Shown here one piece after another: positions 1 through 64,000 of a DNA stretch of 64,000 nt. Below the pieces are notes generated by a model. That model did no database searches, was not told the DNA's origin, and saw only the letters and a list, made by a program, of their open reading frames with translations. The position numbers were made by a program, and so were the translations under genes. This DNA comes from Rhodobacterales bacterium. GTDB taxonomy: Bacteria; Pseudomonadota; Alphaproteobacteria; Rhizobiales; Stappiaceae. The first letter of the stretch is position 1, and every line of letters starts with the position of its first letter. The stretch is from positions 124,001-188,000 of the forward strand of contig VIRH01000058.1 in the NCBI GenBank assembly GCA_008107755.1, given 5' to 3'.

Positions 1-1001
1 ATCATATCGAGGGCATCCTGCGCGAAGATCTGGACGCGCTCGACGCCTTCCTGTCGCACACCTGGGCCGTGACGGTGACCGGCGCACCGAAGCGTTGGGC
101 GATGGAGTTCATCGAGAACCACGAGAAGTCGCCACGCGCCTGGTATGGCGGCGCGATCGGCGCAGTGCTCTTCAACGGCGACATGAACACGGGTCTGACC
201 CTGCGCACTGTTCGCATCAAGGACGGTGTTGCCCAGATCCGAGCCGGGGCGACCCTGCTCTACGACAGCGTTCCGGAAGACGAGGAAGCGGAAACCGAGC
301 TGAAGGCCGAAGCGATGCGGGCTGCCGTGCGTGAGGCAGGTCTGGCAACTCGGGATGCAGAGAAGAAGGTCGAGCACAAGCCCGGCCAGGGTCTCAAGAT
401 CCTGCTTGTCGACCACGAGGACAGTTTCGTTCATACGCTTGCGAACTACTTCCGCCAGACGGGAGCCGACGTCGTCACCTACCGGACACCTGTTGCCGAT
501 CATGTCTTCCACGACGTTGCGCCGGATCTTGTGGTTCTTTCTCCCGGCCCCGGAAACCCGAAGGACTTTGATTGCGCGGCAACCATCGGGCGCGCCCGCT
601 CGAGGGCCTTGCCGATCTTCGGCGTGTGCCTTGGCCTTCAGGCCCTGTCGGAATATTTCGGCGCTGAACTCGGCCAGCTTGAAACGCCGATGCATGGCAA
701 GCCCTCACCGATTTCATTTTCGGAAAATTCCGTTCTCTTCGACGGGCTCGAGGCGCCGGTCGTTGTCGGTCGATATCATTCGCTGTTCGCCACACGCGAG
801 ACGCTCCCGTCGGATCTGCGTGTTACCGCCGAAACGGAAGACGGTGTCATCATGGCAGTGGAACACACGAGCGAGGCAATCGCGGCTGTCCAGTTTCATC
901 CAGAGTCAATCATGTCGCTTGATCAGGATGCCGGTCACAAGATCATAGAGAACGTCGTCAACCGCCTTGTGAGGTCGGGTCAGCTGGCAAAAGCCGTCTG
1001 A
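1..1001 (+). CDS. trpE: Anthranilate synthase, fused TrpE-TrpG, 3' part
   Basis: The gene enters from the left edge, open in frame from base 3 and ending with TGA at 999-1001, so only the last 332 codons are present. The first ~115 residues are the C-terminal end of the chorismate-binding TrpE domain (VTGAPK and the AGATLLYDS segment). After a short linker comes a complete glutamine amidotransferase (TrpG) domain: [10 protein letters not shown] start, SPGPGNP oxyanion loop, nucleophile Cys in GVCLG (codon 627-629) and the HPES motif supplying the catalytic His and Glu. The enzyme makes anthranilate from chorismate and glutamine, the first step of tryptophan synthesis. The single-chain TrpE(G) form is typical of rhizobia and relatives. 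A strong terminator follows directly, so it appears to be transcribed alone. The regulatory region lies outside the window. Confidence 0.96.
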
Positions 1002-1022
1002 CAAGATCAGACAGAAACATGG

Positions 1023-1053
1023 AAAACGCGCCTGAAATCAGGCGCGTTTTTTT
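1023..1053 (+). terminator. Rho-independent terminator of trpE(G)
   Basis: A 12-13 bp GC-rich stem (AAAACGCGCCTGA pairing with TCAGGCGCGTTTT, two-base loop) is followed by an uninterrupted T run. It starts 22 bases after the trpE(G) stop codon. Confidence 0.9.
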
Positions 1054-1291
1054 ATATTACCCCCACCTGATTGACGTAGCGTTTTTTAGCTCTATACGCG
1101 TGCCTGCGAAAACTCTCATTGCACCCAGAAGTTTCAATAAGCATCTGTTTTTTAACAAAAAAGGTCGTGATTAAAATTTTAAGGAACCGATCCCGGGTCC
1201 CACGCATTTGCTGCTTGACGCCGAGGCGATCCCGCTTCGACAGACTGGCGAGGTCAGTCCAAAGCGTTTTACTTTAGAAAGGATGAATTCG

Positions 1292-1657
1292 ATGCTTACA
1301 ATGAAGAAAACCCTTGGAACTGCCATGAGTGTTCTCTTTGTCTCTTCTTCCCTTATTGGTGCCGCACACGCTGAAGCTCTCTTCGGCAACGACGCTGACG
1401 GCGATCTTCCGCTGAAGCCGGGTGCTCAGGTCGAGCAGAACGCCGAAGCGAAGATGGATGCCGGCGTGACCGCAAAGAAGGACATGGTGGGTGATGCCGA
1501 CGGCGACGTTCCGCTGACACTCGAGCAGCAGGCAGAGACCAATGCTGAAGTGAAGATGGACGCGGCAAAAGACGCAACGCAGGGGTCGACACTCGCTGGC
1601 GATGCCGATGGCGATCAGCCGACCAACCAGCCGATCATCGATACCGACGAATCCTAA
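1292..1657 (+). CDS. Small secreted protein with three DADGD motifs
   Basis: 121 residues. The ATG at 1292 is preferred because GAAAGGA lies 8 bases upstream; ATGs at 1283 and 1301 are in frame but poorly spaced. Residues 1-28 form a signal peptide (MKKTLG, a hydrophobic stretch, then AAHA). The mature part is acidic and repetitive: DADGD occurs at 34-38, 68-72 and 104-108, each followed by xPL or xPT, and the first two are followed by an NAE.KMDA segment, giving a period of about 35 residues. The D-x-D-G-D pattern resembles calcium-binding loops such as EF-hand or thrombospondin type 3 loops, but flanking helices are not evident. There are no cysteines. I do not recognise the family; calcium binding is inference. 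It is a lone gene with ~240 bases of upstream non-coding DNA. Confidence 0.8.
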   Translation: MLTMKKTLGTAMSVLFVSSSLIGAAHAEALFGNDADGDLPLKPGAQVEQNAEAKMDAGVTAKKDMVGDADGDVPLTLEQQAETNAEVKMDAAKDATQGSTLAGDADGDQPTNQPIIDTDES

Positions 1658-1838
1658 GCCGGTACATCAACGGGCCGCGCCTCCAGGCGCGGTCGGTTGC
1701 CTGTCTTGAGCAGATCCTGCCCTTACGTTATTACAGTTTGGTGGTTATCCCTTCCACAGGCCTTTCCCAAACCTCCCGAAGAGCCTAGATTTCCATGGTT
1801 GCCATGTTCAGGCTTGGTGAATTCGAGGGATCGGGTCT

Positions 1839-2366
1839 GTGCCATTTCTTCTTGCAGCAATCGGGATACTTGCAGCCCTGATCTGGATTTACCGGTCGGG
1901 AAAAAGGGCGTCGCCGTCTCCTGTGCGGCACACATCCCAGAGGACACAATCAGGCGCCGTCGTTCCATCGCAGTGGGGCTACCGCGTCAGAAAGAACTCT
2001 CATCCCGTCGAAGGCGTTGAGGATCCCCGCCTCAGTTGCGCCGCTCTTCTCGTTCTCGTAGCAGACTTGGATGGAGGGATATCGAAGGCGGAGAAGGATT
2101 GCATCTTCAAGCAATTACGCACTACCCTCGGCCTGCCGCCAGCGAAAGCTCCGGACGTCTACGAGACGGCAATTTGGCTTTGCAACCAGGAAGCAGACAG
2201 GGATGAAATGGTGCGCCGTCTGATTAGGCACACCGTGAGCCTCGGGGGATATGAAACCCTTCCTGACATGATCCAGATGGTGAGTGAAGTCGGAAAGGCC
2301 GACACAGGCACTCTGACGGACGACACGGCTCTGGTCGTTGAAAAACTCAAACTGCTCAACGCCTAG
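1839..2366 (+). CDS. Membrane-anchored TerB-like domain protein
   Basis: 175 residues from a GTG start, chosen because GAGGGA lies 8 bases upstream and no in-frame ATG fits. Residues 1-17 are a single transmembrane anchor, followed by a basic linker to about residue 60 and then a helical domain. The segment LVLVADLDGGISKAEKD matches the acidic, metal-binding-like opening of TerB/TerB-like domains (x-A-D-G-x-I-s-x-x-E). The TerB fold was named from tellurite-resistance operons, but most stand-alone copies have no proven function. No other ter gene is nearby, so tellurite resistance should not be assumed. Confidence 0.7.
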   Translation: MPFLLAAIGILAALIWIYRSGKRASPSPVRHTSQRTQSGAVVPSQWGYRVRKNSHPVEGVEDPRLSCAALLVLVADLDGGISKAEKDCIFKQLRTTLGLPPAKAPDVYETAIWLCNQEADRDEMVRRLIRHTVSLGGYETLPDMIQMVSEVGKADTGTLTDDTALVVEKLKLLNA

Positions 2367-2569
2367 ACATCTGAAACATCTTAATGAACTTCACTCGACA
2401 ACAGCTTTCTTTGTGTAATTCCGCTTCACATTCAATACACCGAAAGATCAGAAGCAAGTTGAAATGCACGCAATAAAGGGGTTTGATAGGTCTATTAAGC
2501 TGCCCTGAATTCGATTCTTGTGGCAGGAGGACCACCACGCGTTTCGAATTCGGACCGCAGGGAGATGAA

Positions 2570-3505
2570 ATGACCGACAGGAACATCGGGAAAACATCGC
2601 TTCCGTGGGGTTACATCCGCGCCGGGGCTCTTGTCGCTTTCGGCATCTTCGTCAATTTCGCTGCAGCGTCCCTCCCCGTTTCCGCGGCAGAACCTTTAAA
2701 TCTGCGCAATCACTTCCTCGGTATCGGAAATTGCCCGCCCTGGCATCCTCAGTCCGTCGAGATCTGCAGACACAGCCTGGAGAAGGTGGTGAGTGCTTTG
2801 GCCCCGCGGATCGGAACCGGGCCCGAGACGACGCACCTTCTGATCAATGAGGGAGCGAGCGCTCCGGCATTGAAACGCAAGGCAATGGAACTGGCGAGCA
2901 AGCTCGGGACAGAAGACCGGCTGATCATCTACGCCAATCTTCCACTCGCCCCCGACGAGGACGCCGGGACGGACGAGTCGACCGGCTTCGCTCTGGAGCT
3001 GTGGGCGGACCAGAAACCCGTTTCGACCGAAGATGCAATCGGAAGCGGCACCTGGATTTCCGCGTCCGCCTTTGCCTCGATGATCCACACCATCTCCGCG
3101 GCCGAGGTCATCCTCATTCTCGATACCAACAATTCCAATGCGGTGAACCTGACCCTCCTGGAAGAAAACACCGTGGATCTCAAGGAACGGCCGGAGGCTC
3201 TCGTCACATCGGCCAGCCCCGGGCAGGCTGCGAACTATTCCGCAGACCGCACCATCTCGCTCTTTGCCAAGCATCTGGCAGCCGCCCTGAACGTTACCGA
3301 AGGTTCTCTACTGGAAGTGATGACCGCAGCGGCTAGCGGCACCCGTCAGGCCGCAATTCCGATCTGTGCCTCCTTGAAGGCCCACAAGAGCGAAGCGGAT
3401 TCCGGTCAGTCAAGCGACTGCACCCAGGTGCCTGAGATCCATGATCCAGACGCGCTGCTCGACCACATCGCTCTTGCGCCGCTTCCTGTTTCGGAAGTGA
3501 ACTAG
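2570..3505 (+). CDS. Secreted caspase-fold protein lacking the catalytic dyad
   Basis: 311 residues from ATG 2570, with GGGAG 5 bases upstream. A signal peptide ends near residue 40 (VSAAEP). The layout follows a caspase p20 domain (peptidase C14): LRNHFLGIGN at 45-54, a predicted helix, THLLINEGAS, then strand DRLIIYANLP (116-125) where active members have YYSGHG, and strand AEVILILDTNNSN (178-190) where active members have DxCxSG, then ALVTSAS (210-216). The His is thus replaced within ANLP and the Cys by Asn, so cysteine-peptidase activity is not expected. Four of its Cys residues (C54, C66, C267, C284) could form disulfides in the periplasm. The family assignment is by pattern only; a role as a pseudo-enzyme or binding scaffold is inference. 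It has no obvious operon partner. Confidence 0.65.
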   Translation: MTDRNIGKTSLPWGYIRAGALVAFGIFVNFAAASLPVSAAEPLNLRNHFLGIGNCPPWHPQSVEICRHSLEKVVSALAPRIGTGPETTHLLINEGASAPALKRKAMELASKLGTEDRLIIYANLPLAPDEDAGTDESTGFALELWADQKPVSTEDAIGSGTWISASAFASMIHTISAAEVILILDTNNSNAVNLTLLEENTVDLKERPEALVTSASPGQAANYSADRTISLFAKHLAAALNVTEGSLLEVMTAAASGTRQAAIPICASLKAHKSEADSGQSSDCTQVPEIHDPDALLDHIALAPLPVSEVN

Positions 3506-3527
3506 CACTTCGAGCAGCTGTTTCAGA

Positions 3528-3545
3528 GCGCCTGGCCGGAGGCGC
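3528..3545 (-). terminator. Possible weak terminator hairpin downstream of the Amt-GGDEF-EAL gene
   Basis: A perfect 6-bp stem GCGCCT/AGGCGC with a six-base loop sits between the convergent stop codons at 3505 and 3568. There is no T tract on either side, so termination is only a possibility. Confidence 0.3.
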
Positions 3546-3567
3546 CAGCGCCGCCCTCCTCCGATTG

Positions 3568-6500
3568 TCAGCTCGCGAGGTATTCCGCGTTTGAATGCTC
3601 GAGGGCCGTCAGTTCACCTCCCTCCAGCTTGTCCAGCGCTTCGCGGACCTCGGGCGGGACGCTGCGGACCAGTTTGTCGACCGGCGCCGGGTGACCGATG
3701 AGGAAGCCTTGAGCCTCATGGCAGCCGCGCTGCGCGAGCAGGCAGAGGATCTCGGTGTCTTCGACGCCTTCGGCCACGACCTCCATCTTGAGTGCCCGGC
3801 CGAGACGCACGACGGTTTCAATGATTGCAAGCGAACCGTAGTTCCTGCGCGCCTCACGGACGAAGGATCGGTCGATCTTGATGCAATCGAACGGGAAGCG
3901 GCTCAGGTAGCTCAAGGAGGAATAACCGACGCCGAAATCATCGAGCGCTATCTTGACGCCGATGGACTTCAGGCGGTTCAGGACTGCGAGAGCGCGTGCA
4001 TCATCCTCAATCAACGTGCTTTCGGTGATTTCAAGCTCGATCCGTTCCGCCGGCACGCCCGACTGCGCGATCGCGTGTTCGACATCGTCGACGAATTCCC
4101 TGTCGCGAAATTGCACCGGACTTACGTTCAGGCTGATATTGGCGGTCGGAATGGCTGAGGAAGCGACCCGCAAGCTTTCCTCAAGCACGTATTTCCCGAT
4201 AGAAACGATCTGCCCCGAAGCTTCGGCAACAGGAATGAAGTCCGACGGATTGACGAGACCTTCGACGGGATGCTTCCAGCGGATAAGCGCCTCGTAACTT
4301 TCGATCTGGCCACGCGCAAGATTGAGGCGCGGCTGGAAATGAAGCTCGAACAGCCCTTCGGCAAGCGCCGTCGTCAGATCCTTTTCCAGTGCGCGGCGCT
4401 GACGGACCTTGTCGCCCATACCATCCTGGAACAGGCAATAGGTGTGCCGTCCAGAGTTCTTCGCATTGTAAAGGGCAATATCCGCATTCGAGATGAGCTG
4501 ATCCTCGCTTTCCTCGCCCTTGATGAGCGCAATGCCGACGCTCGCGCTTGGCTTGAGCACGAGGCCATGTCCGCAGTCGATCGGCTCGGACAGGGCCTGG
4601 ACGAGACGAAGCGCCATGTCTTCGGCCTGGTTTGAGAACTGTATGCCGTTTTGAATGATGGCGAATTCGTCCCCGCCCAGCCGTGACACCGTGTCGCCGA
4701 CACGACTGCAATGCCTCAGGCGGTCCGCCGTCATGCGAATGACCCTGTCGCCAACGGGATGGCCATGAAGATCGTTGATGTCCTTGAACCGATCCAGGTC
4801 GATGAGGAGCAGTGCCCCGGTGCAGCCTGAGCGTTGGCTCTTTTTCGATGCCTGCTTCAACTCGGCATTGAAGACGGCGCGGTTCGGCAGATCGGTGAGC
4901 GGGTCGTGCTGCGCCAGATGAAGGATCTGCGCCTCCGCCTTCTTGCGCTCCCTCAGGTCGACAAGAGCGGACACGCGCGTCGGGACACCTCTATAGGAGA
5001 TCACCCTTGTGCGGATTTCGACCGGCACCTTTTCACCACTGCGGCTGATCAGCGTGATTTCGCGCGGTTCCTTTTCCGCCTTCACCAGATGTTCTTCCAG
5101 CGTCCCTGCCAGCTTGTTCTCGACAAACTCGTAGAGGCCGCGCATTTCCAGTTCATCGATCGAATAGCCGATCAGGTCCTCAAAGGTAGTGTTTCCATCG
5201 AGGATGCGCCCATCCACCGAGATGACGATGGCATCGAAGGTCGCATTGGCAAGGGCGGACAGGCGCTCCGCCTCTTCCTGCGTCCGCCGCGCGTCGGCCG
5301 CCATCAGGTGAGCCTGCTCCTCACTCTGGACTGTGTCTATGAGGGCATTGAAAAGCCTGGTCAGGCGCTCGGAATCGTCGCCGCGGGAGACGTCAAGCCG
5401 CATCGACAGATCGGCCTTCCCCGCAATCAGCTTGTCGAGCGCGTCCTCCACATGACCGATGCCGAGCCGCGTGCCGTGTTCGGCCTCGTTGAGACCGAGG
5501 TCCTCGGCATCCGCACTGAGCCGCATCGGCTGGATCCGGTTGAGCACCGAAAGGATTACCCAACCGGCGCCGAAACACCAGACGAAACAAGCGACGGCCC
5601 CCGACAGCTGCACCCCGAACTGGGGCAGCCTTGCGCCGAGCGGCAGAAGCTCCACCGGTGCGACGAGCGACAGAGCCAGCGTCCCCGCGACACCTGCAAA
5701 GCCGTGAACGCTGATCGCTCCGACCGGATCGTCTATCTTCAGCCCCCGCTCCAGCACCCACGCACCGCCGATGGCGACGACGCCGCCGAGCCCACCGATA
5801 AAGATTGCCCCGGCGGGCGTGACAACGTGACATCCGGCCGTGATCGCAACCAACCCGCCGAGCAGTCCGGAAATGGAATTCTCCGGCAGAATGAACCTGT
5901 CCCGCCATCGCCCGACGATATAGCCCGTTGCGGTACCGGCCGCTGCTGCAAGCACGGTGTTGGCCAGGATACGCGGAACGTCCCAGGACGCCGCCAGGGT
6001 CGAGCCGCCGTTAAACCCCAGCCACCCGACGAAAAGGATCAGGGCACCGGACGTCGCGAGCACAGAGCTGTGCCCCTGGATCCGGCAGGGGCTGCCATCC
6101 TCCGCGAACCGGCCGATACGCGGCCCGAGAAGGACGCAGGCTGCGAGGGAAATCCAGGCGCCTGTGCTATGGACCACCGTAGACCCTGCGAAGTCGACAA
6201 ATCCCCACTCGTGAAGAAACGCTGATGCCTCTGGAAACAGCGCACTCCCCCAGACCCAATGGGCAAACACGGGGTAGATCAGACCCGCGGTCAAAACCGA
6301 GCAGCAAATGTAGGCGGACAGGCGCATGCGTTCAGCGACGGCGCCGGAAATGATTGTCGCCGCGGTGCCGCAGAACATGACCTGAAAGGCGAAGATGGTC
6401 AGTTCCCAGGGATCGAGACCCGACAGTCCGACCAGATGCCAGCCAAATCCGGCGAACCATCCTCCCCCGGGACCGAAGGCGATCGCAAATCCGAATGTCC

Positions 6501-6765
6501 CGAACATCAGGACCGAGACAGCCAGATCGAGCAGGTTCTTCTGGGCGACGTTGATGGAGTTCTTCGACCGTACCAGACCGGCCTCGAGCAACATGAACCC
6601 CACCTGCATGAGCAGCACCAGCCCGGCAGTGACCAGCACCCAGACCATGTCGAGGCTTTTCTGCAGGGATCCGAGATCAACGACCTGTGCAGCCTGCGCG
6701 GCATTTGCCGCAACAAAACCCGCCATTCCCGAAACAATGCCGGCCGCAACCGTGCCCATCCTCAT
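3568..6765 (-). CDS. Ammonium transporter fused to PAS-GGDEF-EAL (c-di-GMP enzyme)
   Basis: 1065 residues if started at ATG 6765, which has GGGGTAGGG 6 bases upstream; the frame stays open to an ATG at 6807 with no ribosome site. The order is: signal or N-terminal hydrophobic segment; Amt/Rh ammonium channel (31-416) with both pore histidines (H199 in VVHST, H354 in SVHGF); HAMP-like or helical linker (437-485); PAS (503-606); GGDEF domain with an intact motif at 697-701 and an RxxD inhibitory site at 688-691; EAL domain with EAL at 825-827 and downstream DDFG and KIDRSF motifs. Both cyclase and phosphodiesterase sites look intact. The plausible role is coupling ammonium sensing or transport to cyclic-di-GMP levels. 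Amt channels fused to signalling output domains are known; which activity dominates here cannot be told. No glnK gene is adjacent. Confidence 0.93.
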   Translation of the reverse strand: MRMGTVAAGIVSGMAGFVAANAAQAAQVVDLGSLQKSLDMVWVLVTAGLVLLMQVGFMLLEAGLVRSKNSINVAQKNLLDLAVSVLMFGTFGFAIAFGPGGGWFAGFGWHLVGLSGLDPWELTIFAFQVMFCGTAATIISGAVAERMRLSAYICCSVLTAGLIYPVFAHWVWGSALFPEASAFLHEWGFVDFAGSTVVHSTGAWISLAACVLLGPRIGRFAEDGSPCRIQGHSSVLATSGALILFVGWLGFNGGSTLAASWDVPRILANTVLAAAAGTATGYIVGRWRDRFILPENSISGLLGGLVAITAGCHVVTPAGAIFIGGLGGVVAIGGAWVLERGLKIDDPVGAISVHGFAGVAGTLALSLVAPVELLPLGARLPQFGVQLSGAVACFVWCFGAGWVILSVLNRIQPMRLSADAEDLGLNEAEHGTRLGIGHVEDALDKLIAGKADLSMRLDVSRGDDSERLTRLFNALIDTVQSEEQAHLMAADARRTQEEAERLSALANATFDAIVISVDGRILDGNTTFEDLIGYSIDELEMRGLYEFVENKLAGTLEEHLVKAEKEPREITLISRSGEKVPVEIRTRVISYRGVPTRVSALVDLRERKKAEAQILHLAQHDPLTDLPNRAVFNAELKQASKKSQRSGCTGALLLIDLDRFKDINDLHGHPVGDRVIRMTADRLRHCSRVGDTVSRLGGDEFAIIQNGIQFSNQAEDMALRLVQALSEPIDCGHGLVLKPSASVGIALIKGEESEDQLISNADIALYNAKNSGRHTYCLFQDGMGDKVRQRRALEKDLTTALAEGLFELHFQPRLNLARGQIESYEALIRWKHPVEGLVNPSDFIPVAEASGQIVSIGKYVLEESLRVASSAIPTANISLNVSPVQFRDREFVDDVEHAIAQSGVPAERIELEITESTLIEDDARALAVLNRLKSIGVKIALDDFGVGYSSLSYLSRFPFDCIKIDRSFVREARRNYGSLAIIETVVRLGRALKMEVVAEGVEDTEILCLLAQRGCHEAQGFLIGHPAPVDKLVRSVPPEVREALDKLEGGELTALEHSNAEYLAS

Positions 6766-7184
6766 GCGCAACCCTACCCCTGAAAACAGGGGCATGATCA
6801 GGAGCATAGGTTAACTAAACATTGCTATTTCTGCCTATGTCGAGGGGCGTGAATGTCTGCTTATTTGTTGTCCATCTCAGCAGGTTGGATGACTTCAAGT
6901 ATCGAGATTTCAAGGTGCTGGTTTTTATCGTGGTTTTCGAACTACCCCTAAGGCATATTCATCGCCTTCAGCGCCTGTGACGCAGAAGACAGCGGCCTAA
7001 AATATGTGCATCCAGCCCTGCCTCTGGGGCAGACGATTTCGCGTTGCTGACGCTTCACACGACAAAAAACGCGAATCCTCTTCGTTACGATGGTCGCCCG
7101 GAGCGCCGCAGATGAGAAGAGCGCATGCAAAAAAGGCGGCCAATGGCCGCCTTTTCGCAAATCTTCCGTTCTATCCGGACGGGA
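6766..7184. other. Non-coding interval between ilvD and the Amt-GGDEF-EAL gene
   Basis: About 420 bases that hold the ilvD terminator at the right end and, presumably, the promoter of the leftward Amt-GGDEF-EAL gene. The ORFs crossing it are low-complexity and lack ribosome sites. I see no convincing sigma-54 or NtrC sites by eye. Confidence 0.6.
7129..7156 (-). terminator. Terminator of ilvD
   Basis: Stem AAAAGGCGGCC/GGCCGCCTTTT with a tiny AT loop. On the minus strand the stem ends in a T run. It lies about 30 bases after the ilvD stop. Confidence 0.85.
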
Positions 7185-9029
7185 TCAGTCAACTTCGCGA
7201 ACCGCTCCCTTGGAGGCGCTCGTCGTCATTTTGGCGTAGGCGCGCAGAGCCTTGGACACCTTGCGCTTTCGTTTCTCGACCGGCTTCCAGGCCTCATCGC
7301 CCTTGTCTTCCATGGCCGTGCGGCGGCTGGCAAGTTCGTTGTCCGGAATATCGACCTTCAGCACCCGGTTCGGAATGTCGATGACGATCGTGTCGCCCTC
7401 CTCAACCAGTCCGATGGCACCGCCTTCAGCAGCTTCCGGCGAAATATGACCGATGGAGAGACCGGACGAGCCGCCTGAGAAACGGCCGTCGGTGATCAGC
7501 GCACACGCCTTTCCGAGCCCCTTCGACTTCAGATAACTGGTCGGGTAGAGCATCTCCTGCATGCCGGGTCCGCCGCGCGGTCCTTCGTAGCGGATCAGCA
7601 CAACGTCGCCTTCCTTGACCTTGTTGGTCAGGATTGCGGACACAGCACTGTCCTGGCTCTCGAAGATGCGGGCCGGACCGGAGAAGGTCAGGATGCTCTC
7701 GTCGACACCTGCGGTCTTAACCACGCAGCCATCCTCGGCGATATTGCCGTAGAGAACGGCAAGACCGCCGTCGTTGCTGTAGGCATGTTCCTTGTTGCGG
7801 ATCACACCGGACTTTCGGTCGAGATCAAGGTCGTCCCAGCGGCGATCCTGACTGAACGCGACCTGCGTCGGTACACCGCCGGGCGCTGCACGGAAGAACT
7901 CGTGAACGCTCTCGGAATTTGTCTGCGTGATATCCCAGTGCGAAAGCGCTTCCTTCATGCTGGCCGAATGGATCGTCGGAACGTCGGAATGCAGCAACCC
8001 TGCCCGGTCCAGCTCGCCGAGGATCGACATGATGCCGCCAGCGCGATGGACGTCTTCCATATGGATGTTCTCGACGGCCGGAGCGACCTTGCAGAGCACC
8101 GGCACCTGCTTTGACAGACGATCGATGTCATCCATCTTGAAGCCGACTTCACCCTCGTAGGACGCCGCCAGAAGGTGAAGGATCGTATTGGTCGAACCGC
8201 CCATGGAAATGTCGAGGCTCATGGCGTTTTCAAACGCCTTGAAGCTGGCGACATTGCGCGGCAGAACGCTTTCGTCTTCCTGTTCGTAATAGCGCTTTGC
8301 GAGATCCACGATCAGGTGCCCGGCTTCCACGAACAGACGCTCGCGGTCCGCATGGGTGGCAAGCGTTGAGCCGTTGCCGGGCAGCGCCAGGCCAAGAGCT
8401 TCCGTCAGACAGTTCATGGAGTTGGCGGTAAACATGCCCGAACAGGACCCGCAGGTCGGGCATGCATTCTGTTCCATGGTCAGGACGTCGGCATCCGACA
8501 TCCGGTCATCAGCTGCGGCAACCATCGCGTCGATGAGGTCGACGGACTTGGCGACGCCGTTTTCCAGAACCACCTTGCCTGCTTCCATCGGACCGCCGGA
8601 CACGAAGACGACCGGAATGTTCAGCCGCATGGCCGCATTCAGCATGCCCGGTGTGATCTTGTCGCAGTTCGAAATGCACACGAGTGCGTCGGCGCAATGG
8701 CCGTTGACCATATATTCGACCGCATCCGCGATGACTTCGCGCGATGGCAGCGAATAGAGCATGCCGTCATGACCCATGGCGATGCCGTCATCAACGGCGA
8801 TCGTATTGAATTCCTTCGCGACACCGCCAGCCTTTTCAACTTCGCGGGCCACGAGCTGGCCGAGATCCTTCAGGTGCACATGGCCCGGAACGAACTGCGT
8901 GAAGGAATTGGCGATGGCAATGATCGGCTTGCCGAAATCATCGTCCTTCATGCCGGTGGCGCGCCATAGACCGCGCGCGCCCGCCATGTTGCGGCCGTGG
9001 GTCGAGGTTCTGGAACGATACGGAGGCAT
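7185..9029 (-). CDS. ilvD: Dihydroxy-acid dehydratase
   Basis: 614 residues, full family length. It dehydrates 2,3-dihydroxy-isovalerate and 2,3-dihydroxy-3-methylvalerate to the keto acids that precede valine, leucine and isoleucine. The start [21 protein letters not shown] is canonical, with GGGAG about 8 bases before the ATG. Iron-sulfur ligands are seen in CISNCDK and [10 protein letters not shown], and the family segments [19 protein letters not shown] and the C-terminal [11 protein letters not shown] are present. It is a single-gene transcription unit bounded by its own terminator and a 330-base upstream gap. No leader peptide rich in branched-chain residues was recognised. Confidence 0.98.
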
Positions 9030-9363
9030 TTGTCTCTCCCTGCGAAATGGCGCGTCTTCGGCGCGCTGCGGCGTGTTTTACAGCCGAAGCGGGCCAGTTC
9101 TTGCGCGCCCGTTTTTTGATCCGATAAGGGTTTGACAGGTTTTCGTCCGGAACGAAAGGCCGGAAAATAAAAAAAGAGTACGCTGCGGTACGGTTCAAAA
9201 ACCACGCCGGCGACAACTCTTCCAGGCGGCTGCCGACGCAGAGCGCCGAACCTGCCAAATGTATCGATAGACAAAAGAAAGCCGGTGCGGGAAGACCCGA
9301 CACCGGCCAACCTTCGAACCGTCTCGAGGGGGGGGGAGGTCAGACGGCCCGAACTCGAAAGTC
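9030..9363. other. Non-coding interval upstream of ilvD
   Basis: 334 bases containing the presumed ilvD promoter and, at its left end, the terminator of the oxidoreductase gene. ORFs here overlap on both strands and none has a ribosome site. A poly-G run of nine or so bases lies near 9330. Confidence 0.6.
9271..9308 (-). terminator. Terminator of the Old Yellow Enzyme gene
   Basis: On the minus strand a long stem (GCCGGTGTCGGG pairing with CCCGCACCGGC, one mismatch) is followed by TTTCTTTTG. It begins about 55 bases after the stop codon of the 9364-10470 gene. Confidence 0.75.
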
Positions 9364-10470
9364 TTACTCGGCCGCCACCGAGGCTTGCTCAAGGGTCGGA
9401 TAGTCCGTGTAGCCCTTCGCACCGCCGCCATAGAGCGTATCCCGATCCAGTTCATTCAGCGCGGCGTTCTTTTTCAGGCGCGTGACCAGATCCGGATTGG
9501 CGATAAATGGACGGCCGAAGGCGACCAGATCCACGGCGCCGCTATCGACGGCTTCGATGGCGCTGTCGTGGTCGTAGCCGTTGTTGGCCATCCTTGCTCC
9601 GTTGAAGAGCGCATAGAGCACACCGAGATCACCGCCTTCCGGAATTTCGCGAGACCCGCCCGTCTGGCCCTCCACAAGATGCAGGTAAGCCAGATTGTAA
9701 GGGTTCAGAAGCCTGACGACCTGAGAGAACAGCTCCTGCGGATTGCTGTCGGAAATGTCGTTTGCGTTCGAGAAGGGACTGAGGCGGATGCCGACGTGAC
9801 CGCCGTCCCAGGCACCGACAACTGCATCCAGCACTTCCTTCAGGAAGCGCGTGCGGTTTTCGATCGACCCGCCATAGGCGTCGTCGCGCTTGTTGGAGCT
9901 GTCGCGCAGGAACTGATCAATCAGGTAGCCGTTGGCGGCGTGGATCTCGACACCGTCGAAGCCCGCCTTGCGCGCGTTCACAGTCGCCGTGCGGTAGTCC
10001 TCGATGATCCCCGGGATTTCCGAAGCATCAAGCGCACGCGGCTTCGGTGTGCCGACGAACTGCGTACCGTCGAAAGTCTTGGAGTCAGCTGCGATCGCTG
10101 AAGGAGCTACCGGATCAGCGCCGCCAGGCTGCAGAACGGGATGGGAGATGCGTCCGACGTGCCAGAGCTGAATAACGATCTTGCCGCCTTTCGCGTGAAC
10201 GGCATCGGTCACCTTTTTCCAGCCCTCGATCTGGTCATCGGAATAGATGCCCGGCGTCCAGGCATATCCCTTTCCTTGGGGCGAAATCTGCGAGGCTTCG
10301 GTAATGATCAGGCCTGCATCGGCGCGCTGTTCGTAATATTCGACGTTCAGATCACGCGGCGCATCGTTTTCCGGTTGAGCCCGGTTGCGTGTCAGCGGCG
10401 CCATGACGACACGGTTCTTCATTTCGATGGCCCCGGCGACGGCCGGAGAAAAGAGCTTTGCATCTGACAT
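9364..10470 (-). CDS. Old Yellow Enzyme family alkene reductase (NemA-like)
   Basis: 368 residues, normal for the family. It is an FMN-dependent, NAD(P)H-using TIM-barrel enzyme that reduces activated C=C bonds and often nitro compounds or N-ethylmaleimide. Diagnostic segments are NRVVMAPLTRNRA at the start, QLWHVGRISHP, the substrate-binding HAANGYLIDQFL stretch, and FGRPFIANPDL for FMN phosphate binding. It lies 115 bases downstream of a TetR regulator gene on the same strand, with a palindromic operator between them, so it is very likely induced by an electrophile through that repressor. The exact substrate cannot be told, so no gene symbol is assigned. Confidence 0.93.
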   Translation of the reverse strand: MSDAKLFSPAVAGAIEMKNRVVMAPLTRNRAQPENDAPRDLNVEYYEQRADAGLIITEASQISPQGKGYAWTPGIYSDDQIEGWKKVTDAVHAKGGKIVIQLWHVGRISHPVLQPGGADPVAPSAIAADSKTFDGTQFVGTPKPRALDASEIPGIIEDYRTATVNARKAGFDGVEIHAANGYLIDQFLRDSSNKRDDAYGGSIENRTRFLKEVLDAVVGAWDGGHVGIRLSPFSNANDISDSNPQELFSQVVRLLNPYNLAYLHLVEGQTGGSREIPEGGDLGVLYALFNGARMANNGYDHDSAIEAVDSGAVDLVAFGRPFIANPDLVTRLKKNAALNELDRDTLYGGGAKGYTDYPTLEQASVAAE

Positions 10471-10510
10471 GGGGATCTATCCTTCCGATTCTTCTTCTTT
10501 GGTCTGCTCT

Positions 10511-10532
10511 TTATGGACTGAACAGTCCATAA
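10511..10532. promoter_or_regulatory. Palindromic operator upstream of the Old Yellow Enzyme gene
   Basis: A perfect 22-bp inverted repeat: TTATGGACTG, AA, CAGTCCATAA. It is 40 bases upstream of the oxidoreductase start and matches two weaker copies upstream of the TetR gene. It is the likely binding site of the TetR-family protein encoded at 10586-11206. Confidence 0.8.
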
Positions 10533-10585
10533 TTGGATATGCTTGTGATCCGAGTGGACGGATCGCACGGAGAAAACGTCGGTCG

Positions 10586-11206
10586 CTATTCAGGAAGCAC
10601 GAAGCGAGCCTGCTCCAGTGTTCTGCGGATCGTCTCGGGCGAGACGCCGCTCTTGCGCAATGTCAGGGTGCCGATCGCAAGGGAGGTGTAGGCACGTGCC
10701 CTGTCCCTGACGCTCTCGGGATCCGCCGGATCGATCGCCCTGGCAAAAATGTCTTCGATGCAGTCCAGATGATGCCGCCCCATCTCGGCGACTTTCTCGT
10801 CGTGCGGAGCGAGTTCCGTTATGCAGTTGATCAGGAGGCAACCTTTCGGACTGCCACCGGGATCGGACAGGGCCATCATCATCGCTTCAAGCGCGCCCTC
10901 GCCTGCCTGTTCGGCAACTTCCCTGAGGCCACGCAGCCCGTTTTTCGAATAGTACTGAAGGGCTCTGCGGAAGAGAGCCTGCTTGCTCTCGAAGGTGGCG
11001 TAAAAACTGGATCGGCTCAGCCCCATCGCCTGGGTGAGATCATAGACCGAGGTCGCCTCGAAGCCGTTTTTCCAGAAGACATTCATCGCGGCGGCAAGCG
11101 CCTCCGATTCATCAAAACAGCGTGGACGCCCTGGTCCGATGGCCTTGCTGTTCGATGTTGATATCGGGGTCGCTGTCTCGCTCATGGGAGTCGATATGGA
11201 ATGCAC
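10586..11206 (-). CDS. TetR/AcrR family repressor of the adjacent reductase
   Basis: 206 residues from GTG 11206; an in-frame ATG at 11185 is an alternative and neither has a strong ribosome site. The N-terminal helix-turn-helix (DESEALAAAMNVFWKNGFEATSVYDLTQAMG...SSFYATFESKQALF) is typical of TetR repressors, and the C-terminal half is a ligand-binding helical bundle with Cys in GCLLINC. It precedes the Old Yellow Enzyme gene on the same strand. Operator-like sequences with the half-site GTCCA sit in front of both genes, implying autoregulation. An electrophile-responsive cysteine switch, as in NemR, is possible but unproven. Confidence 0.9.
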   Translation of the reverse strand: MHSISTPMSETATPISTSNSKAIGPGRPRCFDESEALAAAMNVFWKNGFEATSVYDLTQAMGLSRSSFYATFESKQALFRRALQYYSKNGLRGLREVAEQAGEGALEAMMMALSDPGGSPKGCLLINCITELAPHDEKVAEMGRHHLDCIEDIFARAIDPADPESVRDRARAYTSLAIGTLTLRKSGVSPETIRRTLEQARFVLPE

Positions 11207-11215
11207 GGTCCAGTT
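11194..11215. promoter_or_regulatory. Operator-like site overlapping the TetR gene start
   Basis: Aligned with the 22-bp operator at 10511, the left half ATATGGAATG matches 8 of 10 and the right half CGGTCCAGTT 6 of 10. It covers the GTG start codon at 11204-11206. Confidence 0.45.
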
Positions 11216-11236
11216 TACAAGTGCTTTCCAGATAAA

Positions 11237-11258
11237 ATTCGAACCGTACGGTCCATAA
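11237..11258. promoter_or_regulatory. Operator-like site upstream of the TetR gene
   Basis: The right half CGGTCCATAA matches 9 of 10 bases of the perfect site at 10523-10532; the left half matches 5 of 10. It lies about 30 bases upstream of the TetR start and suits autoregulation. Confidence 0.5.
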
Positions 11259-11311
11259 TTATTTTTCGAGCCAGAGGACCTCGAGCAACCACAAGCGCTA
11301 CAGCCCCCAAC

Positions 11312-12517
11312 CTACATCCGGCATGACCCGGCGTAGGAATCGCCAAGATCGTCAAAGACCCTTGCCACCGCTTCCATTTCGTAGAGACGGCTGGTCCGAC
11401 GGACCGCTTCGGTCAGGAAGAAATCCTGGATGGGAAACTGGTTGGTATTGAACCTGAAATCGCCCCGCACGCTTTCGAACGGCGCCGCCTGAAGCGCATT
11501 GGCGAGAACGTTCGCGTCCTTGATGCCGCCGGTGAATTCGATGGCAAAATGGATCAGCTTGCCGGCATCGAACCCTTCCGCGGCATAGACGGAGGGTGCG
11601 TATCCGTATTTGCGGCTGAACTCCCTGACGAACCGCTTGTTGGTCGGGTTGTCGAGATTGGGAGCCCAGTGAGAGGCAGAGAAAAGCCCTTCGGCCTGCT
11701 CCTTGGTGTACGGCAGGCTGACCGCATTGATGGTGTTGGTCGACAGGAGCGGGACGATGCCCTTCAGTCCTGAGTCGTTAAACTGCCTCACGAGTTCGAC
11801 CCCCATGCCCGCCGGCATGTAGACGAACACCGCATCCGGTTCGATTTCCGCGATCTGGGCGATCTCTTCAGAGAAATCGACCTGGCCCAGCTTTGGGTAG
11901 AGTTCGCGGGAAATCTGCCCTCGATAATGCTGACGGAACGCCTCGACAGCGGCCCGAGACGCGTCGAAATCCGGCGCGAGAGTAACGATGTTGTCGTAGT
12001 TCTTGAGGCTGGCGTATCGCCCCATCGTCTCGTTCGCCTGATCGTCCTGGGCGCCGACGGAAAAGAAATAGCGGCTGCATCCTCTGCCCGCGATTGCGCC
12101 GGGACCGGAATGTGTTCCGATGAAAAGCGTATTGGTGCGCACGACAGGATCGTGCACGGCATTCATGACCTTCGAGAAATTCACGCCGACAAGGATGTCG
12201 ATACCGTTTTCCTCGATGAGTTTGGTCACCTGTTCCAGCGCGTAGTCCGGATCAAGCTTGTCGTCGACGACAATGACCCTTGTCTCCAGACCGCCAAGCG
12301 CTCCGTTGGACTGATCGACCGCGAGCATGAAGCCGTCACGCAGGTGCTCGCCATAGACGGCTGCCGGGCCGGAAAGGGTCGCCATCAGCCCGATCCGCAG
12401 CACGGGCGGCTCCTGCGCTGCCGCACCGCCTGCGCCGATGGCGAGGCCAACGCCGATGGCTGTGCCGAGACAGATGCATTCACCAAGGCGCTTGAAAAAA
12501 GACAGCACCGGTTTCAT
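11312..12517 (-). CDS. Periplasmic Leu/Ile/Val-type binding protein (orphan)
   Basis: 401 residues from ATG 12517, chosen because it is followed by a signal peptide (KRLGECICLGTAIGVGLAIGAGGAAAQ). The frame stays open upstream to 12703, but that extension is not signal-like. The mature part is a type I periplasmic binding protein: LRIGLMATLSGPAAVYGEHLRDGF, VIVVDDKLDPDYALEQVTKLIEENGIDILVGVNFS and SVYAAEGFDAGKLI are classic for HAAT-family receptors of branched-chain amino acids, amides or aromatic acids. No livH/M/G/F permease or ATPase genes are adjacent, so it either works with a transporter elsewhere or is a receptor for a signalling protein. The ligand is unknown. Confidence 0.9.
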   Translation of the reverse strand: MKPVLSFFKRLGECICLGTAIGVGLAIGAGGAAAQEPPVLRIGLMATLSGPAAVYGEHLRDGFMLAVDQSNGALGGLETRVIVVDDKLDPDYALEQVTKLIEENGIDILVGVNFSKVMNAVHDPVVRTNTLFIGTHSGPGAIAGRGCSRYFFSVGAQDDQANETMGRYASLKNYDNIVTLAPDFDASRAAVEAFRQHYRGQISRELYPKLGQVDFSEEIAQIAEIEPDAVFVYMPAGMGVELVRQFNDSGLKGIVPLLSTNTINAVSLPYTKEQAEGLFSASHWAPNLDNPTNKRFVREFSRKYGYAPSVYAAEGFDAGKLIHFAIEFTGGIKDANVLANALQAAPFESVRGDFRFNTNQFPIQDFFLTEAVRRTSRLYEMEAVARVFDDLGDSYAGSCRM

Positions 12518-12967
12518 GGACGGAAGCCGGAGCGCGTCAGAAGGAGCGCACCCAGAGCCACGCGGGTCCTTCGGACCGTCCTGGAGCGCCAAAGGCGCAC
12601 GCAAACCCGCTCTCCTGGTGATGTGTTGCCACGTCCGAACCCACGTCGTCATCATTTCCGAAACCACATCCCGGTATTCAACTTCAGGGCAACACGGCTG
12701 CACTCAGCCCTTGCGCACTGAAACTTCCCTCAATTGAATCAATCATCGCAAAGACTGGTTAGGCATTTGCAAACAGAAGGCCTTTTCTACACTGCACCGC
12801 CATAATTAACCCAAAATTCCTCAGTACCGCCGCAATCCGGCCTGTCTCCCGTCGCAATGGCCGAGACTAATAGACATGCTTGAGGGTCGATGCGACTTGC
12901 ATCCCGACACGGCCCTTTCAGACCACAGCACCGTGCGTGCCGGATCCCGCAAAATCAGGAGGGCCAA
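12518..12967. other. Non-coding interval, divergent promoters
   Basis: 450 bases between the leftward binding-protein gene and the rightward SH3-protein gene. The first 186 bases are an in-frame open extension of the binding-protein gene and could be coding if a far upstream start is used. I see no repeat or RNA element in the rest. Confidence 0.5.
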
Positions 12968-14179
12968 ATGTATTCAAGTTCAGCGCCAGCCACAGCTTGC
13001 GACAACGACGCAGACCTAAGCACGGACAATGCACATCCTTCCAGAGCCAGAAACGACCTGAAGATCGTCGGCCTCGAGAGCAACTCCGCGACGCCGCCCA
13101 CGAACCAGGATGCTGCTGAAGCTGAAAAATCCGAGCCGGAAACAAACCTCATTGCGGCAAAGATCCTGAAAATGCATGCTTCGGCCGAAGACAACGCCCA
13201 TGACGACGCGCGCCCGTCCGGCGCCGATCATGGCGGCGTGCAGGAGGGCCCCGACATCCGCCCGTTTTCCGAAATGCCGAGCCTCCTGCGCCGAGAAATG
13301 GATGGCGCGGATGAGCTGGACCAAATCGAAACCGATGCCTCCGACTGGACGCCCGAAAGGCGCTCGGCAAAACGAAGTTCCAGACCGGCAGGCAACGGAC
13401 CGAGCTTTCGTACGCTCGTCGTCAGCACCATCGTCGTCGTTGTTGCTGGCGGCGCGGCCATGGCTTTGGGCCTCCGAGACTTCGTGCGCCGGGACGACAC
13501 ATCGTCCATTTCAGCGCAGACCCAGACCCCTGCCGCAGAGCCGACGATCGAAAGCCTGATCGCGGATGGCTCCGAGGCTGGCGCCCTGGAGATACCGACC
13601 AATTCGGACGGGTCGCCGACGGCCAATCAGATTGCAAGCGCCAAGGAACAGATCCGCCGCGCGCTAAATGATGGACTGGCCGGAAAACCGGTCGCCGTGA
13701 CGGGAAGTCCGGACCTGCAGAACGGAACCACCGAGACCTCGGACGGCAAGATCCAGGCACGCCTTGTTCCCGCACCTGCTCCGGCAGCGTCGGCCACCGG
13801 CGAACCGAGGCAGATCCGTCAGGGCACCATTCGGGTCTCCAATCGTGCGGCAGCCGCAGACGCCACCGGCGATGCTGCTCTGATGGAGGAAGGGGATCCC
13901 ATCCTGCCGGGGTCTGACGATGCTCTGGCCGACGAGAGCGGCTCCACGCAGGCGACGGAAACGGCCGCGCTGAACGGCTCCTTCCCCCACACAGGCAAGA
14001 CTGTCAGCGCGGTCAACATGCGCCAGTCCGCCGAATCCGGAGCTGAGGTGATTGCGGTCGTCCCCGGTAGTGCCGAAGTGCGCTACAGCCAGTGCGGCGA
14101 ATGGTGGTGCAACATCAGCTACGATGGAAAGTCAGGCTATATCAGCGCCCGGTTCCTGGACCAAACGGCTCAAAACTGA
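12968..14179 (+). CDS. Single-pass membrane protein with C-terminal bacterial SH3 domain
   Basis: 403 residues from ATG 12968, with a strong AGGAGGG 4-5 bases upstream. Residues 1-149 are polar, acidic and low-complexity (likely cytoplasmic and disordered). Residues 150-168 are one transmembrane helix. Residues 170-345 are a Pro/Ala/Thr-rich spacer. Residues 346-399 form an SH3-like domain (AVNMRQSAESGAEVI, then a C-x4-C pair, then GYISARFL). Such SH3 domains usually bind cell-wall peptides in the periplasm. The long cytoplasmic tail is unusual and has no recognised domain. The gene upstream is divergent and the next gene also encodes an exported protein. Confidence 0.85.
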   Translation: MYSSSAPATACDNDADLSTDNAHPSRARNDLKIVGLESNSATPPTNQDAAEAEKSEPETNLIAAKILKMHASAEDNAHDDARPSGADHGGVQEGPDIRPFSEMPSLLRREMDGADELDQIETDASDWTPERRSAKRSSRPAGNGPSFRTLVVSTIVVVVAGGAAMALGLRDFVRRDDTSSISAQTQTPAAEPTIESLIADGSEAGALEIPTNSDGSPTANQIASAKEQIRRALNDGLAGKPVAVTGSPDLQNGTTETSDGKIQARLVPAPAPAASATGEPRQIRQGTIRVSNRAAAADATGDAALMEEGDPILPGSDDALADESGSTQATETAALNGSFPHTGKTVSAVNMRQSAESGAEVIAVVPGSAEVRYSQCGEWWCNISYDGKSGYISARFLDQTAQN

Positions 14180-14330
14180 AAAGGCCGAATCCCGCCAAAA
14201 TTGGTAGCGGCTTATTAAGCGCAAGCGCCTATCCTACCCCGTGAAAGTGTCGACCTGGAAGGCCGACACGAATTCAGCACCGCGTGCCGCAACCGGCTAT
14301 CGGACTGTTCAGCATTTACGGGAGATGTCC

Positions 14331-14822
14331 ATGAAGGCCCGCCCATTCCTGACCGTTTCAGCGCTCGCAGCGCTCTTCGGCGCTGCCCTGCCCGCCCATG
14401 CCGACGGCACAGACTGCGTCGTCTACGCAACAGATTATGCCAATGCACATTCCGGGAACGGTGATCCCGTCGGGGATATGGTCTCAAATGGAATGACGGG
14501 GGCTGTGGCCGGAGGGGCCTGGGCTGGCCACGGCGGTGCGGTAAGAGGCGCGCGCGCCGGTGCAGCACTCGGCGCCCTGAACAATATGGGAGCCTACCCG
14601 GGCGGATGGCAGGCGCTCTATGACATGGCCTATCAGATGTGCCAGCAGCAACAGCAAAACGCAGCCGTCGCCGCACCGGCCTACGGATCCCCCTACTATC
14701 CCGGCGCCAACCTCGGCGCGCCCCAGCCGGACTGCAGATCGACCGCAACCGTGAACGCGCCCTTGAAACGCGCACCGGACGGAACGATCATGGCCGGATC
14801 CGGCTTTGGCAGCTGCCGGTAG
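14331..14822 (+). CDS. Secreted cysteine-containing protein with Gly-rich segment
   Basis: 163 residues from ATG 14331 (GGGAG 6 bases upstream; an ATG at 14325 is also in frame). Residues 1-24 are a signal peptide ending PAHA. The mature protein has four Cys (29, 104, 135, 162), enough for two disulfides, and a Gly/Ala-rich stretch at 53-90 (NGMTGAVAGGAWAGHGG..., ARAGAALGAL) resembling a glycine zipper that can insert in or line membranes. Then comes a Gln run (105-109). I do not recognise a named family. It lies between two genes for envelope proteins. Confidence 0.75.
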   Translation: MKARPFLTVSALAALFGAALPAHADGTDCVVYATDYANAHSGNGDPVGDMVSNGMTGAVAGGAWAGHGGAVRGARAGAALGALNNMGAYPGGWQALYDMAYQMCQQQQQNAAVAAPAYGSPYYPGANLGAPQPDCRSTATVNAPLKRAPDGTIMAGSGFGSCR

Positions 14823-14993
14823 CAGCTATCGTCCACAATCACGGACAGGGGCACAACGGCGCCCTTCGCGGAGCGCGATCGCGCGCCGGACGGTTGACGG
14901 CATCACTCAACCATTGTCATTGATTGTGATTAATCGCACGGCCTGCGGAAACTGATTCCGCATCGGCAACCATTCAAGACGACAGGACACTTC

Positions 14994-16187
14994 ATGACCC
15001 GCCGGTCTCTCTCCGTTTCCACATTTGCTCTCGCCCTCACCGGCCTGACTCTTTGCACCACTCCAGTGCTTGCCCAGCAGTGCGGCGGCGATTTCCGCCA
15101 GTTCCTGGCCGGTGTGAAGCAGGAAGCGGTCTCGAAAGGCCTTTCCGAACGGGCAGCCGACCAGACCCTTGCCGGCGCTCAGTTGGACCGGAAAGTCCTG
15201 GCCCGGGACCGGGCACAGGGCGTCTTCAAGATGACGTTCCTGGAATTCTCGAAACGCGTCATCTCCAACTACCGGATGAAGAATGGCGCTGCGAACATGC
15301 AGAAATACGCGGCGATTTTCGATCGGACCGAACGGGAATACGGCGTCCCGGCCCCGGTGATCACCGCCTTCTGGGCCCTGGAAACGGACTTTGGTGCGGT
15401 TCAGGGTGACTTCAACACCGTCAATGCCCTGGCAACGCTTGCCCATGACTGCCGCCGCCCCGAATTGTTTCGCCCGCAGCTGATTGCCGCCATCGAGATG
15501 GTGCAGCACGGTGACCTGGACCCCAGAAACACCACGGGTGCCTGGGCCGGTGAAATCGGCATGGTCCAGATGCTGCCGGAGGACATCATCAAGTTCGGCC
15601 GTGACGGAGATGGCGACGGGCATGTGCGCCTCAAGCAAAGCGCACCCGATGCGATCCTGACCGCCGGCGCCTTCATTCAGCATCTAGGCTGGCGGAAGGG
15701 TGAACCATGGCTTCAGGAAGTCACGGTGCCGCAGAACCTCGACTGGGGCGAAACAGGCCTCGACACGACCAAGACCGGCTCGCAATGGGCCTCTCTCGGG
15801 GTGAAATCGCGTTGGGGTGAGATTTCGCCGAACCTTCCAGCCTCGCTGTTGCTGCCGCAGGGTCGCAAGGGGCCGGCATTCCTGGCCTATCCGAACTATT
15901 CCATCTATCTGGAATGGAACCAGTCATTCATCTACACAACGTCTGCCGCCTATTTCGCGACCCGTCTGGCCGGCGCACCGCGTTACAACGAGGGCAATCC
16001 CGATCCCGGATTGAACGATGCGCAGATGAAGCAGCTCCAGTCGAAGCTGGCCGGGATGGGATATGATGTCGGAAAGATTGACGGAATCCTCGGCTCCGGG
16101 ACCCGCGGCGCGGTTCAGGACGTGCAGCGCAAGATGGGATTGCCCGCAGATGCCTGGCCGACTCCCGATCTTTTGAACCGGCTCTGA
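14994..16187 (+). CDS. Lytic murein transglycosylase, MltB type, with peptidoglycan-binding domain
   Basis: 397 residues. A signal peptide ends at AQQC (residues 1-27), with the Cys at 30. Residues ~30-325 are an SLT_2/MltB-family catalytic domain: catalytic Glu130 in FWALETDFG, the VNALATLAHD segment, and AGEIGMVQMLPEDIIKFGRDGDGDG. Residues ~335-397 form a peptidoglycan-binding domain 1 (QLQSKLAGMGYDVGKIDGILGSGT). It cleaves the glycan strand between MurNAc and GlcNAc, leaving 1,6-anhydroMurNAc, in cell-wall turnover. It is followed by a strong hairpin and is probably monocistronic. Confidence 0.93.
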   Translation: MTRRSLSVSTFALALTGLTLCTTPVLAQQCGGDFRQFLAGVKQEAVSKGLSERAADQTLAGAQLDRKVLARDRAQGVFKMTFLEFSKRVISNYRMKNGAANMQKYAAIFDRTEREYGVPAPVITAFWALETDFGAVQGDFNTVNALATLAHDCRRPELFRPQLIAAIEMVQHGDLDPRNTTGAWAGEIGMVQMLPEDIIKFGRDGDGDGHVRLKQSAPDAILTAGAFIQHLGWRKGEPWLQEVTVPQNLDWGETGLDTTKTGSQWASLGVKSRWGEISPNLPASLLLPQGRKGPAFLAYPNYSIYLEWNQSFIYTTSAAYFATRLAGAPRYNEGNPDPGLNDAQMKQLQSKLAGMGYDVGKIDGILGSGTRGAVQDVQRKMGLPADAWPTPDLLNRL

Positions 16188-16208
16188 AAACTCTTTACGG
16201 CATTGCAC

Positions 16209-16247
16209 GCGCCGGTTCGGCCTGAAGAAGGCCCGAACCGGCGCTTA
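16209..16247. terminator. Hairpin between convergent transglycosylase and cupin genes
   Basis: A 12-bp stem GCGCCGGTTCGG/CCGAACCGGCGC with an internal AAG-rich loop is followed by a short T-poor tail (TTATT). It sits 22 bases after the transglycosylase stop. Confidence 0.6.
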
Positions 16248-16282
16248 TTGCATGCCATGCCTTGGCACGGCGGAATGGACGG

Positions 16283-16831
16283 TTACTCGACCCTGTCCTT
16301 GTTCGCCCCTGGCGCGTCTTCCAGAACAGTCGGCTTGTTGTCATCGCCGAGCATGAAGACGGAGAGAATCCTTGCCGGGCCTTCGCCGGTATTTTCACCG
16401 CGATGGGTCACCCGCATGGCCTCCAGAAACGCGTCCCCCTCGCGATAGACCTTCTTGCCGACTTCCTCGTAGATCACCGTGACTTCACCCTCCAGAACAT
16501 AGGCGAATATCGGCGTGTGGTGCTGATGCCAAGCCGTCTTTTCGCCCGGCTCAAGCAGAACGACCTCGGCCTTTACCGACGGGTTTTCCCGCGGAAACGC
16601 GATTTTCTCGCCGGCGACCGTTTCGGACGAAGACAGGATGTCCTTCGCATTGGCATAGGGCGTCTTTGCCGCTTCTTCGGCTTCCTGCGCGGCCTTTGAA
16701 CCCGGCTTGGCGTGGGGTTGGGACGGCGCCGGTTTCCCTTCCGGCGTGATCGATTTGTCCGCCGCCAGAACAGGCGAACCGGCGAAAAGAAGGGCCAGGA
16801 ATAATGTGGCAGTCAGTCTGACTGAAGGCAT
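16283..16831 (-). CDS. Secreted cupin-domain protein
   Basis: 182 residues from ATG 16831, selected because it begins a signal peptide (RLTATLFLALLFAGSPVLA); the upstream open frame to 16927 is not signal-like. After a Lys/Pro/Ala-rich spacer, residues ~80-165 form a single cupin barrel: WHQHHTPIFAYVLEGEVTV carries the metal-binding H-x-H pattern of motif 1, and THRGENTGEGPARIL corresponds to motif 2. Periplasmic one-domain cupins are common in proteobacteria and the substrate is unknown. It is convergent with the transglycosylase gene. Confidence 0.85.
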   Translation of the reverse strand: MPSVRLTATLFLALLFAGSPVLAADKSITPEGKPAPSQPHAKPGSKAAQEAEEAAKTPYANAKDILSSSETVAGEKIAFPRENPSVKAEVVLLEPGEKTAWHQHHTPIFAYVLEGEVTVIYEEVGKKVYREGDAFLEAMRVTHRGENTGEGPARILSVFMLGDDNKPTVLEDAPGANKDRVE

Positions 16832-16898
16832 GATGGGATCTTTCGGGCTTGGTCCTGTTTTCGGCGAACGGCCGGGAGGCCGCCCGCCTTGGCTGCGA

Positions 16899-17603
16899 TT
16901 ATAGGTCGACGCTCTCGCCGTGCGCAATCTGGCTTACCTTGGAGGAACTCGATCCGAGTGCCGCCACGAATTTGTCGGATGTGGCATCGACGAGCGGGAA
17001 CGTCGCGAAATGGCAGGGAACGATCGCATCGAAATCGAAAAACCGATTGCAGGCCATGGCCGCAACCTCGCCTCCCATGGTGAAGCGGTCACCGATCGGG
17101 ACGATGCCGATCTTCGGTTTGTAGATTTCGTTGATCAATCCCATGTCCGAGAAGATGTCCGTGTCACCCATGTGATAGAGCACCTTCTCTCCCGGCGCCT
17201 CGATCACGATGCCATGGGGATTGCCAAGGTAGATTGCCTCTCCATCGGTCTGCTTCGACGATGAATGGTCGGCCCGCGTCATCGCCACCTTGAAGGGCCC
17301 GACATCGATCTTGCCGCCCGAATTCATCGGGTTGATGTTGTCGAAACCCTGGCGGTTGGCCCACATGCAGATCTCGAAGTTGGCCGTGAGCTGCGCACCC
17401 GTCTTCTTCAGTATGTCGATCGAATCGCCGATGTGGTCGTCATGGCCGTGCGTCAGCACAACATGGGTCACGCCTTCAGCAACCTGATCCACGCTGAGGT
17501 TTTCGGGAAAGGTCGGATTTTCGCTGAGAAACGGATCGATCAGGATGGATGCATCCTTGATCTCGATCTTGAAGGCCGAATGTCCATACCATGTGATTTT
17601 CAT
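16899..17603 (-). CDS. UPF0173 metal-dependent hydrolase (metallo-beta-lactamase fold)
   Basis: 234 residues from ATG 17603 with GGGAG 6 bases upstream; the longer frame to 18248 runs antisense through ruvX and is not coding. The start MKITWYGHSAFKIE and the metal motif LTHGHDDHIGD (H-x-H-x-D-H) identify the UPF0173/YtkL-like branch of the metallo-beta-lactamase superfamily. Further ligands are in TRADHSS and near HMGDTD. Enzymatic substrates of this family are not firmly known. It is divergent from ruvX with 177 bases between the starts. Confidence 0.93.
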   Translation of the reverse strand: MKITWYGHSAFKIEIKDASILIDPFLSENPTFPENLSVDQVAEGVTHVVLTHGHDDHIGDSIDILKKTGAQLTANFEICMWANRQGFDNINPMNSGGKIDVGPFKVAMTRADHSSSKQTDGEAIYLGNPHGIVIEAPGEKVLYHMGDTDIFSDMGLINEIYKPKIGIVPIGDRFTMGGEVAAMACNRFFDFDAIVPCHFATFPLVDATSDKFVAALGSSSSKVSQIAHGESVDL

Positions 17604-17780
17604 GAGTAGCTCCCGATTATCTTGTCGCCCTGCAGCCGGAAAGCAGTGATGCATTTGCGCGGGCAGGATGGTGCCGCAAACCTTTACAGCCAATGAGACG
17701 ATATCGTGACACTTTTCAATATCACGCCCGTTTTCAAACAACATCTGGCCAATTCCGGGTTTCGCTGATAAAGGCGCCTG

Positions 17781-18266
17781 ATGGCAAACGACTCCGCTCT
17801 CACGCTTGAAGATTTCGTCGCTGCGATCCCGGCAAAACGCCGGTTGATCGGGCTTGACCTCGGCACCAAGACCATCGGTCTCGCCCTCTCCGATCTCGGC
17901 CGCAGCATTGCAACGCCGATGGAGACGATCAAGCGCAAGAAATTCACCCTGGACGCGGAAAAGCTGCTGGAGATCTGCGCCCGGCAGGAAGTGTGCGGCA
18001 TCGTGCTCGGCCTGCCCTTGAACATGGACGGCACCGAGGGCCCGCGCTGCCAGGCAACCCGTGCCTTTTCCCGCAACCTTGCGCAGAAGACAGACCTTCC
18101 CATCACCTATTGGGACGAACGCCTCTCCACGGCCGCGGTGACCCGCACGCTTCTGGAAGCCGATTCCAGCCGCGCCAAGCGGGCGGAAGCCGTCGACAAG
18201 ATGGCGGCAGCCTACATCCTCCAGGGCTTTCTGGACCGTTTGAGCCACATGGGGTTAGATACCTGA
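17781..18266 (+). CDS. ruvX: RuvX/YqgF Holliday junction resolvase-like nuclease
   Basis: 161 residues, normal length. The RNase H-like fold opens with [18 protein letters not shown], contains [18 protein letters not shown] and [11 protein letters not shown], and has a C-terminal [11 protein letters not shown] motif, together supplying the catalytic acidic residues. YqgF/RuvX proteins act in pre-16S rRNA 5' end processing and have been linked to Holliday-junction resolution. The ATG has AAAGG about 7 bases upstream. The AEC carrier gene follows after 131 bases. Confidence 0.95.
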
Positions 18267-18397
18267 GTCCACGACCATGCATTGCATCGGACAACACAAT
18301 GACTGACCGCTTCCGGTCGTCCTTCTCGATCAGTCATGAAACTGCCACTCACAACACTGCCGTTCACGACACCCGCCCCAACTGATCAGGTTCTTCC

Positions 18398-19324
18398 ATG
18401 CTGATGACACTTGCCGCCCTGATGCCGGTCATTCTGGTGATCGCTTCCGGCTACGTTATCGCCCGCATCGGTTTGATCCGCGGCGAACAGTGGCGCGGCG
18501 TGGAGCTGCTCACCTATTTTGTCCTTTTTCCGGCCGTACTCTTCCGCACGATCTCGCAGGCGGATTTTTCCAGTTTTCCGACGCTGAACATGGGTGGGGC
18601 CCTGCTTGCGTCCATCGTCGTCATGGCAGCCCTCCTTGTCGCGGCAAGGCAGCTCCTTGAACGCCTGTGGGGCATCTCCCCGCCCCGGTTCACGTCGATC
18701 TTTCAGGGCACCTTGCGCTGGAACGCCATGGTCGCCCTGGCCATCGCGGACAATATCGTCGGAGACGCCGGCATCGCCATCATGGCCGTGGCCATGGTGT
18801 TCATGATCCCGCTGCTCAATGTCCTGAGCATTCTCGTTCTGTCACGCTATGCCAGCGGCACCGCGCCAAGCGGCGCCAGGATCGCACGGGACCTTTATAC
18901 CAACCCTCTCATCGTCTCGATCGCGCTTGGCGCCGTCATCAACATTCTGGGCCTTGGCCTTCCCACGATCGTCGACGATACGCTGGAAATCTTTTCCCGG
19001 GCGGCGCTACCGGTCGGGATCATCTGTGTCGGCGCGGGGCTGGAACTCAAGTCGCTGCGGCGACCGGGCCCGGCCCTCTCCCTTGGCGCCTTCCTGCGCC
19101 CCGTGGCCATGCCGCTGCTGGCTTTCGGCTTTGCCAGGCTGTTCGGGGTCGAGGGTCCTGCGCTAACGGTGATCATCATTGCCAGCACCGTTCCCTGTGC
19201 CAGCAATTCCTACATCCTCTCGCGCCAGATGGGCGGCGACGCGAAATTGATGGCCGAAATCATAACGTTGCAGACGCTGGCCGCGGTCGTAACCGTGCCG
19301 CTCGCCCTGCTTCTGCTCGGTTGA
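18398..19324 (+). CDS. AEC (auxin efflux carrier) family transporter
   Basis: 308 residues with about ten hydrophobic helices and an internal two-fold repeat typical of the bile/arsenite/riboflavin transporter-like fold. Recognisable segments are MPVILVIASGYVIARIG at the N-terminus, YTNPLIVSIALGAVINILG in the centre and PCASNSYILSRQMGGD near the C-terminus. Bacterial members export or import small organic acids such as malonate or malate; the substrate here is unknown. Confidence 0.88.
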   Translation: MLMTLAALMPVILVIASGYVIARIGLIRGEQWRGVELLTYFVLFPAVLFRTISQADFSSFPTLNMGGALLASIVVMAALLVAARQLLERLWGISPPRFTSIFQGTLRWNAMVALAIADNIVGDAGIAIMAVAMVFMIPLLNVLSILVLSRYASGTAPSGARIARDLYTNPLIVSIALGAVINILGLGLPTIVDDTLEIFSRAALPVGIICVGAGLELKSLRRPGPALSLGAFLRPVAMPLLAFGFARLFGVEGPALTVIIIASTVPCASNSYILSRQMGGDAKLMAEIITLQTLAAVVTVPLALLLLG

Positions 19325-19444
19325 GGAAATGCGGTCGACCTTCCGGCCGATTTTGTCCGTTCGGACAAATATTTAACATGTGTGTGGACAGCGGGCACGA
19401 AGTGATTTCACGGCTTGTCCTGATGCGCTTTTACCCCTAAAGAA

Positions 19445-20410
19445 ATGACCTCGATGACCGCGAAAAACACCCATCGAGACAACCCTTTTCCCCATCGACA
19501 TCTGCTGGGCATAGAGGGTCTTCACCCCCACGAAATACTGGGCCTTCTGGACCGTGCCGAAGAAGCCGTCGAGGTTTCTCGCCAGGTGCACAAGCGCAAG
19601 CATGTGCTTGAGGGCCGGACCCAGATCAATCTCTTCTTCGAGAACTCCACGCGCACGCAAAGCTCCTTCGAGCTCGCGGGCAAACGCCTCGGCGCGGACG
19701 TGATGAACATGGCGCTCTCGCAGTCCTCGGTCAAAAAGGGTGAGACGCTGATCGACACGGCGGCGACGCTGAACGCGATGCATCCGGACCTTCTCGTGGT
19801 GCGCCACCACGCGGCCGGCGCCGTGCACCTTCTTGCGCGAAAAGTAGGCTGCTCGGTTGTCAATGCCGGTGACGGACCGCACGAACACCCGACGCAAGCG
19901 CTGCTCGATGCACTGACCATCCGCCGGCACAAGGGCAAGATCGCACGACTGACCGTCGCAATCTGCGGCGACATCGCCCATTCCCGCGTCGCGCGCTCCA
20001 ACATCATTCTGCTTAACGCACTCGGCGCACGGGTCAGGGTCGTTGCTCCCTCCACGCTTCTTCCGTCCGGCATTGCACAGATGGGCGTCGAAGTGTTCCG
20101 CGACATGCGCGAAGGGCTCAAGGGGGCCGATATCGTCATGATGCTGCGCCTGCAGCGAGAACGCATGAATGGCGCCTTCATTCCCTCCGTTCGCGAATAT
20201 TACCGCTACTACGGTCTGGATGCGGAAAAGCTCTCCTATGCCCGCGAAGACGCCCTCGTGATGCATCCGGGGCCTATGAACCGGGGTGTCGAGATCGATC
20301 CCTCCATCGCCGACGGGCCGCAGAGCCTGATCCGGGAACAGGTGGAGATGGGCGTTGCCGTTCGCATGGCCGTCCTTGAAGCGCTCGCAGCCAACCTGCC
20401 GAACAACTAG
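19445..20410 (+). CDS. pyrB: Aspartate carbamoyltransferase catalytic subunit
   Basis: 321 residues. It condenses carbamoyl phosphate with aspartate in pyrimidine synthesis. The carbamoyl phosphate motif [13 protein letters not shown], the [12 protein letters not shown] segment and [13 protein letters not shown] are all present. Start ATG 19445 lacks a strong ribosome site; ATG 19454 in the same frame is an alternative. It is followed after 12 bases by a dihydroorotase homologue that lacks metal ligands, the arrangement of ATCases that form a dodecamer with an inactive PyrC'. No pyrI regulatory-subunit gene is present. Confidence 0.97.
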
Positions 20411-20422
20411 AGGAACTCCATC

Positions 20423-21724
20423 GTGGCACTCGACACACCCAAACCTCTGGTCCTGTCCAACGCCAGGGTGATCGACCCGGCACGCAATCTGGATGCTCCC
20501 GGTTCAGTCATCATCGCGGACGGCACGATCCTGGCGGCCGGTCCGGAAGCTGCCAATCAGGGCACGCCCTACGGCGCGGAACTCGTCGACTGCAAGGGCG
20601 CCATCGCCTGTCCTGGTCTGATCGACATGTGCGTTTCTGTTGGTGAGCCGGGGGCCGAGCACCGCGAGACGCTTGCAAGCGCCTCTCAGGCTGCGGCCGC
20701 GGGTGGCGTCACCACGATCTGCACCATGCCAGACACCGATCCGGTCATCGACGATCCGGCGCTGGTCGATTTCATCCTGCGCCGCGCCCGTGACACCGCC
20801 AGCGTCAACGTGCTGCCTCTCGCCGCCCTGACCAAGGGGCTCAGGGGAGAGGAAATGTCGGAAATCGGCCTTCTTCAGGAAGCCGGTGCCATTGCCTTCA
20901 CCAACGGCCACAAGTCCGTCAAGAATGCACAGGTCATGCGGCGGATGATGACCTATGCGCGCGATTTCGACGCTCTCGTCATACACCACACGGAAGATCC
21001 GGATCTTGCAGGCGGTGTCATGAACGCAGGCCTCAACGCGAGCTGGAAGGGCCTTTCCGGTGTTCCGCGCGAGGCCGAGATCATCATGCTGGAACGCGAC
21101 CTCCGGCTGGTCGGAATGTCGGGCGGCAAATACCACGCGAACCTGCTTTCAACCGGCGAAAGCGCCGACGTCATGAGAAGCGGCAAGAAGCGCGGGCTGG
21201 ATATCACCGCCGGTGTTTCGATCAATCATCTCACCCACAATGAGAACGACATCGGTGCCTATCGGACATTCTTCAAGATGTCCCCGCCCCTGCGTGACGA
21301 GGACGACCGCCAGGCCATGATCGCCGCGGTCGCCGACGGGACCATCGACATCATCTGTTCCAACCATGATCCGCAGGATGTGGAAACGAAGCGGCATCCC
21401 TGGGCGGAAGCTGAAGACGGCGCCATCGGTCTGGAGACACTGCTGTCGGCAGCGCTGCGCCTTCATCATTCCGAACAGGTCGATCTCGTCACGCTGCTTG
21501 CAGCCATGACGAGCCGCCCGGCGGACCGGCTCGGCCTGGAGTCCGGAAGATTGAACAAAGGCGCCCCCGCCGACGTGATCGTTTTCGATCCGGACCGTCC
21601 CTGGGTGCTGGAAAAGAGCGCAATCCGCTCCAGATCAAAGAACTCCCCCTTCGAGGACGCACGGTTTTCCGGCAGGACGCTTCGTACCGTGGTCGCCGGC
21701 AGAACGGTTTACAACTACACCTGA
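20423..21724 (+). CDS. pyrC: Dihydroorotase homologue PyrC', probably catalytically inactive
   Basis: 433 residues from a GTG start, AGAGGAA upstream, 12 bases after pyrB. The overall amidohydrolase layout of a class I dihydroorotase is clear (GLIDM...EPG, AAGGVTTICTMPDT, SPPLRDEDDRQAM, DGTIDIICSNHDP, GRLNKGAPADVIVFD). However, the usual D-x-H-x-H-x-R-E-P-G reads D68-M-C-V-S-V-G-E-P-G: both zinc histidines become C70 and S72, and the substrate Arg becomes G74. The TDHAPH motif reads SNHDPQ, so the catalytic Asp becomes N314. This matches PyrC' of pseudomonads, needed to assemble PyrB but not an enzyme. A working dihydroorotase should then be encoded elsewhere in the genome. Confidence 0.9.
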   Translation: MALDTPKPLVLSNARVIDPARNLDAPGSVIIADGTILAAGPEAANQGTPYGAELVDCKGAIACPGLIDMCVSVGEPGAEHRETLASASQAAAAGGVTTICTMPDTDPVIDDPALVDFILRRARDTASVNVLPLAALTKGLRGEEMSEIGLLQEAGAIAFTNGHKSVKNAQVMRRMMTYARDFDALVIHHTEDPDLAGGVMNAGLNASWKGLSGVPREAEIIMLERDLRLVGMSGGKYHANLLSTGESADVMRSGKKRGLDITAGVSINHLTHNENDIGAYRTFFKMSPPLRDEDDRQAMIAAVADGTIDIICSNHDPQDVETKRHPWAEAEDGAIGLETLLSAALRLHHSEQVDLVTLLAAMTSRPADRLGLESGRLNKGAPADVIVFDPDRPWVLEKSAIRSRSKNSPFEDARFSGRTLRTVVAGRTVYNYT

Positions 21725-21807
21725 CCCGGCGCGCAAAACCGTCGAAATTCGATCCTGCTTCACGCCACAATTCTCCGGGAAAGTGGCACCGTCTCAATTG
21801 ATGCGGG

Positions 21808-22596
21808 ATGAACCAGATGCGCTTTATAGGTCTTCTTTCCGTCGCCCTGGCCGCCTTGTGCGGTCAGGCGCAGGCGAGCGACCTCTACTTGAAATACAAG
21901 CTCTATGCGATCGGTCTCCCGATCGGGTCGGGGACCCTCAATCTCTCGCTCAACGACAGTGACTTCTCCCTGAATGCGAACGGTCAGACGGCAGCCTTCG
22001 GCAAGCTGATTTCCGACGGCAAGGGATCGGTACGGGTGAAGGGCGATGTCGACGGCAGCTCGATGAGGCCCGGCGATTTCGCCTTCAGCATGACCAGCGA
22101 AGATGAGAAAGACACTGTCTCGATGAAACTTCGTGGCGGCAAGGTGCGCGAGGTGGTCGTCAACCCGCCGCAGGACAGGATGAAGGAGCGGGTCAAGGTG
22201 ACGGCGAAGCATCTGGAGGGCGTTCTCGATCCCCTGACGGCCGCCGTTCTTCCCGCTCCCAAGGGCCTGGCGCCAGAGAGCTGCAACAGAACCCTGTCTC
22301 TTTTCGATGGCAAGGAACGCTATAACATCCATCTGCAATACAAGTCGCAGAGATCCTCAAGCACGTCAGACGGACGTTTCAAGGGCAAGGTTCTGGTCTG
22401 CTCTGCTCGCTATGAGCCAGTCTCAGGCCACCGCAAGGGCCGCAAGGCCATTCAGGCGCTTGCGGACAACAAGTCGATGGAGGTGTGGCTGGCGCCTGTC
22501 GGCGACACGCCATATCTGGTCCCGCTGCGCGCCAGCATCACGGCTCCCTTCGGTCCCCTGGTCATCCAGGCCGACAAATACAAATTCACTGACTGA
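21808..22596 (+). CDS. DUF3108 exported protein
   Basis: 262 residues, or 259 if ATG 21817, which has a better-spaced GGGA, is used. A signal peptide ends AQAS (residue ~24). The mature part is beta-rich, starting LYLKYKLYAIGLPIGSGTLNLSL, typical of DUF3108 periplasmic proteins whose function is unknown. It contains paired cysteines (SCNRTLSLFDG and VLVCSARY). It lies between pyrC' and plsY with 83-base gaps on each side, so it may share the housekeeping transcript, but no functional link is clear. Confidence 0.85.
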   Translation: MNQMRFIGLLSVALAALCGQAQASDLYLKYKLYAIGLPIGSGTLNLSLNDSDFSLNANGQTAAFGKLISDGKGSVRVKGDVDGSSMRPGDFAFSMTSEDEKDTVSMKLRGGKVREVVVNPPQDRMKERVKVTAKHLEGVLDPLTAAVLPAPKGLAPESCNRTLSLFDGKERYNIHLQYKSQRSSSTSDGRFKGKVLVCSARYEPVSGHRKGRKAIQALADNKSMEVWLAPVGDTPYLVPLRASITAPFGPLVIQADKYKFTD

Positions 22597-22679
22597 CGCC
22601 GGATCATACTTGATCCGCCAAGTCATATAGTTAGAGTGCCGGTCCATCCTTTATTTGCACGTTCAGGGGGAAGAGCCGC

Positions 22680-23354
22680 GTGCCTGCACCGATCAGCTGG
22701 GAATTCGCCTGGCCCTATTATCTAGGCGCCCTCGCCTTCGGTTACCTTCTGGGCTGCGTGATGTTTGGCCTGATTCTGACGCAGCTCGCCGGTCTCGGCG
22801 ACATTCGCAAGATCGGATCAGGCAACCTCGGCACCACCAACGTGCTACGCACCGGCAGGAAATCCCTTGCCGCCGCGACCCTTCTGGGCGACGCGCTCAA
22901 AGGCACGGCAGCCGTTCTGATCGTGCGCCATTTCTATGGTCAGGAAATGGCGATCATTGCCGGCTTCGGTGCGTTTCTTGGCCATCTCTTCCCCGTCTGG
23001 CTCAAATTCAAGGGCGGCAAGGGCGTGGCGACCTATCTCGGCATCATACTCGGCCTGTACTGGCCGGCCGGCATCGTCTTCGCGCTCGTCTGGATCGGAA
23101 TGGCCTTTGCCTTCCGCTATTCCTCGCTATCGGCGCTCGTCGCCAGCCTCGTGACACCGGTTCTTCTTTATCTGGTCTTCGGCCAGCAACAACTGGCGGA
23201 GATGGCGATCCTCATGACGCTGATCCTGTGGGCCAAGCACCATGAGAATATCGGCCGGCTCTTTCGCGGTGACGAAAGCAGGATAGGCTCGAAATCCACA
23301 GCCTCCTCCACGCCCGGCGATGCGGATGCAAACGCCGATGGTGGAGGCGCGTGA
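22680..23354 (+). CDS. plsY: Glycerol-3-phosphate acyltransferase PlsY
   Basis: 224 residues from GTG 22680 with AGGGGGAAG upstream. It is an integral inner-membrane enzyme with about five transmembrane helices that moves the acyl group from acyl-phosphate to glycerol-3-phosphate, the first committed step of phospholipid synthesis. Conserved loops are [14 protein letters not shown], the [12 protein letters not shown] glycine-rich loop and [13 protein letters not shown]. The polar tail ([11 protein letters not shown]) is not conserved. Its stop overlaps the dprA start by 4 bases. Confidence 0.96.
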
Positions 23355-24487
23355 GCGCGATTCCGGAAGAGGCACCCGTCGAGCTTTCCTACGCCGAGCG
23401 GGTCGCGTGGCTACGTCTCATCCGCTCAGAAAACATCGGCCCGGCCACTTTCCGCGATCTCATGAAATTTGCGGGCACAGCAGAGCGCGCGCTTGAACGT
23501 CTGCCAGACCTCGCGCGCAAGGGCGGCAAGAAGAACAACCGGATCTGCCCTGTTTCCGACGCAGAAGCCGAACTGGAAGCCCACGAAAAGAGCGGTGCCA
23601 GACTGGTCGCCATGGGCGAAGCGGATTATCCGCCGCATCTCAAACATATCGACGGCCCTCCTCCCCTCTTGTCCGTGAAAGGCGGCGGTCTTCTCGGTGA
23701 ACCGAGGATGCTTGCCATCGTGGGCGCGCGTAATGCCTCCCTGTCCGGCCGCAAGCTGGCCGGGAACTTCGCCCGTGATCTGGGCGATCATGGCTTTGCC
23801 ATTTCCTCCGGTCTCGCCCGAGGCATCGATGCGGCCGCCCACGAAGCGGCGCTCGCCAGCGGCACGGTGGCCGTTTTCGCCGGGGGCATCGACGTTCTCT
23901 ATCCGCCAGAACATGGCCGGCTCCTGTCCGCGATCATCGATACCGGCGGAAATGTCGTCAGTGAGATGCCCTTTGGCTGGAAACCTCGCGGCCGGGACTT
24001 CCCGCGCCGCAATCGGCTGATTTCGGGCATGTCGCTCGGCGTCATCGTGATCGAGGCCGCCCGCGCCTCCGGGTCTCTGCATACCGCGCGCTATGCCCTG
24101 GAGCAGAACCGGGACATTTTCGCCGTGCCCGGCTCGCCGCTCGACCCGCGCTCGGAAGGGGCCAACGGGCTGATCCGGCAAGGAGCGGAACTGGTCCGGT
24201 CGGCCGAGGACGTATTGGAAAGCCTCGGCTCGCGGCTTGAGCCCGTGCGGCCGATACGCTCCGGGCTTTTCGAGGCCGATGACGCCCGACCAGCAAATCC
24301 CGCCGCCCCCAACGACGGACTGCGTAACAGCGTTCTGGAAGCGCTCGGCCCCACCCCTGTCGATCTCGATGAATTGATCCGCTTCCTTGGGGAGGACGCC
24401 CGGTCAGTGCATATCGTGCTTCTGGAACTGGAACTCGCCGGCAAGCTGGAGCGGCATCGGGGTAACAAAATTTCCCTTCTGATGTAA
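23351..24487 (+). CDS. dprA: DNA-processing protein DprA
   Basis: 378 residues from GTG 23351, overlapping plsY (GTGA). An N-terminal SAM/HhH-like domain ([18 protein letters not shown]) is followed by the extended Rossmann fold ([59 protein letters not shown]) and a C-terminal winged helix (~310-378). DprA loads RecA on incoming single-stranded DNA in natural transformation. It is widespread even in bacteria without known competence. Confidence 0.95.
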
Positions 24488-24675
24488 TTGCCCGTTTTCC
24501 GTTTAATCTCAGTGGATAACCCTTATCTGGAGGGCACGGGTTGACCCGGGCACTTCAAAGGTCCATTTGACACGCGGCGTATGATCCATGATCGTCTGCG
24601 CCACCAAAGAACGAACAGATCACCTTCTCAACCGGTCGGGGGCACCGTTTCCGGTCAAAAATAATTTGGGTCAGA

Positions 24676-27339
24676 ATGAACGTCGTCATTGTGGAATCGC
24701 CGGCTAAAGCCAAGACGATCAACAAGTATCTCGGTTCCGATTACACGGTCCTTGCATCCTACGGCCATGTGCGAGATCTGCCGCCGAAGGACGGGTCCGT
24801 GCAACCCGACGACAATTTTGCCATGAGCTGGCAGGTCGATTCGAAATCACAGAAGCGGCTTAGCGAAATTGCCAACGCGGTCAAGGATGCCGACCGCCTC
24901 ATTCTCGCGACTGACCCCGACCGCGAAGGCGAAGCGATTTCCTGGCACGTGCTGGAGGTTCTCCAGAAGAAGCGTGTCTTGAAGGACAAGCAGGTCGAAC
25001 GGGTGGTCTTCAACGCCATCACCAAGAAATCGATCCTCGAAGCGATGGACAACCCGCGGCAGCTCGATACGCCGCTGGTCGACGCCTATCTGGCGCGCCG
25101 CGCACTCGACTATCTCGTGGGCTTCACGCTGTCGCCCGTACTCTGGCGCAAGCTGCCCGGCGCCCGGTCCGCCGGACGTGTGCAGTCCGTTGCCCTGCGG
25201 CTGATCTGCGACCGCGAAATGGAAATCGAGACGTTCGTCTCTCAGGAATACTGGTCGATCCTCGCCAACATGAAGACGCCTTCCGGCGACATGTTCCAGG
25301 CAGGCCTGACCGGCTTTGACGGCAAGAAGATCGGCCGTCTCGACATCGGCACCGAAGCCGAGGCCACCGCGATCCGCACGATGCTGGAAAGCGCCTCCTT
25401 CAAGGTCGACAGCGTCGCGTCCAAACCGGCAAAGCGTAATCCGGCAGCGCCCTTCACAACCTCGACCCTGCAGCAGGAAGCCTCGCGCAAGCTCGGCTTT
25501 TCGGCCTCGCGGACGATGCAGGTCGCGCAGAAGCTCTACGAAGGTGTTTCGATCGGCGGCGAGACCTCCGGCCTTATCACCTACATGCGTACCGACGGCG
25601 TCCAGATCGCTGGCGAGGCAATCGCCTCCGCCCGCTCCGTCATCGGCAAGGATTTCGGCGACGCCTATGTTCCCGAAAAGCCGCGTGTCTACACCTCCAA
25701 GGCGAAAAACGCACAGGAAGCCCACGAGGCGATCCGACCGACCGACCTGGCACGCCGCCCGAAGGATATCGCCCGGTTCCTCGATCCCGATCAGGCGCGG
25801 CTCTACGAGCTGATCTGGAAGCGTACGATGGCGTCCCAGATGGAATCCGCCACTCTCGAACGGACCACCATCGAGATCCTTGCGAGCGGCTCCGGCAAAC
25901 AGGCAAGTCTCCGGGCAACGGGGTCCGTCGTCCGGTTCGACGGCTTCCTTGCCCTTTACCAGGAAGGTCGCGACGACGACGAGGACGAGGCCGCCAAGCG
26001 CCTGCCGGCCGTGGACGAAGGCGCAGCCTTGACGGCAGCTTCCGTCGATGGAAGCTCGACACCGATCGAGGCGTCGCAGCATTTCACGACGCCGCCGCCC
26101 CGTTACACGGAAGCAAGCCTCGTCAAGAAGATGGAAGAACTCGGCATCGGCCGGCCTTCCACGTATGCCTCCACGCTGCAGACCCTGCGTGACCGTGAAT
26201 ATGTCGACCTCGACAAGAAGCAGCTCGTTCCGCAGGACAAGGGCCGGATTGTAACCGCGTTCCTCGAAAGCTTCTTCGGTCGTTACGTGGAATTCGATTT
26301 CACGGCGAGCCTTGAGGAACAACTCGACAAGATTTCCGCCGGTGAACTGTCCTGGCTGGACGTGCTGCGCGATTTCTGGACCGGCTTTTCAGGATCTGTG
26401 GCCGAAATCAAGGACTTGCGGGTTGCAGAAGTCATCGACGCACTGAACGAACTGCTCGGTCCGCACATTTTCCCGGAAAAAGAAGACGGCTCCGATCCGC
26501 GCAAGTGTCCGTCCTGCGACAGCGGTCAGCTTTCCCTGAAGGTGAGCCGCTGGGGCGCCTTCATCGGTTGCTCCAACTATCCGGAGTGCGGATATACCCG
26601 CCAGCTTGGCAAGCCGAACGGTGAAAACGGCGAGGCAGACGAGGGACCGAAGGTGCTTGGCACCGATCCGGAAACCGGAATGGACGTTTCCCTGCGCACC
26701 GGCCGGTTCGGCCCTTATGTGCAGCTCGGCGAGGAAGCCAAGCCGAAGCGGGCGTCCCTGCCCCGCGGCTGGTCCGCACCTGATCTGGATCTCGAAAAGG
26801 CGCTTCAGCTCCTGTCGCTGCCGCGCGAAGTCGGCCTGCACCCTGAAGATGGAAAGATGATCAGCGCAGGCATCGGCCGCTACGGTCCCTTCGTCCTGCA
26901 TGAGGGCACCTACGCGAACCTGTCGTCGCCGGAAGAAGTCTTTTCCGTCGGCATCAACCGTGCGGTTGATGCGCTGGCTGAAAAGCGCGCCAAGGGCGGA
27001 CGCGGCCGAGGAACAGCCACACCGTTGAAGGAACTGGGGGAACACCCGTCCGAAGGCGGTCCGGTGAATGTCTTCGAGGGCCGCTATGGGCCTTACGTCA
27101 AGCACGGCAAGATCAACGCGACGCTGCCCAAGGACACGGACCCGAAGGCCGTGACGCTGGAGCAGGCTGTGGAACTGATCACGGCAAAGGCCGGGACCAA
27201 GAAGAAACCCGCCGCGAAGAAGACCGCGGCCAAGAAAACCACGACCAAGAAGACGACCGCAAAGAAGACAGCTCCGAAAAAGACTAAGGCAGCTGTCGAC
27301 GCGTCGTCCGAAGAAGTCCCCTGGGATGATGCGTCTTGA
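24676..27339 (+). CDS. topA: DNA topoisomerase I
   Basis: 887 residues. The N-terminal TOPRIM domain has VVIVESPAKAKTINKYLG and TDPDREGEAISWH. The catalytic Tyr is Y303 in TYMRTDG. One C4 zinc finger (CPSC...CSNYPEC) follows the core, then three TopoI C-terminal repeats marked RFGPYVQLG, RYGPFVLHEG and RYGPYVKHG. The last ~50 residues are a Lys/Ala/Thr-rich tail (KKPAAKKTAAKKTTTKKTT...), resembling histone H1-like DNA-binding tails. The enzyme relaxes negative supercoils. Its stop codon overlaps the rnr TTG start. Confidence 0.98.
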   Translation: MNVVIVESPAKAKTINKYLGSDYTVLASYGHVRDLPPKDGSVQPDDNFAMSWQVDSKSQKRLSEIANAVKDADRLILATDPDREGEAISWHVLEVLQKKRVLKDKQVERVVFNAITKKSILEAMDNPRQLDTPLVDAYLARRALDYLVGFTLSPVLWRKLPGARSAGRVQSVALRLICDREMEIETFVSQEYWSILANMKTPSGDMFQAGLTGFDGKKIGRLDIGTEAEATAIRTMLESASFKVDSVASKPAKRNPAAPFTTSTLQQEASRKLGFSASRTMQVAQKLYEGVSIGGETSGLITYMRTDGVQIAGEAIASARSVIGKDFGDAYVPEKPRVYTSKAKNAQEAHEAIRPTDLARRPKDIARFLDPDQARLYELIWKRTMASQMESATLERTTIEILASGSGKQASLRATGSVVRFDGFLALYQEGRDDDEDEAAKRLPAVDEGAALTAASVDGSSTPIEASQHFTTPPPRYTEASLVKKMEELGIGRPSTYASTLQTLRDREYVDLDKKQLVPQDKGRIVTAFLESFFGRYVEFDFTASLEEQLDKISAGELSWLDVLRDFWTGFSGSVAEIKDLRVAEVIDALNELLGPHIFPEKEDGSDPRKCPSCDSGQLSLKVSRWGAFIGCSNYPECGYTRQLGKPNGENGEADEGPKVLGTDPETGMDVSLRTGRFGPYVQLGEEAKPKRASLPRGWSAPDLDLEKALQLLSLPREVGLHPEDGKMISAGIGRYGPFVLHEGTYANLSSPEEVFSVGINRAVDALAEKRAKGGRGRGTATPLKELGEHPSEGGPVNVFEGRYGPYVKHGKINATLPKDTDPKAVTLEQAVELITAKAGTKKKPAAKKTAAKKTTTKKTTAKKTAPKKTKAAVDASSEEVPWDDAS

Positions 27340-29660
27340 GCGCTAAGCGGATCAATACTCGCAAGAACACCACTCGAAAAAACGCCAAGGCTCCCGGAGA
27401 GATGCCTTCCCGGGAAGATATTCTCGCCTACGTGGCCGACAATCCCGGGCGTGCGGGAAAGCGCGAGATCGCACGGCATTTCGGCATCGTCGGCGGCGCC
27501 CGGATCCATCTGAAAAAGATGCTGAAGGATCTGTCGGACGATGGCCTGATCGAAAAGCGCAACAAGCGCATGATCCGCTCCGGAGACCTTCCGCCGGTCT
27601 TCGTCGCCAATCTGGCGGAACGCAACCAGGACGGCGATCTCATCGGCACGCCTGTCGACTGGGACGACGAGGCAGGCGACCCACCGAAAATCCTGATTCT
27701 GACAGGAAAGACCAAGGCGACACAGCCGGGTCTCGGTGACCGGGCGCTCATCCGTCTCACTGAGGCGGAAAGCGGTTCAGGCGCTGACAAGGTCGCTCGG
27801 GTCATCCGGGTTCTGGAGAAACGGCAGGGGGCGATCCTTGGCATTCTGCGCAAGCGCGATGTCAGCCGCCCACCCTATCTCGAGCCCATCGACCGCAAAC
27901 AACGTGAACTCGATGTAGATGCCACCGACCTCAAGGAAGCCGACGACGGCGATCTGGTCAGTGTTCAGGTCACGCGTTCCGGTCGCTACGGGCACCCGCG
28001 CGCATCCATCGTCGAACGTTTCGGGTCCATGCACTCCGAAAAGGCGGTCTCCGAGATCGCGTTGCAGTCCCATGGCATTCCACATGTCTTTCCGGCAGCG
28101 GTAGAGACGCAGGCCGAGGCAGCCAAGCCGGTCGAAAAGCTCGGAAAGCGTGAAGACTGGCGCCAGGTTCCTCTGATCACCATCGATCCACCTGACGCCA
28201 AGGACCACGATGACGCGGTCTACGCCGAAGCGGATACCGATCCGGACAACGAAGGCGGCTACGTGGTTTACGTGGCAATCGCGGATGTGGCCCATTACGT
28301 CACCCCGAGGTCCCCGATGGACCGGGAAGCGAACTTGCGCGGGAACTCGGTCTATTTCCCCGATCGCGTCATCCCGATGCTGCCGGAGCGCATTTCCAAC
28401 CAGTTGTGCTCGCTGCGCGAAAAGGAAGACAAGCCCGCGCTCGGCGTTCGCATGGTGTTCGACAAGACCGGTCGTAAGACCGGCCACAGCTTTCACCGGG
28501 TGCTGATGCGGTCTGCCGCCAAGCTGTCCTATTTGCAGGCGCAGAAGGCGGTCGACGGCGTGACCGACGAACGGACCGAAACACTTCTGGAAGGCGTCCT
28601 GAAGCCGTTATGGGCTTCCTATGCAGTGTTGAAGAGGGGACGGGACGCCCGCGAGCCACTTGAGCTGGATCTGCCGGAACGAAAGATAGCGCTCAAGAAG
28701 GACGGCACCGTCGACCATGTCTATGTTCCGGAACGTCTTGACGCCCACAAGCTGATCGAGGAGTTCATGATCCAGGCCAACGTGGCGGCCGCGGAGACCC
28801 TCGAAAAGAAAAAGAGCCCCCTGCTCTATCGCATCCACGATGCCTCGACCCCGGAAAAGCTGGAAAGCCTCAAGGATTTCCTGTCGACACTGAACATCAA
28901 GCTGCCTTCGACAGGCGGGCTGAGACCGTCCGTGTTCAACGGCATTCTGGCCAAGGTGAAGGATTCGCCCCAGGCTCACCTGGTGAACGAGGTCGTCCTG
29001 CGCAGTCAGGCACAGGCTGAATATGCACCGCAGAACATCGGGCACTTCGGCCTGAACCTGCGCCGCTACGCTCATTTCACGTCTCCGATCAGACGCTACG
29101 CCGATCTCATCGTTCATCGGGGCCTGATTTCGGCACTCGGTCTCGGCAATGACGGGCTGCCGGAAGGGATCGAAAGCAAGCTGGAAGCAATCGGCGCGGA
29201 AATTTCCGCCGCGGAGCGGCGTGCAATGCTGGCGGAGCGCGACACCATCGACCGTCTGATCGCCCTCTGGATGAGCGACCAGATCGGCGCGACCTTCAGA
29301 GGCCGGATCGCGGGCGTCGTCAAGTCCGGAATGTTCGTCCGCCTTGAGGACACCGGTGCAGACGGCTTCATACCCGCTTCCACGATCGGCCTTGAATACT
29401 ACCGCTATGACGAAGCATCGCATGCGCTGATCGGTGACAAGACCGGCGAGACCCACCAGTTGGGCGATCAGGTCGAGGTTCGCCTGGTCGAGGCAGCTCC
29501 CTTTGCAGGCTCGCTGACGTTCGAACTGCTCAGCCCGGGCCGGATTGCTGGCAAGCAGCTTCGCAAGAGCATGCCGAAAGCGCGTCGCGGCCCGCCGAAA
29601 TCCGGAAAAGGCAGCCGGGGGAAATCCGCAGCGAAAGGGAAACGCAGGAGGTCCTCGTGA
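27336..29660 (+). CDS. rnr: Ribonuclease R
   Basis: 774 residues from a TTG start overlapping the topA stop (TTGA); an in-frame ATG at 27402 is possible but its Shine-Dalgarno is too close. The order is a winged helix (~25-90), cold-shock-like domains, the RNB exonuclease domain with the metal-binding TIDPPDAKDHDDAV and the FTSPIRRYADLIVHR segment, and a C-terminal S1 RNA-binding domain (GVVKSGMFVRLEDTGADGF). The tail is Lys/Arg/Gly-rich. It is a processive 3'-5' exonuclease for structured RNA. Translational coupling with topA and the DUF983 gene is likely. Confidence 0.96.
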   Translation: MSAKRINTRKNTTRKNAKAPGEMPSREDILAYVADNPGRAGKREIARHFGIVGGARIHLKKMLKDLSDDGLIEKRNKRMIRSGDLPPVFVANLAERNQDGDLIGTPVDWDDEAGDPPKILILTGKTKATQPGLGDRALIRLTEAESGSGADKVARVIRVLEKRQGAILGILRKRDVSRPPYLEPIDRKQRELDVDATDLKEADDGDLVSVQVTRSGRYGHPRASIVERFGSMHSEKAVSEIALQSHGIPHVFPAAVETQAEAAKPVEKLGKREDWRQVPLITIDPPDAKDHDDAVYAEADTDPDNEGGYVVYVAIADVAHYVTPRSPMDREANLRGNSVYFPDRVIPMLPERISNQLCSLREKEDKPALGVRMVFDKTGRKTGHSFHRVLMRSAAKLSYLQAQKAVDGVTDERTETLLEGVLKPLWASYAVLKRGRDAREPLELDLPERKIALKKDGTVDHVYVPERLDAHKLIEEFMIQANVAAAETLEKKKSPLLYRIHDASTPEKLESLKDFLSTLNIKLPSTGGLRPSVFNGILAKVKDSPQAHLVNEVVLRSQAQAEYAPQNIGHFGLNLRRYAHFTSPIRRYADLIVHRGLISALGLGNDGLPEGIESKLEAIGAEISAAERRAMLAERDTIDRLIALWMSDQIGATFRGRIAGVVKSGMFVRLEDTGADGFIPASTIGLEYYRYDEASHALIGDKTGETHQLGDQVEVRLVEAAPFAGSLTFELLSPGRIAGKQLRKSMPKARRGPPKSGKGSRGKSAAKGKRRRSS

Positions 29661-30127
29661 CGGTTCGCTACAAAACGGACGGTGGATTTGAAGAGCCTGC
29701 ACAGTCGCCGGAAAAGCCCAGGCGTCCCGTGATGGCCGCGATGATGCGCGGGGCGATGAACAAATGCATGAATTGCGGCAAGGGGCATGTCTTTGACGGC
29801 TTTCTGCAGACTGCCCATGCCTGCAGCGTTTGCGGCGAGGAATTTCATCATCACCGCGCCGATGACGCGCCCCCCTATTTCACGATCACCATTGTGGGGC
29901 ACATCGTCATTCCCGCCCTGCTGGCCGTGGAAGTGCTCTGGCGCCCTGCCCTGTGGATCCACATGTCCATCTGGCCCCTGCTGACGGTCGTCCTGGCCCT
30001 TGCCTTCATGAGGCCCGTCAAGGGCGCCCTGATCGGTCTCCAGTGGGCGCTCTATATGCACGGCTTCGATCCGGATGCGGAAGAGGATCTTCCCGTTCCG
30101 CCGCCGTCGTCGGAAAACCTGTCATGA
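29657..30127 (+). CDS. DUF983 membrane protein
   Basis: 156 residues from GTG 29657, overlapping the rnr stop by 4 bases. It has a zinc-ribbon-like pair of CxxC motifs (CMNCGKGHVF and CSVCGEEFHH) followed by two transmembrane helices (TIVGHIVIPALLAVEVLW and MSIWPLLTVVLALAFM), the signature of DUF983. Function is unknown. Neighbouring rnr and NUDIX genes are frequent companions in this order in alphaproteobacteria. Confidence 0.88.
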   Translation: MTVRYKTDGGFEEPAQSPEKPRRPVMAAMMRGAMNKCMNCGKGHVFDGFLQTAHACSVCGEEFHHHRADDAPPYFTITIVGHIVIPALLAVEVLWRPALWIHMSIWPLLTVVLALAFMRPVKGALIGLQWALYMHGFDPDAEEDLPVPPPSSENLS

Positions 30128-30867
30128 GCGAGACTTTCGAGAAGAAGCTGGCGAAAGACGAACGCGCCGGGGATTTTCCCTATATTCGGCCGAAGGACGC
30201 CGCAACGCTCCTGATTTTAGACCGTGCCGGAAGCGGACCCGTGAGGCTTCTGATGGGCCGCAGGCATATGCGCCATGCCTTCATGCCGGGAAAATTCGTC
30301 TTTCCGGGGGGCCGGGTCGACCCGGCAGACTCCCGGATTTCCAATGTCCTGCCCTACCACCCTGACGTGAAAGCCCGGCTGTCCAAGGATCTCAAGCGGG
30401 TCAAGTCCGAAGCCCGTGTCCAGGCACTGGCACTTGCCGCCATACGCGAAACCTACGAGGAAGCCGGACTGTTCATCGGTCGCAAGAGCGAGAGCGCCCT
30501 GCGCCTCGGGCCAGGCTTCGAGGCCTTTGCGGAACAAGGTGTTCAGCCGGACCTTGGCCCGTTGCGACTGGTCGCCCGCGCCATCACGCCGACGAAAAGA
30601 CCTCGCCGGTTCGATACGCGTTTTCTGGCCGTGTGGGCCGACGCGATCGCCTGCAGTCTTCCGGATGGGCGCGGTCCGTCGGGCGAACTGGAGGACTGCG
30701 CCTGGCTCACGCTGGACGAAGCGAGGACCAAGGAACTGCCAATGATCACCAAAACGGTGCTTTATGATCTGGAAACCAGGCTGGAAACGGATCCAGAGCT
30801 TTCCCCCGCAACGCCGGTTCCCTATTATTTCGTCCAGAACGGGGGATTCGTGAGAGAACTCATCTGA
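30124..30867 (+). CDS. NUDIX hydrolase
   Basis: 247 residues from ATG 30124, overlapping the upstream stop (ATGA). The Nudix box appears as AAIRETYEEAGLFIG (R-E-x2-E-E-x-G core) after KFVFPGGRVDPAD. It hydrolyses a nucleoside-diphosphate-linked substrate using Mg2+; which one cannot be told. It is the last gene of the overlapping topA-rnr-DUF983-NUDIX chain and is followed by a hairpin. Confidence 0.92.
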   Translation: MSETFEKKLAKDERAGDFPYIRPKDAATLLILDRAGSGPVRLLMGRRHMRHAFMPGKFVFPGGRVDPADSRISNVLPYHPDVKARLSKDLKRVKSEARVQALALAAIRETYEEAGLFIGRKSESALRLGPGFEAFAEQGVQPDLGPLRLVARAITPTKRPRRFDTRFLAVWADAIACSLPDGRGPSGELEDCAWLTLDEARTKELPMITKTVLYDLETRLETDPELSPATPVPYYFVQNGGFVRELI

Positions 30868-30876
30868 CGAGCACCC

Positions 30877-30902
30877 GACCGGCGATCCGGCACCGGTCTT
30901 TT
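30877..30902 (+). terminator. Terminator after the NUDIX gene
   Basis: Stem GACCGG/CCGGTC with a ten-base loop is followed by TTTT, 10 bases past the stop. Confidence 0.6.
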
Positions 30903-30934
30903 CGCTCGAAAATCCTCCGGAACCAAAGCAAGCG

Positions 30935-30964
30935 CTTGACTTTCACGCACCGATGAGTAGTTTG
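30935..30964 (+). promoter_or_regulatory. Promoter candidate for rpmG
   Basis: CTTGACT (-35-like, 30935-30941), a 16-base spacer, then TAGTTT followed by GCGC. This resembles the housekeeping alphaproteobacterial CTTGAC-N17-CTATAT pattern. It lies about 95 bases upstream of the rpmG start. Confidence 0.5.
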
Positions 30965-31056
30965 CGCGCTGATTTCAGACATTGGGGCAGACTCACCGCC
31001 AGCCAATCTGGCCGCAAGAACCCTTTGCCCGACAACCGAGAACAGGATCCAAGGCC

Positions 31057-31224
31057 ATGGCCAAGGCGACAACAATCAAAATCAAGCTCCTCTCCACGGC
31101 GGACACCGGTTTCTTCTATGTCACCAAGAAGAACTCCCGCACGATGACCGAAAAAATGGTCAAGAAAAAATACGACCCGATTGCCAAGAAGCACGTCGAG
31201 TTCAAGGAAGCCAAGATCAAGTAA
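31057..31224 (+). CDS. rpmG: 50S ribosomal protein L33
   Basis: 55 residues from ATG 31057 ([20 protein letters not shown]). The Cys-free form with VTKKNSRT and a [19 protein letters not shown] tail matches alphaproteobacterial L33. An AGGA ribosome site lies about 10 bases upstream. It is a single gene between a promoter candidate and a strong terminator. This is a large-subunit ribosomal protein close to the E site. Confidence 0.97.
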
Positions 31225-31254
31225 GTCTTGGATTTCAGTCGGAACGACCGGAAG

Positions 31255-31278
31255 ACCCGCCTTCTCGGCGGGTTTTTT
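31255..31278 (+). terminator. Terminator of rpmG
   Basis: Seven-bp stem ACCCGCC/GGCGGGT, loop TTCTC, then a T6 run. It starts 30 bases after the rpmG stop. Confidence 0.9.
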
Positions 31279-31555
31279 GTGCGCGTCTCACCATTGCACG
31301 CAGCCGATCCGCAGACAGCCGATAAATGGCGCGATCGGAACGGCCCTTGCCGAACCGTCGCCTCCGCGGTGTGAGACACCTTGAGGCAACCCATACCGAA
31401 GCCCCCCGGGCTGGGGATGAGATTTTCACGCTGGAAGAAGCAAAAATGGTCGGCGGGAACACGGCAAACGAGGAGGCCACTCTTCGGCCGGTTCCCTGCC
31501 GACCTGCCCCACGGACCCAGGAGATGCGGCGGACCTGAGCACTCCGAGGGGAATT

Positions 31556-31584
31556 GGTTAAATTTCGCTGTAAAAGCGTTAACC
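31556..31584. repeat. GGTTAA inverted repeat with inner stem
   Basis: Outer arms GGTTAA/TTAACC and an inner CGCT/AGCG stem flank a GTAAA loop. A four-base bulge ATTT separates the two on the left side. It could be a protein-binding palindrome or a weak transcript hairpin. Confidence 0.4.
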
Positions 31585-31736
31585 CTGTCAATCACACTAT
31601 CAGGAGAAACCCTGAAGCGGTGTCACACTACCTTATTGTTGCCCGAAAGCAATACATTCCGCAAAATATACACAGAAACAACGATCTTTTAGTAAATCTG
31701 TAACCTTAACGTGAGCCAAAACAGATCCCGAAAGAG

Positions 31737-31788
31737 AGGTTTCACGCCAAAATTCAGCGACCGTAAGGTGTGAAGTCCCGTGAAACCT
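31737..31788. ncRNA. Candidate structured RNA or divK terminator-like hairpin
   Basis: Ten-bp perfect arms AGGTTTCACG and CGTGAAACCT are separated by 32 bases. Inside, a second stem (TTCA..ACC with GGT.TGAA) closes a GTAA tetraloop, giving a two-part long hairpin. On the minus strand it is followed by CTCTCTTTCG, so it may end divK transcription; no long T run is present. An independent small RNA is also possible. No known family is recognised. Confidence 0.4.
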
Positions 31789-31831
31789 TCGCACCCTGTT
31801 TCAGGTTCGATTATCTACAACCCACGGCAAC

Positions 31832-32203
31832 TCAGGCTTCGCCCAGGAAGCCTCGGACAGTCTCAAGAAACTTTGCCACCGAGATCGGCTTGGAGATATA
31901 AGCTTCGCATCCGCCTTGGCGGATTCGTTCCTCATCGCCCTTCATCGCGAAGGCCGTCACGGCAATGACAGGAATTGACGCGATGCTCTCATCCTCCTTG
32001 ATCCACTTCGTGACCTCCAGCCCGGACACTTCCGGAAGCTGGATATCCATCAAGATCAGGTCTGGATTGTGCTCGCGAGCGAGCTGGAGCGCTTCAATTC
32101 CTGTACGTGTCTGCAAAGTGTTATAACCGTGAGCTTCGAGCAGATCATGAAACAACTTCATGTTCAGCTCGTTGTCTTCCACGATCAACACTGTTTTCGC
32201 CAT
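31832..32203 (-). CDS. divK: Cell-cycle response regulator DivK
   Basis: 123 residues from ATG 32203 with GGAAGG about 9 bases upstream. It is a single receiver domain with no output: acidic pair ED near the start of [18 protein letters not shown], phospho-acceptor Asp in [15 protein letters not shown], the switch Thr in [13 protein letters not shown] and Lys in YISKPIS. The sequence is very close to Caulobacter DivK as I recall it. DivK receives phosphate via PleC and DivJ kinases and steers CtrA activity. pleD, which usually follows divK, is not here. Confidence 0.97.
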
Positions 32204-32342
32204 ATTATCCGGCCCTTCCACCCGGCACATCTGCCGGTCCCACTTGTCTGACCCAGAGGATTATTATCCCCAGTAGCAGCCTTCCCCGACCCGCATTAGG
32301 CTGTTCTAACCCGGAATCGTTTCAGAAAGGCAAAAAAACACA

Positions 32343-32639
32343 ATGAAAAATGTACCCGGTAAGTCACTATCCATTGAAGAAGCACAAGGAATAGCCACGG
32401 AAGCGCTTCTGCACCTCAGCCGGGACCCGGAGCAGATCGGCAGGTTCCTCGCCTTTTCCGGAATTGGCCCGGAAATGATTCGCGATGCTGCCGGGGAACC
32501 CGGCTTCCTGATCGGCGTTCTGGAATTTTACATGATGGACGAACCTCTTCTCCTGGCCTTTTGCGAGAATGCCGGTGTGCGCCCCACAATGATGGCGGCA
32601 GCACGCTATACCCTGTCCGGCGGGTTCGAGGATGCCTGA
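32343..32639 (+). CDS. DUF3572 protein
   Basis: 98 residues, helical: EEAQGIATEALLHLSRDPEQIGRFLAFSGIGP and MMAAARYTLSGGFEDA are typical of DUF3572. It is divergent from divK (139 bases between starts) and overlaps the HAD gene by 8 bases. This position beside divK is common in Rhizobiales. Function unknown. Confidence 0.88.
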   Translation: MKNVPGKSLSIEEAQGIATEALLHLSRDPEQIGRFLAFSGIGPEMIRDAAGEPGFLIGVLEFYMMDEPLLLAFCENAGVRPTMMAAARYTLSGGFEDA

Positions 32640-33300
32640 ACCGACGCCGGTTCTTCCGGAGGTACTTGCACAGATTGATGGCCTCGCGAAATCCGAGGGA
32701 CCGCTGATCATTTGCGATGTCGATGAAGTCGTTCTTCACCTGATCCTGCACCTTGAGAGCTATCTGGCGGACCGCGACCTGGTCTTTCTCTCCAACGAGT
32801 TCCGCCTGACCGGAAACATTGCCGAAAGAGAAAGCCGGATTGCGCTTCCGGGAGACGAAGTGCGGCGTCTTCTCGATGTCTTCTTTGCCGACATTAGCCA
32901 TCGCCAGAAGCTTGTACCGGGCGCAGATACCGCGCTTGCGAAGCTCTCGCGGAACTGGGACATCGTCCTTCTGACGAACCTTCCCGGAGGCGCCAACAAG
33001 CCGGTGCGTGAAAAACTGCTGGCCGATTTCGGTATTGCCTACCCTCTCGTTGCGAATTCCGGCCCGAAGGGCGGCGCGGTCGCAGCCCTTGCCGCAGGAC
33101 GGCAGGCGCCGGTGGTTTTCATTGATGACAGTCCCACCAATCATGCCTCCGTTGCCGCCACCCTGCCCGCGTCTGTCCAGATCCAGTTCGTTGCAGATCC
33201 TCGTTTCCGCGTGGCGATCCGCCCGGAGCCTCATGTCGATCTTCTGACCGGAGATTGGCAGGAGACGGAAGCCTTCATCGAGGCTATTCTGGATCAGTAA
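32632..33300 (+). CDS. HAD-superfamily hydrolase
   Basis: 222 residues, start overlapping DUF3572 by 8 bases. The four HAD motifs are visible: I as ICDVDEVV, II as LLTNLPG, III Lys in GPKGGAV, and IV as FIDDSPTN. A cap-like insertion lies between motifs I and II. This suggests a Mg2+-dependent phosphatase of unknown substrate. Motif I DVDEV matches the D-x-D-x-(T/V) rule. Confidence 0.85.
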   Translation: MPEPTPVLPEVLAQIDGLAKSEGPLIICDVDEVVLHLILHLESYLADRDLVFLSNEFRLTGNIAERESRIALPGDEVRRLLDVFFADISHRQKLVPGADTALAKLSRNWDIVLLTNLPGGANKPVREKLLADFGIAYPLVANSGPKGGAVAALAAGRQAPVVFIDDSPTNHASVAATLPASVQIQFVADPRFRVAIRPEPHVDLLTGDWQETEAFIEAILDQ

Positions 33301-33355
33301 CTCATTTCGACGCGGCGCATGATGCTGCCGCTCAAGCCGTGACAGCACCTGCATC

Positions 33356-34660
33356 GTGACCACAGACATTCGCGACAATAAAGCCTTGTGCCGGGACTGC
33401 GGTGCCCGGGTCTCGCGCGCGCCTGGAAGGTGCTCTCGCTGCGGCAGCCCCAGACTGGTCTCGCATCCGGAACTCGATGCTCTCTCGATCGCACATATCG
33501 ACTGCGACGCCTTTTATGCGGCAATCGAAAAGCGGGACAATCCCGAACTGCAGGATCGGCCCGTCATCGTGGGTGGAGGACAGCGAGGCGTGGTATCCAC
33601 CTGCTGCTACATTGCCCGGATTTACGGCGTTCGCTCCGCAATGCCCATGTTCAAGGCCCTCGAGGCGTGCCCTGATGCCGTGGTCCTCCGCCCGGACATG
33701 GAGAAATACGGCAAAGTCGGCAGAGCCATTCGTGAGCGCATGCTTGCGTTGACACCGCTGGTGGAGCCGCTGTCCATTGACGAGGCGTTTCTCGACCTGA
33801 CCGGGACCGAGCGCCTGCACAAGGCGACCCCCGCCGAGACACTGGCAAAATTCATTCGGGATCTGGAGAGCGATGTCGGCATCACGGCCTCGGTCGGGCT
33901 CGCGCCCAACAAGTTCCTGGCGAAACTCGCCTCCGACCTTGAAAAACCGCGCGGCTTTTCAGTGATCGGTGCCGGGGAAGCCAGAAGCGTGCTCGCCGGG
34001 ATGCCCGTCGGCCGAATCTGGGGTGTCGGCAAGGTCTTCCAGACGAAACTCGACCGGGACGGCATCAGGACCATCGGGCAACTGCAGACGATCGACAAAG
34101 CCGATCTTGCGCGCCGGTATGGGTCAATCGGGCTTCGGCTCGCAAGCCTTTCCGTCGGTGAAGACAACCGCGTGGTCAGCCCCGAACGCGGCGCAAAGAG
34201 CGTGTCGTCCGAGACGACCTTCCGAACGGATATTTCGAGCTTCGAAACCCTGCGCCCCATCCTGCGGGACCTTTCAGAGAAAGTGTCGGCGCGGCTCAAG
34301 AAATCCGGTCTTTCCGGCCGTGGGGTCACTCTCAAGCTCAAGACGGCGGAGTTCAGGACCGTCACGCGTGCACGCCATCTGGCGGATCCGACGCAGCTCG
34401 CCGACCGGATCTATTCCGCGGGCGTTTCGCTCCTTGAAAAGGAAGCCGATGGGCGGCGCTTCCGGCTGATCGGGATTGGTGTCAGCGACCTGGAAACGGC
34501 TGAGCAGGCAGATCCGCAGGACCTCGTTGACCAGTCGGCAGAACGTCGCAAGCATGCAGAGCTTGCAATCGATCGCCTGCGGGACAAGTTCGGAAAATCC
34601 GCTGTCGAACTGGGGCTTACCCATGTCGCCAAGCGTGGTGACGGCAGCAGAAGATCCTGA
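33356..34660 (+). CDS. dinB: DNA polymerase IV with N-terminal zinc-finger extension
   Basis: 434 residues from GTG 33356. A Y-family polymerase: catalytic acids D49 in HIDCDAFYA, and D142 and E143 in [17 protein letters not shown] and the little-finger domain follow. Residues 1-45 precede the usual start and carry C12-x2-C15...C26-x2-C29, a zinc-ribbon-like knuckle not found in E. coli DinB. Translesion synthesis is the expected role. No beta-clamp motif was obvious at the C-terminus. The start has only a weak ribosome site. Confidence 0.95.
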
Positions 34661-34708
34661 CTATCCCAACCTTGCCATGCGGTTTCCCGGAGATCCCGCG
34701 CTATCGCA

Positions 34709-35587
34709 TCAGCGGCTGCAGGTTGTTTCCTCGAACACTTCGAGCGACTGCATCTTGCCTTGAATGGTGAAATCGCCGTAGTCCAGCTTCATCTTGGTGC
34801 TGATGCCATTCTCATAGAGATGGAACGACAGCTGGTAGACGGGGAGATGTTCACCTGATGTGTCTTCTTCACTGGGGTCGAAATAGGCAACGGTAACCGG
34901 CCAGAATGTCTTGCCCTCGAGGCTCGCTTCGGCCTTCGAGGCCTCAGATCCGGTTGCCTCGTCGACGACGCCGGCCCCGATCACGCTTGTGGTCGCATAA
35001 ACCTTTTCGCCGGTTTCCGCGCCATCATAGATATCCGCTGCAAGAAAGGTGGTACCTTTTTCCGCCGTCTCGATGATGGCGATGAGATGTTCGGTCGGGA
35101 AGAGAACCTCCCGGCCAATTTTCAGAGATTTTTCAGTGGGCTGCTTGAGCTCGATCGTCCGGGCCTTGCTCTCGATCCTGGCAGAACCGCGGCTTTCCTC
35201 CACCAGCTTCTGGTCGACAAACGTCTTCGACAGGAACTGGTAGCTTTCCGCATGTCCGTCCTCGAACGAGGTCGTCTGCAAGTCGGTGATCTGCGACCCG
35301 CCGTCGACATTGAGAAACTCCGTCACGAAGCGGAAGTTGACGCTGTATCCGTCGCATTCGCTGCCGGTAAAGTCATAGACCATCCGTCCGTTCAGCGCCG
35401 AGATCCCCGACTGTTCCTCGGTGTCGCCCAGGCGCATGTCGTAAACCGCGCGGTGCGGCACAAGTTTGACATTTGCCGGTGCGCCCACGGTTCCCGCCAG
35501 CGCCGCATTGCCCGACGCAGCGCCGAGCAGGCATGCGGTCACCGCGGCAAGAGCTGTCAGGGAAAGGGACTTCGAATTGCGCTGCAT
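34709..35587 (-). CDS. eipB: Cell-envelope integrity protein EipB (DUF1849)
   Basis: 292 residues. A signal peptide covers ~1-32 (AALAG). The mature part has the DUF1849 layout: LVPHRAVYDMRLG, NGRMVYDFTGSECDGY, and a C-terminal TTCSR. C78 and C290 are placed like the pair that forms the disulfide in Brucella EipB, which closes a beta-spiral periplasmic structure needed for envelope integrity. It is divergent from the RidA gene. Confidence 0.92.
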   Translation of the reverse strand: MQRNSKSLSLTALAAVTACLLGAASGNAALAGTVGAPANVKLVPHRAVYDMRLGDTEEQSGISALNGRMVYDFTGSECDGYSVNFRFVTEFLNVDGGSQITDLQTTSFEDGHAESYQFLSKTFVDQKLVEESRGSARIESKARTIELKQPTEKSLKIGREVLFPTEHLIAIIETAEKGTTFLAADIYDGAETGEKVYATTSVIGAGVVDEATGSEASKAEASLEGKTFWPVTVAYFDPSEEDTSGEHLPVYQLSFHLYENGISTKMKLDYGDFTIQGKMQSLEVFEETTCSR

Positions 35588-35891
35588 AAACCAACCTCTT
35601 CTTCACCGGCACGGGGTTCGGGCCCCGTCACTTCCGACGCACGCGCCGCCTCGTACGATGCTTCCAAAATATCCGACATTCGCCATTTTACGCCAGATCG
35701 AATGCACAACCCGCCACACAAAGTGCGAAACCGCAACACTATTTCACAGATTTCCTGTTCGAAGCTCAAGCAGGCTGCCCGAATTTGAGGCGCAGCGCGA
35801 CGGAACCCTGGCGAGCGCGTCAGATAGGCCTTGTCACCTTTCGCGAATTGCGCCAAGACACCGGGAAAATCGCCAAACAAGGAGACACCGG
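35588..35891. other. Non-coding interval between eipB and the RidA gene
   Basis: 304 bases with divergent promoters presumed. Only the RidA ribosome site (AAGGAGA at its right end) is clear; nothing else was recognised. Confidence 0.55.
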
Positions 35892-36353
35892 ATGACCATT
35901 GAAGTGCGCCTCGAGAAACTCGGAATCGCCCTTCCCGAAGCTGCCGCTCCAGCTGCGAACTATGTTCCGTTCGTCAAGACGGGCAACCAGTTGTTCATCT
36001 CCGGCCAGCTTCCCATGAAGGACGGCAAACTTGGCGTTACCGGCAAGCTTGGCGCAGACCTGGACGTGGATGCCGGCAAGGAAGCAGCGAAGCTGTGCGC
36101 GATCAATCTTCTCGCCCAGGCAAAGGCGGCTACCGGCGACCTCGAAAAGGTCGTGCGTCTCGTCAAGATCGTCGGTTTCGTGAATTCGACGGGTGACTTC
36201 ACCGACCAGCCGCAGGTCATCAATGGCGCGTCTGACTTCCTTGTCGAGGTCATGGGTGACAAGGGGCGTCACGCCCGCTCCGCCGTCAGCGCCGCTGCCC
36301 TGCCCTTCGGCGCCGCGGTTGAAATCGAGGCAATTTTCGAGATCGCCGACTAA
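35892..36353 (+). CDS. RidA family protein
   Basis: 153 residues from ATG 35892 with AAGGAGA 8 bases upstream. The YjgF/YER057c/UK114 fold is shown by LFISGQLPMKDGKLGVTGKLG, NLLAQAKAATGDLEKVVRLVKIVGFVN and GRHARSAVSAAALPFGAAVEIEAIFEIA (the Arg-Ser-A motif). Members hydrolyse reactive enamine/imine intermediates made by PLP enzymes. It is the first of a likely three-gene set with GDPD and DUF482. Confidence 0.92.
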   Translation: MTIEVRLEKLGIALPEAAAPAANYVPFVKTGNQLFISGQLPMKDGKLGVTGKLGADLDVDAGKEAAKLCAINLLAQAKAATGDLEKVVRLVKIVGFVNSTGDFTDQPQVINGASDFLVEVMGDKGRHARSAVSAAALPFGAAVEIEAIFEIAD

Positions 36354-36404
36354 GCCAATCCCAGCCGAAAGCCCCATCGGCCGCGTTCCAGCAAGGTGTT
36401 TGCA

Positions 36405-37187
36405 ATGTCACCAGACCTTCAGGCCATTTTTGCGCGGCCGATTGCCCATCGCGGATATCACGACGCGGACAACGGCATCATGGAAAATTCGCCGACGGCG
36501 ATTGCCCGGGCGATGGATCGCAAGTTCGCGATCGAGGTCGACGTTCAGGAGACGGCGGACGGCGAAGCTCTGGTCTTTCACGACTACACCCTGGACAGGC
36601 TGGCCGACGGAACGGGCAAGGTGATCGACAAGTCCTCCGATGATCTTGTCCGGATCCCGATGAAGACGGGAGCGGACAATCTCTGGCTGCTTCGGGATCT
36701 GCTTGACGCCGTCGACGGCAAGGTGCCGCTGGTCATCGAAATCAAGTCGCTGCTGCGCCGGGATGCTCAAGGAGATTTCGTGCGCCACGTGACCGATACG
36801 GTCGCCGGCTATCGCGGCCCTGCCTGCATCAAGTCGTTCGATCCGGACATGCTGTCGATCGCAAAAGGCCGCAATCCTTCCGTCTTGCGCGGCATCGTCG
36901 CCGACGGTGCGAATCCGGGTCCTGATTACGTGCGCTACAGCCGGACGGACAGGTTCATCCTGCGTCACCTCCTGCATGCGCCCAGAACTCGGCCTCACTT
37001 CATTTCCTATTGTGTGAACGACCTGCCGAAGGCGGGGCCGAGCCTGCTGCGCAAAGTCTTCGGAAAACCGATCATGAGCTGGACGGTTCGCACTCGCGAT
37101 CAGCGGGAAGCCGCCGACAGGTACGCCGACCAGATTGTCTTCGAGGGGTTTGATCCCGACGCGGATCCCGACACGAAGACCGTCTGA
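36405..37187 (+). CDS. Glycerophosphodiester phosphodiesterase
   Basis: 260 residues from ATG 36405 (AAGG 8 bases upstream; GTG 36396 is also in frame). A TIM-barrel GDPD: PIAHRGYHDADNGIMENS with catalytic H15-R16 and E, IEVDVQETADGEALVFHDYTLDRL with the second His. It cleaves glycerophosphodiesters to glycerol-3-phosphate and an alcohol. There is no signal peptide, so it should act in the cytoplasm on phospholipid head groups. Confidence 0.92.
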   Translation: MSPDLQAIFARPIAHRGYHDADNGIMENSPTAIARAMDRKFAIEVDVQETADGEALVFHDYTLDRLADGTGKVIDKSSDDLVRIPMKTGADNLWLLRDLLDAVDGKVPLVIEIKSLLRRDAQGDFVRHVTDTVAGYRGPACIKSFDPDMLSIAKGRNPSVLRGIVADGANPGPDYVRYSRTDRFILRHLLHAPRTRPHFISYCVNDLPKAGPSLLRKVFGKPIMSWTVRTRDQREAADRYADQIVFEGFDPDADPDTKTV

Positions 37188-37276
37188 CCGGTCGTTCCTG
37201 TTGCTGCTTCCTCTTGCACTGCAATACAGCGGCGCTACATTCAGGTCATGGTTTCCATCAGCGGCTTCTCTCTCGC

Positions 37277-38593
37277 ATGACCTCCACTCCCGACAAGAAC
37301 GGTCAAGATCCGGCAGATACCGGTCCTGCGCAGACCGTCGCCCTGCGCATCCTGTCCTCCCTGAGCGACGTTGATGCAGCAGCATGGGATCGGGTCGCCA
37401 ATCCCGGTTGGCAGCTCACGGACAACGGATCGCTGAAGAAAGACGACGCGGGCGGCGAAAGTCAGGACCTGGCCGCGGCGCTTGGCGACGCGGACAGCGC
37501 CCCTGCGGCGGACACCTCCTACAACCCCTTCCTGTCATACGCCTTTCTGGAAGCTCTGGAAGCATCGGGCTGCGCCACGGCTGAAACCGGCTGGGCCGCG
37601 CGTCACACGCTGATGGAGGACGATGCCGGAACGATCCTCGGTGCGGTGCCGGCATATCTCAAGAACCACTCCCAGGGCGAATATGTCTTCGACCACGGCT
37701 GGGCGGACGCCTTTTATCGTGCGGGTGGAGACTATTATCCGAAGCTCCAGATCTCGGTGCCCTTCACGCCGGCAACCGGTCGTCGTTTCCTGGTAGGACC
37801 CGACATCAACCGCGAGGCAGGCCTTCAGGCTCTTGCCGCCGGTCTTGTTCAGGTCTGCCAGCGTCATCACGCGTCCTCCGTCCACGCGACCTTTCTTACG
37901 AAGCCGGAATGGGACACGCTGGGCGAACTTGGCTATCTGCAGCGCACGGACCAACAGTTTCACTGGGAAAACCATGGCTATGGCAGCTTCGACGATTTCC
38001 TGGAAGACCTTGCCTCCCGCAAACGCAAGGCGATCAGGAAGGAGCGGCGGGAAGCCCTCAGCGCAGACGGTATAGAGGTCGAGTGGGTGACCGGCGCCGA
38101 CCTGACCGAAGCCCATTGGGACGCGTTCTACGACTTCTACATGGACACCGGCTCGCGCAAGTGGGGCCGGCCGTATCTGAACAGGACGTTCTTTTCCCTG
38201 ATCAACGAACGCCTCGCGGAGCAGACGCTGCTGGTGATGGCAAAACGCGATGGCCGCTATATTGCCGGAGCGCTGAATTTCATCGGCTCGGAAACACTGT
38301 TCGGACGCCATTGGGGCTGCACGGAGCATCACCCGTTCCTGCATTTCGAGCTCTGCTACTATCAGGCGATAGACTTCGCGATCGAACGTCGCCTAAGCCG
38401 TGTCGAAGCCGGCGCGCAGGGTGCCCACAAGCTTGCGCGAGGGTATCTGCCGAAGACGACCTATTCGGCGCACTGGATCGCGCACGAAGGCCTTCACCAG
38501 GCCGTTGCCGACTATCTGGAACAGGAGCGTGACGCGGTCGAACGTGAAAACGAGGCCCTCAGCGATCACGCGCCCTTCAAGAAAGGCACTTGA
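37277..38593 (+). CDS. GNAT-superfamily protein, DUF482
   Basis: 438 residues from ATG 37277. The DUF482/COG3146 family (FemAB/GNAT-like) is clear from the C-terminal two thirds: SHPFL-like FLSYAFLEALEASGCA, FDHGWADAFYRAGGDYYPKLQISVPFTPATGRR, FLEDLASRKRKAIRKERREA, GRHWGCTEHHPFLHFELCYYQ and EAGAQGAHKLARGY. Residues ~45-80 are an acidic, low-complexity insert (DDAGGESQDLAAALGDADSAPAADT) between the first strand and the NPFLSY core. Function unproven; N-acyl transfer is predicted. It follows RidA and GDPD. Confidence 0.85.
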   Translation: MTSTPDKNGQDPADTGPAQTVALRILSSLSDVDAAAWDRVANPGWQLTDNGSLKKDDAGGESQDLAAALGDADSAPAADTSYNPFLSYAFLEALEASGCATAETGWAARHTLMEDDAGTILGAVPAYLKNHSQGEYVFDHGWADAFYRAGGDYYPKLQISVPFTPATGRRFLVGPDINREAGLQALAAGLVQVCQRHHASSVHATFLTKPEWDTLGELGYLQRTDQQFHWENHGYGSFDDFLEDLASRKRKAIRKERREALSADGIEVEWVTGADLTEAHWDAFYDFYMDTGSRKWGRPYLNRTFFSLINERLAEQTLLVMAKRDGRYIAGALNFIGSETLFGRHWGCTEHHPFLHFELCYYQAIDFAIERRLSRVEAGAQGAHKLARGYLPKTTYSAHWIAHEGLHQAVADYLEQERDAVERENEALSDHAPFKKGT

Positions 38594-38640
38594 GGTCGCC
38601 TGCGATCAATGCGATCAGGAGCGGGTCCGACAAACCGTGT

Positions 38641-39495
38641 TCAGAATGATAGTCGCATCTCGGACTGCATCAATAACGTCTTTGCGCCCATTCTGTCCAG
38701 AAAGCCGTTGAGGGAAGCAGCGCTTTCATCAACGTTCACGAATGTGAGGTTTTCTAAGCCCACGCGCTCGGCGACCGCCTCAAGAAGAATACGCCCAAGT
38801 CCCTGACGTCTTGCGTCTTTTCTTACCCCGATCTGTGCAATCGCACCGTCCTTATAGGAAGCCGCCCAGCCATACAGCTCGTTGTCTGACCGAAGTGAGA
38901 CGAGGCGGATGTCCGGCGCGAGCGCGGCCAGTGCCGCTCTCGAATTCTGCGGCGTTGGATCGGTGTCGAAGAAGTCGGTTGTCTCTTCCGGCAGATCGGT
39001 GAGCCCGATCGAGTGCAGGGTGAGATTGGCCGCCATGTCCGGAGGACTGGTGGCCCGGGGCACGCTGCAGACACGAAGGCGCCTCGCATGCTCGAATCCG
39101 AACCGTGCATAGGTCTCAACAGCCCCCGTGTTCGTCGAGATGACCTCAAGCTGCATGCCCGATGCGCCGGCGCGCCCCAGACTGTCGCGAGTTGCCTTTA
39201 GAAGCCTTCCCGCCAGTCCCTTCCGTCGATAGGACGGCACGGTTCCGACAGACAGCGTGTAGGCGCGGTTGCCGTAATTCGCGCGTGGTTCGCCGGAAAA
39301 CCAGAAAGCCGCTATTTCGCCGTCGGCCAGTGCGACATGGGAGTGCGCGGCTGAAAAACCGCGCTGAACCTGAAAATCCCGAAAGCTCGCGTCCGACAGG
39401 TGAAGGGGCACGACATAATCGGAGAAGGCGGAATTCATCGCAGCACGCAGCCGGTCCGCGCTAATATCGTGGCAATCAGTTACGTCGTAGCGCAC
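38641..39495 (-). CDS. Tandem GNAT-domain acetyltransferase
   Basis: 284 residues from GTG 39495. Two GNAT modules: the first has the acetyl-CoA loop SYRRKGLAGRLL and the second has ARRQGLGRILLEAV, with YTLSVGTVP and IAQIGVR strands. Both loops fit the R/Q-x-x-G-x-G/A consensus, so both may bind acetyl-CoA. The substrate is unknown. It is a lone gene; its 3' end nearly meets the DUF482 stop. Confidence 0.85.
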   Translation of the reverse strand: MRYDVTDCHDISADRLRAAMNSAFSDYVVPLHLSDASFRDFQVQRGFSAAHSHVALADGEIAAFWFSGEPRANYGNRAYTLSVGTVPSYRRKGLAGRLLKATRDSLGRAGASGMQLEVISTNTGAVETYARFGFEHARRLRVCSVPRATSPPDMAANLTLHSIGLTDLPEETTDFFDTDPTPQNSRAALAALAPDIRLVSLRSDNELYGWAASYKDGAIAQIGVRKDARRQGLGRILLEAVAERVGLENLTFVNVDESAASLNGFLDRMGAKTLLMQSEMRLSF

Positions 39496-39593
39496 CTACG
39501 GTCTCTTTCGTCTAATGGACACCAATCATCCGATATCCAACATCTTGACGGACACCGTTTGAAAAATTGGCGGAACTGGAACCGGATCAGGCG

Positions 39594-39926
39594 TCAGAAC
39601 AACGACTGGTCAAAACTTTCGGCCACGTCATACATGACCGGTTCGAAACTCTTGCACAGAGCGCTTATCCGTCTGTTGCGGTCGCGCATTTCCGGCGAAC
39701 GAAGCATCGCCAGAAAATCCTCGCGCTTGCGCCACTGGGAATAGTTGGCGATGCGCGTCTGCGCGTCGTTGACATGAAGACCTGCACCTATGAAACCGGG
39801 CTGATGGCGGATGAAATTCTCATAGGCATCCTTCAACTCGTCCAGAAGATCGTAGCAGGTTCCCGGCGTCATCTCGAAGGTGGTGATGACGGTCTGACAA
39901 TCACGGTCGCTGGAAATTTCGGGCAT
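39594..39926 (-). CDS. Antibiotic biosynthesis monooxygenase (ABM)-fold protein
   Basis: 110 residues, AGGAGGAGAG ribosome site. The dimeric alpha-beta barrel pattern is clear: VITTFEMTPG, GFIGAGLHVN..TRIANYSQWRKREDFLAML, and FEPVMYDVAESFD. Members include quinone monooxygenases and haem-degrading enzymes. It lies 85 bases downstream of a LysR regulator gene on the same strand and is probably co-transcribed with it. Confidence 0.8.
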   Translation of the reverse strand: MPEISSDRDCQTVITTFEMTPGTCYDLLDELKDAYENFIRHQPGFIGAGLHVNDAQTRIANYSQWRKREDFLAMLRSPEMRDRNRRISALCKSFEPVMYDVAESFDQSLF

Positions 39927-40011
39927 GTCTCTCCTCCTGCTGGCGCGTAAAGGCTGTCATGTTTCGATTGATCCGGCAATGAAAAGCGGATTGACGCCGC
40001 CCCCTCGCCTG

Positions 40012-40968
40012 TCATCCTTCGGCGACTGTCGTTGCACTGTCAGGAACCTCCAATCCATCGATATTCATGTGGGCGACCGCCTGTGTCGCAAGATCAAGGA
40101 GCGTTTCGAAATGGGCGGTACGCGAACTTCCCTGCCGCCACAAAAGATAGATGACCCTGCGCATCGCGGCGCCCTCGATCTTTTTGAGGAGCAGGTCCGG
40201 CTGCTTGGCGAATTCGGAAGCGACGTAAGCGGCCGGAAAAAGCGCCAGCCCCATCCCGATCGACACCATCTGCCTCAGGGCATCGAGGCTCGTGCCCTCG
40301 TAGTCGCGCAGGAATTCGGCCCCTGCCGCTCTCGCCAGGGCCTGAACATCGTCATGCAGACGAAACCCCTGGCTCAGCGACAGAAGCTTTTCGCCACGCA
40401 GCAGTTCAAACGGGATCACCTCCAGCCCCGACAGTGGATGGCCGCGCGGCACGGCAAGCCAGACACTTTCCCGGCACAGGAGCCGTTGCGCGAAGCTGCC
40501 GGACGGCACGGGATCCGGCGTGATGATGCAATCAAGCTTGCCCGCCATGAGACCTTCCTCAAGAAGATTAGGCCTGTCCTCGCGGATATAAAGCTCCAGC
40601 TCCGGAAACTTCTGCTTCAGGTTCGGAAGGAAAAACGGCATGAAATAGGGTCCGAAGGTCGGTGAAACACCGAGACGGATCAATCCGCCGAGGTTCGCCC
40701 GGCCCGCTTGAGCGGTCGCCACGATTTCGTCCAGATTCTCAAGCGTCCGCCGGGCAATCGGAAGCAACTTCTCCCCTGCTGCGGTCAGGCTGATGCCACC
40801 GGTTCCCCGTTCGATGAGCGTACTACCGAGCTGATCCTCCAAGAGCTTGAATTGTGAGGATAAAGTGGGCTGGGAGACGCTGCAAATATCAGCTGCCCGA
40901 CCGAAATGAAGCGTCTCGGAAAGTGTCACGAAATACTCAAGCTGGCGTGGTGACGGTCGAAAGCTCAT
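40012..40968 (-). CDS. LysR family regulator, OxyR-like
   Basis: 318 residues with AAGGAG 6 bases before the ATG. The N-terminal winged HTH is SPRQLEYFVTLSETLHFGRAAD...SQPTLSSQFKLLEDQLG. The effector domain closely follows OxyR (EGTSLDALRQMVSIGMGLALFP), but the paired redox cysteines of OxyR are absent: Cys occurs only at CSVS in the HTH, CIITPD and LLCRES. Peroxide sensing by disulfide is therefore not expected. It is divergent from the DUF465 gene. Confidence 0.9.
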   Translation of the reverse strand: MSFRPSPRQLEYFVTLSETLHFGRAADICSVSQPTLSSQFKLLEDQLGSTLIERGTGGISLTAAGEKLLPIARRTLENLDEIVATAQAGRANLGGLIRLGVSPTFGPYFMPFFLPNLKQKFPELELYIREDRPNLLEEGLMAGKLDCIITPDPVPSGSFAQRLLCRESVWLAVPRGHPLSGLEVIPFELLRGEKLLSLSQGFRLHDDVQALARAAGAEFLRDYEGTSLDALRQMVSIGMGLALFPAAYVASEFAKQPDLLLKKIEGAAMRRVIYLLWRQGSSRTAHFETLLDLATQAVAHMNIDGLEVPDSATTVAEG

Positions 40969-41091
40969 CGGTTCTCCTTGATCGATAGATATTACCTATC
41001 TTCTCAATTCAAACAATGTATTTCCTCTATCCCTCTCCAGCATCCATATCCGGAGTGTCAACATGACAGTCGACACGAATGGAGGACCCGA

Positions 41092-41277
41092 ATGGACAGG
41101 CGTTTGAATTCCCTGCGGACGCAGCACAACACACTGGACAGCCTTATCCGGCGCGAAGAAATGCACCCGCATCCGGATACCTTGCATATTCGCTCGCTGA
41201 AAAAGTTCAAACTCAGATTGCGCGATGAAATTGCAAAGCTGGAACGCTCCCTTCGCACGAGAAAGCTCGCTCACTGA
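41092..41277 (+). CDS. DUF465 (YdcH-like) small protein
   Basis: 61 residues from ATG 41092 with GGAGGA 5 bases upstream. Two antiparallel helices, NTLDSLIRREEMHPHPDT and LKKFKLRLRDEIAKLERSL, match the YdcH/DUF465 coiled-coil family. Function unknown. It is divergent from the LysR gene; a 14-codon open frame (41063-41107) overlaps its start. Confidence 0.85.
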   Translation: MDRRLNSLRTQHNTLDSLIRREEMHPHPDTLHIRSLKKFKLRLRDEIAKLERSLRTRKLAH

Positions 41278-41315
41278 TCCGCTGCGGCGGTCCACCCCAA
41301 CTGGAGTCCATGATC

Positions 41316-41516
41316 ATGACGCCCTTCTGGCCGTTCTTTCCGAAAATGACAGCACAGGACCCTGGTTCTGTCCGGCAGACACGACTGCAGGATATCGATG
41401 CTCGCATGACCGCGTTCCTGTCACAGAAACAGGTCAACGGACGGTCCTGCGAAAGGGTGATCGACAACGTCAAGACCGCAAAAGCAGACATCCAGCAAGA
41501 GATGACGTCTCGCTAG
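41316..41516 (+). CDS. Small protein of unknown function
   Basis: 66 residues from ATG 41316, where GGAG lies 9 bases upstream; ATG 41310 gives two more residues. After a hydrophobic N-terminus (MTPFWPFFPK) it is a polar helix (DIDARMTAFLSQKQVNGRSCERVIDNVKTAKADIQQEM). I do not recognise it. It is 38 bases after the DUF465 gene and both precede a strong terminator, so they share a transcript. Confidence 0.55.
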   Translation: MTPFWPFFPKMTAQDPGSVRQTRLQDIDARMTAFLSQKQVNGRSCERVIDNVKTAKADIQQEMTSR

Positions 41517-41569
41517 AGAGAGTTCTCCGGCAACCGCGATGCCGTTTGAAGACGTTCCTCAGCTGGATG

Positions 41570-41607
41570 AACCCGCCCGGGCAGGCCCCCCGGGCGGGTT
41601 TTCTTTT
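41570..41607 (+). terminator. Terminator of the DUF465 / small-protein unit
   Basis: A 12-bp stem AACCCGCCCGGG/CCCGGGCGGGTT with a seven-base loop is followed by TTTTCTTTT. Confidence 0.9.
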
Positions 41608-41733
41608 GTCCCCTCGCTGCGCAACGTTGCACGTGCTGCCGGATTGCGTCGCGCAACGGACATTTTTCCATTGCGCCCGTGCGCAGGTCGTTCGTAAAGT
41701 CTCGCAAAATCAACGAGTCCGCAGGATCCGAAA

Positions 41734-42555
41734 ATGTCTTCCCCGACCTACTACGCCGCGATGGGTGGCCATCCGCCGCAAACGCAACTCCTGACGGACC
41801 GGGCGGTTTTCACCGAAGCCTATGCGGTCATTCCACGGGGCACGATGCAGGACATCGTCACGAGCTGCCTGCCCTTCTGGGAAAAGACCCGGCTGTGGGT
41901 CCTTTCCAGGCCCCTGTCCGGTTTTGCCGAAACGTTTTCACAATACATCATGGAAGTGCAGCCCGGCGGCGGCAGCGACAGGCCGGAAACCGATGAAGAG
42001 GCAGAGGGCGTTCTTTTCGTTGTCGACGGCAGCGTTACGCTAACGATCGAGGGCGCACGGCATGTGCTGGAAGAAGGTGGCTTTGCCTATCTTCCCTCAG
42101 GTTGCGAATGGACCCTCTGGAACCAGGGCGATGCGGCCACCCGCTTCCACTGGGTGCGCAAGGCCTATGAGGGCGTGCCCGGTCTGGACAAAGCAGAGCC
42201 CTTCGTCACCAACGAAAAAGAGGTCGCCCCCAATCCGATGCCCGGCACGGAGGGGAAATGGGCAACAACGCGCTTTGTCGATCCGCAGGATCTGAGGCAT
42301 GACATGCACGTTACCATTGTCACCCTGGAACCGGGGGCGGTCATTCCCTTTGCCGAGACGCACGTGATGGAGCACGGCCTTTACGTTCTTGAAGGCAAGG
42401 CTGTCTACCGGCTGAACCAGGACTGGGTCGAGGTCGAGGCAGGCGACTACATGTGGCTGCGGGCCTTCTGCCCGCAGGCCTGTTACGCCGGCGGACCGGG
42501 CAAGTTCCGCTATCTCCTCTACAAGGACGTCAACCGGCACATGAAACTGAAATAA
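41734..42555 (+). CDS. allE: (S)-ureidoglycine aminohydrolase, bicupin
   Basis: 273 residues, AGGA 7 bases upstream. Two cupin domains: the N-terminal part has GGGSDRPETDEEAEGVLFVVDG and the C-terminal one EPGAVIPFAETHVMEHGLYVLEG, with the metal ligands E, H, H and Q expected of UGlyAH. The enzyme releases ammonia from ureidoglycine to give ureidoglycolate in allantoin breakdown. The next gene, allA, overlaps by one base and takes the product further. Confidence 0.92.
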   Translation: MSSPTYYAAMGGHPPQTQLLTDRAVFTEAYAVIPRGTMQDIVTSCLPFWEKTRLWVLSRPLSGFAETFSQYIMEVQPGGGSDRPETDEEAEGVLFVVDGSVTLTIEGARHVLEEGGFAYLPSGCEWTLWNQGDAATRFHWVRKAYEGVPGLDKAEPFVTNEKEVAPNPMPGTEGKWATTRFVDPQDLRHDMHVTIVTLEPGAVIPFAETHVMEHGLYVLEGKAVYRLNQDWVEVEAGDYMWLRAFCPQACYAGGPGKFRYLLYKDVNRHMKLK

Positions 42556-43052
42556 TGACCGACATAATCGATATACACCCCCTGACCCGCGAGGCATTCG
42601 CCCCTTTCGGCGAGGTTCTGGAGGCAGCCGGCACACCGGACAAGATCATCAACCAGGGAAAATGCGGACGGTTTCACGATCTTGCCGGCCTGGATTTTGT
42701 CGGTGAGGACGCCCGCGCAGGCGTAAGCCTGTTCCTGTCGGAAAAGCGGACGCTGCCTTACATGCTGGAAATGGTGGAGCGTCACCCTCTCGGCAGTCAG
42801 GCTTTCCTGCCGATGAGTCTCGAGCCGTTTCTGGTGGTCGTCTGTCCCGATGAGGATGGGAAACCTGGACGCCCCCTCGCCTTCGTCACCAAACCCGGCC
42901 AGGGCATAAACCTGTTTCGCGGCACGTGGCATGGCGTCCTGACGCCGCTGAGCGAGCCAGGTCTATTTGCTGTCGTGGACAGGGTTGGCGACGGCAACAA
43001 CCTTGAGGAAGTCTGGTTCGAAACCCCATACAGGGTTGCCATGCCGGATTGA
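42555..43052 (+). CDS. allA: Ureidoglycolate lyase
   Basis: 165 residues from ATG 42555, which shares an A with the allE stop (TAATG). AllA fold: IHPLTREAFAPFGEVLE, FHDLAGLDF, SLFLSEKRTLPYMLEMVERHPLGSQAF and GTWHGVLTPL. It splits ureidoglycolate to glyoxylate and urea. No allantoicase or allantoinase gene is in the window, so the rest of the purine-ureide pathway is elsewhere. Confidence 0.93.
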   Translation: MTDIIDIHPLTREAFAPFGEVLEAAGTPDKIINQGKCGRFHDLAGLDFVGEDARAGVSLFLSEKRTLPYMLEMVERHPLGSQAFLPMSLEPFLVVVCPDEDGKPGRPLAFVTKPGQGINLFRGTWHGVLTPLSEPGLFAVVDRVGDGNNLEEVWFETPYRVAMPD

Positions 43053-43091
43053 GAAAATGATTCCGCAGATCACTACAACTATCTGAATTGA

Positions 43092-43120
43092 AAAGGGCGG
43101 CCCGAAGCCGCCCTTTCTTT
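43092..43120. terminator. Bidirectional terminator between allA and the RND gene
   Basis: Ten-bp stem AAAGGGCGGC/GCCGCCCTTT with loop CCGAA and T-rich flanks on both strands, positioned between two convergent stop codons. Confidence 0.85.
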
Positions 43121-43138
43121 TCACTCGGTAAGAATACC

Positions 43139-46100
43139 CTACCCGGCCGGTACTGCGTCACCTGTTGACGGGCTCGATTCTGCAGCGTTGGTCTCCGCCT
43201 TGCCGCCTTTTGGCGGGCGGACGCGGAAGAACAGTGCATAAAGCACCGGTGCCGCGATCAGTGTCAAAACAGTCGCAAAGGCCAGCCCGCCCATGATCGT
43301 GACGGCCATTCCCCGGAAGAACGCATCGGAAAGCAGCGGCGCCATACCTAAAATCGTGGTGATGGCTGCCAGCATCACGGGACGCATACGCGACACGCTT
43401 GCCTCGACGATCGCCGCGTATTTCTCTCTACCCTCCTCGATCAGGAGGTCGATTTCCTCCAGAAGAACGATGGCGTTCTTGATCAGCATGCCCGACAGGG
43501 AGAGGACACCGAGCAATGACATGAAGCCGAATGCCGTGTCGGTGATCAAAAGTGCGATGGCAACGCCGTTGATCGACATGGGCACCATGAGCCAGATGAT
43601 CAGGGGTTGGCGGACGGTCCCGAAGAGCAGGATCGAGATGATCAGCATCACCAGGAAACCCAGCGGCAACTGGGCACCCAGCGACGCCTGCGCGTCGTTC
43701 GTGCTTTCGTATTCCCCACCCCACTCCAGCGCATAGCCATAGGGCAGCTCGATCGCCTCGATCTGCGGCTGAACGCGCGCAAACGCGGCGGAAGCCGTCT
43801 CCCCTCCCGTGGTTTCAGCGCGCACTGTCAGTGTCCGCACCCGGTCACGGCGATGGATCAATGCGTCCTGCGGTTCCATGACGAATTCGCTGACGACTTG
43901 TTCCACGGGCACATAGCGGCGCTGTCCGGTGCTGTAGACGAGCGAATCCGACACGCTTTCCTGCACCGAAATGCCGCGTGAGCCACTCTTGCGGGCGACA
44001 ATCGGAATGCTTTCGTCAATGTCGCGATAGGAGCCAAGGGTGACGCCCTCTGTGGCGAATCGCAGCGCGACGGAGAGTTCCTCGCGCGTAACGCCCGAAA
44101 TGCGAGCACGATCCTCATCAAAGATCGGCCGCACGACCAGTTCTCGCTGACGCCAGTTGGTGCTCACATCCGCCAGCCGGTTCTCCGGCTTGTCGAAGAT
44201 CGCTTTCGCCTCATTGGAAAGCCGCTTCAGCACGTCGGCGTCGGGTCCGGAGAACCGTGCCTCGATCTTCGCCCCGGTACCCGGACCGAAAACAAGCCGT
44301 TTCGTGATGACCTTGGCGTTCGGAAACTGATCCGCGAGGCGCTCTCTCAAATTGAGCGTCAGCATGTCGATGACATCGCGGCTCTTTGTGCGGATGATCA
44401 TGTGGCCATAGGCCGGGTTGGCGTCTTCGGGCGCATAGGTCAGCATGAAGCGGGTCGCCCCGCCACCGGCGAAGCTGGTCACTGTCTCCACGCGCTCATC
44501 GGCCATAACGATCTTTTCGATTTCCATCAGATCCGCTGCGGTCTGACGAACGTCCGTGCCCTGTGGCAACCAGTAATGCACGTAGAAAATCGGCGTGTTG
44601 CTGTCGGGAAAGAAAGCCTGTTTGACGCTGCCGAAGGCAACGACGCAGGCAGCGGTGATCCCCACAAGTGCGACGACGGTGACGAGGCGCGCGTGCAATG
44701 TGCCGATCAGGAACTTCCTGTATATGGTGTAGAGAATGCCCTTGTAGGGGTCGTGACCTTCCAGATCGCCCGTGGCGGTTCGGAAGAAGTACTTTCCGAA
44801 AAGCGGCGTCACCGTGACGGCAAAGACCCAGGAAAGCAGCAGCGAAATGCCGATGACCGCAAAGAGCGAGAACAGGAATTCCCCGGTCGCATCCGGCGAC
44901 AGGCCGATGCCGGAAAACGCCATGATGCCGATGACGGTCGCTCCGAGCAGTGGCCACATGGTCTGCTGAACCACGCGGCTTGCCGCCTCGATGGCCTTCT
45001 GCCCCCGCTGCATATTGATCATCATGCCTTCGGCGACAACGATTGCATTGTCAACTAGCATGCCCATGGCAATGATCAGCGCGCCAAGCGAGATGCGTTC
45101 CATCTCGATCGCGAACAGCCGCATGAACAGAACCGTCGCCATGACGGTGAGAAGCAGAACCGTGCCGACAACCACAGCCGCACGCCAGCCCATGAAGAGC
45201 GCCAGAACGCCGATGACGATGACTACCGATGCGGCAAGGTTGATGATGAAGCCGTTGACCGACTCGTCCACGACGACGTTCTGCTCATAGATTGGATGCA
45301 GCTGCATTCCCACAGGAAGCTGGGCCTCGATCTCGGAAAGCTTTTCCATCACCCGGGCACCGACATCCACGATATTGGTTCCCTCGACCTGCGAAACTCC
45401 GATGGTCACCGCTTCATGGCCGTCGTGGCGGATAAGCCGGGACGGCCTTTCAGGCTCACCGAGCTCCAATGTCGCGATGTCGGAGAGCTTGATCATCGCC
45501 GTTGAACCGGCGCGACCGATGACAAGGTCCTGAATGCCGCGGTAGTCGTCGAAGGCAGACGCTGTCATCAGGCGAATGCGTTTTTGCCCTGAAATGCCCG
45601 ATCCGTTGGTCTGAATGCGATTTTCCGCATCAAGCACATTGGTAATATCGTCAAACGAGATGCCGAGACCGGCCATCTTGTCCTGGTCGACATTCAGGTA
45701 GATCACATCCTCTGGCTCGCCAGCCACCTCGACCTTGCCGACGCCGGTCACGGTGAGAAGCTCGCGGCGAATGCGCTTGACGGCCTGGCGGATGTCCCGG
45801 TTGCTGTAACCATCGGCGGTAAAGGCATAGAACAGGCCATAAACGTCGCCGAAATCGTCATAGACCAGTGGCGTTCCCACTCCTGAAGGCAGGTTCCGTA
45901 CCTGGTCGTTCACCTTCCGGCGCAGTTCGTCCCAGACCTGAGGCAATTCCGTGCCGTCATAGGTCGGCTTGATCTCGACGCTGATGCGCGACAGGCCGGG
46001 TTCGGAGACGGACGTTATGATATCGAGCTGCGGCATCTGCTGGATGGCGGTCTCGAGGATCTCGGTGACCTCGTTCTCGACTTCCTGCGCGGTCGCGCCG

Positions 46101-46255
46101 GGATAGCTTGTGATGACCTGCGCCTGCTTGATGGTGAAAGCGGGGTCTTCCAGACGGCCGACCGTCGACAATCCCCACAGCCCTCCCAGAAGCGCCATGA
46201 GGACGATCATCCAGGTGTTCACCGGCTTTTCGATGGAATAGCGTGCAATATCCAC
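43139..46255 (-). CDS. RND efflux permease
   Basis: 1038 residues from GTG 46255. It has the twelve-helix RND layout with two large periplasmic loops. The start MDIARYSIEKPVNTWMIVLM, FDDFGDVYGLFYAF and the TM4 proton-relay Asp in GMLVDNAIVVAEGM are typical of HAE1/AcrB-like members closer to the VexF/MexK branch. It exports toxic compounds in a tripartite pump with the adaptor encoded just upstream. No outer-membrane channel gene is adjacent. It is 28 bases after the adaptor gene. Confidence 0.94.
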   Translation of the reverse strand: MDIARYSIEKPVNTWMIVLMALLGGLWGLSTVGRLEDPAFTIKQAQVITSYPGATAQEVENEVTEILETAIQQMPQLDIITSVSEPGLSRISVEIKPTYDGTELPQVWDELRRKVNDQVRNLPSGVGTPLVYDDFGDVYGLFYAFTADGYSNRDIRQAVKRIRRELLTVTGVGKVEVAGEPEDVIYLNVDQDKMAGLGISFDDITNVLDAENRIQTNGSGISGQKRIRLMTASAFDDYRGIQDLVIGRAGSTAMIKLSDIATLELGEPERPSRLIRHDGHEAVTIGVSQVEGTNIVDVGARVMEKLSEIEAQLPVGMQLHPIYEQNVVVDESVNGFIINLAASVVIVIGVLALFMGWRAAVVVGTVLLLTVMATVLFMRLFAIEMERISLGALIIAMGMLVDNAIVVAEGMMINMQRGQKAIEAASRVVQQTMWPLLGATVIGIMAFSGIGLSPDATGEFLFSLFAVIGISLLLSWVFAVTVTPLFGKYFFRTATGDLEGHDPYKGILYTIYRKFLIGTLHARLVTVVALVGITAACVVAFGSVKQAFFPDSNTPIFYVHYWLPQGTDVRQTAADLMEIEKIVMADERVETVTSFAGGGATRFMLTYAPEDANPAYGHMIIRTKSRDVIDMLTLNLRERLADQFPNAKVITKRLVFGPGTGAKIEARFSGPDADVLKRLSNEAKAIFDKPENRLADVSTNWRQRELVVRPIFDEDRARISGVTREELSVALRFATEGVTLGSYRDIDESIPIVARKSGSRGISVQESVSDSLVYSTGQRRYVPVEQVVSEFVMEPQDALIHRRDRVRTLTVRAETTGGETASAAFARVQPQIEAIELPYGYALEWGGEYESTNDAQASLGAQLPLGFLVMLIISILLFGTVRQPLIIWLMVPMSINGVAIALLITDTAFGFMSLLGVLSLSGMLIKNAIVLLEEIDLLIEEGREKYAAIVEASVSRMRPVMLAAITTILGMAPLLSDAFFRGMAVTIMGGLAFATVLTLIAAPVLYALFFRVRPPKGGKAETNAAESSPSTGDAVPAG

Positions 46256-46283
46256 GGGATCAGATTCTCGTTTCTGGTGGGGA

Positions 46284-47378
46284 TCAGTTCAGGCGCCGAA
46301 CGACCTGGCCGTCGCTCAGATAGGCGCTTCCGGCGGACACGATTTCATCTCCCGCCTGGAGGCCGGTTTCCACGGGGATGTAATCACCCATGATCGTGCC
46401 GATCTCGACAGGCTGCCTGGCCACCTCGCCGGTTCCGTCCGCGTACTTCCAGACGAATGTCTTGCCATCACCGTCGACGGCGACCGCACCACTCGGCACG
46501 AGATATTCGCGGCCGGGTTCCAGCCCCTCCGGCGCAACCTTGACCACCACGGATGCGGTCATTCCGGGATAGAGCAGCTCGGCCCCTTCACGCGGCATGG
46601 CAAGCGTCACCCGGTACGTCTGGGTGACTTCATCCACCTGGCTGCTGTGCTCACGGTATTCCAGCGGAAAGAGCTTGTCGCCATAGGCAGCGAAACTCGC
46701 CTCGATGGACGCGAATTCCGATGTGGTGACCCGGCCGAACAGAGCTTCGGCGACATTGATGTCGACCTGCACCTCGGAAATATCGTGGATGCGGATAACC
46801 GGCGTACCGACACTGACGGTGGTGAAATTGTCGACCAGACGAAGCGATACAAGACCGTCGAAAGGGGCGCGCAATGTCGTGTATTCCAGATTCTGCCGTG
46901 CTTCCTTCAGCGTTTCGGCTGCGAGATCGTAGGCATCCTTCTGCTCGTCATAAGACGACTGCGAGATCACGGAGCGGTCTCGGAGCGTTTCCAGCCGATC
47001 GAGTTCACGTTTCGCCTTGTCGACGTTGATTGTCGCTTCGCGTACGGCCCTGTCGTAGTCGGTCGGATCCAGCCGTGCGATCACGTCGCCCTTGCTGACG
47101 CGCTGGCTCTCAAGCACCGGAACCTCGATAAGCTTGCCTGGAACCTGGAATGACAGGTCCACTGTCTGCACCGCGGCTACCCGGCCGGCGAACCGCCGTT
47201 CCAGCACACCGACCTGGTCGTTGACGGTGAAGATTTTCGCCGGTCGAGGCTCGGCATGAAGCTTCTGCTCCGCAGCGGCAACTGGATCAGGAACATCATC
47301 CTGACACGCGGAAAGAAAGCCGGCCATTGTGAGGAGGAGCACCGCGCGGGCGGCAGGAGCAAAACGAAAACTTTTCAT
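46284..47378 (-). CDS. RND efflux periplasmic adaptor, lipoprotein
   Basis: 364 residues. A lipobox LSAC places acylated Cys at 25. The membrane-fusion layout is visible: lipoyl halves (RVAAVQTVDLSFQVPGKLIEVPVLESQRVSKGDVIARLDPTD ... YTTLRAPFDGLVSLRLVDN), a coiled-coil hairpin (~110-160), a beta-barrel and membrane-proximal domain. It bridges the permease and an outer-membrane channel. It is 18 bases after the TetR gene and precedes the permease. Confidence 0.94.
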   Translation of the reverse strand: MKSFRFAPAARAVLLLTMAGFLSACQDDVPDPVAAAEQKLHAEPRPAKIFTVNDQVGVLERRFAGRVAAVQTVDLSFQVPGKLIEVPVLESQRVSKGDVIARLDPTDYDRAVREATINVDKAKRELDRLETLRDRSVISQSSYDEQKDAYDLAAETLKEARQNLEYTTLRAPFDGLVSLRLVDNFTTVSVGTPVIRIHDISEVQVDINVAEALFGRVTTSEFASIEASFAAYGDKLFPLEYREHSSQVDEVTQTYRVTLAMPREGAELLYPGMTASVVVKVAPEGLEPGREYLVPSGAVAVDGDGKTFVWKYADGTGEVARQPVEIGTIMGDYIPVETGLQAGDEIVSAGSAYLSDGQVVRRLN

Positions 47379-47396
47379 ATGAATGTCTGCCCAATT

Positions 47397-47954
47397 CTAG
47401 TCTTTGCGAAGACGCTGACGAAGTTCCGCGAAAACCGCATTCCGGTCCTCATCCGAGAACAGAGAAACGCAATGCGCCTGGGAAAAGTGAAGTCCGTCCA
47501 GGCAGGCCCAGATCGCCCAGGCCTTGCCCTTATCGTCCATTTCGACCTCTATCGCCGCCTTGGCGCGGTTCATCGCGTCCATGAACGGCTGCACAAGATC
47601 CGGTTGATCCACTTTCGTGGCCAGGAGCGCTTGCGCGACATCACGTTGCGCGCTCAGCCAGCCTTCCGTGACATCGATCATCGCACTCAGGGTCGGCGAC
47701 AGTGACGACTGGTTTCTCTCTTTTGCCGCAGCCAGTTCCTCCTCGAACTGGTGCGCCAGATATTCGACCATGCCCCTGATCAGGGCGTCTTTGGTCGAGA
47801 AATTGTAGAGAACTCCCCCCTTCGAGAACCCGCTTTCCTCTGCCACTGCGTCAATGGTCAGGGACTGGGCTCCAGACCTCTTGAGAACCTCAAGGGCGGC
47901 ATTCAGAATTTCCGTCTTGGAATCCTGAGAACTGCGGTGGATGCGTGCCGACAT
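47397..47954 (-). CDS. TetR family repressor of the RND operon
   Basis: 185 residues. HTH: KTEILNAALEVLKRSGAQSLTIDAVAEESGFSKGGVLYNFSTKDALIRGM. It is first in the tetR-adaptor-permease unit and has two operator-like repeats directly upstream, so autoregulation of the whole pump operon is likely. The C-terminal tetramer/ligand domain has no recognisable drug signature. Confidence 0.92.
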   Translation of the reverse strand: MSARIHRSSQDSKTEILNAALEVLKRSGAQSLTIDAVAEESGFSKGGVLYNFSTKDALIRGMVEYLAHQFEEELAAAKERNQSSLSPTLSAMIDVTEGWLSAQRDVAQALLATKVDQPDLVQPFMDAMNRAKAAIEVEMDDKGKAWAIWACLDGLHFSQAHCVSLFSDEDRNAVFAELRQRLRKD

Positions 47955-47958
47955 TTAG

Positions 47959-47978
47959 CTGTACCGTCCAGTCAGTAT
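47959..47978. promoter_or_regulatory. TetR operator-like site A of the RND operon
   Basis: CTGTACCGTCCAGTCAGTAT. It shares the CTGTACCGTC half with site B on the opposite strand and lies only 5 bases upstream of the TetR start codon. Confidence 0.55.
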
Positions 47979-47994
47979 AGTTTTCGGTTATATA

Positions 47995-48013
47995 AACCGT
48001 CCAGACGGTACAG
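47995..48013. promoter_or_regulatory. TetR operator-like site B of the RND operon
   Basis: AACCGTCCAGACGGTACAG, containing the perfect palindrome ACCGTC/GACGGT around CA. It is about 45 bases upstream of the TetR start. Together with site A it suggests repressor control. Confidence 0.6.
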
Positions 48014-48122
48014 ACAATGGTGCATTGCAAAAAACAGCATTTGGCTTTTAAGCCCCTTACCCTCTTTCAAGGAAGAGACAAAACCGATCTGGAAAAATGG
48101 AAAGTACCTGTGACGTGTTCGA

Positions 48123-49892
48123 TCAGGCTGCTTCGTCGTCAGCCCGGGCTTCGGCTGCGGCCTTTTCCGCAGCTGCGGCTTCTGCAGCAAGCCGCTCGCG
48201 CTCGCGCGCTTCGTCCTCGATACGCTCGGAGAACGCAATGAACTCGTCTGCCGGCATCGGCGCAGCGAAGTAATAGCCCTGCGCTGCGGTCACGCCGAGT
48301 TCCAGAAGACGTTCTATCTGCTCTTCCTGCTCCACGCCCTCTGCGATGATGCCCATGCCGAGATTATCGGCAAGTTCGACCATCGAATCGACGATCGTGG
48401 TCGAGTTGTCGTCGGAGCTGATGGAATCGATGAACATCTTGTCGATCTTGATGATGTCGACACCAAGCTTCTGAAGATAGGCCATGCCGCCGTGTCCCGT
48501 TCCCACGTCATCGAGTGCGACGCGGACACCCAGGGCCTGAAGCTCCGCAATGATCTTGCGTGCCAGTTCCATATCCTGGAGCGGATGGCGCTCGGTCACT
48601 TCGACGACGATCTGCTGGAACGAAATTCTCGACTTTTCGAAAATCGATCTGATATCGGCGATCACCTCGCGGTCGAGGAAGTGGCCCGCAAACAGGTTGA
48701 TCGAGATCTTCATATCCGGATTGTCGCCGTAGAGATCCCCGACCTCTTCGGAGGCAACCCGCATGATGTGGCGGGTCATGCCGAAGATGTGGCCATTGTT
48801 CTCCGCATAGGCCATGAACTGACCGGGAGAGACAATCACGCCATTCGGGCGCCGCCACCGCATGAGAACCTCACAGCCGCGCAGGCGCTGGGACTCGATA
48901 TCCATGACCGGCTGGTAGTAGGGCACGAACTCACCGTTGCGGATCGCGGCCGCGAACTCGTCACTCGCCTCGCTCTCCGGTCGCCACGACAGCCAGATAC
49001 CGATGGCAACAAACAGGATCGCGACGCCGGCGCAGGCAGCTGCCGCGACCACCTTCAGATCCTGAACGACGATCAGCGCAGCCGACACGGGGGCCGTGAC
49101 GGTCGCAACGAGCGGGTAAAGTTCGGATGAGACCTGCACCGTCAGTGCGGTGCCTGGCTCGCTTCCCTCGGAATTGTATCCACCGACGCTGTACCAGAGC
49201 AGATTGTTGCCGAGACGCAGTTCCGAACGTCGGTAGGATCGCAGGTATTCCGGCCCAGGGTCCAGTGCGATCACCGACGGCGTGACTTCGGCGAACAGCC
49301 GGGTCTGGTCTTTGAGGTCCCAACTGATGACCGCTGCGCGCGCTCCAAGATAATTCCGGTCAAGCATGCCGATACCGACCAACGGGCCGTCACTGCGCAG
49401 CGGCGGAAGTATCGTCTGGCCTGCAAGCTCCCTGTCCGGGACGACGCACATCCGCCGGCCCGCGGCGTCGGCGAGGCCGATGGCATCAATCATGCCGTTC
49501 TCGACCACAAGCTTCTCGAAAATCACTCTGTCTTCGGCGCTGCAGGTCTGCACCTCATCGCGATCAAGTCGCTGAAGCAACGTCACCGTGGAGCTGATCG
49601 CTTCCTCCGCCCGGCGGATGGTGGACTGCCCCATCGCCTCCATTTCGGTGACGGCTCGGCGCTCGGCATACTGATTGAGTATGATATTGATTGCAAAAAG
49701 GGGCGTCATCGCCAGAACAAGAGCGATCAATACCGTTTTCGCAAAACCGATATACCGAAGGGACAAAATGCCAGCCTGTTGATGAATAACCTTTTGCGAC
49801 CATGTCTTATCTAGGTAAACAAGGACTGAATGCGTGCGTTTTTCATCCAGATCAAAGCGCCTTTTCGACAGGTGATCCAGGATCGAAACCAC
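48123..49892 (-). CDS. CSS-type membrane EAL phosphodiesterase
   Basis: 589 residues if the first ATG is used. That start lies 28 bases from the divergent pfkB start; a TTG at about 49766 would begin right at TM1 and leave room for promoters. TM1 ~51-72, a periplasmic domain with C117 in QTCSAED and C149 in RRMCVVP (the CSS-motif layout, though the third residue is Ala), TM2 ~280-303, then an EAL domain. The signature reads E341-V-L, and DDVGTG (461-466), KIDKMF and QGYYFAAP are present, so c-di-GMP hydrolysis is plausible. In E. coli, CSS-EAL enzymes respond to periplasmic thiol status. The C-terminal 30 residues are Ala/Glu-rich. Confidence 0.88.
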   Translation of the reverse strand: MVSILDHLSKRRFDLDEKRTHSVLVYLDKTWSQKVIHQQAGILSLRYIGFAKTVLIALVLAMTPLFAINIILNQYAERRAVTEMEAMGQSTIRRAEEAISSTVTLLQRLDRDEVQTCSAEDRVIFEKLVVENGMIDAIGLADAAGRRMCVVPDRELAGQTILPPLRSDGPLVGIGMLDRNYLGARAAVISWDLKDQTRLFAEVTPSVIALDPGPEYLRSYRRSELRLGNNLLWYSVGGYNSEGSEPGTALTVQVSSELYPLVATVTAPVSAALIVVQDLKVVAAAACAGVAILFVAIGIWLSWRPESEASDEFAAAIRNGEFVPYYQPVMDIESQRLRGCEVLMRWRRPNGVIVSPGQFMAYAENNGHIFGMTRHIMRVASEEVGDLYGDNPDMKISINLFAGHFLDREVIADIRSIFEKSRISFQQIVVEVTERHPLQDMELARKIIAELQALGVRVALDDVGTGHGGMAYLQKLGVDIIKIDKMFIDSISSDDNSTTIVDSMVELADNLGMGIIAEGVEQEEQIERLLELGVTAAQGYYFAAPMPADEFIAFSERIEDEARERERLAAEAAAAEKAAAEARADDEAA

Positions 49893-49919
49893 AAGGAATT
49901 TCGGGCAAAGGAGGTCTTC

Positions 49920-50819
49920 ATGCAGGCGTTGTTCATCGGGCAGGCGTACATCGACGTTACATTCATCACGGACCGTCTGCCGACGGGTGATGAGAAGACC
50001 ATTGCCCAGGACTATGCAATCAGTTTTGGCGGCAACGCGGTCACCGCAGCTTTCTGTTGCGCCAAGCTTGGCGGGAAGCCTGAAATCCTATGCTCACAGG
50101 CGGACGACTGGCTTGCCCGCATGTTCCTAGACATGGCGGCGACATACGGAATTTCAATTCACGGACGAAAAGTGCGCGAATCCTCCTTGTCCTTCATCAT
50201 GCCGCAAGGTGGGAAGCGTGCGATCGTGCGCTGCCGTGACAACGAGTTTCTGCACCCTTTCCCTCCTTTGACGCTGACCGGCATGAAGGCACTTCATCTC
50301 GACGGCCACATGCCTGACGCAGCCCTTCACTATGCCGCAACCTGTCGAAACCTCGGCATCCTGACATCGCTCGACGGCGGCGCGGTTCGGGAGAATACGG
50401 ACGAACTTCTCGAACATATCGACGTCGCAGTCGTGTCGGAGCGCTTTTGCGAACAGCTCGGAAAAACGACCGGCGAAACCCTTGAATATCTGCGTTCGAA
50501 GAACTGTCCGACAGGGGCCGTGACGCTCGGCGAACACGGCATGGTCTGGTATGAGGCAGGTGGACCGGACAAGGTATTGCCGCCGCTGAATGTGCCGCTG
50601 GAAAAAGTCGTCGACTCCAACGGTGCTGGCGATGTCTTCCATGGCGCCTACGTCGCATCCTACCTGCGCTGGCCCGAGAAGAGCTGGGACATGCATTTCC
50701 GCTTTGCGCGTGGAGCCTCGACCCATGCGATCCAGCATCTCGGCAACGAAGCCAGCCTGCCCTCGCTCGATGACATTGAGTGCGCGAACAACACCTATCC
50801 CGAACGCATCGTCGCCTGA
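49920..50819 (+). CDS. PfkB family sugar/nucleoside kinase
   Basis: 299 residues from ATG 49920 with AAAGGAGG upstream. The ribokinase fold starts ALFIGQAYIDVTFITDRLPTGDE, has FGGNAVTAAFCCAKLGG, and ends with the ATP/phosphate anion-hole motif VDSNGAGDVFHGAY carrying the catalytic Asp. The phosphate acceptor is unknown. Divergent from the EAL gene. Confidence 0.9.
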   Translation: MQALFIGQAYIDVTFITDRLPTGDEKTIAQDYAISFGGNAVTAAFCCAKLGGKPEILCSQADDWLARMFLDMAATYGISIHGRKVRESSLSFIMPQGGKRAIVRCRDNEFLHPFPPLTLTGMKALHLDGHMPDAALHYAATCRNLGILTSLDGGAVRENTDELLEHIDVAVVSERFCEQLGKTTGETLEYLRSKNCPTGAVTLGEHGMVWYEAGGPDKVLPPLNVPLEKVVDSNGAGDVFHGAYVASYLRWPEKSWDMHFRFARGASTHAIQHLGNEASLPSLDDIECANNTYPERIVA

Positions 50820-50934
50820 GCGAAAGAGCCCGGCATTCCCCAGCGCGTCCGACGACTTGCAGCCCGGCTTTCACCTTGCCTCTGAAGGCAACTTCACGCA
50901 TGGTGGGCCCGCTTTTCCCGCTTGGAGATATTCA

Positions 50935-52110
50935 ATGATGTTTTTCCGCCCGCCCCGCCACACGGTCTCCCTGGCCGCCGCCGTCAGCCTCGTGGCATTG
51001 CAGAGCAATTCAGCCCTTGCCTTCGATCCCTCCGGCAACGAAGTCGCAGATGCGTTCCTGAACTTGCTCGAGGCGGAACAAGGTACCGTCGAGAGCTATG
51101 GTTCCGTCGACAACGCGGGAGACACCGTAACGATCAAGGATCTTGTCCTCACCGATGAGGACGACAAGGACACGAAGGTCACAATCGCGACGACAACCCT
51201 GAAAAATGGTGAGGTGAACGAAAACGGCCGCCTCAAGCTTCAGGAACTGGGCATGCAGGACCTTTCGCTTGCGGCGGACGATGGCGGCATGACGCTGGAA
51301 AGCCTTACGGTGACCGACCTCCTTCTTCCGACAGCGGAGGAATTGTCACCTGACACGGCTCCTGTCGGCCCTGCCTACAAGTCGCTGACAGTTCGCAAGG
51401 TTGCCATCAGCGACGAGGATGGAAAGATCGCGGACATCGAAACCATCCAGTCGGCAATCGAGGCCATGGACGGCGATCTGCCGACCGCAGGAAACTTTTC
51501 CATAACTGGAGCCGTGGTGGATGTGAAGGAACTCGACACGGCCGAGCACAGGGATCTTGAAGAGCTCGGCTACGAGAAGGTCTCCTTTGACGTTTCCGCA
51601 TCCGGCAACTGGGACCCCGAAGCCGCGACCCTCGCCATACCGGAGCTCAAGGTTGATGCAAAGGATGCTGGCAAGCTGACGCTTTCGCTCACGCTGGGAG
51701 GTGTTACACGCGAAGTGGTCACGAAGATCAATCAGCAATCGCAGAAGCCCGAAGAGGCCATGGCCCTTCTGCAGAATGTGACCGTCGACAACGCAAAGAT
51801 CCGCTTTGACGACGCTTCCCTCACCGGCCGAATTCTGGATCAGGAAGCGGAAAAGGCCGGGGTGGAAACGCCTGTCTACGTTCAGCGCCTTACCGGAACG
51901 CTGCCGATGATGCTCGGGATGCTACAGAACAAGGAGCTTGAGACGCAGGTCGCAACAGCGGTAAGCGAATTCCTGACGACACCGGGCTCGCTGGAGATCA
52001 CTGCCGCGCCGGGAGCGCCGGTCCCGATCGCCCAGATCTTTGGAACCGCGATGCTGGCTCCGCAAATGATACCGCAGATCCTGGCAGTCGGCATCAACGC
52101 CAATCAGTAA
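50935..52110 (+). CDS. Secreted protein of unknown function
   Basis: 391 residues from ATG 50935 with GGAGAT about 7 bases upstream. A signal peptide covers ~1-28 (SNSALAF). The mature part is acidic and strand-rich with no Cys; it shows repeated pattern blocks such as TIKDLVLTDEDDKDTKVTIATTTLKNGEV, SLTVTDLLLPTAEE, and SLTVRKVAISDEDGKIADIETIQ, each a T/V-rich strand followed by an acidic turn. I do not recognise a family. AsmA-like or beta-solenoid folds are possible guesses. It is a lone gene convergent with an ABC exporter. Confidence 0.8.
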   Translation: MMFFRPPRHTVSLAAAVSLVALQSNSALAFDPSGNEVADAFLNLLEAEQGTVESYGSVDNAGDTVTIKDLVLTDEDDKDTKVTIATTTLKNGEVNENGRLKLQELGMQDLSLAADDGGMTLESLTVTDLLLPTAEELSPDTAPVGPAYKSLTVRKVAISDEDGKIADIETIQSAIEAMDGDLPTAGNFSITGAVVDVKELDTAEHRDLEELGYEKVSFDVSASGNWDPEAATLAIPELKVDAKDAGKLTLSLTLGGVTREVVTKINQQSQKPEEAMALLQNVTVDNAKIRFDDASLTGRILDQEAEKAGVETPVYVQRLTGTLPMMLGMLQNKELETQVATAVSEFLTTPGSLEITAAPGAPVPIAQIFGTAMLAPQMIPQILAVGINANQ

Positions 52111-52141
52111 CGGGCTGCATGACAGCGCAAAGCATAAACAA

Positions 52142-52178
52142 AAAAGCCCGGATCGAACGATCCGGGCTTTTGTTTTTC
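52142..52178. terminator. Bidirectional terminator between the secreted protein and ABC exporter
   Basis: 13-bp stem AAAAGCCCGGATC/GATCCGGGCTTTT, loop GAAC, then TTTTG and TTTTT. On the other strand the stem ends in a T run for the leftward ABC gene. Confidence 0.88.
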
Positions 52179-52197
52179 GACTGCCTGCAGTTATTCC

Positions 52198-53985
52198 CTA
52201 CTCCGCGGCTTCCTTGCGGTTCTGGAACTGCAGTTCGCAGAGGCGGCGATAGATACCATCATGATCGAACAACTGGTCATGCGTGCCGCTTTCAACGACC
52301 TTTCCCTGATCCATGACATGGATCTGATGAGCATGACGAACCGTGCTGAGCCGGTGAGCGATAACGAGTGTTGTCCGTCCCTGCATCAATTTATCCAGCG
52401 CCGACTGGATCTTTGCCTCGGATTCGGCATCAAGGGAGGCAGTCGCCTCATCAAGCAGCAGGATCGGCGCGTCACGGAGCATTGCTCGCGCAATCGCAAT
52501 CCTCTGCCGCTGCCCGCCTGACAGGCCATTGCCTCCTTGTCCCGGACTCGTCTCGTACCCTTTGGGCAATTGCATGATGAAGTCATGCGCATTGGCAGCT
52601 TTGGCCGCAGCCACGATTTCCTCCTGCGTCGCCGAGGGTCTTCCAACGGCGATATTCTCGCGGACCGAAATATTGAACAGGAAGGAATCCTGACCGACAT
52701 AGGCAAGATTACCGCGAACCGACGCGATCGTGCATTCCGGGATCGGTCGATCGTCAATCAACACCTGGCCGCCATCCGGATCGTAAAATCGCTCGATCAA
52801 GGCGAAGACGGTGGACTTACCCGCCCCCGACGAGCCGACAAGGGCGGTCATCTTGCCCGGTTCCGCAACGAAGCTCGTCCCATAAAGGGCAGGCCTGTCG
52901 CCATAGGAGAATTTTACATCCCGGAACTCGATCTTTCCCGTCGACACATGAAGATCAACGGCGTTTTCCGCCTCCTTCATGGAAGGTTCCCGGTCGACAA
53001 GCTCATACATCAGCTTGAGGCCGATCATCTGCTTTCCGAGATTGACGTTGAGTCGCGCTAGCCGGCGCGCAGGATCATAGGCAAGGAGCAGCGCAGTGAT
53101 GAACGAGAACAGAGCGCCGGGATCCTGCCCCAGTTCGATCACGGAATAGCCGCCGTAAAAGATGACCAGAGCAATCGCCGCGCCGCCCAGCGTATCCATC
53201 AGCGGTGACGTTCTGGCGCTCAGGTTCGCGATCTTGTTGGCCCTTTTCCGGTACTCCGTAACCGCATCCCCCATTCTCGTCTTCATTACCTCTTCCATGC
53301 CGAAGGCCTTGACGACACGAATGCCCAGAACCGTTTCCTGCTGCGCAGAGCCGATCTTGGCGCTGGAGACCACCTGTCGCTTTACGTATTCCTTCACGCG
53401 ACGAACAAGGAACGCAACGCCGACAACCGCCGGCGGCATCGTAAACAGGGCGAAGATACTCAGAAACGGGTTCTGGAAAACCATGACGAATACGAGGCCG
53501 ATCAACGTCAGAACATCACGTCCAAGCGTCACGATGATCAGTTCCAGCGTCGTTCGCGTGGCGCCGACACCCTGCCCCACCCGAACACCTATTTCTGCAA
53601 GAGAGTACTCGTCGAAATAGGTCTGGTCCTGACGGATCATCACCGCGAACATGCGGTTTTGAAGATCCGCCGCGATCTTGTTGCCGACCTTCGCAAGGAC
53701 AACCATCTGACCATATGTCGACGCGCCCTTGACCGTGAAGATCGCCAGCACTGCGGCACCGATCACGTAGACCATGGTCGAATTCTTGTCGACGAAGACC
53801 TGGTTGACCACGTCCCGCATGATCCAGGCGCTGGCTGCGGTCGTTGCCGCAATCAAACCCATGAAGATGAATGCGACCAGATACTGGGGTATATAGGTGC
53901 GAAAATTCTCTCCGAAGAGACGTTTGACCAGTTGCACCGTCCCGTCGGGATCGGTGAACATTCTGGATTTCAACGGATTGCGCAC
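52198..53985 (-). CDS. MsbA-like ABC exporter (fused permease-ATPase)
   Basis: 595 residues from GTG 53985 with AAAGGTGA upstream. Six transmembrane helices (~1-330) are followed by the ATPase domain: Walker A VGSSGAGKST, Q-loop, signature LSGGQRQR, Walker B ILLLDEATASLD and the switch His in IAHRLST. It works as a homodimer, likely a lipid A or drug exporter. It is 123 bases downstream of aspS on the same strand. Confidence 0.94.
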   Translation of the reverse strand: MRNPLKSRMFTDPDGTVQLVKRLFGENFRTYIPQYLVAFIFMGLIAATTAASAWIMRDVVNQVFVDKNSTMVYVIGAAVLAIFTVKGASTYGQMVVLAKVGNKIAADLQNRMFAVMIRQDQTYFDEYSLAEIGVRVGQGVGATRTTLELIIVTLGRDVLTLIGLVFVMVFQNPFLSIFALFTMPPAVVGVAFLVRRVKEYVKRQVVSSAKIGSAQQETVLGIRVVKAFGMEEVMKTRMGDAVTEYRKRANKIANLSARTSPLMDTLGGAAIALVIFYGGYSVIELGQDPGALFSFITALLLAYDPARRLARLNVNLGKQMIGLKLMYELVDREPSMKEAENAVDLHVSTGKIEFRDVKFSYGDRPALYGTSFVAEPGKMTALVGSSGAGKSTVFALIERFYDPDGGQVLIDDRPIPECTIASVRGNLAYVGQDSFLFNISVRENIAVGRPSATQEEIVAAAKAANAHDFIMQLPKGYETSPGQGGNGLSGGQRQRIAIARAMLRDAPILLLDEATASLDAESEAKIQSALDKLMQGRTTLVIAHRLSTVRHAHQIHVMDQGKVVESGTHDQLFDHDGIYRRLCELQFQNRKEAAE

Positions 53986-54029
53986 GAGGCGTCACCTTTC
54001 CGAAGGCTTACAGTCAGTTGAAACAGGCG

Positions 54030-54047
54030 GGGCCGGAAGTCCGGCCC
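54030..54047 (-). terminator. Possible terminator between aspS and the ABC exporter
   Basis: Seven-bp stem GGGCCGG/CCGGCCC with an AAGT loop and a weak T-poor tail; read-through into the exporter gene remains possible. Confidence 0.4.
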
Positions 54048-54108
54048 TCGCTCCTTCTTGACACTGAGAGGTACTCTCAATAACCGCCAGTCTGCAAGCG
54101 GAACCTGA

Positions 54109-55890
54109 TCAGGCTTCCGGCAGGTTCAGGCGCAAATGCAGATCCCGAAGCTGAGCCGGCGTCACCTCACTCGGAGCACCCATCATCAGATCTTCGGCTT
54201 TCTGGTTCATCGGGAAGAGCATGACTTCGCGGATGTTGGCTTCATCTGCCAGAAGCATCACGATACGGTCGATCCCGGCTGCACAGCCGCCGTGCGGAGG
54301 TGCCCCGTACTGGAACGCATTGACCATGCCGCCGAAGCGCTTGTCGACTTCTTCCTTGGGATAGCCTGCAATCTCGAAGGCCTTGTACATGATTTCCGGC
54401 TTGTGGTTCCGGATAGCCCCGGACACCAGCTCGTGGCCGTTGCACGTAAGGTCGTACTGATAACCGCGCACGTCGAGCGGATCGCCTTCCAACGCTTCCA
54501 TTCCACCCTGAGGCATGGAGAAGGGGTTGTGTTCGAAGTCGATCTCGCCGGTTTCCTCATCGCGTTCGTAGATCGGGAAATCCACGATCCATGCGAATTC
54601 GAAACGGTTCTTGTCAGTGTGACCGAGTTCCTCGCCGATGATGACGCGTGCTTTGGCCGCGACCGACTCGAACTGCTTCGGTTTGCCACCGAGGAAGAAG
54701 GCCGCATCGCCTTCTTCGAGGCCAAGCTGGGTGCGGATGGCTTCGGTCCGCTCAGGACCGATGTTCTTCGCGAGCGGGCCTGCCGCTTCCGTCGACCCGT
54801 CTTCTGCCTTGCGCCAGAAGATATAGCCCATGCCTGGGAGCCCCTGCTCCTGGGCAAACTTGTTCATCCGGTCGCAGAACTTGCGGCTCCCGCCCTTGGG
54901 CGCCGGAACCGCACGGATTTCGGTTCCAGGCTGCTGCAGCAGATTGGCGAAGATGGCGAAACCCGAACCGTCGAAATGCTCGGAAACGATCTGCATCTTG
55001 ATCGGGTTGCGAAGGTCCGGCTTGTCGGTGCCGTACCAGAGCGCGCTATCCTTGTAGGAAATATGGGGCCAGTTCCGGTTGACCGGGCGGTCCTTGCCGA
55101 ACTTCTCGAAACAGCCCGCAATCACGGGTTCGATCGTGTCGAAGACTTCCTGCTGGGTGACAAAGGACATTTCCATGTCGAGCTGGTAGAAATCGGTCGG
55201 CGACCGGTCGGCGCGCGGATCTTCATCGCGGAAGCAAGGCGCGATCTGGAAGTACTTGTCGAAACCGGAAACCATCAGAAGCTGCTTGAACTGCTGCGGG
55301 GCCTGCGGCAACGCGTAGAACTTGCCCGGATGCAGACGAGACGGAACCAGGAAGTCGCGCGCGCCTTCCGGGGACGACGCGGTGATGATCGGCGTCTGGA
55401 ACTCGTTAAAACCGATCGACCACATACGGTCCCGCAGATCCCGAACGACATTCGAACGCAGGATCATGTTATCATGCAGCTTTTCGCGGCGCAGATCGAG
55501 GAAGCGGTATTTCAGGCGCACTTCTTCTGGATATTCCAGTTCACCGAAGACAGGCAGCGGCAGCTCCTTGGCTGCGCCCAGGACTTCCATCTCGCGGATG
55601 AAGACCTCGATCTCGCCCGTCGGAAGCTCGGTGTTGATCGTCTCGTCGGTACGCTTCTTCACGTTGCCGTCGATGCGGATGCACCATTCGGAGCGCACGC
55701 TCTCTGCCAGCTTGAATGCAGCCGAATCCGGATCGACCACGCACTGGGTGACACCGTAATGATCGCGCAAATCAATGAACAGCACCCCGCCATGATCGCG
55801 GACCCTGTGGACCCAGCCGGAAAGACGGATGGTCTGGCCCTCGTCGGACAGACGGAGATCACCGCACGTGTGACTACGGTAGGGGTGCAT
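54109..55890 (-). CDS. aspS: Aspartate-tRNA ligase
   Basis: 593 residues from ATG 55890 with GAGGAAT 6 bases upstream; the frame upstream to 55971 is not typical. An N-terminal OB anticodon-binding domain ([18 protein letters not shown]...[20 protein letters not shown]) precedes the class II catalytic core: motif 2 [24 protein letters not shown], the GAD insertion, and motif 3 [22 protein letters not shown]. It charges tRNA-Asp. Whether it also charges tRNA-Asn cannot be decided from the sequence by eye. Confidence 0.97.
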
Positions 55891-56050
55891 TCTGATTCCT
55901 CGGTATTTTTCTTGGCATAGAAAATCATTACGGCCCGCCGGAGGCAGGCCGTGTCCGGCTGCAAAAGCCATGTCGTGGGGCGAAAGTCAAGGGAAAGGCT
56001 TGTGGAAGGCTTTTGTCCTGTCCAATCACATTGAAGCCGTCCGTGCTTCG

Positions 56051-56677
56051 TCAGACGTCGACCGCCTGGAGCAACGGATGCCACTGGCCGCGAATTTCGT
56101 GGGCCCTGGTGTCCTGATAGTCAAAGATGCCGGATCCCGCCGCGGCATGACGGGCGTAGAGCACGCGGTCGGAAATACGGGCGAGCAGCGGATAGCCTTT
56201 TTTCGCAAACGTCTTTTCCAGATCGGCCACCTGGGTAGAGCGGCGGTTGATCCGGTTGGCAACCACGTGGATGTCGGCCTTGCCCTTTCGCACACGCTTG
56301 ACGTCGGAAATGCCATCGAGGAATTTCAGTGTGGCATCCCAGTCGAAGGCCGAAGCCAGCACCGGAACGATGATGTCGGACGCCTCGGCAATGAGGGTCT
56401 TGGCCAGCTCCGAGCGCAGACCGCCCGGTCCGTCTATGACGATGGCGTCGAGTGCCTTGTCCTTGTCGCCGATCGCCTCTTCCTTGGTCCAGTTGAGCGC
56501 CTCGATTCTCACCAGCGACTTCGGCCGGCGCTTCGCCCAGGAAAGGGAAGACTTCTGCCGGTCCGCATCCGCGAGCGCGACATCCTCACCGCGCATGGCC
56601 AGTGCGACGGCGAGATTCGTGGCAACAGTGGTCTTGCCGCAACCGCCCTTCGAGTTGACCACCAGAATCTTGCGCAT
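56051..56677 (-). CDS. ParA-like P-loop ATPase
   Basis: 208 residues. Deviant Walker A NSKGGCGKTT, then LADADRQKSSLSW (Walker A' Asp), AIVIDGPGGL (Walker B), and DIIVPVLASAFDW. A ParA/MinD-family switch of small size. No parB partner is adjacent, so its cargo is unknown. It is on the same strand as aspS, 160 bases upstream of it. Confidence 0.88.
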   Translation of the reverse strand: MRKILVVNSKGGCGKTTVATNLAVALAMRGEDVALADADRQKSSLSWAKRRPKSLVRIEALNWTKEEAIGDKDKALDAIVIDGPGGLRSELAKTLIAEASDIIVPVLASAFDWDATLKFLDGISDVKRVRKGKADIHVVANRINRRSTQVADLEKTFAKKGYPLLARISDRVLYARHAAAGSGIFDYQDTRAHEIRGQWHPLLQAVDV

Positions 56678-56820
56678 TCTTCCTCACTTTGTGCATTTGC
56701 TTTTTGCCGGGCCCCGCACAACATAGGCGCACAAATTGCACCTTTACAAGTTTCACCTTAATAAAAATTGCCATTTCGTGGCGACAAAGCGGCGGAACTC
56801 GGGTATAGGTTTCGATCACC

Positions 56821-58005
56821 ATGCATGTGATTACAAAAACAAAAGATCTTGCTGCTGCCTGCCAGCGCCTTGCAGCCAATGACTATGTAACGGTGGACAC
56901 GGAATTCCTCCGTGAGACGACCTTCTGGCCCAAGCTATGCGTGATCCAGATGGCCGGGCCGGACATGGCGTTCATCGTGGACGCACTCTCGGAAGGACTC
57001 GATCTCCAGCCCTTCTTCGAGCTGATGGCTAACGACAGCGTGACGAAAGTTTTCCACGCTGCGCGTCAGGATATCGAAATCATCTACCACCTGGGGGAAT
57101 TGATCCCCGCACCGCTGTTCGACACGCAGGTCGCCGCGATGGTGTGCGGGTTTGGCGATTCCATCTCCTACGATCAGCTTGTCTACAAGGTGACTGGCGC
57201 CCGGATCGACAAGTCCTCCCGATTCACCGATTGGGCACGCCGCCCGCTCACGACGAAACAACTCGACTATGCGCTGGCCGACGTCACGCACTTGCGGGAT
57301 GCCTACCAGTTCCTGAAAGCCAATCTGGCGGAGCAGAACCGTAGCCACTGGGTTCAGGACGAAATGAAGGTGCTGACGTCCATCGGCACCTACAGGACGG
57401 ATCCGGACCAGGCCTGGAAAAGGCTCAAGCTGCGTGTTCGCAAACCGGTGGAACTTGCTGTTCTCATGGAAGTTGCAGCGTGGCGGGAAACAGAAGCCCA
57501 GTCACGCGACGTACCGCGCAGCCGTGTCATCAAGGACGACGCCATCTACGAACTCGCGGCCCAGCAGCCAATAGACGCTGAGGCCCTTGGACGCCTCAGG
57601 ACGATACCACGCGGCTTTGAACGCTCACGGTCGGCGGACGAGATCCTCAAGGCGGTCAAGCGTGCGGTCGAGTTGCCGAAGGAAAGGATGCCCAAGCTGC
57701 CGAAAGGCCGGCAGGCACCCGATGGGTCGGCTGCCGCTGTCGATCTGCTGAAGGTCCTTTTGAAGCTGACCAGCGAAGCACACGGCGTGGCGGCCAAGGT
57801 CATTGCAACTGTTGATGACCTCGAAAAGATCGCGGCAGACGATGATGCGGATGTGGCAGCACTACAGGGCTGGCGCCGAGAGCTGTTCGGCGAAACCGCA
57901 CTCAAGCTGAAACGCGGCGAAGTTGCCCTTGCCTTCAAGAACCGGCAGATCGTTGTGGTGGACCAGCCTGTTGAAGAGGATGTCAGCACGCAGGCGGCGG
58001 AATAG
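56821..58005 (+). CDS. rnd: Ribonuclease D
   Basis: 394 residues. DEDDy exonuclease domain with [10 protein letters not shown] (D-E), HAARQDIE, and Y-x3-D in [13 protein letters not shown], then an HRDC domain from ~200. 3'-5' exonuclease acting in tRNA 3' maturation. Divergent from the ParA-like gene, convergent with ppx. Confidence 0.95.
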
Positions 58006-58094
58006 CTTCCGTCTGCGTCTTCGCAGCAGTCCCAGCAGACTGATTTCTCGCTGAATTGTCCTGAATAGCCAGGATCTGGCAGGTCAAAAGCCAA

Positions 58095-59615
58095 TTAGCC
58101 GGAGCGAACCTCGACGTCCGCGTTGATCGCCTTGCCGAGCTGAGCGGCGCGTTTTCTAAGTCTTTCCCCATCCATTTCAACAAGCGCCTTGCCAAGATCG
58201 AGCGCAATCCCAGCGTCGGTCTTGAGGATACCAACCTTCGGCAGCATGCCGGAAATGGATGCGCTGAGCAGCGATGCAACACGCATGGTCGCACCGAGAA
58301 CCTTCGCCCGGATGCGTAGACGCTCGGTGAAGAGATGGCGAATGACCTCCGAAAGAGCCCCTTCCCTCAGGCCTGCATGCCTGTAGAAAACAGCCGCGGC
58401 GAGATAGGCGCGGCTGGCGTGATCCAGGCCGACGAAGGAAGCGTTGGAAATGATGTTGAGGCTCTGCTCTCCGCGGTAGTCGGGATGCGCGCGCCAGCCG
58501 ATGTCGGACAGGAGGCAGGCCGCGTGCCTCAGCCGGCGCTCGTTCGCTGTTTCCTCGATCTCCAGAACCCGGAACAGTTCGTCCGTCCAGGCGATGAGTT
58601 CCTCGGAGTGTTCCGGCGAGCGGGCCCGCAACGTGCACAGTTCACGTGCTGCCTCGATGACCGGATCATGGGCCTGCATCTCCGGCGACAGGCGCTCATG
58701 AAGCAGCCCCTCACGCACGCCGGTTGCCGAAAAGAGAACCCGTTCGGCCTTCATCGAAATCAGCACCTGTTCCAGCACGACGGCCCCTATGGGAACCAGT
58801 GACCGGCGCTGCTTTGAAACAACGTCGGCGTTGTCGACACCTTCGAGGTTGGGAACCATGATCCGTCGGCAGAACTCGATCGCTTCTTCCGCGGGGATCT
58901 CGTAATTGTGCATCACGTGCAGCGGATAGTCGTTCTGTATCAGATGCAGCCGGCCGAGAGAGCGCCAGGTGCCGCCGACAGCATAAAATGTCCGCTCACC
59001 CGGGGCGAGTTCGGGCCATTCGAAATCCTTCAGGGCGGCTTCGGCGATCTTCTGGGCCTTGGCTATCTTGCCTTCCGCTTCCTCGGCAAGACGCAGCCCG
59101 CCAAGGGGAAATGTGGCTCCTGCGCCCGGCTTGTCGTCGATGATGTCGACAAGCTCCAGGCTGCCGCCCCCCATATCACCAACAATACCGCGGGGTTGCC
59201 AGAAGCCTGCAATTACGCCCAGGGCGGAATAATAGGCTTCTTCGTTGCCGTCCAGAATGCGGACAGGCGCTTCCAGTATCTTCTCGACCTGGCTGACAAA
59301 CTCGGGGCCGTTTTCCGCGTCGCGTGCGGCAGCTGTCGCGACGATGTAGATGTCCTTGCAGCCGGTATGTCGGATCAGCGCCTTGAAGCGCGCGAGCTCG
59401 CTCAAGGCAAGTTTGACGGATTCGTCGGCGAGACGTCCCGTCGCGCCAACACCACGGCCAAGGCCGGCCAGAAGCTTCTCGTTGAAAAGCATCGTCGGCG
59501 TGCGGGCCTTGCGCTCGTAGATCACAAGGCGCACCGAGTTGGAGCCGATGTCCACAACCGCGATCGGGCCCGATCCGTTGAGCCTTCCGCGCGCCGGCTT
59601 GAACTGGCCTGTCAT
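58095..59615 (-). CDS. ppx: Exopolyphosphatase / pppGpp phosphohydrolase
   Basis: 506 residues. ASKHA fold: phosphate-1 loop VVDIGSNSVRLVIYE, IVATAAARDAENG, and phosphate-2 loop GDMGGGSLELV. The C-terminal HD-like helical region (~310-500) is included. It releases phosphate from polyphosphate ends and may act on pppGpp. It starts one base after the ppk stop, so the two are translationally coupled; making and degrading polyphosphate are thus encoded together. Confidence 0.95.
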   Translation of the reverse strand: MTGQFKPARGRLNGSGPIAVVDIGSNSVRLVIYERKARTPTMLFNEKLLAGLGRGVGATGRLADESVKLALSELARFKALIRHTGCKDIYIVATAAARDAENGPEFVSQVEKILEAPVRILDGNEEAYYSALGVIAGFWQPRGIVGDMGGGSLELVDIIDDKPGAGATFPLGGLRLAEEAEGKIAKAQKIAEAALKDFEWPELAPGERTFYAVGGTWRSLGRLHLIQNDYPLHVMHNYEIPAEEAIEFCRRIMVPNLEGVDNADVVSKQRRSLVPIGAVVLEQVLISMKAERVLFSATGVREGLLHERLSPEMQAHDPVIEAARELCTLRARSPEHSEELIAWTDELFRVLEIEETANERRLRHAACLLSDIGWRAHPDYRGEQSLNIISNASFVGLDHASRAYLAAAVFYRHAGLREGALSEVIRHLFTERLRIRAKVLGATMRVASLLSASISGMLPKVGILKTDAGIALDLGKALVEMDGERLRKRAAQLGKAINADVEVRSG

Positions 59616-59616
59616 C

Positions 59617-61839
59617 CTAACCTCGTTTTTGCCGCTCGAGGAACGGCCGTGGCCGATCGCTTTTCAAGGATTTACCACGCCCGGAGAGTGATGGATTGGT
59701 CATGAAATACCGGTGTGCATTGAACGGCTCCTCATTCGGCCCCGGAACGATGCGCTCGTGACTTCCGTCGGGCAGAATGCGCCAGCTCTGCTCGTTGTCC
59801 TTCAGATTGGCGACCATGATCTGATCAAGCACCTGTTCATGCACCGTGGGCGTCAACAATGGCGTCAGCACCTCGACCCTGCGGTCAATGTTGCGCGGCA
59901 TCAGATCCGCCGACCCGATATAGACATGCGCCTCCGGAGATGGGAGCCCGTAGCCGTTGCCGAAGCAATAGATCCGGGAATGCTCAAGGAAACGTCCCAC
60001 GATCGATTTCACGCGAATGTTCTCGGACAAACCTTCGATGCCCGGTCGCAGGCAGCAGATGCCGCGAATGACGAGGTCGACCTGCACTCCCGCCTGACTG
60101 GCGCGGTAAAGGGAATCGATCACCTGCGAATCCACCAGGGAATTCATCTTCATCCAGATCTGCGCCGGTCGTCCGGCCTTGGCATGATCAATCTCCGCCT
60201 CGGTCAGCTCCAGCATGCGCGCGCGCAAATTGACCGGCGAGACGACCAGATGCTTGAGCTTCGCCGGCTTGGCGTAACCGGTGATGTAATTGAAGACGCC
60301 GGCGGCATCCTCGGCAATTCCCGGGTCGTCGGTGAAGAACGACAGGTCTTCGTAGATCCGTGCCGTAATCGGATGGTAGTTGCCGGTTCCGATGTGACAG
60401 TAGGTCTTCAGCTGCCCATGCTCCCGGCGAATGACCATGGAGATCTTTGAGTGCGTCTTCAGCTCGATGAAACCGAAGACCACCTGAACGCCGGCCCTTT
60501 CAAGGTCTCGCGCCCATTTGATGTTGGCTTCCTCGTCGAACCTGGCCTTCAGCTCGACCAGGGCCGTCACAGATTTGCCAGCCTCTGCTGCTTCCGCCAG
60601 CGCCTTCACGATGGGCGAGTCGTTCGACGTACGGTAAAGCGTCTGTTTGATCGCAACCACATCCGGGTCACGCGCAGCCTGCCGGAGGTATTGAACAACG
60701 ACGTCAAAGGACTCGTATGGGTGGTGAACAACGATGTCCTTTTGGTGGATTGCGGCAAGGCAATCGCCCCCATGCTCGCGGATGCGCTCCGGAAAGCGGG
60801 CGGTGTACGGCTCGAACTTCAAATCCGGACGCTCGAGATCCACGATCTGGGACAAATTGTTGAGTGCCAGCAGTCCGTTGGCGAGAAAGATCTCGTTCTT
60901 GCTGACGTTCAGAGCGTCCGCCACGAATTCGCGCAGCGCCGGGGGGGTCGTTTCCTGAATTTCGAGCCGGATCACCGAGCCCCTGCGGCGGCGTTTCAGC
61001 GCGCTTTCGAACAGCCGTACGAGGTCCTCGGCCTCCTCCTCGATTTCCAGATCGCTGTCCCGAATGACGCGGAACGCGCCCTTGCCGCGGATTTCGTAAC
61101 CCGGAAAAAGACGGCCGATGAAAAGACTCACAACGCGCTCGATCGCGACGAACCGCGCCGCGCCGCCCTCGATATCCGGCAGACGCACAAAACGCTCGAC
61201 CTGGTTCGGGATCCTCAGGAGCGCGATCATGCCGCGCCCGCCGGTCGTCGGAGCCAGTTCGAAAACGATGGAGAAGCCCAGGTTTGGTATAAAAGGAAAC
61301 GGATGCGCGGGATCAATGGCCAGCGGCGTCAGCACCGGGAAGACATAGGCCAGGAAGTAGTCCTGCAACCAGCGTCGTTCGGCGTCATCGAGACTTTCGC
61401 CGTTCAGGATCTCGACGCCTTTTTCCACGATCTCGCCGCGAAGGTCGCCCCAGATTTTCTGTTGGGTCGCCTGAAGTTTGCGCACCGCGTCACTAATCTT
61501 CTGAAGCTGCTCGCTCGGCGTCAGGCTGTCGTCGGACAAGCTGGTGACTTCTGCCCGCTGCTGACCACGCAGACCGGCAACACGCACCATGAAGAACTCA
61601 TCGAGGTTGTTGGCGGAAATCGAGAGAAACCGAACCCTCTCCAGCAGCGGATGGTTCGGGTTGGCAGCTTCTTCGAGAACGCGAAGATTGAACTGCAGCC
61701 ATGACAGTTCGCGGTTCATGAACCGGGCCGGAGACTGCGCAAGATCTGCGCCGCTTTCGATTGCGGCGGAAGCCGTTTTTTCCACCAGCGGCTCGGATGA
61801 CGAGGACAGGATCTCGGAAAGATCGCTCGAGTCGTTCAT
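59617..61839 (-). CDS. ppk: Polyphosphate kinase 1
   Basis: 740 residues. N-terminal domain starting [20 protein letters not shown], then FASLFV-like [26 protein letters not shown], and the phospho-His region [11 protein letters not shown] in the PLD-like catalytic domain; [10 protein letters not shown] near the C-terminus. It reversibly makes polyphosphate from ATP. First of ppk-ppx; hdaA lies 128 bases upstream. Confidence 0.96.
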
Positions 61840-61967
61840 GTGTCTTCCTTCCTCCGCGCCTGTCGGTACATGCCGTCAGGTTATCGTGTTTCGCCCTGTC
61901 AGCGCGCCGCTCTGACTATCATGGTCTCGCTGGCGCTCAAATGACAGAAATTTGCGGTGACAGTCGA

Positions 61968-62648
61968 TCAGAAGCCTTTATGCACATCTTCCAGAACCCG
62001 CCCCACGAGGGGTTTCGTGATCTTCACGCGGCCCGCCAGAGCCTCCTGATCGATTGCCTCGACGGCCTGCATCGCCACTTCAAGCGAGCGTTCCATGCGC
62101 ACGACCAGGTAATCCACCACCGTCTGTTCCACCGCTATCTGACGGTCAGCGAACAGTTTGACCAGAACACGGCGCAGGAGGTCATCATCCGGCTCCAGGA
62201 TTTCAACGGGCGTTGCCGCACGCAGACGCGACATCAGATCCGGCAGCGTCACCTTCCAGCTTGCCGGCCACGTCCTGCTGGTGATCAGCACGGTCTTGCC
62301 GGCCTGGCGCGACGCATTGAGGAGATGGAATAGCGCCGTGTCGCTAACGCCCCTGTGTGCGTCCTCGACAACGGCGGCAGGTGCCGCGACCAGCTCGGCG
62401 ACGGATGCTTCCGTCAGGTCGGTGGCGGCAATCACGCGGGCGCCTGTTCCATCGCGGAAGGCGTTCACGAGATGGGTTTTTCCCGCCCCGACGGGCCCCG
62501 CCAGCACCACGACGGGCGCCGGCCAGTCCGGCCAGCGCTCCAGCAATTCGAAAGCCGCCTTGTTGGACGCGCCGACCAGATAATCGTCGCGGGTCAACGC
62601 TGCTTCATGGGGCAGATCCAAAGGGATCTGGCGCGGTGGTTCCGCCAT
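61968..62648 (-). CDS. hdaA: DnaA-inactivator HdaA (DnaA/Hda-like AAA protein)
   Basis: 226 residues. The N-terminal QIPLDL (residues 7-12) is a beta-clamp binding motif. The AAA core has Walker A AGPVGAGKTH, Walker B-like VVEDAHR, sensor 1 SRTWPASW and LMSRLRAATPVEI. It lacks the DnaA DNA-binding domain. With the clamp it stimulates ATP hydrolysis by DnaA (RIDA). It starts 6 bases after the upstream AI-2E gene's stop. Confidence 0.93.
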   Translation of the reverse strand: MAEPPRQIPLDLPHEAALTRDDYLVGASNKAAFELLERWPDWPAPVVVLAGPVGAGKTHLVNAFRDGTGARVIAATDLTEASVAELVAAPAAVVEDAHRGVSDTALFHLLNASRQAGKTVLITSRTWPASWKVTLPDLMSRLRAATPVEILEPDDDLLRRVLVKLFADRQIAVEQTVVDYLVVRMERSLEVAMQAVEAIDQEALAGRVKITKPLVGRVLEDVHKGF

Positions 62649-62654
62649 AAACTC

Positions 62655-63752
62655 TTACTCTGACACTGACTTTTCGGCGGCATTCGATGTGCCGTCGGTT
62701 CCTTTGTAGAACGGACTTGCTAGGTACTGTCTCAGAGCGAAACGTGCAAGCACGCCGATCATGGCGGCGGCTGGAACCGCAATCAGCATCCCCACGAATC
62801 CAAAGAGATATCCAAAGGCAAAGAGCGCGAACATGAGGGAGACCGGATGCAGGCCCGTGCTGTCCCCGACGAGCTTCGGTTGAAGGATATTTCCTTCCAG
62901 AAACTGGCCGACGGCAAAGACTGCCGCCACGGCTGCGATCCATGGCCAGTCTGGCCAGAATTGCACCATCGCCACCCCGACGGAAACGATCAGCCCGAGC
63001 GATGCACCGACAAAGGGGATAAAACTGACAAGACCTGCCCCCATGCCGATCAGAAGTCCGAAATTGAGCCCCACCATGGCCAGCGACACTGCATAGAACG
63101 ATCCGAGAATGACGCAGACCGAAACCTGACCGCGCACAAATCCCGCGACAGCCCCGTCCATTTCCCTCGCGAGTTCCCGGATGTCGTCCTGATGATCACG
63201 CGGGAGCCAGCTGTCAATCCGCGCCACCATCCGGTCCCAGTCGAGCAGGAGATAGAAAGCCACCACGGGTGTGACGACGAAAAGCGACAGGATCGACAGC
63301 AGCGCCTGACCTCCGCTCCAGATCGATTGGGCGAGCTTGCCGATGAAGGACGCGCCCTGCCCGATCAGGTTGGACATCGACGACTGAAGATCCTCCTGCG
63401 AGATGCCGGAAATCTGGGTGAGGTTGGCAGGCATGTGCTGGGACAGAAGTGATTGCAGCTTGCTCGCCAGCTCAGGGAAGTTCTCCAGGAACAGCGACAG
63501 CTGGTTACCGAGAACCGGCAGAAGCAGAACGAAAAAGAGCACCAGTATCAGCACGAAGGCCAGGAGGATCGTGAGCGTCGCCCACATCCGGCCCATGCCG
63601 AACTTCTCCAGTTGGTCGCACACCGGGTCAAGAAGATAGGCGACAGCCATCCCGGCAACGAAGGGCAAAAGCACGCTGGAGAAGATGTAGACGAAGATGC
63701 AGCAGATGGCCAAGGACATCAGCCAGAACTGAACCTGACGGCGAAGGGTCAT
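62655..63752 (-). CDS. AI-2E family transporter-like membrane protein
   Basis: 365 residues from ATG 63752 with AAGGAAC about 9 bases upstream; the upstream extension to 63959 is not membrane-like. About seven to eight hydrophobic helices, with the characteristic FIPFVGASLGLIVSVGVAMVQF and PKLVGDSTGLHPVSLMFALFAFG segments. The name comes from E. coli TqsA, but members also act as Na+/H+ antiporters or have no known function. It precedes hdaA with a 6-base gap, an arrangement common in Rhizobiales. Confidence 0.9.
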   Translation of the reverse strand: MTLRRQVQFWLMSLAICCIFVYIFSSVLLPFVAGMAVAYLLDPVCDQLEKFGMGRMWATLTILLAFVLILVLFFVLLLPVLGNQLSLFLENFPELASKLQSLLSQHMPANLTQISGISQEDLQSSMSNLIGQGASFIGKLAQSIWSGGQALLSILSLFVVTPVVAFYLLLDWDRMVARIDSWLPRDHQDDIRELAREMDGAVAGFVRGQVSVCVILGSFYAVSLAMVGLNFGLLIGMGAGLVSFIPFVGASLGLIVSVGVAMVQFWPDWPWIAAVAAVFAVGQFLEGNILQPKLVGDSTGLHPVSLMFALFAFGYLFGFVGMLIAVPAAAMIGVLARFALRQYLASPFYKGTDGTSNAAEKSVSE

Positions 63753-64000
63753 CGGCAAAGTTCCTTTTTGTTCGATGCATTTGCATTTGACGAAACGGCA
63801 GAGCGTGATGGGTCGCCGGCGCCTCGCGAACCGGGCACGGAGCCAGAAAGGCGCCCCCTTACGGTCCGTTTCGGCACGCGGAAATCCCCCCGACCTTGGC
63901 AACTCGTCTTCATGGTCGCGCTCATATCCTTCAAATCCAGAGGCGGCCTGCCCCGGCATCGCCGGGTTACATCGCTTGACCGGTCAAGTCCACCGTAGCG
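63753..64000. other. Right edge, no gene recognised
   Basis: 248 bases upstream of the leftward AI-2E gene. Open frames here lack ribosome sites and family signals. In related genomes purM is often divergent at this point, but its coding start is not seen within the window. Confidence 0.5.

Follow-up and report, generated by a model that had tools for sequence, protein, structure and literature searches.

The window, by which we mean the whole 64,000-nucleotide stretch of DNA analysed, contains a gene in which an ammonium channel domain of the Amt type continues into domains for c-di-GMP turnover. The question it raises is whether the product conducts ammonium or reports on it, and what it would do to c-di-GMP. 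The gene lies on contig C65 of a marine bacterium's 6.1 Mb assembly in 152 contigs, where the minus strand carries a single intact open reading frame at 3568-6807 (1079 codons open). In this frame, Pfam recognized, in order, Ammonium_transp (residues 55-446, E 1.3e-101), PAS_9 (525-618, 6.8e-8), GGDEF (632-788, 2.3e-42) and EAL (809-1040, 5.5e-68); residues are numbered throughout from the ATG at 6807. The complete Amt-HAMP-like-PAS-GGDEF-EAL order in one protein, as proposed in a preliminary description of the locus, is thus borne out by the intact frame and by the Amt, PAS, GGDEF and EAL matches. An in-frame ATG at 6765 (residue 15) is preceded by AGGGGTAGGG, and several relatives begin near it in the alignment, which together make 6765 a reasonable start. 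The features are as follows.

3568..6765, minus strand: gene for the Amt-HAMP-like-PAS-GGDEF-EAL protein, with an alternative upstream ATG at 6807 (open reading frame, Pfam, alignment)
6676..6765, minus strand: N-terminal leader, residues 15-44 (sequence; a low-confidence stretch in the model)
5464..6675, minus strand: sensor-type Amt domain, residues 45-448 (Pfam and comparison with solved Amts)
6526..6606, minus strand: Q68, E75, N91 and D94, corresponding to Q24, E31, N47 and D50 of the intramembrane ammonium site of Ks-Amt5 (alignment)
6346..6357, minus strand: T151 and S154, corresponding to Ks-Amt5 T109 and T112 (alignment)
6169..6171, minus strand: pore histidine H213, Ks-Amt5 H171 (alignment)
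5704..5706, minus strand: pore histidine H368, Ks-Amt5 H326 (alignment)
5467..5496, minus strand: C-terminal Amt tail GLNEAEHGTR, residues 438-447, with N440 at a position that is D in most of the standalone Amts examined
5251..5463, minus strand: HAMP-like two-helix linker and long helix, residues 449-519 (model, profile comparisons)
4954..5235, minus strand: PAS domain, residues 525-618 (Pfam)
4444..4914, minus strand: GGDEF domain, residues 632-788 (Pfam and residue alignment)
4693..4704, minus strand: RxxD site (RVGD, residues 702-705; residue alignment)
4663..4677, minus strand: GGDEF motif, residues 711-715 (residue alignment)
3688..4383, minus strand: EAL domain, residues 809-1040 (Pfam and residue alignment)

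By eye, the leader has what we take to be a signal-peptide-like pattern. An AlphaFold2 model built from 32 sequences (mean pLDDT 88.9) contained a confident Amt domain followed by a short helix (451-461), a long helix (480-519) and then PAS, GGDEF and EAL. At a pTM of 0.52, the placing of the domains relative to one another in this model is unreliable. As for the linker, its HAMP-like nature is indicated indirectly. Pfam HAMP did not match it in this protein, while 13 of 26 aligned linkers (from 16 GGDEF-EAL and 10 MCP fusions) matched at E <=0.1 (best 2.2e-8) and that of the homologue L048 at 2.6e-4. Aligned by hhalign against seven HAMPs of the same genome, the 16 GGDEF-EAL linkers gave a weak match (probability 27.6%). 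Sd-Amt1 of Shewanella denitrificans reportedly has a HAMP linker (a 2024 study).

Among solved structures, those closest to the Amt domain were two sensor Amts, Ks-Amt5 and Sd-Amt1, and not assimilatory channels. One clade with both was formed by 73 rows of an 87-row tree (SH-aLRT 95, and 89 in an earlier tree), which was a quick search with long-branch warnings and no bootstrap. The tree omits L099 and, as redundant, L056, L096 and L119 together with the rows from another 20 loci, and includes 16 rows added from the best 80 related loci; in two reference rows, L096 and L146, the Amt part has gaps or is incomplete. With Ks-Amt5 of Kuenenia stuttgartiensis (PDB 6eu6), the protein shares the Amt fold, the histidine pair, the gate, most of the two-ammonium site (five of seven residues identical, with T112 replaced by S and T51 by L) and the presence of a covalent cytoplasmic transducer, which in Ks-Amt5 is a histidine kinase, unlike here. 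Sd-Amt1 (PDB 8qj3, 8qj4, 8qpf), whose PDB titles speak of a receptor and of its ON and OFF states, likewise joins a sensor-type Amt to a cytoplasmic GGDEF and has the same ammonium-site residues and GLN tail; unlike our protein, its chain of 644-661 residues has no PAS or EAL match, and its Amt domain belongs to the other main branch of the tree. E. coli AmtB shares the fold and pore residues, but it has a GLD-type tail and the P-II partner GlnK, and its score was about half that of the sensor Amts.

The tail provided the best single separation of fused and standalone proteins. At the position of N440, the 111 fused rows had N in 108 cases, D in two and a gap in one, whereas of the 40 standalone rows that carry the QEND residues, 38 had D, one T and one N, and the other standalone and transporter rows had D without exception (31/31). 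The tail of this protein, GLNEAEHGTRLG, is not of the GLD type ending in Y that occurs in assimilatory AmtB and in most standalone Amts examined. Left out of the count were L056 (E at this position), L096 (gap), L119, L121, L122, L123 and L129; the last four come from genomes already counted, L122 repeating L044 and L129 repeating L053. The two D cases among the fused rows, from Orenia and Halonatronum, have MCP outputs; they keep a whole transporter-like tail and fall outside the main clade. From this, it can be concluded that the N marks the clade and not fusion as such; the two proteins look like products of a separate fusion event.

On account of the sensor-Amt clade, the GLN tail and the lack of a P-II gene on the contig, we consider it quite probable that the protein is an inner-membrane ammonium receptor that would shift c-di-GMP turnover. 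The preliminary description had spoken of an ammonium channel. Of this, the channel motifs stand in full, since the pore pair H213/H368, the Phe gate F145/F265 and the filter W186/S269 are all present in the alignment; the function as a channel probably gives way to the receptor reading. Several observations are nevertheless against a receptor and would fit a transceptor, in which the Amt part conducts ammonium and signalling is a by-product of transport. Besides the intact pore, gate and filter, the cut-off of the NCBIfam ammonium transporter subfamily was exceeded, and of the three residues that narrow the pore in Ks-Amt5, two are replaced here (Y30 by L74 and F34 by L78, in addition to the lost ligand T51). 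Moreover, the full ammonium site was found in 106 of 115 fused rows and also in 38 of 69 standalone rows, 25 of these 38 lying within 2 kb of a P-II gene and probably being transporters. The site alone is hence no proof of transport loss, and we rejected it as a mark of non-conducting sensors. A long loop 5 was rejected as a sensor mark as well (18-22 residues in sensor rows, 19-20 in standalone Amts of the family, 15 in Af-Amt1/AmtB). An Amt joined to GGDEF/EAL, AmtE of Azoarcus olearius BH72, has been called a likely transceptor in the available part of its description, which also gives a 36-fold enhancement of amtE expression (PMC8467165). We nonetheless regard a transceptor as improbable here. 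The protein belongs to the clade of Ks-Amt5, which does not translocate ammonium efficiently, its tail is altered, and the two P-II genes found in the genome are on contigs C67 and C109, none being on C65; the one other Amt gene, on C67, has a P-II gene adjoining.

AmtE, whose likeness to our protein is known from the published description alone, is the annotated precedent for Amt-GGDEF/EAL, and the only printed one for this architecture among the literature matches listed, as far as their available parts go. The available part of a review of prokaryotic ammonium transporters covers Ks-Amt5 and names neither GGDEF nor diguanylate nor c-di-GMP (PMC10433425), and the main texts of two c-di-GMP surveys, in the parts available, do not mention Amt or ammonium (PMC9756655, PMC5845226).

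As for the output, the residues required of both sites are present: RxxD (R702-D705), the GGDEF motif (711-715) and all eight EAL residues tested (E839, N894, E926, D956, D957, K977, E1013 and Q1033), with the catalytic residues as generally assigned for these domains. Loss of the pore or of the GGDEF/EAL metal residues had been named beforehand as a possible refutation; the pore histidines and the GGDEF and EAL residues tested are all there, and the c-di-GMP output with both sites and a putatively inhibitory RxxD is upheld at the level of residues. Across 51 Amt-GGDEF-EAL rows (this protein and 50 others, L122 being counted beside L044), G712, D713, E714, F715, D670, N678 and D679 were kept in 51/51, with the first G of the motif changed to A in one, L047. 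EAL residues were kept in 50 of the 51, the exception being L101 with two changes, and 43 of the 51 have the RxxD arginine. In the genome itself, EAL occurs at 23 places; the other 22, less three lacking a GGDEF match and the unalignable L234, leave 18 paralogues. Both sites were intact in ten of these (two reading SGDEF) and RxxD was found in one, in an alignment that is gappy around it. Intact dual sites were accordingly rejected as an unusual trait. Judged from residues, the less usual feature is RxxD, in 43/51 rows against 1/18 paralogues. By structure, the top Foldseek match of the cytoplasmic part was the PAS-GGDEF-EAL protein PA0861 of Pseudomonas aeruginosa (5xge; presumably RbdA), at 28% identity and with no Amt in the solved part.

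We give somewhat less than an even chance to an ammonium receptor with one active output, most likely phosphodiesterase, whose GGDEF would be a GTP-binding regulatory domain. One dominant activity is common in GGDEF-EAL hybrids, which counts for this possibility, and NCBIfam matched the cytoplasmic part best, though below cut-off, to the phosphodiesterase DibA. It sits poorly with the complete conservation of GGDEF residues and with the contrast in RxxD between rows and paralogues, although the rows are related and their counts are not independent events. Retention of the GGDEF residues together with RxxD suggests that synthesis matters.

The preliminary description had also considered such a protein uncommon, and this did not hold. 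Close homologues (E 1.5e-164 or lower, open frame >1050 residues; one, in G047, with an internal stop) occurred in 36 of the 87 family genomes searched, this genome being one of the 36, namely in 27 of 45 in the same genus and 9 of 42 in other genera. Where full DNA was at hand, PAS, GGDEF and EAL all matched in 19/19 homologous genes from 18 other genomes. Relatives of the Amt part at E <=1e-72 were detected in 32 of 385 genomes of the class and in 24 of 398 of the phylum, both counts including this genome. The protein thus appears to be a well-preserved sensor-Amt member with a predicted dual c-di-GMP output, of a kind that is known, little studied and common among close relatives. Two Amt-PAS-GGDEF-EAL paralogues lie about 4 kb apart on one strand of a single genome (L039:4606-7845 and 11999-15214). 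In L099:3946-6078, an Amt-PAS-PAS open reading frame ends before any GGDEF, and the first tree groups it with full Amt-GGDEF-EAL proteins.

The sensor-Amt module was met with other outputs, too. It was joined to HisKA kinases (five by Pfam, 23 by phmmer), to a HisKA_3 kinase in L172 and to GGDEF alone in L138. Amt-MCP fusions, tested in five family genomes (L051-L055, L052 also having PilZ), make up with L127-L132, L174 and L197 a set of candidate ammonium chemoreceptors. In the two SAR11 (Pelagibacteraceae) rows tested with Pfam, a sensor-type Amt is followed by a SpoIIE phosphatase domain (L143:4965-7127, L153:4986-7118); another seven rows from Pelagibacteraceae, 705-761 residues long, had no match to the other outputs. 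In a Leptospiraceae MAG, the module is followed by a class III adenylate/guanylate cyclase domain (L154:3464-5533). In the 87-row tree, the GGDEF-EAL fusions of alphaproteobacteria group with MCP fusions; the remaining ones are placed among kinases, GGDEF, SpoIIE and cyclase proteins. Forcing all 33 GGDEF-EAL rows together cost 183 log-likelihood units (AU p 3.55e-8, on a quick tree with some long branches and for a group named after a first tree had been inspected). GGDEF-EAL fusions are not one clade, which means that outputs were exchanged more than once in the sensor-Amt clade.

These fusions also bear on the role of PAS, which the preliminary description thought might sense a signal of its own. 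We find it very improbable that the true input is PAS, with the Amt part serving only as an anchor. A PAS domain is certainly there, and one relative, L056:3575-6862, retains PAS-GGDEF-EAL with intact output residues behind a degenerate Amt-like domain (second pore histidine changed to Y, Phe gate to L, ammonium site lost). The near-general presence of the full site in fused rows argues the other way, as does the supply of the same Amt module to MCP, kinase, SpoIIE and cyclase outputs without a Pfam PAS in tested members.

The gene is flanked by a dihydroxy-acid dehydratase gene and by a convergent 340-aa open reading frame (window 2483-3505) with no Pfam match. A conserved operon was rejected, since among 25 loci of GGDEF-EAL relatives ilvD was found in 9, a trpE-like gene in 11 and the 340-aa frame in 9; these counts are lower bounds because the loci end within a few kilobases. 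An upstream sigma-54 site was likewise rejected (the window has 7 matches where 11.4 would be expected, with 0 between 6807 and 7185), and promoter and terminator scans of 3400-7200 stayed at chance level. Plasmid carriage was rejected as well (8 plasmid records matching at E <=1e-100, 0 covering 80% of the query). The window holds a second c-di-GMP gene, for an EAL protein with no GGDEF match (48123-49892), and, on the minus strand, an Rfam match to the EcpR1 small RNA (31443-31554; 95.8 bits).

In the receptor model that we prefer, external ammonium would enter the Amt vestibule and reach the intramembrane site (Q68, E75, N91, D94, T151, S154) near the histidine pair, where it would be held rather than mainly transported. 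The signal could pass through helix 11 and the GLN-type tail to the HAMP-like helix pair, the PAS coil and GGDEF-EAL, and would there tilt c-di-GMP turnover towards synthesis or hydrolysis, with RxxD capping synthesis. Ammonium binding, the lack of efficient transport, the coupling and both enzyme activities are what we infer from the comparisons above. As to the sign of the response, our guess, little better than a coin toss, is that ammonium favours synthesis, by analogy with Sd-Amt1, where this is reportedly so.

A broader proposal, which we offer as doubtful, is that the Amt fold founded a general receptor clade, marked by the tail N, that was re-plugged into at least six outputs (kinase, chemoreceptor, phosphatase, class III cyclase, diguanylate cyclase and dual cyclase/phosphodiesterase). 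Here, the receptor would be a trimer and the enzymes that it drives dimers, and both catalytic sites with RxxD would form a two-way, product-limited controller by which ammonium adjusts the c-di-GMP set-point. The interesting part of the finding lies in the sensor-Amt clade and its tail signature. The clade-wide tail change offers a concrete hypothesis for the conversion of a transporter into a receptor. Ammonium may also be sensed with other outputs, as the Amt-SpoIIE of SAR11 and the Amt-MCP relatives suggest; no assays of these proteins were among the literature matches listed, in searches of which one was aimed at MCP. If the receptor reading is true, the protein would offer a system in which receptor and channel use of one fold could be tested by residue swaps. 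It would also link ammonium outside the cell to c-di-GMP, in a genus remarkable for how many c-di-GMP genes it has, high numbers being given for Roseibium and Labrenzia in the available part of one survey (PMC9756655).
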